Origin: Peribolospora baueri
Taxonomy: Eukaryota; Basidiomycota; Peribolosporomycetes; Peribolosporales; Peribolosporaceae
Length of the DNA: 33,795 nt
NCBI GenBank assembly: GCA_029717555.1
Contig: JAMDHS010000135.1
Coordinates: forward strand, 1 to 33,795
Direction: 5' to 3'
The notes beneath the pieces were generated by a model. It did no database searches. It was not told where the DNA came from and worked only from the letters and a program-made list of their open reading frames with translations. Below are positions 1 to 33,795 of this stretch, piece by piece (within the stretch, counting starts at the first letter, position 1; each line of letters begins with the position of its first letter). The position numbers were made by a program, and so were the translations under genes.

Positions 1-111
1 GCCGGTGCTGATGGGTGACGTTCGAAGCAACTTTGAGCTGGGACGCTGGAACGGCCGAGGCCGCCAGACTGGGAGAAGGGGCATTGGCGGAAGGCGCTTC
101 GAGTAGGGTGC

Positions 112-117
112 CACGTG
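112..117. promoter_or_regulatory. CACGTG E-box
   Basis: A palindromic CACGTG lies at 112-117, the core bound in fungi by bHLH factors such as Cbf1. It is about 790 bp upstream of the gene at 904, so the link to that gene is weak. It may serve a gene left of the window. Confidence 0.25.
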
Positions 118-342
118 ATGGCGCGGACTCCCCCAAGACACTCAGTAGATATGCGACAGGTGTGTAGCCAAATCAGCTCTTGACGGTCCAAGAATGCCAA
201 AGACTCAGAGGCGTTGGGGTGGGAGCAGACGCGGGTTCTGATGGAGTGGGCGGCATGGAGTGAAGGTTATGGCAAAACAGGATGAGAAAAGAGAAGGCCT
301 GCCAGTAATGATTACGAAAAAGCAGGGAGAGGAGAAGGCTGT

Positions 343-362
343 GGATTGGATTGGATTGGATT
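343..362 (+). repeat. (GGATT)4 microsatellite
   Basis: Four perfect tandem copies of GGATT. A short simple repeat in intergenic DNA with no apparent function. Confidence 0.9.
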
Positions 363-903
363 GAAGATGGAGGAAGAACGGGTGGGGAACGGACCCCTCT
401 TTATAACTTTCTCCCCAGGGCTGGGCCCGGCCAAGCTCTTTCGTCCATGACGAGGACCTTGGTTGTTGATGTGAATGAAACAATGTCCGTCGCCGAATGC
501 GAATGAGACGATGTCCCGCCTTCGGGTGAAGGTTGCAAAGACAAGACAAGGTCGCTGTACAGAAGGAGCAAAGGAAGGGACAACGAAAGGAGGAAGTGCG
601 CGTGCGCGCAAGACGCGGTCGCTGTACCGAAGGAGCGACTGAAGGTGGTTGCTGCCCATACGGTCTAGTCATGATCGGTCGAGACGAGGGACGGAACCGG
701 CCGTCTGGTCCTCTCGATTCGTTCGCTGAGGACAGTACATACCTGTCGTACACTGTACGGTACTCGCTCCTGTGCTTGGCGGGTCGGCCGACCTGCCTGC
801 AGTTTGTAGTTGGGCGAGGTGGACGTCCGGAACGGGTGACCGACGTCGACGCGATAAGATCGACAGCCGCTCCCGATCAGACCGCTTCCCACCACCATTC
901 GCT

Positions 904-2111
904 ATGCCCGCTGACGACCCTACCACCGTAGTGAGGGTCACCACTACCTACCTCATCGTCCGCCATGGCGAGACAGATGAGAACGTTCAGCGTGAGTCGT
1001 CCGCGTGAGCTTGAGACGTTCATATGATATGGCAGAGGGGAAGTGCTTCCGCTCACCTTCCACCACTCATCCTCGCCTTCCGAATATCCTTCCTCCCAAA
1101 GGCATAATACAAGGCCAACTAGACACCCAGCTCAACGACCACGGTCGTGCCCAGGCTCGAGCTGTGGGCGAGGCGCTGCGCGGCATGCCAATTGACGAGG
1201 CGTGGACGAGCGATTTGCGCAGGGCCAGAGATGTACGGTCAGGTCCTTACTCTTCCTTCTCCTTGCCTAGACGCATTTCGTTGTCCAACCCCCCTCCGTC
1301 CTTTTTAACGCGAATCTGACGGAATGATTCACTTCCTCTTCTTCCTCTCGCGCCTTCTTCGCCTGTCACCCAGACCGCAGAGGCCATTATGGCCCACCAT
1401 CCAGGGGCGCATCTGCACGTTGAACCCCGGCTGCGAGAAAGGCGCATGGGTTCGTTGGAAGGCAAGACGTTCAGTCCCAGAAGGGACGATGTGAAGGGCA
1501 TCGAGTCGATGAAAGAGTGAGTGAGGACAGGCGGCAATGGACAGTATAGCCGCCACGGCGACCAGGCTGACCAAGTGGATTCGCCCTTGTACGACCTCGG
1601 TTCCTCTCTTCCGCTCCGCTCGACGTCGCAAAGACTTGTCCGTCGCCTGCAAGACTTCTACGACACTGTCTCCCGCCATCACCTCTCCTCTTCCACGCCA
1701 CTAAAGGATCGCACTTTCCTCTTCGTTTCCCACGGCGCTACGATCAAGACGTTTGTGCTCTTCGTGCTCGCCAACCACCCTTCCTTCACTCCCAGAGGCG
1801 GCATGAAGCTCGCCCCTGGCAGTGGGCTCGATGACGGGCGAGAGCTGGCCCTGACGAATGCGGGCATTACCGAAGTGAGAGTCGTGGAAGATGTGCCAGT
1901 CCCTTCCCGTGACGGTGACGATGCAGATGGGCCGAGGCCGAGGGGCGGAGGGACGGACGGTGGGAAGCAAGGCATCGCGCCGTCCCGGGAGCCGAAGAGC
2001 AAGGTGGTAGAAGCGACGCTCGTTCGATGGTCCGACCACCGACATACGCGGTTGGACCCTCGCAGTATTGACAACGTCGACGAGAAAGTGTCCAACTCGG
2101 CCACCATCTAA
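904..2111 (+). CDS. Histidine phosphatase superfamily (phosphoglycerate-mutase-like) protein
   Basis: Predicted phosphohistidine phosphatase of the phosphoglycerate-mutase-like branch. The start ATG at 904 opens a short leader followed by the family signature YLIVRHGETDEN, with catalytic His near residue 21. The second catalytic His lies in FVSHGATIK near the C-terminus. Exons read from the sequence: 904-991, 1102-1232, 1374-1516 and about 1550-2111. The first two introns have good GT..AG borders and keep phase. The last is uncertain: a 33-nt intron (1517-1549) keeps frame, and a 76-nt alternative starting near 1490 also works. The central part carries the conserved QGQLDTQLNDHGRAQA stretch. 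The C-terminal 60 residues are low-complexity and Gly/Asp-rich. Substrate cannot be told: the family covers sugar-phosphate phosphatases, fructose-2,6-bisphosphatases and broad phosphatases. It converges with SVF1. Confidence 0.85.
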
Positions 2112-3054
2112 ATTCACTTCACGAGGCGATGCGAGGCATACCGACTTCTGAGGCTCCGCGAACGAGAGTACCCAAATTAAGCCACTTGATCCCTTTGTGT
2201 CATCGAAGTACCCGACCTTTATTAGACAGGAAGGATTGTTCGAACGGCGGTTTGCGGCCGCTTTGAGGGGATGGATGGACGGCGTCGGACGGCCGGCCGA
2301 CCGCCCGCCCTTGTATTCTTTGTAGATCTTCTGCACTCATGTTTATTACTGCCTGGCCTCGTGACCTTTCAACACCCGTTGGAACCTTGTGGCCGTCGCA
2401 GCCTTTCCCCCCCCCCCCCCCCCCCAAAAACCCCATCCCGCTTGTCCTTGGTTCACCCCATGCAGATGCGGACCATTACGTCCGGTGGGATGGCGAACGG
2501 CATGAAGTAGCCCAAGTACATGCGGTACGTGCCAGCGAACGCCCTGCGTCTACCCAGCTCCTCTGGGAGCAGCGAGCTCAGAAGCCGTGGCTGAGCAAGA
2601 TGAAGTTGGCGGCGCCGAGGCAAAGGTGCCCTTGGACACAATCCAGACAGGGCGAGCGGAGGTGACCTTGGACGCGATTCAGCTCGAAGGACTGAACGAC
2701 GAGGGGCGGAAGCCTGTGTGCAACACTGTAGAGCTGAGGTCCTTCAACCCTTTTCAGCTGCGTGAAAATGAAGCGGCGGGGAACGCATATCACCGGGCTC
2801 GCTGGAAACACATGCAGGCGCTGGAGTCGATCGTGATGATTCTACAACCATTATTATTAAACCATGAGAAAAAATGCCACGGACAATACCCCGGGGGCGG
2901 GGGGAGGGAGGGGTAGGCGAGGATGTGAGGAAAACAGGGGCGCAGGCAAAGTCAGTTGGTAAACCTCGAGAGAAACCAAGACGAGATGGACAAAGTGATC
3001 AAGAAAGAAAGCACGATGAATTCTACGTGTCCCTGGCGAAACGAATCGCTGGCT
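2112..3054. other. Convergent intergenic region with a possible coding remnant
   Basis: Lies between the stops of the histidine phosphatase and SVF1, so it should hold both 3' untranslated regions. It contains a run of 19 C followed by AAAAA at 2407-2430. A plus-strand frame open across about 2587-2916 has an internally repeated motif (VPLDTIQ then VTLDAIQ) and a protein-like composition, but it lacks a convincing ATG and splice context. I do not call it a gene. Confidence 0.5.
2407..2425 (+). repeat. Poly-C homopolymer (19 C)
   Basis: Nineteen C residues in a row, followed by five A. Homopolymers this long are unstable and prone to sequencing length error. It lies downstream of the histidine-phosphatase stop. 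Confidence 0.9.
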
Positions 3055-4767
3055 CTACTGTGAGATGAAAGTAGCTTCGTTGAAAAGGACGCCCTGGACG
3101 GTGAGCTTCTTGGCACCATCGGGAGTGGGCTCCGCCTCGTTCTTCTCATCCGTCCACGACGCCGGCAAGTGCACCGTCATTGTCGCCGGGTTGAGCCACT
3201 GTAGAACGGACGCAAGCGGCGACCGAGCGAGCGAGGAGACGGATGGTCATGATCGATCAGCGAACAGGGCCAAAGGGTAAAGGGAGAAAGAAAGAAGCGG
3301 GGGAAGAGAAGCGACGGAAGGCCAACCGGCTCACCTGGTAGATGTACGGCTTGGTGCCGGCGACGTAGTTGACCACCTTCTTGACGACGTAAGGAATCTC
3401 AGCAAGCACGTCCACCTTGTCGACCAGTCCTTTGCTCTCAGTCGACGGGAACTGCTTGCCGACATCGACCTGCAGCTCCGCTTTGACATTCTCTCCCTCG
3501 ACGATGGAGGAGGTGGCCGAGAGGAAGGGGCCCTGCCAGAGGTAGCTGATCGTGCCGGGAGCAGAGTAGCCCGTATCCTCGTCCTTGTTCTTCATCCCAT
3601 GCTCCACCGAGCTGCTCGAACCATCCACGGCGACATCGGCGTCGCCGGTGCCGGAGGAACCGAGCGTCTTCGTGCTAGCGGTGACGGCCACCAACCTACC
3701 ACCCACCACGACGCTCCCCACGTTCACCGTCGTCCTACCGCCAGACGGAGCCTTGTTGGAATAGGAGTCGGTGGTGGTGAACTCCATCATGATGCCGCTC
3801 ACGCCTCCATACTGGTCCGACTGAAAGTTGGCAAAGTTCCAGCTGGCGGCGACGAGGTTGGGCCGCATGCCCTGGATGGCGTGCACGAACATGCCTTGAC
3901 CTTTGGCATCGATGGCGGCACCCTTGTAGATGATGTGGCCGGAGGAGATGGCACGAGGCCAAAAGCGGTGGATCACGTAGCCCTCGTCCGATCCTCCTTG
4001 CTCCTCTCCCACTCCGAAGTACGAGAATCCTCCCTTGGGACCCTTGCCCAGCTTCCAGCCCTGTACAGAAGCGGGACGAGTCCAATACAGGGAAAGCTGC
4101 AGTTCGCTGTCCAGGTTGGCCGAGATGTTGTACGTCTCACTTCCGTCCGAGCCCGGCTCGAGAAGGATGGAGAATTGGTCTGCTTTTGCAGAACGCTTGT
4201 CGTATGTCTTTCCACCCGAGGAAGGCGGAGGCGTGGTGAACTTGGACACGTTCACCGACTTCCACACCCTTTGCTTCGTGATCGGGTTGTAGTACTTGAA
4301 CGTGATCTGTATCTGAGGGTACCAGAGGCTGTGGTGGGAGAAGCAGAAAGCGAGTATGAGCGTCCCTTCCGTCGGATCTGTACAGCTAAGCAGTGTTGAA
4401 ACGAAGGTGGACGGGAAGAGACGAGACGACGAAGAAAGACGCACCCCACTGAAGAGTGGATGATCTGGACGGTAGCGAAAGCGCCGTCCTCGAGCACGGT
4501 GTACCAGGTCTGCGTCTCAGTGGCGAACCCTCCATCGCAAGTCCATTGGGTATCTTTGGCTTCAAGAGGGCCAAATAGATCGGCCTGGGGCGTGGACGAA
4601 ACTGGGCGGAAGTTAGCCTTCTTGACTTGGCCGCTGCCGTCGCTCGTCGGCGTTTGGGATCTGGGAGAGTGGGGACGGTGTCAGCTCAAACCGGTCGGAC
4701 CAGTGATGCCCATTCTGGGGAGTCGATGGGCGCCTCACCCGCTTATCCAATTGGAGAACAGGGACAT
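3055..4767 (-). CDS. SVF1: Svf1 family oxidative-stress survival protein
   Basis: Homologue of yeast Svf1 (survival factor 1), a lipocalin-like protein needed for survival under oxidative and cold stress and recently linked to ceramide transfer between ER and Golgi (family knowledge). Four exons on the minus strand: 4739-4767, 4445-4660, 3335-4328 and 3055-3198. All introns are GT..AG and in phase, giving 460 aa. The N-terminus MSLFSNWISG is amphipathic, like the membrane-binding N-terminal helix of Svf1. Diagnostic stretches are DTQWTC, TWYTVLEDGAFATVQIIHS, the block around GMFVHAIQGMRPN and WNFANFQSDQ, and KPYIYQ near the end. A Gly/Ser-rich insert sits in the C-terminal half. It is divergent from OMA1 across about 1.5 kb. 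The assignment is firm; the exact start rests on the small first exon, which keeps phase. Confidence 0.93.
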
Positions 4768-5449
4768 GGTGGGGCAGATGTCGAGGGTCAAGCAGAACGG
4801 AAGGCCACGCCGGTGGAGGAAAGGAGGTGAGCGACCGATCCCCTTCAGGTGCGAGCAACATCATCGTCGCATCGAGATCGGACGTACGCGGGGTTAGGTC
4901 ATTCAGTGTCATTGATAGGGTTCGCGTGTACGTCGAAGTGACATGACATGACGGTGGACGCTGAATAGAGCATGCCACTGCACAACCCAGCTAGGACTTC
5001 TGCTCTACTTCTATGCTGAGCGTGAACACCCCCGAGTCCTGGCAGTGCTGTATATTGAGATGTATCTGCAGCAACGTCGGCCTGGCGCACCATTAGGTGT
5101 CAGCTCTCTTCGATAGAAAGAGGGATGGAAGATGAAAGGGCTGAGCAGGCGCTCAGGTTAGAAGACAGCACGTCTGACAAGAGTAGCTGCTGATGTCATC
5201 AGGCCTGAGCCGTGTCAGGTTCCTCGGTGTCCCCAACCTGCCTGCCCTCATTTGCGTGCTCATACCTGGCGTACGTATCTCTCAGCAGCGAAGTAAATGA
5301 TGTTGTAGTCACGGCTCATGTTCATCACAGCTCACGTTCACGTACCGTGTGGGATGGAATGGGACATGCGATTCGAGTGGTCAGGGGAAGGATCTACGCA
5401 TGTGCTCCTCAGGAGGTGGCAATGTACACTCCACTGGGGACAAAGTGAG

Positions 5450-5450
<1 letters not shown>

Positions 5451-5493
<43 letters not shown>
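5451..5493 (+). repeat. (CT)n microsatellite, about 21 units
   Basis: An uninterrupted run of about 21 CT dinucleotides ending in CCAG. It is preceded directly by GTGAGC, so it has the outward look of an intron with an extreme polypyrimidine tract. Confidence 0.9.
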
Positions 5494-5495
<2 letters not shown>

Positions 5496-6043
5496 GTCTA
5501 TGATATTGCTCCAGTTTGCCAAGTCTTAACGATCAAAGAGTGGCTTGTCCAAAGGCATTCTTGGTTGTGCATTTGGGCGCTTGCTGGACCAGGGAAAGCT
5601 CTTCGGAGAACTCTCCTTCGTCGGACACAGATTTGGATGGAGCACGAGTGACGTCTTTGCAAGATGTTCTAATGAATGTGGCGCACCGAGGGATGACATC
5701 GTCAACCTATTCCCTCCTTCGGGGCGCGTGTCGGTGGCTCGTCCATAGTGTAGCCCCCGAGGTCTTTGCTATGGCCGACTTCGCGAGGGACGGGGACGAG
5801 AAAGCCAAGGATTCCTTTACGGCCGGAGACGAGTCCGGGCATGTCGCGTTCCATGGAGATGGTGTGAGCGAGAAGAGAATGCCAGAAAGTTTAACAGAGA
5901 GAAGGAGGAAGAGAGATCAATATGGTATCGGCAAGGATATAGATCAGTTCAACTCGAAGAAGTGGGCGAGACCAGCTTGGTAGATGGAATGTAGTGGCTC
6001 ACCTCTGCCGTCCTCCTGGCCCAGGTACGTGTATATCGTTCGC

Positions 6044-6061
6044 CACGTGCTCCACCACGTG
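6044..6061. promoter_or_regulatory. Paired CACGTG boxes upstream of OMA1
   Basis: Two perfect CACGTG palindromes start at 6044 and 6056, spaced 12 bp start to start and about 230 bp upstream of the OMA1 ATG. The second reads CACGTGA. Such E-boxes bind bHLH regulators (for example Cbf1-type) in fungi. The tight pairing makes a functional site more likely than chance, but binding is inferred. Confidence 0.45.
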
Positions 6062-6290
6062 AGCCAGCATCGAACATCAGCATCGCCCACCAGCGTCGAC
6101 CATCTCTCTCACACTTCAAGGACTCCTCGATTCATCTCATAGCTCATATCGCTCCCTCCTGCCGCACCTACTCTCCCGAAGAGGCCGGGCGGAAGGAAGC
6201 TAGGAAGGAAGGAAGACGTGGTCCTCAGCTCTTTAATTATATCTCCATCGCCGCTCTCTTCACCGCAAGTCCATTCCATAGGAGCCCACA

Positions 6291-8484
6291 ATGCTCTGCC
6301 TTCAGCGCTGTTCCGCCCGTTTGAGGGCTTCTCACAGCCCGAGGTCTTTTGGTGCACGCACCACCGTTGGCCCTCTTTGGCTTGCGTCTCCATCTGCGCC
6401 GCCTGCGCGAACTTTCAAGAGCGTCCCAAGGCCGAGCTTCCTTGTCACCGCCGGCTTCAGCAAACCGGCGGTCGCCCGGATGCCCCTCTCCACCAGGCGT
6501 CCTTTTCATTCGACACAGCCCACAAGGGCGATGTTCCCCATGTTAATCAAGCCAATACTCAAGAGCTTCCTCTCCATTCACGCTCTCCAACCGTACCTCC
6601 GCCTAAGCCTCACCCTGCTTCCTTTCACCTCCTTTTTCCGCGCCCGAACCCTCCGCTACGTAGCCGCGGCCAAGGGTGTAGATCCGGAGCAAATATTGAA
6701 TCACCCGCATATCAAGTGGAAGCAACGTATCCTGTGGGCTCTCATCCTCATCCCACCATCTCTACTAGGGCTGACTATCCTTGCCGGTCTCGAGCGGACG
6801 CCCGTCACGGGCCGGTGGAGGGTGGTGTTGGTAAGTCCGCAGGAGGAAGAGGACCTCCGGCGGCAGATGATTGCAGAAGTCTCGGCGGCCCGCTCTCAGC
6901 GGGGTTCGGGCGACGAGATCGCGGCGACGACGACATTGACGGCCTGGGAGGGGAAGGTGGCTGAAGTGTTGGGGGTCAGTCGGGAGGAGTTGATGAAGAG
7001 CGTTCTAAGGAAGGAGGATGACTGGCGCGTCGCTTGGGCGGAGGACACTCTTCATCGGCTCGAGATGGGCTCTCTTGCCCTCACTCAGTGCGATCAAACG
7101 CAGCGAAGTGTAGCTGGGCCTCTGCCTCAACCTGCTCGCAACGGCGACGACGACTTTCGCCCGCCCCCAACGGCCTATCCTCTCGTCCCTCGCTCCCGAC
7201 TGTCCAAGAGATTACACGGCTGCTTTCATCAGCTTTACGACGACCAGTCGCCCTCGCCCGTTTTGGGCGCGCCTGGTGCCGCCTATAACGCAGCCCCGTA
7301 TTCGCTTATGGTCATTGACCATCCGGAAGTGAACGCTTTCTCCCTCGGTGGCGGACTGAACACATCGGCCTCCGAAGCTGAGACTGGCGCGGGCGTCAGT
7401 CCTGGGGTTATCGTCGTCTTCTCTGGATTCCTCGATCACATCATTAGCACCACCGGCCTCGACTCATCCGCACAAGCTGCCTTGGCCGAAGCGGAGGAAC
7501 GCGAGCGACGATTCAGAGGAGCCGCGCGACGGAGTGGAGACGGAAGGCGGCGATGGGAGGGAGACATAAAATCGGGCGATAGTCATGGCGACCACGCATC
7601 AGGTCTGTTCTCCTCTATCCTTCGTAGCTTCGGCTTCGGAACAGGCGGAGCGTACGTCACCGCCTTGTCTACCCAGCACACGCTTCGACACCCGCGGGTC
7701 GGGCCTTTGTTTTACCGCTCTTCATCCGACGGTGGCCTCAGCGGAGGCGGTCCGCGCGATGATTCAGTCTCAGCCACCTCGCACCTCGCCGTGCTCCTCT
7801 CGCACGAGCTCTCCCACCTCCTCCTCTCCCACCACATCGAGACGCTCTCCGTGCGCACCTTGCTCCTCCCCTCTCTCTCCTCTATTCTCGTCGACGTCAT
7901 CCGCGTCGTTGCATGGCCTCTGAGCGCGATGGGTGGACCGTTCGTGAACGACGCGGTGGAGGCGGCAGGCAGGTCGTTACAGGAGGCGATGGGCTTGCAG
8001 GGATTCAGGCTAGGATCTGGGGGGAAGGAAGAGGAAATTTACGCTCCTCCGTCCTGTTTCGATAGGCAGCTGGAGACGGAGGCCGATCTTGTGGGATTAA
8101 GGTGAGTCGAGCGGCCGCGACCGTCGTGCTCCCGAGTCTGTCCGGCGATCAAGTCGGAGCTCGAGTTCAGTGCCACTGACCGTCCCATCCGCTTTCCCGC
8201 TCTTCTTGCCCTTTTCCACACTGTCCAGACTGCTCTATGCCGCCTCCGTAGACCCGCGCTCGGCCCTCTCCTTTTGGCGTTTGCTCAGTTCCATCTCCTC
8301 ATCAGCCATCTCCCAGGGCGACTCGGCATCGAATCAACGCGTGGCCGAGGGGCCATCAAAAGGGCTCTGCCTCCGCAACTGTCCGTTTACGAACCTCTTC
8401 GAGACGCATCCCGTTGATGAGGAGCGCTTGAAGGGAATCGAGTTAGAGCTGGGAAGGTGGAGGAGGGCAAAAAGCCAGGGTTGA
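6291..8484 (+). CDS. OMA1: Oma1-type mitochondrial inner-membrane metalloprotease (M48)
   Basis: Zinc metalloprotease of peptidase family M48C, acting in inner-membrane quality control and stress-induced processing. Two exons, 6291-8101 and 8229-8484 (127-nt intron), give 688 aa. Residues 1-80 are Arg/Ser/Ala-rich with few acids, as in a mitochondrial presequence. A membrane segment lies near 147-166, directly followed by the Oma1 signature LERTPVTGRWR. The zinc site is HELSH at 505-509, with the third ligand in ETEADLVGLR (Glu near 597), a codon run split by the intron. The NAF block (VNAFSLGGG) preceding the active helix is present. At 688 aa it is about twice the length of yeast Oma1 (about 345 aa). 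The excess is partly a roughly 110-residue charged, Gly/Ser/Arg-rich insert between FSGFLDHI (near 383) and the active-site helix. It is preceded by a 1.5-kb promoter region shared with SVF1. Confidence 0.92.
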
Positions 8485-9665
8485 GGATAGAGAATCGAGG
8501 GAGGTGGCGGTGACTGGTGCTCACATCAGATGGAGACTGAGGGCCGGCCCCTGATCACTGGTTAGAGCGGTCCTGCAACCTACTGGCGTGGATAAGACAG
8601 GCCGATTCATCTGCCTGTCTGCGGGCGAGACCTTTATTTCTTCTTTCTTTCCTTCCTGCCGCCACTCGTTCCCCATTTTTCCGACGAGATACGCCCCCAT
8701 TGCTGACATGTGTATCCACCTTGGCACCCTAGCCCTTCAGCGAAGGCTCCTCAGCCGTCTACTCATTTCCTTTTCTTACCCGCCCGTCCCGATGTCCTTT
8801 CATCTCGTGTTCGGTGTCTATCATCTCCGCTCATTCAGGCTCATTTCCTGTCCTCGTCGCTCCCTCCGTCTATCTATCTGTCTTCTCTACCACCTCGCTC
8901 CCATACCCTCTCTGCTGGCGGCCTTGTTTTTGCTGAGGTCCTGGTCTGATGCGTCTTCGCCCTACCGCGTCCTTCTTCGTTTCGGAGACCCCTTTTCTTT
9001 TGTTTTATATTTTTGGATTCCGTTTCCTCTTTCGACCGAGTATACTCGCTTGGGCTCGGCCACCGTCTAGGGTCGGGGTCTGTCATGTCATCCAGAGAGT
9101 CGATGCGTCCGTTAGCCTTGCTGTGTCCTTCTTGTTGGATAACATCGGGGTAAAGTCTCGCACTGTTCTCTCCTCGGCTCCTCTGCAGTAATGGGTTGCG
9201 TTCCACCGGCGGACCATCTCTTCTCCGGGCTCCCCGCCTTGGCCGCTGTCGGGAGGCGGGCGCGCGAGCTCATTATTGTTTGGGTCGTGCGTGAATCGTC
9301 CGGGCGGAGCTGCCCGTGACCGGCAGCATCCATGGCGGCCGTCCGGACGGGCTTGGTGGGCGGCTTGGCGCCTGTGGCTACATACAGTACATACAGTACA
9401 TACAGTAATGGCGCAAAAGAAAAGGAGGACTGCGTGCTGGCGGGGGATAGGTTGTGATTGGAGGGCCCGAGCAGCTGAGCGGTCTGGCAAGAACCGGGAA
9501 TAGCATCCGTCCCGGGAAGAGAGAAGAAGAAGAAACGTGCCCCCCATAAAGCCGCCGTTTTCCTTACCCCTTCCTTCTTCCCCTCCCACCACCACCACCA
9601 CCACGTCCCCCCATCCCCTTGCCCTCTCGCTTTCCACACCCCTTGCCCACTCCCTTGCCACCACA
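8485..9665. other. OMA1-MET6 intergenic region
   Basis: The OMA1 3' flank and the MET6 promoter. Pyrimidine-rich DNA leaves long frames open on the plus strand (about 8588-9070), giving hydrophobic, Leu/Ser/Arg-rich translations without motifs. I treat these as non-coding. Three tandem copies of TACATACAG occupy 9379-9405. CCACCACCA-type repeats and a pyrimidine-rich leader lie just before the MET6 ATG, as is common for highly expressed fungal genes. Confidence 0.6.
9379..9405 (+). repeat. (TACATACAG)3 minisatellite
   Basis: Three perfect 9-bp tandem copies about 260 bp upstream of the MET6 start codon. No known function. It could carry repeated factor sites, but this is not shown. Confidence 0.85.
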
Positions 9666-12272
9666 ATGGTCGCCTCCGCTGTCCTCGGTTTCCCTCGCAT
9701 CGGTGAGTACAACACAGTCAATGCTAGACAGACAGGACAAGTAAAACACGCCGAGTCGCCCTCGCCGTCGTCGTCGTCGTCGTCGCCGTCGCTGACTGAC
9801 CACGCCCCCACCCCCCTCGCACCTCCTTCTCAGGCCCCAACCGTGAGGTCAAGAAGGCCGTTGAGGCCTACTGGGCCGGCAAGCAGTCCGCTGATGAGCT
9901 CCAGAAGGTCGCCAAGGCCACCCGCCTCCAGAGCTGGAACTACATCAAGAACGCCGGCGTGGACGTCGTCCCCTCCGGTGACTTCTCCCTTTACGACCAC
10001 GTCCTCGACGCCAGCAACACCTTCAACATCATCCCCTCTGCGTACGCCAAGGAGAACCTCTCCGCCCTTGACACCTACTTCGCCCAGGGCCGTGGTCGCC
10101 AGGTCGACTCGGTCGACCTTCCCGCCCAGGAGATGAAGAAGTGGTTCGACAGGTGAGGGCAACGTTGAACGCCGCTCGTCAGACGCATTCACCCGCCTCC
10201 GACAGGCTGCTTACGTTGCTTCTCCCTTATCTCCTCCCCAGCAACTACCACTTCATCGTCCCTGAGTTCTCCGAGACCACCCAGTTCACGCTCAACAACA
10301 CCAAGCAGGTCGACGAGTTCCTCGAGGCCAAGGCCGCTGGCATCCACACCCGCCCCGTCATCGTCGGTCCCGTCACCCTGCTCGCGCTCGGCAAGGTGTC
10401 CAAGGACTCGAAGCAGGAGAGCTTCGACATCATGACCCTTCTCCCCAAGCTCGTCCCCGTCTACGCCGAGCTCTTCTCCAAGCTCGCCGCCGCTGGCGCT
10501 GACTGGATCCAGGTTGACGAGCCCGTCCTCGTCCTCGACAAGGCCGTCGGTCTGGCCGACCAGTTCAAGGCCGCTTACGAGGCCTTCGCCAGCCAGGTTC
10601 CTGGCCTCAAGATCATGCTCACCACCTACTTCAGCCGCCTTGACTCGAACCTCAACTTTGTCAAGGACCTCCCCGTTGCCGGCGTCCACGTCGACCTCGA
10701 CCGCGCGCCCGAGCAGCTCGACGCCGTCCTTGCCGCCTTCCAGGGCAAGAAGACCGTCGTCTCCCTCGGTCTCGTCTCCGGCCGTAACGTGTGGAAGGCC
10801 GACCTGGCCTCGGCCATCGCCCTCGCCGACAAGGCCACCAAGGCGCTCGGTGCGGACCGCGTCGTCGTCGCCACCTCTTCCTCCCTTCTCCACACGCCCA
10901 TCGACCTCGAGAACGAGACCAAGCTCAAGCCCGAGGTGAAGGACTGGCTCTCGTTCGCCGTCCAGAAGGCCAAGGAGGTCTCCGTCATCGCCAAGGCCCT
11001 CACCGACCGCGCGTCCGTTGCCTCCGAGCTCGAGACCAACGCTCGCTCGATCAAGGCCCGCCGCGAGTTCGAGACGACCTCGGACTCGGCCGTGCGTGAC
11101 CGCATCAAGGCCATCACGCCCGCCCAGCTCCAGCGCGCCTCCCCCTTCGCCAAGCGTGCGGAGGCGCAGAAGGCCAAGTACGGCTTCCCCAAGTTCCCCA
11201 CGACTACCATCGGCTCCTTCCCCCAGACCAAGGAGATCCGCGTGCAGAGGCAGAAGTTCAACAAGAAGGAGATCTCCCAGGAGGAGTACGAGAGCTTCCT
11301 CGAGAAGGAGATCGAGACCGTCGTTCGCTTCCAGGAGAAGATTGGCCTCGACGTTCTCGTCCACGGTGAGCCTGAGCGCTCGGACATGGTCGCCTACTTC
11401 GGCGAGCAGCTCCAGGGCTTTGCTTTCACCGAGAACGGATGGGTGCAGTCCTACGGCTCCCGCTACGTTCGCCCTCCCATCGTCGTCTCCGACGTTAGCC
11501 GCCCGGCGCCCATGACCGTCAGGTGGAGCAAGTATGCGCAGAGCATCACTCAGAAGCCCATGAAGGGTATGCTCACTGGCGGTGTGACGATCCTCAACTG
11601 GTCGTTCCCGCGTGTCGACGTCCCTCGCGAGATCCAGGCCAAGCAGATCGCCCTCGCTCTCCGTGACGAGATCAAGGACCTCGAGACCGCCGGCGTGACC
11701 GTCATCCAGGTCGACGAGCCCGCCCTTCGTGAGGGTCTTCCGCTTCGTCAGGCTGACCAGGCCGCTTACCTCAACTGGGCTGTGGATGTCTTCAAGCTCG
11801 CCACCAGCGGCATCGAGGACAGCACCCATATCTCCTCGCACTTCTGCTACTCCGACTTCAACGACATCATGAAGAACATCATCGACCTCGATGCCGACCA
11901 GATCACCATCGAGAACTCCAAGTCGGACGCCAAGCTGCTCAAGATCTTCACGCAGTACCAGTACCCTGCCTGGATCGGCCCCGGCAGCTTCGACATCCAC
12001 AGCCCCCGTGTTCCGCCCAAGGAGGAGTTCATCGCTCGCATCGACGCCATGTGCAAGGTGCTCCCTAGCGACTTGCTCTGGGTCAACCCCGACTGCGGTC
12101 TCAAGACGCGCTCCTGGGAGAGCGTTGAGGGTGCCCTGACGTGAGTAGTCTTCGCTTGCCTTCCCTCCCTCGTTTCTTTCTTTTCTCACTCAATCTTCAA
12201 ACCCCGTTTGTCTTCGCCTATCGCAGGAACATGGTGGCTGCCGCCCAGGAGGCGCGCGCCAAGTACGTGTAA
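9666..12272 (+). CDS. MET6: Cobalamin-independent methionine synthase
   Basis: 5-methyltetrahydropteroyltriglutamate-homocysteine methyltransferase (MetE/Met6), the last step of methionine synthesis, cytosolic. Four exons, 9666-9702, 9834-10152, 10242-12140 and 12227-12272, all GT..AG and in phase, give 766 aa, the normal family length. The N-terminus carries VLGFPRIG then PNREVKKA, split by intron 1. The C-terminal catalytic half starts near FPTTTIGSFPQT. Zinc ligands are visible: His652 and Cys654 (HFCYS), Glu676 (TIEN) and Cys737 (NPDCGLKTR), with the spacing of the E. coli enzyme. The substrate-binding Asp/Glu region VIQVDEPALREGLPLR is intact. Codon use is extremely C-ending, typical of a highly expressed gene, and explains the long open frames on the other strand. 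Intron 1 contains a CGT trinucleotide repeat near 9766-9790. Confidence 0.98.
9766..9790 (+). repeat. CGT/GTC trinucleotide repeat in MET6 intron 1
   Basis: About eight near-perfect CGT units inside the first intron of MET6. Length variation here would not alter the protein. Confidence 0.75.
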
Positions 12273-13493
12273 ACGTGCAGAGTTAGGACTTCAACATGTC
12301 CGCCACAACCCTTGATCGCGCGTTCCCTTTCAACAATGAGGGGCGTGGCCATTTCATCTCGCTCGAGTTGATTTCGGCTGCTTCGCGTCGTACCCTAATC
12401 CCCTTCATCATCATCTCTTCTCTCACGAACGGGGCGCTTCGATGAAATTGCTGGGTCTGGATGCAGGTCCCTTCCCTCCCCTCTTCTGAGGAGGTGGGGT
12501 TGGCACCGAGCATGCCTACACCCGATGCCGATGCTTGCTTGCTTTTGCTGCCGGTGCCCACACTCGCTCGTCTTGTCTGCCGTCGGCCATGCCGTCGTTC
12601 GGTAGCCAGTCAGGTCAGGAGTGACCGCGATCGGGCAAATCTCCCGTCGGGAGCAGCATGACCAGCCCGGACGGCTGACGGACGACAAGACCGAGCCGTG
12701 GCGCCTGCCAGCGCGGCGAAGGTCTTGTAGTTCCGTTAGCCCGGCCCGAGGCGATCTCCTCGCTCGCCTTCGTCGCCAGCTCTTTACCGGTCGGCGAGTC
12801 GCGGCAACGTTGCGCCGCGTGCTCCTCTCTCCTCGCCGTCCCCTCTTTTATTGGACAGCTTGCTCACCATCGGAGCCACGTCCCCGTCCCCGCTTCGTGA
12901 ACTCGTTCCGGATGCTCGATTCAACATCGTGGCGCTGGACCAACCGATCCCCCCCTATCCCGTCCCCTCCGCTTCCCGCTTCATCTTTTAACGTTGTCTC
13001 TTTTTTTATTACGGCCCTATGAGTTCCATTTATCCTCTTCTCCGTTCGTCCGGGCGGCTAGGGACGAGCCGCCGTCCGCCCTTTATGCTTGATCTTGTTA
13101 TTGAGTCGATGTCCGTGTGCCTACTCTGAGCAATGAGAGGTCGCGCCGATTTGATCAGGTCAACCGACGAAAAAGCATCATAAAGTATTTGTTTCGCGCG
13201 AGGGTTCTTCATTGAGCGCCATGAAAAAGTTGCTGACGATGAGAAAAGAGGCTGCAAGCTCGAAATCTACCAGCTTCGAGCATTGCCTGCCGACCCCCGG
13301 CCAGGCCGCTGATGAGAAGGAATAGAACTCGGAGCGCAGACTGAAAAGATTGCAGAAGTGTCATAGGTACAAGGTCATGAACAGAGGGTTCAGACAGACG
13401 ACGAGGGGGATGTAGCTGGATGCGACGCGATCGAAATGCGACATTGACAACGAGCGACGAGAGCACGCGTACCAAAAATAAGGGCAAAAAGAC
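12273..13493. other. MET6 downstream region, no supported gene
   Basis: About 1.2 kb between the MET6 stop and the tRNA gene terminator on the opposite strand. Frames on both strands are short and low-complexity (Arg/Ser-rich), lack splice-bounded exons and show no family motif. It should contain the MET6 3' untranslated region. T-rich stretches near 13000-13020 could serve polyadenylation. Confidence 0.55.
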
Positions 13494-13500
13494 AAAAAAA
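13494..13500 (-). terminator. RNA polymerase III T7 terminator
   Basis: Seven A on the plus strand (seven T on the minus strand) begin three bases after the discriminator base of the adjacent tRNA gene. This is a standard Pol III terminator and supports expression of that gene. Confidence 0.85.
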
Positions 13501-13503
13501 TCT

Positions 13504-13592
13504 CGGTGACACTAGGAATCGAACCTAGGCTTTTGGAAATCTTCCGTCAAAGGACTTCAAAATCCAACTGTCTACCTCTAACATATGCCACC
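13504..13592 (-). tRNA. tRNA-Gln (anticodon TTG) with an 18-nt intron
   Basis: Read on the minus strand, a 7-bp acceptor stem forms between GGTGGCA and TGTCACC (one G-T pair). The D-arm has a normal AGAGGTA loop. The T-arm is CTAGG-TTCGATT-CCTAG, and the B-box GGTTCGATTCC is perfect. The anticodon stem TTGGA/TCCAA pairs fully only if about 18 nt after position 37 are removed as an intron. The mature tRNA is then 71 nt with anticodon TTG (Gln). The A-box is slightly off consensus (TATGTTAGAGG). A T7 terminator follows. That it is a tRNA is strongly supported. The isotype depends on the inferred intron position, and a class II reading without an intron fits worse. Confidence 0.8.
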
Positions 13593-13815
13593 ACGTTTGA
13601 TTTATCCAACCGCTGAGCGGCACATTGATTATAACCCCCATCCACGAGCTTCTTCCTCGCCCCGAGATGACTACTCACCGTTATCTGCCTATTGCCTTCG
13701 GTACTGTCTCCACTGTTCATAGCATATGCGATAGCGTTGGTGAGAGTGGTATAGTTCACTGATCTCAAGAAGACATACATGGCCCTATTGGATACAGAGG
13801 GCTCTACCAGCGTGT

Positions 13816-15828
13816 TCATTGCGCGACCATCGGCACTTCTTCGAGGACAAAATCAAAGTACTCCTGCTCGAGGAGGTTGGCGTATTCGCCCGCGTAGTCA
13901 CCCGCCCCAGAGCTCGTATCTTTCTTCTTCCCGTCGTGGTCCCGGGAGAGGTAGGAAAAATGAGAAGCAAGCGTGGAGAGCAGTGCTTTCGTTCGCTTGG
14001 GATTCGGCTGACAAGAGAAGGCGACGAGCGCGTCCAGTCAATGCATTGATCGCAACGTGTCTGACGGTCACGCGATGCCCACCTTGATCGTGACGCCAAA
14101 GTAATCAGCAGGCAGGCCGTACCGGAGAACGCTCTCCACGAAGAGCTTGACAACCTTCAGATGCACCAGCGCCTGAAAGGCCTCGGAGAAGTTGGTCCGC
14201 GAGAGTCGCAACAACTCCGTCTGCAATTCCGTCCGCGCGCGCGAATGAGTAACCATCAGCGTCGAGCGTCCGGTAATATCACAAAACCTCGAGCTCACCC
14301 AAAGCTCCTTCTCAGAGATTCCCGCGTCTTCGAGCTCCTGTCTTTGTTTGTCCAGCAAATTCTCGTCGAATTTGAAGTCCCGAACGGTAAACCTGCAGGA
14401 AATGAAAGAGGAATGAACGGGACGTAGACCTGGGTAAACTCACTGGCCGGCCGCGATGCTGCTGCGGAGGGATAAAATCGTCGCGCACGCTCACTTGTTT
14501 TCTCGGCACTTCTGCACAAACTCGTCGTGCACCTTTTTGAACACTGTCACATTGTACAGGCAGTACTCATCGTCCTTGGCTAGCAGCCTGTTGAAAAGAA
14601 GCAACATATCGAGCATTTACGTCAGTATATGTCGTGAATACCAACGGGACCCTAACCTGTAATCTCACGTTGAAGATCGCGGTACGACCATCGGAGACAA
14701 CCGCTCGTATTTGGCCAACCAGTCTTTTGACAGGTTTCTAAGGGAACAAGTGTGAGGTTAGCTCGAGTTGAAAAATTTGAGAGAGGCACAACACCGTTCG
14801 AGGGAGCTTACTTCGGCACCGCTACTAGCAATGTCTCCAGGTAATCCGAACCATTATCCACAAAGTCTTCCTTCTTCACGACGTCTGCCAGCGATCGAAC
14901 GCTCAGGTTGCCGCTGTAATCGTGATCCAGCAAGGCCAATCCAAACCACGGTCAAGGTGAGCCAAGAGCAATCAGCTGCCTCGAGTATGCTGAAAAAGCG
15001 GCACTCACGTCTTCTTCCTCTGAAGCTGCTGCAAGGACCCTTTCGCGAGGTTGTAGTTGTTCAGTTTCTGTTTCATCACGTTGTCGATCGATGTCATCTC
15101 CTGAAAAATGGTCACACGTCGTGAAGATTCCAAAGCAAGGATCAGTAGGACCGCTTCCTTGAACTAGCCACTTCATGACTAATCTAAAGGCCGGACATTA
15201 CATGTGACTGCTCACTCACCTTGCTCAAGGAATCCACCACCTCCTTCAAGCTCCTATCCGTCCTGTACTTGCCAACGTTCCAGGAGAATGCGAGCACGTA
15301 GTCATCAATAGGGCGCTCGTTGATCAGCAGGTGTTGCGCCAACCTATCCGGGTCGTTATTGAGGAGATTTCGCAGGGTGTCGACGATCTTAGCGACCACT
15401 TGGGTGAAGTAGGAGTCGTGCTTGGGGAGTTCTCCCGAGAGAGAGATGAGAGAGTCGAGCGTTCCGGTCTGCAGTTCCACGTTCGACCATCGGAGGTGAA
15501 AGGAAGAACATTCAGCAACTAGCTCGCGACGCAAGGGCGTCCGCTTTGATCGAGTGACGGTAGTTCCAGCAGTACCTTGAAAGATGGAAAGTGGAGCTCG
15601 CCAAACTCGCTTGCCGTGCCTCCAGCGCTGATAAGCTTGGAGGACAGCTCGCTCATCATGCGGTGGGGATCTCCATCCAGCAGAGGCACTGATACGAGCC
15701 CTATTGGTTGAGGACAGCGGAAAGCGCGGTGGTCAGCCGTCTCACTTCGGGAACGATGGGCGATCAGCGGAGTGGCGTCATGAGAATGCGCAGAGATGGT
15801 GCTCACAGTAGGAAAGATCGGAAGGCAT
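13816..15828 (-). CDS. VMA5: V-type H+-ATPase subunit C
   Basis: Peripheral V1 stalk subunit C, which links V1 to Vo and controls reversible assembly of the vacuolar proton pump. Ten small exons on the minus strand: 15807-15828, 15576-15700, 15220-15468, 15009-15100, 14812-14913, 14669-14737, 14495-14587, 14299-14392, 14083-14220 and 13816-14007. All borders are GT..AG and phases close, giving 391 aa (yeast Vma5 is about 392). The N-terminus MPSDLSYWLVSVPL is typical. Later blocks are FSWNVGKYRTDRSLKEVVDS, NYNLAKG, DMVVPRSS-like SPMVVPRSS, DDEYCLYNVTVFKKV, FTVRDFKFDE, and the C-terminal FSEAFQALVHLKVVKLFVES with LRYGLPADYF. No catalytic residues are expected. It is divergently paired with NUP84. 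Confidence 0.96.
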
Positions 15829-16067
15829 GTCTGCTGGGCTATCTACCAGAAACGGCGGGGGCCGAAGGTGTTGGCGAGTGCTAAGGGATGAATGGACGGT
15901 CGATCGCTCGCCATGCCTTGTCACCACGGACGCCCAAAGGGGCAGCCATCGGAAAACGGCGGCGATGGGCGGCTTGGCGCGCTCGCGTCGATCACTTCGA
16001 CGTCGGAGCGCATCTTTGTCTGGGGACGACTCCTTTGTGCCAAAAGCAACGCCAGAGTCAGGTCAAC
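15829..16067. promoter_or_regulatory. Bidirectional VMA5/NUP84 promoter
   Basis: Only 239 bp separate the VMA5 ATG (minus strand) from the proposed NUP84 ATG (plus strand), so both genes must share this regulatory region. I see no clear TATA box. A plus-strand frame stays open through it from 15888 and would extend the nucleoporin by 60 Arg-rich residues. I judge that extension less likely because it resembles no family N-terminus. Confidence 0.6.
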
Positions 16068-19000
16068 ATGCCTGGTGAGCATGGTCGGCCATCGTCGCGG
16101 CTTCGCTTATTATTTCTACAGGCCTGACCGTATTGTCATTCTTTCCTCTAGCGTTGACAGGCGAGCTCGGGCGGCCCATGACCATCTTCGAAGAATTCGC
16201 TGCCGTCGTTCAGGAGGCCAGGGAAGATCACTTGGACCCGACCGAGGGGCTGGCAAGCCGCTTTGTTGAGGTTTGCCAACAGAAGTGAGCTGCGTTTCCT
16301 TTATCCTTGTGTTGTGCATCACATACAGGAAACAGGACAGTGCACCTGGCTCACTCTTTGCCACCCCTGATCCTCTCGTGGACGTCAGGGCCGCGGGTGA
16401 GGAGGTGAGCAGGTGGACCCTCGAGAGGAATACTTGGTCTATCATACAGCGACTCTATCTGTGAGTTTGTACGAGGATGGAGAGAGGACAAGGCTGTACA
16501 CTGGTGTTTGACGGCATGGTGTCGATTAACATAATTTTACAATGTTTCTGCACGATTAGAGAACGAATAGACTCGTCTGGGTCATCGTCTGGAGGCGCTC
16601 TGACTCAAATAGACCCGTACGAGACGCCTCTGAGCATGGTACAGAGGTGTTTTGAGGAGGATGCATTGCTGAACGAATTTAGGGTATGTCTAATACCTCG
16701 CGGTCACTTCCGGTTGCTATGCAGCACCGCTCATCCGATCGCTTATGATTTGCCGTGTAGGTCGTGAAGGAATGGCTTCAGGAGACAGTCCCTCCTCTCT
16801 ACCGAGTAGAGCCACGTGAAGGCTATTGGCCTCAAACTTGGAGCCGTATCAGGGCTGATACCCGAGGAAAGGTTCCCCTCGGCTTTGACCTGGCCAAGCG
16901 GACCAACACGAAAACAGTCACAGAGATGGATCCTGACGCTCCTAACCGGGGTCAGGGCGGATTAGCGCCCCAGGATGACGTGTGTAACGTTTTCGGGACA
17001 TAACGTCCGCTGCCAATTGTAAACCGGCTTAACGAACGCTTTTCTTCTTTCTTCATATTCGACACCTCTGCACAGACGTACGACAAGGCTCTCCTCCGGT
17101 CGCTCTTCGAGCATGTCCGTGCTGGACGACTCGACATCGCCATGAACATGTGCCGCGAATCGGACCAAGACTGGCGGGCAGCGAGTCTTCGAGGCGGCAT
17201 ATTCTACGACGATCCGAAATTAAGTGAGTAGTCGGCACATTCGGTATGTTCGTGGCATTTTCGACATGTGGAGTTCTTAAGCGATCCTTGGCTATCATCC
17301 GCTTGCTCACGCCGATTTCTTCCCCAAATCTAGCTGGGACTTTGGACGAGATGGATTTCGATGAAGACGGGCAACCGATACGGAGAGACGCTCCAATGGG
17401 GAACAGGGACAGGCTGCTATGGAAGATGATGTCCCGCTCGTTGGCGGCTAACGTAAGTGTTTTTGAACTCAAAGTCACAGGCAGTCTCTTCGATCAGTTA
17501 CTAAAGTATCCACGTGTTTCAGTCCGACCTGGACAAATACGAACGAGCTCTGTATGGCGCTTTATCTGGCGACCTTCAATCCGTTCTGAATGTCTCTGAG
17601 ACGTGGGAAGACCACCTTTGGGCTTATGTCAGCTCGGCCGTCGAATCCCGGTTAGAGGTCAAGCTCAGCCAGGCTGGCGGATGGTGGAGCCAGCGTGCAG
17701 AGGCTGAGTTTGGCCGAGCCGGGGAAGCGGGCTCAACAAACGTCGGCGAGCGCCAGACGGTCGACAAGTGGCGTAAAGAGGGGGAATTGACCTTTGATGC
17801 GATCTTTAACGAGCTCTTGCAATCGCAAGATGAATCAGTTCGGTAAGGATGCAGGGTGCGGACCGTCGACAAATTTGGGCGTACCTTCTGTTTATTCACT
17901 ATGTCATGATTTTCAACTCTCAGCTTGGCAAGCCGAGACCCGTATCGCATGGCTCAGATGTTTATCATGCTCGGGCGAGTGACCCAACTCCTTGAAACGG
18001 TCGCGAACAGGTTATCGGAGATTGAAGAGGAATGGGGACCGTGAGTGCAGCAACAGAGATGTCGCGCGAGCGTCGTTGCTGGAGGACTGCATGGCTGACG
18101 ATTTCCTTCTCGATGACCCTTGCAGCACGTTCGACCACATCCTCCGCTTCTACTCGCATCTCATTCTCCTTCTACGGTTCATGGAGCAGCCTCTGCCCCA
18201 AGGCAGCTGCAACGTGATTTTGCGGCGCTACGTCTATTTGCTGAAGGACCGGGGCCAAGACGAGCTAGTGGCGATGTATGCGAGCGCTCTGGAGGAAGAA
18301 AGCGCTACGGAGAGCTACGCACGGTTCTTGCAATGTGAGTCGATCACGAGTGCTCTTCTTGTCGGGCGCTGTGCAACTGACTGTCGCTATCTGACATTTC
18401 GACCAGCCATGGACCCCGACACGAACATAGAAACGAAGCAGGCGGCTCTCCTGCGCGGGAGCGAATACGACCTCAACCTTGTCGCGGTGGCCCGTCGAAC
18501 TGTGGAGCTCATCTTCGACGATACGCTGGTGGTGAGTGTCCTGCCTCGCGTGCCGTTCGCCGTCCTCCGTTCGAACTCCCATTGACGTGATCACTACACC
18601 TCTACTCCTGTACAGCAACCGCTGAACCAGAGCGATTGGGCGATCACTCAATTCGGGGACCGTCCGAATGCGCTGGAGCAGATGTTGATACGAGGCGTCG
18701 ATTGGCTCACCTTTGACGAAAGCACGTATTCAGAGGCTCTTTACCAGATCAATGCCCTCATGCGATACTTCTTGTGTAAGTCGCTTCATTCGCTCCACAG
18801 GCATCGCTGCCGACGTTTTGACTCACCCTCTTGCATCCACTCGCCGTCGCTCACGTTCTTCAAATGACAGCGAACGGCCGACGACACGCAGCCGGCGCCT
18901 TACTCTCCTCACTGTCGTCATCGCTCATAGTCGCTTTCACCGATTTGCCGGGGGTACCGGAGGATCAGCGGAACGAATTTGCCCAATATCAGATGCTCTT

Positions 19001-19790
19001 CGACGCGTTGCACGAGCACATGCGATGGACGGAGATATGGCCGAAGAGGCCCAAGACTCCGTGAGCGATCTGGATTACGTTGGCCAGAGGTTGAGCGGAC
19101 GTTGGCGACAGAAGATTGACATGAATTCTCTCTCCTTGGGGGGCCCACAGGAAGGACTCGGCCGAGTTTTCCTCTTGGAGCGAAGGGATGAGGGTCAGTG
19201 ATTCTTCCTCGTTTTCCGAGCGAACCGTAAGAATGACGGTAGCTTCCGTTGACACGTTTCAGATGTTCGTGGACAACGCACGGACGACGGCGCTGGCCGT
19301 GCTCGAATCTGACTGGCTCAAATTCGACATCGAAGAGGATTCCGCTGCTGGTGCGTGCCGCGAAAGGCTTGACTTGCCGCTCTTTGTGTGGCATCGTGCC
19401 GGCGAATTTGCTGCTGACATTCGCCCGACATTGCCTTGGCGCCCGTGCGTTCAAGTTCGACGGCGACGGGAAGAGCTGGCTCGCATCCGACAACTGTACA
19501 TCCCAGAGATTGTTTTCTCGCTGTACCGCACGCTCTTGGACAGCAGCGAGGTCGTCCCGGAGAGCCTGGCTCAGGCGCTCCAGCTGGCCAACCTGGTCGC
19601 CGACGAGCGGAGCAAGCTCTACCTCGACTTCATCACCGAAAGCGGCGGCAACAAGCTGGGCGACTTCCTGGCCCTCGTCCGGCGTGCCGCGCTCGAGCAG
19701 CTTCGCGTGTCGCAGGAGAAGGGCGTGCCTGGTGGCCCGGACGTGTTCAGAGCGGCGGCGGGTGGTACCATCAGCGCCGCTGTATTTTAG
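16068..19790 (+). CDS. NUP84: Nuclear pore protein Nup84/Nup107
   Basis: Scaffold alpha-helical nucleoporin of the Y (Nup84/Nup107) complex. Sixteen exons: 16068-16074, 16152-16284, 16329-16460, 16560-16683, 16761-16979, 17076-17223, 17334-17452, 17523-17842, 17924-18040, 18126-18334, 18407-18531, 18616-18775, 18871-19060, 19151-19193, 19263-19350 and 19456-19790. Every junction is GT..AG and phase-consistent, giving 822 aa (yeast 726, human 925). Recognisable are RWTLERNTWSIIQRLYLE in the N-terminal solenoid, DPYRMAQMFIMLGRV in the middle and, near the C-terminus, RQLYIPEIVFSLYRTLLDSS with LQLANLVADERSKLY, which is characteristic of Nup107. The start is the least sure point: exon 1 codes only MP plus one base, and a 60-residue in-frame extension from 15888 is possible. 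Confidence 0.93.
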
Positions 19791-19995
19791 TGCGCGTCAC
19801 GAGCTCACGGGGCCGTCTGGCGGTCCGAAACATACATGGAGACTGCTCGTCGGTGGCGTCGACCAGCATCCGCGCCCTCGAGATCGACCCGACTGTACGT
19901 GACTGTAAGCGACTGAATAGTTGCTATAGCTAACCATCGGTTTGAAGGTGTCCTAGACAGTTGAAGAGAAAATGGGTGCACATTTCGGTCGCCCT

Positions 19996-20056
19996 GGTGG
20001 CACGTATCAGCTGGCACCGTAGTAGGAAGATGTCTCAGTTTTGGGGTCACTTGCGC
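19996..20056 (+). repeat. Dispersed 60-bp repeat, copy 1
   Basis: Begins GGTGGCACGTATCAGC and ends GGTCACTTGCGC. It matches 26278-26340 in the same orientation, with one CT dinucleotide indel and one substitution. Flanks on both sides are unrelated. It ends about 160 bp before the PLPBP start codon, so it may be a promoter element or the residue of a short mobile element. Confidence 0.85.
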
Positions 20057-20142
20057 ACGTTACAACGTCCGTCGCCGTTCCTCTTCTTCCCCGTCCCACC
20101 GGCGTTTTCCGTAGTCACACGGTGTCGCCCCTTATCGGGGGT

Positions 20143-20148
20143 CACGTG
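20143..20148. promoter_or_regulatory. Cbf1-type box (GTCACGTG) before the PLPBP gene
   Basis: CACGTG core in the context GTCACGTG, a perfect match to the fungal centromere/methionine-type consensus RTCACRTG, 66 bp upstream of the ATG at 20214. The position is ideal for a promoter element. Binding is inferred. Confidence 0.45.
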
Positions 20149-20213
20149 GTCAGCCTTTCCTGTCACTCGACCACGTCGATCTTCTTAACACAGTCTTCCT
20201 CCCAGCTTCACTC

Positions 20214-21597
20214 ATGGGCGCGCTCTTCTCTAGGCGCGCCTTCACTTCAGCGTCTTCTGCATTCGTCCGCCTCACACCCTCCAACTTTGTCGCTTCACCC
20301 AGTCGCCCCATGTCCGAAAGCACCACCGGCAATACATCCGGAGCGCCGGCCCAAGTCGAAGTCGATCTGCCGGCGTACCCTGTGCCTGTGCAAGAGAGAG
20401 AGGAGGAGGTGAAAGCAGGGCTTGAAGACGTGAGGAAGAGGCTTGAGGCGGCTGCTAGCCAGGGCGGGAAGACGAAAGTGAGATGGAATCATGGCTTTGG
20501 ACAAGGAAGATCCACCTCTGTTCCCGTTCTTCGTACATCCTCCTTACCTCTTATCCGCCCCCCAACATCTTCTACTTTCTATCTCCCGCGCTCAAAGCCC
20601 CGTCTTGTAGCCGTTTCTAAGTTTAAGCCCCCGTCAGACATCATGGCAGCTTACAAGGCAGGCCAGCGCCACTTTGGAGAGAACTACGTCAATGAGCTCG
20701 TAGATAAGGCTCCCGTTTTGCCGCCCGACGTCAGGTGGCATTTCGTTGGCGCTTTGCAGAGTAATAAGGGAAAGGCTCTCGCTTGTGAGTCCTTCCTCTC
20801 TCCTTTAGCGCTTGCGCGATGATATGGTGGGCGCGATGCGGACGGGGAGACTTGAAGGGACGGGGCGAAGTGGGTGCCGCGTACGTGATGATAAGAGCGC
20901 GTGTTCCACCTTCTCCTTCCGCCTGTTTATTTGCCTCGCAGCCATTCCAAATCTTTACCTCCTGGAAACGCTCACGTCTGTCAAGGCGGCCGACATCCTG
21001 GAAAAGGCTCGCGCATCCGTCATTTCGTCATTATCCTCTTCCTCCAACCCTGTGGATCCCTTGGGCGTATACATCCAAATCAACACCTCTGGAGAGGACC
21101 AGAAGGCGGGTCTGACCACGCTGCGCGAAGGTAGCACCGAGACCTCGAACGCAGAGGCAGAAGTCGTTCGTCTCGCCGCGCACATCCTCAACAAATGCCC
21201 ACACCTCCGACTCCAAGGCCTGATGACCATCGGTTCCTTCGACAACTCGGCCTCGGCGGCGGACGCTGCGGAAAACCCAGACTTCCAAGCGCTCTTGACC
21301 ACTCGCCGGGCTCTCCTCGCGGCCTTGATGGCGCCTTCTTCTCCTCTCTCTCCAGCCGTTCGCCAAAAACTGATCGAGACGCGGGATCAAGATCCTGATG
21401 GCGGTGGACTACCGTTGGAGCTGTCGATGGGCATGAGCGCTGATTTCGAGATTGCGGCCAAGATGGGGAGCGGAAATGTCAGAGTGGGCACGAGTATATT
21501 TGGCCAGAGGGGAGGGAGGGAAGAGGCTAAGGAGGCGAGGGAAAGAGAGGCGGCCAAGGCTATGGGCGACCAAAATTGGCGGAAGAGTAGCCAATAA
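20214..21597 (+). CDS. YggS/PLPBP family pyridoxal-phosphate homeostasis protein
   Basis: PLP-binding protein of the YggS/PROSC family (yeast YBL036C), a TIM-barrel carrier that keeps vitamin B6 and amino-acid pools in balance and has no known enzyme activity. Exons 20214-20477, 20598-20784 and 20942-21597 give 368 aa, longer than yeast (257). The PLP lysine is Lys96 in LVAVSKFKP. HFGENYVNEL, WHFVGALQSNK and, near the C-terminus, LSMGMSADFEIA with VRVGTSIFG are all present. Residues 1-32 are basic and Ser/Ala-rich like a mitochondrial presequence, and an in-frame Met33 could start a cytosolic form. Intron 1 (20478-20597) is 120 nt, a multiple of three, with no stop, so its removal is inferred from family alignment. 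A long helical tail follows the conserved domain. It converges with TMA46. Confidence 0.93.
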
Positions 21598-21683
21598 CCG
21601 AAGTTTATGGAGAGCCATTGCATTCCATATGTATGATAATGAATAGACAATAAAAAAGATTTCAGTCTTCCCAGAAGCTGGCT

Positions 21684-23557
21684 TTACCCTTCACCAGCCT
21701 GTCCATCTTGCCCGTCCACCCCGTTCGCCTTGGGCTCTTGCTCGTTTTCTCTCCCATCTGCACGACCGGCCGCCTCGTCGTTCTCCTGACGCTCCGAGCT
21801 GTCCGCCTCTCCCTCTGCCTTCTCCTCGCCCTGGTCTCGCTTGTAGGCGGAGAGATCCCAGTCCTCCTCCTCCTCGTCCTCGTCCAGGTACATCTCGGGG
21901 TTGTATTGGAACTGTAATGCAAGACAAGATTGACGGAGAACGCGTCGATCAGTGAAAACGGCCGTTGGCGTGTAAGCGAACATATGGTTTGCCGAGATGA
22001 GATACAAAGACCACGAAACGGTACGAATGGAGCAAAGAGGCAAGCTTACCAGCTCCCTTCCGCTCATGCCATTCGCCTTTCCAGCCTTGACCTGCGCCTC
22101 CCGCGCCTTGTTCCTCGCCTCCTCTTCCGCCTGCTTTTTGTCCATCCGGTTCTTCTTCCATGCGGCGAACGTCTCGGCAGTCACAGGCGTGAGGTTGGAG
22201 CCCAGCTTGTGTCGCTGTGATGAGAAAAGGCGTGTGGTGCAAGGAAAAGATGAACGAGTAAACATGGAAGGACTCAGTTCAGATTCTGACTGACGGGGCA
22301 GCAGACACAACCCTGAACTGAAGGGCGCAAGAGATCAAACTCACCTCGACCTCCAGAAACTCCTCCAAAGTGATTTCGTTTTCCTTTTCCTCTGCCTCCT
22401 TCTTTTTCTGCTGACTCTTGAGTACGAACCCAGGCGGCAACGCGTGGCGGTACTTGCACTTCTCCCCGCCATTGGGACACTCCCAGAACCAACCGTACTT
22501 GCCGTCTTCGATGGCTTGGATGAAAAATTTGCACACGATGTCCGTCGTCGTCTTTAGATTGCCGTGTTTGGAAAGCACCACTTGGTTCAGCTTGGCAGAG
22601 TCCCACTTGTCCATTGTGTCTGTTTCGTAGAGCGGTCGACCGCGCACGGGCAAATGAGTCAGCGTAATATTAGCTATGTACTTAGCCTTCGTACGGGTCT
22701 CCCAACTCCGCGACTGCAGGTGCGCTGCTCACCAGTCTCCTTGTCCTGATCGACTCGCATGTCTGTATACAAGTCCCTCTTTTCTGACTTGCGATCCGGC
22801 TCTTTCGTGTGCGCAAATTTACACTTCTTCCCCTTTTCACAGTTGCCCGCTTTGAAGAACGCGCAGGGCACGGTTTTCGGATCTTGGGCGTAGGAAGGTA
22901 TGAAAAATGAGAATGACTCTGCGTCGGCGGCAAGGGTTGAAAACGAGCATGGGTAGAGACCCACCAACGCCGAAAGGCACCTTCTGTACCTGAGCAGGCT
23001 TGAAGAGCTCGCCCATCTCCTTCTTCCGGATCTCTTCCGCCTTCTTCCTCTCCCTTTCCTCCTCTTTTCGCCTTTCTTTCATTTGCTGTTGGGGATGACA
23101 AGCAATAAAGTTCTGAGAGTCAGCCACAAAAGAAAAGCCAAGATAAAACAGCTCAAGCGCCGGTTACTCACAGCCTCCCGGTTCTTCCCTGCCAAGGACT
23201 GCTGCTGCTGAATTAGCTTAACCTGCGCTTGCACTTTGGTGGACTTATTTTTCTGGATATGGTGCAAGCAGCGAGCGAGGCGGCAAACCATATGAGAGAG
23301 AATTGTTTCAATGATCGACGGTCCGGTGAGGTCATGCACGCCACAGGTCATTGGAAACTCACGTTTTTGAGACCGAAAGTCTAGTGAGAGAAAGGAAAAG
23401 AAGATATTGGAGACAGAGCAGATCAGCGTCGCACCAAGTCCATGCGTGAGCCTTTCGCAGGTCGTCCCAAGTCCCGACCGGTAGAGCTCTGAGAGCTCAC
23501 CTTGTCCTCCTTGACCTTGTTGGAGCTTCCCTGCTGCTGCTGCTTTTTGGGCGCCAT
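21684..23557 (-). CDS. TMA46: CCCH zinc-finger DRG-family regulatory protein (Tma46/DFRP1/ZC3H15)
   Basis: Partner of the developmentally regulated GTPase Rbg1/DRG1; associates with translating ribosomes. Eight exons on the minus strand: 23501-23557, 23363-23380, 23172-23252, 22965-23085, 22733-22882, 22345-22619, 22050-22214 and 21684-21911. All are in phase and give 364 aa. The N-terminus [19 protein letters not shown] continues into TFGLKNKNKS, a family hallmark. It is followed by a charged helix ([20 protein letters not shown]). Two CCCH fingers follow: one in [20 protein letters not shown], and one starting [20 protein letters not shown] and closing CKYRH. The DFRP domain lies downstream with [17 protein letters not shown] and [14 protein letters not shown]. 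The tail is acidic ([10 protein letters not shown]) and then low-complexity. Exon 2 is only 18 nt but is confirmed by the conserved sequence it encodes. Confidence 0.96.
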
Positions 23558-24428
23558 GGTGCTCGTCCAGCACTAACTGAGTTGTGAATATGGTAGAATA
23601 TGAGGTGAGGGAGGTATATGCGGTGGAAAGGGTCTATCCTTGCTCCTCGCCGCCTTGCTGGTGATGGTGGGTGATGGTGGTGGTGCGTCTGGTGGCAGTG
23701 GACTGGCTGATACTCCGTGGGAACTGGCTCGTTCGCCGCAGCCTTTCGGGATCGGGTCAACGAGGCATGCCGCAGTTCACCGGGACAGCTGCCCATATCG
23801 TTCACCACTGCGGCCACGTCCCATTCGCCTTATGCGAAAAGAGAACGTACGAGAGAAGAGAAGGGAGGGGAGAGCGGGATCGCCTGGGTACGCACGCAAG
23901 CATGCATGGAATAAGCGCGGACGTCCGTGCGATGGGGCGCGTTGAGTCTCTCGATGGACAGGTCAACTCGTTATCGCTTCGGAGGGCCGTGACACGGGAT
24001 GGAGAGCAATGGACCCGCGGTCGTTCGAAGGTGGCCTCAGTTCGCCAGGTGCCCTCGGACTTGGGCGTGCAGCATTGACAGACCAGTCTGGTACGGCAAG
24101 AGAGACATAGTTGTGAGTGCGAAGCGAGCTGTCGACGCGGATGATACCTGTTCATTTGTCTGACCGTCGCATCGTACACTCGTTGACCCCCGAAGCAATG
24201 CAATTACTGCGAGCAAGATCCTTCTTTGTCCTTCTTTCCTCTGCAAACAGCTGGTCAACTATCGTCGTTTACTGACGAGAATAAGAAAAGCGACGTGGAG
24301 AAGCGAAAGAAACTGGACGAGAATACGATTTAGGAAGTTATAATTGCCTTTGGCGGCATCTGTAACAGGAGCCTCATCTCAAAGCTCGGACCTCGCTCAA
24401 GGGGTCCTTATTACTTATTCAGCCATCC
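23558..24428. other. Intergenic region upstream of TMA46
   Basis: The TMA46 promoter and the 3' flank of the next minus-strand gene. Frames on both strands are short and motif-free. A near-repeat of CTCAGACTTCC occurs twice around 24428-24455, straddling the stop of the neighbouring gene. No gene is supported. Confidence 0.55.
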
Positions 24429-25568
24429 TCAGACTTCCCCATACTTCCTCAGACTTGAAGATGTGACCCTTCTGGATGTATAACAATAACCGAGGTGATG
24501 TGGTACTCGATACTGGAGACCGATAAACGTTGCTGTTATTTTGCCTGTTGGTGAGTTGACCCTCAGGACAGTGGTTTGCCCAATGACCAGTATTGCTGCA
24601 ACAGCAGCAGCTGCCAATCTAACAACGCTGACTTCTACTGCTGTTGCTATTTCCGCTGTGAAGGTTTCCAGAGCGCTGGATGTTGTCTTGGCGACGAGGG
24701 TTCCGATGATATCCTCAACCCTCGCCCTAATGTTAAGATCATATCCAAAACCCTTTTGCCGAAGCTGGGTCTTGTATTAAAAGTATGTCCCCGCACAGAA
24801 ACCAATAAGGGAATGGTGGCCTTGTACCCCGGGGTCATGCCGCCATCAGTACTGATCAGATCAACCCAGAACTCGCGGTCGTAAAAGCATTGTCGCGCAT
24901 TTCTACTGGCAAACGTGGTCCATTGATCATACTCTGCTGGTATGTCTTCCTACGAGCAGCAAAACAGACAGGTAGGCTTGCTAGTACGACGACGCACGTC
25001 CCTGGGAGTTGAAAGACTGGGGGACGCTCACTGTTTGTTGTCAGAACAACCGTGTCAACTGTCACCTGCCCGTCCATTTCTTCGTCAGTGAAGTCTCTGC
25101 CCCCGTCCGGCCATTGTAGCCAGAAGCTGCCGAACTCATCTACAGTACTACTTTACTTCAATCGTCATACTCGAGTCCATGAAAAGGGAATACCCAACCC
25201 ATCAAGAAAACCATAATTGTTGCGACGAGGTCGTTTGTTCACGTGGTAAATCCTCGACAAGTGCCGCAGCTTCTCTTTCCCCCACACTGCAAGCGCATCG
25301 TAGCAGCGGCTGGCTCCGGCACACTTGTCCCGCCGGGGCCAACAGCGACGATCTGTCCATCCATCGCTTTGATCTTCGTCTAGGCCTCTCCGCCGTCACC
25401 ACTTTTTAGTATCTCTCGGGCAAGCTACGACACGACTTCTTTTGGCGCTGTCTCTATCTTGACTGTCCAACCACTCTTCGTCGGAATTGGCGGGCAGCCA
25501 TGCTCACAGGCAACCACCGACCCGCAACCACTCGGGGCGCAGGCCAACCGTACGCCGTATCGCACCCA
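24429..25568 (-). CDS. Uncharacterised multi-exon gene (5' end unresolved)
   Basis: I do not recognise this protein. A chain of exons keeps phase on the minus strand: 25434-25568 (5' limit open), 25243-25379, 25032-25147, 24797-24945 and 24429-24764. It ends at a stop at 24429-24431. The first intron (54 nt) has a clear TACTAA-like branch site. The second and third are GTGAAC..TAG and GTGAGC..AAG, and the last is only 32 nt. The translation has a Cys-rich part (LACAPSGCGSVVACEHGCPP), a Gly/Pro stretch, an acidic/aromatic part (VDEFGSFWLQWPDGGRDF and NARQCFYDREFWVDL) and a C-terminal hydrophobic run (VVRLAAAAVAAILVIG) that could be a membrane segment or core strand. No start codon with a signal peptide was found. 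It may be a lineage-specific gene or a decaying one. Confidence 0.45.
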
Positions 25569-26122
25569 TCAGCCCTGACTAACCAGCTGCAGCCCTCAGG
25601 GTCATGTCGAAGCCGTTCAGCGTCCCCACAGTTGCCACCATTTCGGGCCATGTACAATCCAGCCCTCCACCACCCAGCTTTTCCTGCGGCCTGGAGTTGG
25701 GGATGGGGTGCGGGCTACATGCAGCGGAGATGGGTCGGCGGACAGCCTGGAACGGGAACGGAACGAGGCACAGAGGAGGAAGGGCGGGGAGGTGGAAGGT
25801 TTGGAGAGCATACGCAAGGCGCAGCGAGAACTCAGGAGGATGTTAGCTCAGCGCACGTCCCTGAGATATCATGTTCGAATTGGGCCCCGCCACATCTACC
25901 AGCAACATCGCCACGGGCAGCGACAGCGGTCTCATCGCCGACAGCTCGCCCATACGATCCAACGTTATGCCACCCCGCTTGGGCACCATTCTGGACGTTC
26001 TCCTCTCATCCTTTACCTCCCCCGTCCGCCGACATACCTGTGGCGAAGGCGCGCTTATGATCTCCTTGCCGCCGATGGAACGCCTCAGCTCGGCAGGCCC
26101 GGTTGTACGCGCGAGATAGTTA
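25500..26122 (+). other. Unresolved plus-strand coding potential
   Basis: Overlaps the 5' part of the minus-strand orphan gene. An ATG at 25500 opens 186 codons, Pro/Gly/Trp-rich (PAAWSWGWGAGYMQRRW). A second frame over roughly 25735-25845 reads as a charged helix (ERERNEAQRRKGGEVEGLES). A third, ending at about 26119, reads NIATGSDSGLIADSSPIRSN. A GTTAGC..CTACCAG intron could join the last two. The whole lacks a recognised motif, and the frames overlap on both strands, so it could equally be non-coding. Confidence 0.2.
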
Positions 26123-26277
26123 GCACTATTGGTGCCGGCTTTGCGCTTCCATGTATGGGCTTTTATACCTGGATGCTTGCTTTTTTCATACCCATCGTGC
26201 TGGTGCATGGTGACATGTATACCGCGACTTCACACCTTGCTCAGCCACGCTTTGTCGTATAAGGGTCTGCCCAGATG

Positions 26278-26340
26278 GGTGGCACGTATCAGCTGGCACC
26301 GTAGTAGGAAGATGTCTCTCAGTTTTGCGGTCACTTGCGC
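26278..26340 (+). repeat. Dispersed 60-bp repeat, copy 2
   Basis: Same orientation as copy 1 at 19996-20056, differing by an extra CT and one base. It lies about 190 bp upstream of a candidate start codon near 26530, a placement comparable to copy 1 before the PLPBP gene. Confidence 0.85.
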
Positions 26341-27310
26341 GCCTCATTTCTTCTTTCCTCTCCCCCATCGGTCCCTCGGAGCATTTCGTCTCGCTCGTTG
26401 ACGTCCCTTTTGTATGGGTTGACCCGGCCCTTCGTCTGTATAGAAGCGCTCTTTACTGTACAGCGTCTACCGCTGGATTTCTGCACTCCGTCCTTGCTCC
26501 CTCGCTCCTTTCCTCCTCTGCTCGCTGCGATGTCGGACGGCTCGGGTGGTCGTTTTGCAGGTCCGGCGGTGCTACGGGAATAACGATCGCAGGAGAGGCG
26601 ACCGCCCACTCTGTCCAGATTCAATTGATCTATTGCAACATTATGCGCGGGACGTCCCCTCCACTAGAACCGTCTCGCGTTCGCAGGGACGACAGTGCGC
26701 TTGCCACTCCTTACGCCGATGAGGACCGAGTATGCTTGGTCCCATTCGGACAAAACGGGCCGGGCCTCTTAGTCAGGTTCAAAGCGTCGAGATCAAGCAA
26801 GAGACCGGCTTGTTGAGCCGTCCCGAATGCGAGGCGGACGAGCAGCGTACTTACTTGCTCGACTGACTCGGGAAATTTCTTTTCTTTCTCCTTTACACAA
26901 CAGCATTTCGAGCTCGACGCCGAGGCGGACTTGATCGCAATGAATCGACCGTCTTAGCGCGCCCTGATGTCGAGGTAAAAACTTGCTTGATCCTCTAGTG
27001 GACACTGAAGCGGCATAGAAAGATGTTGTCGACTGCTAAGCCTTGCCCCGGGTCCCGGGCTTGTGTGCCGTTCCCGGGGGGGACGCGCCTTTTCGCCAAG
27101 GCTCGCCCGCCTCGGCTACCACGTCGCTCGTTCGTTCAGTACCACTGCACAGTGTCGCTAAGGGGCAGGGCGGGCGGACAGCCATCGGCTGCGTGCAGGA
27201 ATGACCGAACGCACTCCGCACTCCTCGGCACCTTTCTTCCCTCCTTTTGTCACTATCAAACTTTCTCATTCCTTTGTCTTCTCCCCATTGTCCCATTCTG
27301 TCACTTGCAG

Positions 27311-27421
27311 CACAAACGTTGCAAATCTCGCTCGAGAAGGGGCGCTGCATCTTCCCGGACGAGGACACGCAGAAGGGATTTTCAAATACGAACACATAGC
27401 TCGATACAAGGAGTGGTGCAG
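27311..27421 (+). other. Isolated exon-like block
   Basis: A 111-nt open block is preceded by a pyrimidine-rich tract ending CACTTGCAG and followed by AG|GTGAGG, strong acceptor and donor sites. The in-phase reading contains LAREGALHLPGRGHAEGIFK and YEHIARYKEWC. I do not recognise it and found no partner exons. It could be a remnant of a lost gene. Confidence 0.25.
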
Positions 27422-27546
27422 GTGAGGGGGCGGGGCAATGAATACAGGAGGGAGTGCGGAGGTGGAAAGGTACGTTCGCTGGACATCTGGGTGGCCCTGG
27501 CCGAAGGGTTCGTGTTTTGACGCGGGACGGCAACAGCAGTGGCCCC

Positions 27547-28248
27547 TTAGAAGACCTCGAGAATGCGCTGCAAAGCGGCAGGCTGTACTGCTTGCCTGTC
27601 GCACTTGGTCCAGTAGACTTTGTGCTTTTTAGTCAATTCACTGTACAGGCAATGCCGGGCGTGCGTGGTAAGTCCTCCCCTGAAGACGCGGTTTGTTATC
27701 ACCGTTGGGGGCGCGTCGTCCTCAAAGAACCGCACAGGGAGAAGGCCGGTGGAGCGATGCTCGGGCAGCTCAAATTCCCTCACTAGTGTGCCGGTCCTGT
27801 CGTTGCTCAGCTCGAGGGAGAAGGCACGGCCGGCGGGAGAGGCTTGCATGAAGCCCACGAACTCATCGAGGAAGTCGTCGAACCCCTCGACGCCCTGACT
27901 GTCGTTCGTTGTGTATTCGTAGGCCTGCAGCCTTCCTTCCGGCGTGACGAGGTATAGGTGCCCTTGCAGCTCGCCGCCGGGCAAGGAGGGTCTAGGTCTG
28001 CAAACCTCCCCTACTTCGCCCTCTCCCACGTCCACCTGGTACGATATCATGATGTTGTCCTCCTCGATGTCGAAGTGTTTGTGTACAAGGTGAAGGGAGA
28101 AGTGCTCGGTGGCTGCATGGCGCCTGAAGATCTCCTCCAGCTTGGCGAGCTCCTCACTAAATTCTTCCCAAGCGCCTGCCGCATCGGTAATGTAGGGCAG
28201 GGTATTGTAGTCGGCAGCGGCGATAGGCTTGTTGAGAAGAAGGGTCAT
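27547..28248 (-). CDS. Fungal orphan protein, 233 aa, intronless
   Basis: A single open frame of 234 codons from ATG at 28248 (MTLLLNKPIAAADYN) to the stop at 27547. The frame stays open upstream to about 28458, but without an ATG. The layout matches a type of small uncharacterised fungal protein I have seen in lineage-specific families: an N-terminal helix (EEFSEELAKLEEIFRRH), then HFSLHLVHKHFDI, ISYQVDVGEGEVG, a strand-turn block with LQAYEYTTND and a helix DDFLDEFVGFMQ. It has no signal peptide, membrane segment or catalytic motif. Its function is unknown. It is divergent from the kinase-like tandem pair. Confidence 0.7.
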   Translation of the reverse strand: MTLLLNKPIAAADYNTLPYITDAAGAWEEFSEELAKLEEIFRRHAATEHFSLHLVHKHFDIEEDNIMISYQVDVGEGEVGEVCRPRPSLPGGELQGHLYLVTPEGRLQAYEYTTNDSQGVEGFDDFLDEFVGFMQASPAGRAFSLELSNDRTGTLVREFELPEHRSTGLLPVRFFEDDAPPTVITNRVFRGGLTTHARHCLYSELTKKHKVYWTKCDRQAVQPAALQRILEVF

Positions 28249-28996
28249 CTTGTTTGCTTGTGGGGGCAGATACGAGACGACATCGGACAACCGAGCTGCT
28301 TTATACTCTCCTTGGGAGATCTCTCTTGGGGCTGATTCGGCTCGATCCCGGTGACAATGGCCGACTTCGGCCAGCTGATGTCGTAAGTGCTTATTGTCGC
28401 TCGATTGAGGACTTGGAGCTTGACGTTGAACTTGCGGTTGAGCTTGTGACAAGGCCACGTCGTCTGTGACGAGAAAGCCGAGCCTTTCCCTTAACGACGA
28501 TTGGACCGGTGAAATATCATGGAAAGTCTCAATGCTTTGATGTCTTCAGCGCCGACCGCCAACCAGATTTCCTTTTTGCCCTCGTCAATGTGCTCAGTGG
28601 GCCATGCACAGCATCACCGTTGCATATCCGTGACGCCAAAACTCGGTTGGGACAAACACCTGCTGAAATGGAGGGCGAGATAGGTGGCATGTTGCAGAAC
28701 GAGATCTGGGACGAGTGCAGAGAAGGCCCAGTCTCACTGAAACGCAGCAGGTGAGCACAAGGCGTCCCAAAAAGTCCAGGTTGGCTCGTTTGGAAGGAAG
28801 GTGCGGCTACGCTTCCCTGAAACGAGCCTCGCCATTGTTGGTCTCGGGTCCGAGATTGGGGGCCTGCCTGCTCTCGAGATCCCTTCCGACAACGAGAAGT
28901 TGTTCTCCGCCTTTTCCATAACTGGGCTGACAATAGAAGGCACAGGGACAAGCTCACTGGTTTGGTTTGGTTTTCAGGCCGACACTAGACAAGAGA
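28249..28996. other. Region between orphan gene and kinase tandem array
   Basis: Divergent promoter region. On the plus strand a frame over 28509-28750 ends at a good donor (AG|GTGAGC), and a frame near 28795-28970 reads protein-like (FPETSLAIVGLGSEIGG), but the phases do not join by any splice pair I tested by eye. It may be a decayed gene. There is no complete gene. Confidence 0.4.
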
Positions 28997-30680
28997 GTTC
29001 CGTGTCGACACTAATAACCACCCGCCAAGGCCGGCAAAGACGCGACGCGACATCCTGCCTGCCCATCCTATCGTCCTCATCCACCGCGTAAATTAGCCAA
29101 CAATAAAGTTTGAATAGGCGTCGCCACCGCGCTATCACCCTCGCCCTCGCCCTGACCTGCCCTCAGTTTCGAGTTCATTTCCTTACCACCACCACGGATC
29201 GTTCTCCTCTTTGTCGGCTCTGCCACCACTTTTTTTCATCGCCGCGGCCTCCTGGTGTCCCTGTGAGCCTCTCCGACTGTCTTCGGCTACTTTTCCAAAG
29301 CAGGCTCACGCGGTTGGCACGTCGACCACAGCCGGCGGTTTTGCCTCCTGCTTACCCACTCGGCACCTCGAACTTCGCCCCTACACGCCAAGATGTCGGC
29401 CGTGCTCCTGAGGGCGGATAGAGAGTTCAGATATTTCAAGCACTCCTTGTGGAGCTACTCGGTGTGGGGAGCGGAGGTATGGTACGAGAACTGGTACGTG
29501 CGCATCGTCGACAAGCCGGACACCCTCGCCGCCAGAGTGCTACGCTTCGAGGAGGACTTGCCCGAATACGAGGTTAACTTGGTTCTGCACGGCGATGAGG
29601 TACGCCGAACGGAGTACAAGGCCGACGACGGTGGAAGGGAACGCTACAGCCCCGTCAGCAGCGACCTGATGAAACGGCTGCCCGTTGTGTCGCCGGTGGA
29701 GGGAATACATTTCGTCAAGCGCCCGAGGGGAGATCGGGAAGTCACAAACTTGCTGGCAATGTTGGGACGCCCTGGCGTCATTCAGGTGCTGGGAAGGACG
29801 GCCGACAATGACTTGGTGTTTCCTCTCTACCCGTCGAGCATGGAAGCGCTTATTTGCTTAAGCCCCGAGCGCCCAGTGACGCAGATAAAGACGTGGTGCC
29901 TTCAAGTGCTGGACAGCCTGGAACAGCTGCATGCGCAAGGCATATGTCACGGCGACGTGGGCCTCCGCAACCTCCTCGACGCGGAGCCCCTCGTACTCTG
30001 TGACCTTGAGGGACCCTTTGAGGAGCCAAGCCCTGCGATTCCGGAGGCTCGCAAAGGCTTTCCCTTGAACGAGGCATCGGACGTGTACCTCTTCTCGTTG
30101 TGCTTGTGGGAGATGGTGAATCGCAACGCTCCTCGGCCCTTCATCAAGCTCGATCTGCAGGGCCCCTTCGGAGACGTCTTCCGCGCGTGCTCTGCTGAGG
30201 ACCCAGCCCTCAGGCCGTCTCTAGGGGAGATCAGAGTGATGCTGGAGGCCGTGGATGCGCCATAGAGGAAGAGTATGCGTGCCCGGTGCGTTGCTCGCCG
30301 CCTTGAATCGCGAACAGGTGTCTAGCCCGCATGGCGCTTTCGTCCGCTGATCTTTCTTCTCTGCCCGCGGTGCTTTGCCCTACTGCTTTCTTTGGCCTCC
30401 GCAGCACCTTTCCCTTCCCTCTTCGGTTTTCAGCAATGTCACTTTGTTTCGCTTCTCACCTCGACGCCGCTCATGAACAGAACCGCACTCGTCCCTTCAG
30501 GTCCCTCCGGTTATCTTCTCGGATGGCCTTCTGATAACCAGGGCAGTGCAGCTGGAGGTTATGAATTGATACGAAAATGATGATGACGAGGACTCGGAGG
30601 GCTGCTCTTATACTAGATGACAGGAGAGAGACCACAAAGGAAAGGCAATAAAGCAAAGCGCCTGATGGGTGCCTTCAGAC
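28997..30680 (+). repeat. Tandem duplication unit, copy 1
   Basis: First unit of a direct tandem duplication with a period of 1,696 bp. The 5' part (28997-29392) matches 30693-31088 with 4 mismatches in 396 bases. The 3' flank matches the second copy with about 3 mismatches over the first 268 bases, then small indels. Its right border is GCCTTCAGACG. The left edge shows a short TTCAG/GAC/ACTAG similarity to the junction, consistent with a microhomology-mediated duplication. Confidence 0.95.
29393..30265 (+). CDS. Protein-kinase-like gene A (intronless)
   Basis: A 290-aa protein with a eukaryotic protein-kinase fold, inferred from motifs. Likely catalytic residues: Lys109 (HFVKRP), Glu116, the catalytic loop HGDVGLRNLL with Asp188 and Asn193, and the metal-binding Asp204 in CDLEG (a DFG variant). 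The F-helix is SDVYLFSLCLWEMV, and the late Arg lies in DPALRPSLGEI. No glycine-rich loop is evident. Residues 1-100 form a separate N-terminal part with Trp/Tyr-rich WGAEVWYENWYVRIVD. ATG at 29393 has the context CAAGATG. There is no intron, unlike every conserved multi-exon neighbour. It is followed by a near-identical copy. Substrate is unknown. It could be active or regulatory, since the key residues are kept. It resembles the expanded, poorly known fungal kinase-like families. Confidence 0.85.
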   Translation: MSAVLLRADREFRYFKHSLWSYSVWGAEVWYENWYVRIVDKPDTLAARVLRFEEDLPEYEVNLVLHGDEVRRTEYKADDGGRERYSPVSSDLMKRLPVVSPVEGIHFVKRPRGDREVTNLLAMLGRPGVIQVLGRTADNDLVFPLYPSSMEALICLSPERPVTQIKTWCLQVLDSLEQLHAQGICHGDVGLRNLLDAEPLVLCDLEGPFEEPSPAIPEARKGFPLNEASDVYLFSLCLWEMVNRNAPRPFIKLDLQGPFGDVFRACSAEDPALRPSLGEIRVMLEAVDAP

Positions 30681-30692
30681 GATGACTAGAGT

Positions 30693-32370
30693 GTTCCGTG
30701 TCGACACTAATAACCACCCGCCAAGGCCGGCAAAGACGCGACGCCACATCCTGCCTGCCCATCCTATCGTCCTCATCCACCGCGTAAATTAGCCAACAAT
30801 AAAGTTTGAATAGGCGTCGCCACTGCGCTATCACCCTCGCCCTCGCCCTGACCTGCCCTCAGTCTCGAGTTCATTTCCTTACCACCACCACGGATCGTTC
30901 TCCTCTTTGTCGGCTCTGCCACCACTTTTTTTCATCGCCGCGGCCTCCTGGTGTCCCTGTGAGCCTCTCCGACTGTCTTCGGCTACTTTTCCAAAGCAGG
31001 CTCACGCGGTTGACACGTCGACCACAGCCGGCGGTTTTGCCTCCTGCTTACCCACTCGGCACCTCGAACTTCGCCCCTACACGCCAAGATGTCGGCCGTG
31101 GTCCTCAGGGCGGGTAGAGAGTTCAGATATTTCAAGCACTCCTTGTGGATCTACTCGGTGTGGGGAGCGGAGGTATGGTACGAGAACTGGTACGTGCGCA
31201 TCGTCGACAAGCCGGACACCCTCGCCGCCAGAGTGCTACGCTTCGAGGAGGACCTGCCCGAATACGAGGTTAACTTGGTTCTGCACGGCGATGAGGTGCG
31301 CCGAACGGAGTACAAGGCCGAAGGAGCTAGAAGGGAACGCTACAGCTCCGTCAGCGGCGACGTGATGAACCGGCTGCCCGTTGTGTCGCCGGTGGAGGGA
31401 ATACATTTCGTCAAGCGCCCGAGGGGAGATCGGGAAGTCACAAACTTGCTGGCGATGTTGGGACGCCCTGGCGTCATTCAGGTGCTGGGAAGGACGGCCG
31501 ACAATGACTTGGTGTTTCCTCTCTACCCGACCGACATGGAAACGCTTATTTGCTTAAGCCCCGAGCGCCCCGTGACGCAGATAAAGACGTGGTGCCTTCA
31601 AGTGCTGGACAGCCTGGAACAGCTGCATGCGCAAGGCATATGTCACGGCGACGTGGGCCTCCACAACCTCCTCGACGCGGAGCCCCTCGTACTCTGTGAC
31701 CTTGAGGGACCCTGGGAGGAGCCAATCCCCCACATTCCGGAGGCTCGCAAAGGCTTTCCCTTAAACGAGGCATCGGACGTGTACCTCTTCTCGTTGTGCT
31801 TGTGGCAGATGGTGAACCGCTCCGCTCCTCGGCCCTTCATCAAGCTCGATCTGCAGGGCCCCTTCGGAGACGTCTTCCGCGCGTGCGCTGCTGAGGACCC
31901 AGCCCTCAGGCCGTCTCTAGGGGAGATCAGAGTGATGCTGGAGGCCGTGGATGCGCCATAGAGGAAGAGTATGCGTGCCCGGTGCGTTGCTCGCCGCCTT
32001 GAATCGCGAACAGGTGTCTAGCCCGCATGGCGCTTTCGTCCGCTGATCTTTCTTCTCTGCCCGCGGTGCTTTGCCCTACTGCTTTCTTTGGCCTCCGCAG
32101 CACCTTTCCCTTCCATCTTCGGTTTTCAGCAATGTCACTTTGTTTCGCTTCTCACCCCGACGCCGCTCATGAACAGAACCGCACTCGTCCCTTCTGGTCC
32201 CTCCGGTTATCTTCTCGGATGGCCTTCTGATACCCAAGGCAGTGTGCAATGAATTGATATGAAAATGATGATGACGAGGACTCGGAGGGCTGCTCTTATA
32301 CTAGGTGACAGGAGAGAGACCACAAAGGAAAGGGAAAAAAAGCGAAGAGCCTGATGGGTGCCTTCAGACG
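30693..32370 (+). repeat. Tandem duplication unit, copy 2
   Basis: Second unit of the 1,696-bp-period direct duplication, ending at GCCTTCAGACG at about 32370, after which the two copies diverge. Identity in flanks is about 99 percent, but in the coding part only about 96 percent. Confidence 0.95.
31089..31961 (+). CDS. Protein-kinase-like gene B (intronless), tandem paralogue
   Basis: 290 aa, same layout and no gaps relative to gene A. The kinase residues Lys109, Asp188, Asn193 and Asp204 are conserved, but the catalytic loop reads HGDVGLHNLL (Arg192 to His). By my count 21 residues differ from gene A: positions 5, 9, 21, 78-81, 87, 90, 92, 94, 148, 149, 152, 192, 209, 213, 215, 240, 245 and 267. 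Several codons carry two or three base changes (for example Ala215 to His). Both promoters are almost identical, so the two genes are probably co-regulated. No stop or frameshift is present in either copy. Confidence 0.85.
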   Translation: MSAVVLRAGREFRYFKHSLWIYSVWGAEVWYENWYVRIVDKPDTLAARVLRFEEDLPEYEVNLVLHGDEVRRTEYKAEGARRERYSSVSGDVMNRLPVVSPVEGIHFVKRPRGDREVTNLLAMLGRPGVIQVLGRTADNDLVFPLYPTDMETLICLSPERPVTQIKTWCLQVLDSLEQLHAQGICHGDVGLHNLLDAEPLVLCDLEGPWEEPIPHIPEARKGFPLNEASDVYLFSLCLWQMVNRSAPRPFIKLDLQGPFGDVFRACAAEDPALRPSLGEIRVMLEAVDAP

Positions 32371-33173
32371 GAGAATAAAAGGTAATAGGACGGCCAGTGT
32401 GGCAGCCGCACTTCGGCACCAAGCCCTCAGGAAACTGCCACTTCCATTCATTTAATAAGATCCTCATTCAATCACCAGCATAGCGCTCTTCCTCCGCCCT
32501 CCCATTCTTGAGAATCGCCGCGCAGCTAGGCAAAATCTGGTCGACATCGACGCGTAGGGATTCTCCGAGTTGTTGAATGCATCCAGACCACTCGCATAGG
32601 CTACGAGAAATCCGTCTTGTGCTTTTCTCAAACCCCTCTCCACCTTTTTCTTGGTTATTTAGTCTGCAGTGCCAAGCTAGAAGCCAAATATCGAGACAGA
32701 GGTCGACAGCTTCAACGCGCTAAAGCTTGGGCCTAGATGGCCGTGCGGCAAGCGGAAGGAAGAAGGCCGCGCCTCTACAGACGAGAAAAGCGATGTTTAT
32801 GTCGCTCCTCTCGTCTTCAGTCTGGCCGTCCTCATGTCCTATTATTTTCTCATCCCAGAGATCGTCCTTCCCTTCCCCCTTTCTTTCTTCCATTCTCCCA
32901 CCTCGACCCCCAGGATCGGTTGGCTGGAGAACTAGGTAGCCGTACACTTCATGGATTATTACAAGGTCGCCTGGTCGGAGGCTTGAGCCAGAGGAAGCAA
33001 AGAGTGGTGAAGCTCTGTGAGGAGAGGTACATGACGGTGTGTGCTTTCACGTGTGCAGCTATTGCAGTAGCCATTGCGAACCTGTTTGGAAATGCGAGGG
33101 AGGAGAAGGCACGGGAAAGAGATTAGCTTCATTGATTCTCCACTCGTCGTCGGCTGCGTCCTCACCGCAGGTA
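32371..33173. other. Intergenic region right of the kinase array
   Basis: No supported gene. Frames between 32727 and 33126 on the plus strand and 32959-33354 on the minus strand are low-complexity shadows. It must contain the gene B 3' flank and the 3' end of the minus-strand phosphotransferase gene. Confidence 0.5.
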
Positions 33174-33795
33174 TCACGGCTGGTTCCCCCGGGTATATGA
33201 GGCGAGAAGCCCAGAGAGAGCCCGCGTGGATTCTAACCCACGACATTCTGGCCGTCTCTCGAGAAACTTCACCAGCTGCCTTGCTGCCTCTTCCCACTCT
33301 TCCAAGCCCCGAGACTGCTTTGCCATGAATTCCCAGAATGCGTCCTTGCTGCAAAGAGACGAGATGACGTCCTGAAGTTCTGCGTCGCTCATCAAAGGTC
33401 CGAGCCGGTGCGCCATCCCGCGCCTCTCCTCCTCGGCGCTGTGCGGAACGATTGGAGTGACCAAGAAATCAATGGAGTCCAGACGTCGGGGGCTCATTCC
33501 ATGTCCGCTTACCTGTAGAGCTCGAGGTACATGTCACGGTCAGTTTCGTAGTCCTCCTCACCCCAGCCCTTGATGAGCGATGGATAACTTGCCGCCTCCA
33601 CCAGTGGAAGCGGCTCGCCACACTTAAAGCCGACCCAATCGATGATCCTAAGAATTAACGCGTCAACGCGCCGGAGATCAGCCTTGAGTACGAGCAACAG
33701 TCGCAAATCATCTCGAGGCGGTGGGGCTCACCCGACAATATTCAACTCGTTATCGACGAGTATATTGGAGCCGCTGAGATCGCCGTGAACCATAG
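33174..33795 (-). CDS. APH/choline-kinase-like phosphotransferase, 3' part (truncated by window edge)
   Basis: C-terminal part of an aminoglycoside-phosphotransferase-family (APH, PF01636-like) protein. The minus-strand exons 33732-33795, 33513-33647 and 33174-33438 join in phase by GT..AG introns. The first carries the catalytic loop MVHGDLSGSNILVDNE (Asp of HGD and the following Asn). The second starts with the metal-binding Asp in GIIDWVGFKCGEPLPLVEAA, the usual APH order. The third is a helical tail (SDAELQDVISSLC, FLERRPECRG). The N-terminal lobe lies outside the window. In fungi such genes are numerous and mostly uncharacterised; true antibiotic resistance should not be assumed. Confidence 0.82.

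What the first reader, a model, noticed from the sequence alone, without database searches (positions are those of the whole stretch)
29393..31961. Tandem kinase-like genes whose coding regions diverged faster than their flanks
The two duplicated units match at about 99 percent in 5' and 3' non-coding flanks (4 mismatches in 396 bases upstream; about 3 in 268 downstream), but at about 96 percent in the coding sequence (36 of 873). I count 21 amino-acid replacements against 8 silent codon changes. Replacements cluster at residues 78-94, 148-152 and 209-215, and several codons carry two or three changes. Neutral decay would make coding sequence more, not less, similar than flanks. This pattern points to diversifying selection, or to gene conversion of the coding part from a third family member. 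It is what one expects of recognition or immunity-type genes.
Basis: partly seen in the sequence, partly recalled or inferred. Interest (0 to 1): 0.78.

Follow-up and report, generated by a model that had tools for sequence, protein, structure and literature searches.

The report
Tandem fungal kinase genes, homogenised flanks
Two neighbouring copies of a kinase-like gene, probably fungal, differ more inside the gene than just outside it, most simply because the near flanks were kept alike, perhaps by copying between the two genes, and not because the protein is shown to evolve unusually fast.

Summary
But the 1,696-bp tandem unit goes on beyond what was counted: the distal 3' flank differs at 12/141 sites plus an 8-bp and a 1-bp indel. 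Against all flanks (19/805) the coding excess is borderline (P=0.054).

No excess of replacements is found. dN/dS is 0.68-0.83 (bootstrap 0.43-1.74), and 21 of 29 is the neutral expectation. Silent sites (10/212) also exceed the near flanks (P=0.002). So the anomaly is low divergence in the near flanks. The replacement patches are largely multi-base changes: 8 adjacent pairs against 1.4 expected.

Best reading: a tandem pair of divergent protein-kinase-like genes whose near flanks were homogenised by gene conversion, leaving a coding island of divergence. This kind of pattern is described for red/green opsins, copepod GOT1 and gall-midge SSSGP genes. Selection on loops, import from a third paralogue, and constraint on the flanks remain possible. 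No paralogue, orthologue or host genome could be retrieved, so they cannot be separated here.

The parts
28997..30692 (+). tandem unit 1 (1,696 bp), abutting unit 2
   Evidence: alignment of the units; direct repeat spacing 1696
30693..32371 (+). tandem unit 2; the 3' end is fuzzy, weaker similarity reaches about 32377
28997..29392 (+). 5' flank of copy 1, 4 of 396 differences to 30693-31088
30693..31088 (+). 5' flank of copy 2
29393..30265 (+). copy 1, 290-aa protein-kinase-like ORF, no intron needed
   Evidence: Pfam PK_Tyr_Ser-Thr 26.4 bits (cut-off 23.1), Pkinase 20.8 (cut-off 31.7)
31089..31961 (+). copy 2, 290-aa protein-kinase-like ORF
   Evidence: Pfam Pkinase 20.6 (cut-off 31.7), PK_Tyr_Ser-Thr 19.8 (cut-off 23.1)
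30266..30533 (+). near 3' flank of copy 1, 3 of 268 differences to 31962-32229
31962..32229 (+). near 3' flank of copy 2
30534..30682 (+). far 3' flank of copy 1, 12 of 141 differences plus 8-bp and 1-bp indels to 32230-32371
32230..32371 (+). far 3' flank of copy 2
29624..29674 (+). patch 1 in copy 1, codons 78-94: 8 replacement codons, 0 purely silent codons
29834..29848 (+). patch 2 in copy 1, codons 148-152: 3 replacement codons, just after the kinase hinge
30017..30037 (+). patch 3 in copy 1, codons 209-215: 3 replacement and 1 silent codon, in the short activation segment

Best explanation
In an unidentified, probably fungal, genome a 1.7-kb unit with one 290-aa protein-kinase-like gene was duplicated head to tail. 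The copies have diverged by about 5% at silent sites and 8.5% in the distal 3' flank. The near flanks (396 bp upstream, about 150-270 bp downstream) were later made alike again by gene conversion between the neighbouring copies, while the coding region keeps an island of divergence with dN/dS somewhat under 1, partly made of multi-base changes in loops. Shown: the counts, the mosaic of low and high divergence, dN/dS not above 1, the excess of adjacent changes. Inferred: that conversion and not constraint made the near flanks alike, that the proteins are active kinases, and what protects the island (selection, block of conversion by mismatches, or chance).
For: Near flanks 7/664 lie below silent sites 10/212 (P=0.002) and below silent sites plus far flank 22/353 (P=9e-6), and silent sites do not differ from the far flank (P=0.18). 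Allowing for uncertainty in the silent rate, P=0.001 with 10 silent changes and 0.009 with 8. Break of rate inside the 3' flank, P=0.006. Long identical runs of 227 and 148 bp, longest P=0.015. The copies abut, a setting that favours conversion. Described precedents: opsins (PMC3924837, passages), GOT1 (PMC3728101, abstract), SSSGP genes (PMC2955719, abstract and section 7).
Against: Silent sites against all flanks pooled: P=0.10. With multi-base clusters merged, the run-length test is not significant (P=0.18) and CDS against near flanks is only P=0.038. The 5' flank is alike right up to the unit's edge while the 3' edge is not, an asymmetry not explained. No orthologue or third copy is available to show concerted evolution.
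Confidence: 0.42

Rival explanations
1. Diversifying or neofunctionalising selection on loops (linker 78-94, after the hinge 148-152, residue 192 in the catalytic loop, activation segment 209-215) drives or keeps the two kinases different in substrate choice.
For: Replacement codons cluster (P=0.0002) and silent ones do not (P=0.98); patch replacement divergence exceeds gene-wide silent divergence (P=3e-6); rest of gene 0.38. Patches 2 and 3 and residue 192 align at the hinge, catalytic loop and activation segment.
Against: Whole-gene dN/dS 0.68-0.83. Replacement share equals neutral. Patches chosen post hoc, own-silent comparison P=0.54; label shuffle P=0.05. Replacements are not radical: mean BLOSUM62 -0.05 against -0.56 expected, P=0.09 towards conservative. 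Multi-base changes explain the clustering.
Confidence: 0.2
2. Part or all of one coding region was imported by ectopic conversion from a third, more diverged paralogue elsewhere, limited by the shared coding homology.
For: Raised silent and replacement divergence together; blocks of adjacent changes (8 pairs against 1.4); differences start at CDS base 13 and end at base 799.
Against: The far 3' flank is just as diverged or more (12/141), outside any coding tract. Silent changes are spread evenly, not in tracts. No third copy in the window and no match of the variant blocks elsewhere in the window; the rest of the genome is not held.
Confidence: 0.15
3. No conversion: near flanks hold promoter and UTR elements under purifying constraint, while the coding copies drift under relaxed constraint with some multi-base mutations.
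For: dN/dS near 1 and replacement share equal to neutral. Immediate 5' and 3' flanks are where promoter and UTRs lie. Functional conservation of UTRs is also discussed for SSSGP genes (PMC2955719 section 7).
Against: Needs constraint over 664 bp to about a fifth of the silent rate, up to the very edge of the unit, stronger than that on the protein itself (inference).
Confidence: 0.15
4. Assembly artefact, for example two alleles of one gene laid in tandem, or local sequence errors.
For: Exactly two copies that abut; no reads available to check.
Against: Both frames are intact over 290 codons without indels. Absence of stops alone says little, since 26-31% of neutral runs have none.
Confidence: 0.05

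Closest known systems
Divergence peak in duplicated genes under gene conversion (red/green opsins, reviewed in PMC3924837, passages read)
   Same: Low divergence in non-coding neighbours and high divergence in the coding part of neighbouring duplicates
   Different: There the functional sites and the conversion are established; here both are inferred from one pair
Copepod GOT1p1/GOT1p2 paralogues (PMC3728101, abstract read)
   Same: Mosaic of high and low divergence between duplicates
   Different: Population data there show ongoing conversion; none are available here
Hessian fly SSSGP-1 tandem genes (PMC2955719, abstract and section 7 read)
   Same: Tandem genes with conserved promoter and UTRs and more variable coding regions
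   Different: Strong positive selection and highly diversified secreted proteins there; dN/dS under 1 and 93% identity here
FunK1 and unclassified fungal kinases (PMC3203195 section 13 read; PMC6001611 passages read)
   Same: Divergent, duplicating fungal kinases recognisable mainly by the C-lobe
   Different: Glycine, not the FunK1 serine, at the place of the usual catalytic-loop lysine; no FunK1 model among Pfam hits
ASSET segment switching in snake venom genes (PMC2711939, abstract read)
   Same: Short coding segments changed as blocks at surface loops
   Different: Here blocks are 2-8 bases, not replaced exon segments; surface position not modelled (model unusable)

Membership tests
Eukaryotic-type protein kinase | Match to a protein-kinase profile above the curated cut-off | tested here: inconclusive
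   Copy 1 passes PK_Tyr_Ser-Thr (26.4 over 23.1) and not Pkinase; copy 2 passes neither
Eukaryotic-type protein kinase | alpha-C Glu, catalytic-loop H-x-D...N, Mg-binding D | tested here: met
   E116, H186-G-D188, N193, D204 align with a Streptomyces kinase in copy 2; the part of the copy 1 alignment that was printed agrees, and these residues are identical in both copies. Catalytic-loop K is G190. The beta-3 Lys (K109) was placed by eye only
Eukaryotic-type protein kinase | Phosphotransfer activity | not testable with these tools
   needs an assay
FunK1 | Serine at the position of the ePK catalytic-loop lysine (PMC3203195) | tested here: not met
   HGDVG in both copies: glycine there
FunK1 | Match to the fungal kinase Pfam model (name recalled) | tested here: not met
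   only PF07714 and PF00069 at E up to 1
Duplicates under gene conversion with a divergence peak | Near-neutral flanks less diverged than silent sites in the coding peak | tested here: met
   7/664 against 10/212, P=0.002; pooled with the far flank P=0.10
Duplicates under gene conversion with a divergence peak | Paralogues within a genome more alike than orthologues between species | not testable with these tools
   no relative found
Genes under diversifying selection | dN/dS significantly above 1 | tested here: not met
   whole gene 0.68-0.83; patches 1.54, P=0.54

The most novel reading that the evidence does not exclude
The pair is a freshly split kinase module: one promoter/UTR cassette, kept identical by conversion, drives two kinases whose substrate-facing loops are held apart by selection against conversion, giving co-expressed paralogues with different targets.
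Probability: 0.15. Interest if true: 0.55.

Novelty: new member of a known kind. Interest (0 to 1): 0.28.

Why it matters
It shows how 'coding diverges faster than flanks' can mislead: measured against silent sites and the whole duplicated unit, the near flanks are slow and the protein is not shown to be fast. If selection does hold the loops apart against conversion, the pair would be a compact natural test of how duplicate kinases gain different substrates under shared regulation.

Tried and rejected
Search for relatives: own genome not held. Scans of viral contigs (2 of 8 used) and genome contigs (2 of 2 used) with the protein and with the two-row alignment confirmed no relative; the patterns were a few short peptides, so this misses distant ones, and both collections hold few or no fungi. 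tblastn on plasmids gave one record, a Streptomyces kinase at 30% identity, used only to place motifs. Phage and E. coli collections were not searched.

Structure: AlphaFold2 on the two copies, mean pLDDT 39, set aside. No fold search was made; the second prediction job was not used.

RIP (C-to-T mutation of repeats): put aside; 15 of 36 coding differences are transitions, and AT-versus-GC differences go 11 one way and 15 the other.

Local templates for the five multi-base blocks: no close match (best 3 mismatches in 14, otherwise 4-7 in 17-20) elsewhere in the window on either strand.

Absence of stop codons as a sign of constraint: uninformative; 26% to 31% of neutral runs have none.

FunK1: rejected on the catalytic loop and Pfam.

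Full report
What is there. No whole genome is held for the window and the species was not identified. Gene content points to a fungus: above Pfam cut-off are Svf1, an M48 peptidase, methionine synthase, Nup84, V-ATPase subunit C and a CCCH zinc finger; an alanine-racemase-N match is just below cut-off. That Svf1 is a fungal protein is recalled. At 28997-32371 lies a head-to-tail duplication of a 1,696-bp unit whose copies abut. Each holds one open frame of 290 codons.

The counts. The coding region is more diverged than these flanks (P=0.0002). But the alignable unit goes on for about 150 bp downstream, where 12 of 141 aligned bases differ, with an 8-bp and a 1-bp indel; this stretch is more diverged than the CDS (P=0.03). 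A break of rate within the 3' flank is significant (P=0.006). Against all flanks (19/805) the coding excess is P=0.054, and with neighbouring differences merged into events P=0.31.

Which part is unusual. Silent divergence is 10 of 212 sites (NG86 with averaged paths; 8 changed codons are purely silent), about 5%, like replacement divergence (26 of 658, about 4%) and not distinguishable from the far 3' flank (P=0.18). The near flanks (7 of 664) lie below silent sites (P=0.002) and below silent sites plus far flank (P=9e-6). Allowing for uncertainty in the silent rate, P is 0.001 with 10 silent changes and 0.009 with 8. So the near flanks are slow, and the protein is not shown to be fast. Against this: silent sites compared with all flanks pooled give only P=0.10.

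Selection on the protein. dN/dS is 0.79, 0.79, 0.76 and 0.68 by NG86, LWL85, YN00 and ML and 0.83 by my own NG86 (bootstrap 0.43-1.74). Neutral simulation gives 76% or 73% replacement codons; observed 72%. Codon positions are hit 13, 10 and 13 times. Patch replacement divergence exceeds gene-wide silent divergence (P=3e-6), which favours selection, but the patches were chosen after seeing the data. Replacement codons cluster (P=0.0002), silent ones do not (P=0.98), label shuffling gives P=0.05. Replacements are on average no more radical than random ones (mean BLOSUM62 -0.05 against -0.56; P=0.09 towards conservative).

Multi-base changes. Eight adjacent pairs of differences occur where 1.4 are expected (P=0.0002). 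Merging differences within 2 or 4 nt leaves no further clustering (P=0.49, 0.34); merging only adjacent bases leaves P=0.01. Replacement changes are rich in transversions (9 transitions of 28, P=0.036 against the flank ratio). [quoted passage not shown]

What the protein is. Pfam gives protein-kinase models at weak scores: copy 1 passes one cut-off, copy 2 none. The best PDB matches are kinases, TAK1 first at E=0.00016 (best 60 of 218 shown). Alignment with the Streptomyces kinase places E116, H186-G-D188, N193, D204 and P217-E218 at the expected motifs; patch 2 follows the hinge, residue 192 precedes the catalytic-loop asparagine, patch 3 lies in a short activation segment. That such positions shape substrate choice is general kinase knowledge. 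Glycine stands where FunK1 has serine (PMC3203195 section 13). The AlphaFold2 model was too poor to use.

Explanation. Low near flanks, raised silent and replacement divergence in the coding part, and long identical runs (227 and 148 bp; longest P=0.015, but 0.18 after merging) fit conversion between neighbouring duplicates with a surviving coding island, as described for opsins (PMC3924837, passages), copepod GOT1 (PMC3728101, abstract) and gall-midge salivary genes (PMC2955719, abstract and section 7). Whether the island is held by selection, is an import, or is drift beside constrained flanks cannot be settled with one pair. Searches of the paper library (listings only, 15 of 33, 3 of 3 and 8 of 12 papers shown) showed no fungal kinase case; this is weak evidence of absence.

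Noticed in passing
19996-20036 and 26278-26318: Exact 41-nt direct repeat; by eye similarity goes on about 20 nt beyond a 2-nt offset. Possibly a dispersed element or shared motif.
   Followed up: partly
33510-33795, minus strand: Window end shows a frame with HGDLSGSNILVD and, after an apparent intron, IIDWVGF: by eye and from recall, part of an APH-like phosphotransferase gene cut by the window. A nearby ORF, 33177-33533, has no Pfam match at E up to 0.1.
   Followed up: partly
27547-28545, minus strand: 332-codon stop-to-stop frame just upstream of the pair without a Pfam match at E up to 0.1.
   Followed up: no
10141-12144 plus and 10189-12189 minus: Long overlapping open frames on both strands (667 and 666 aa); only the plus frame, methionine synthase, has Pfam matches.
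   Followed up: no
542-578 and 609-645: Short 37-nt direct repeat, 84% alike, 67 nt apart.
   Followed up: no
13503-13593, minus strand: ARAGORN reports one tRNA of unclear type with a two-base anticodon; doubtful.
   Followed up: no
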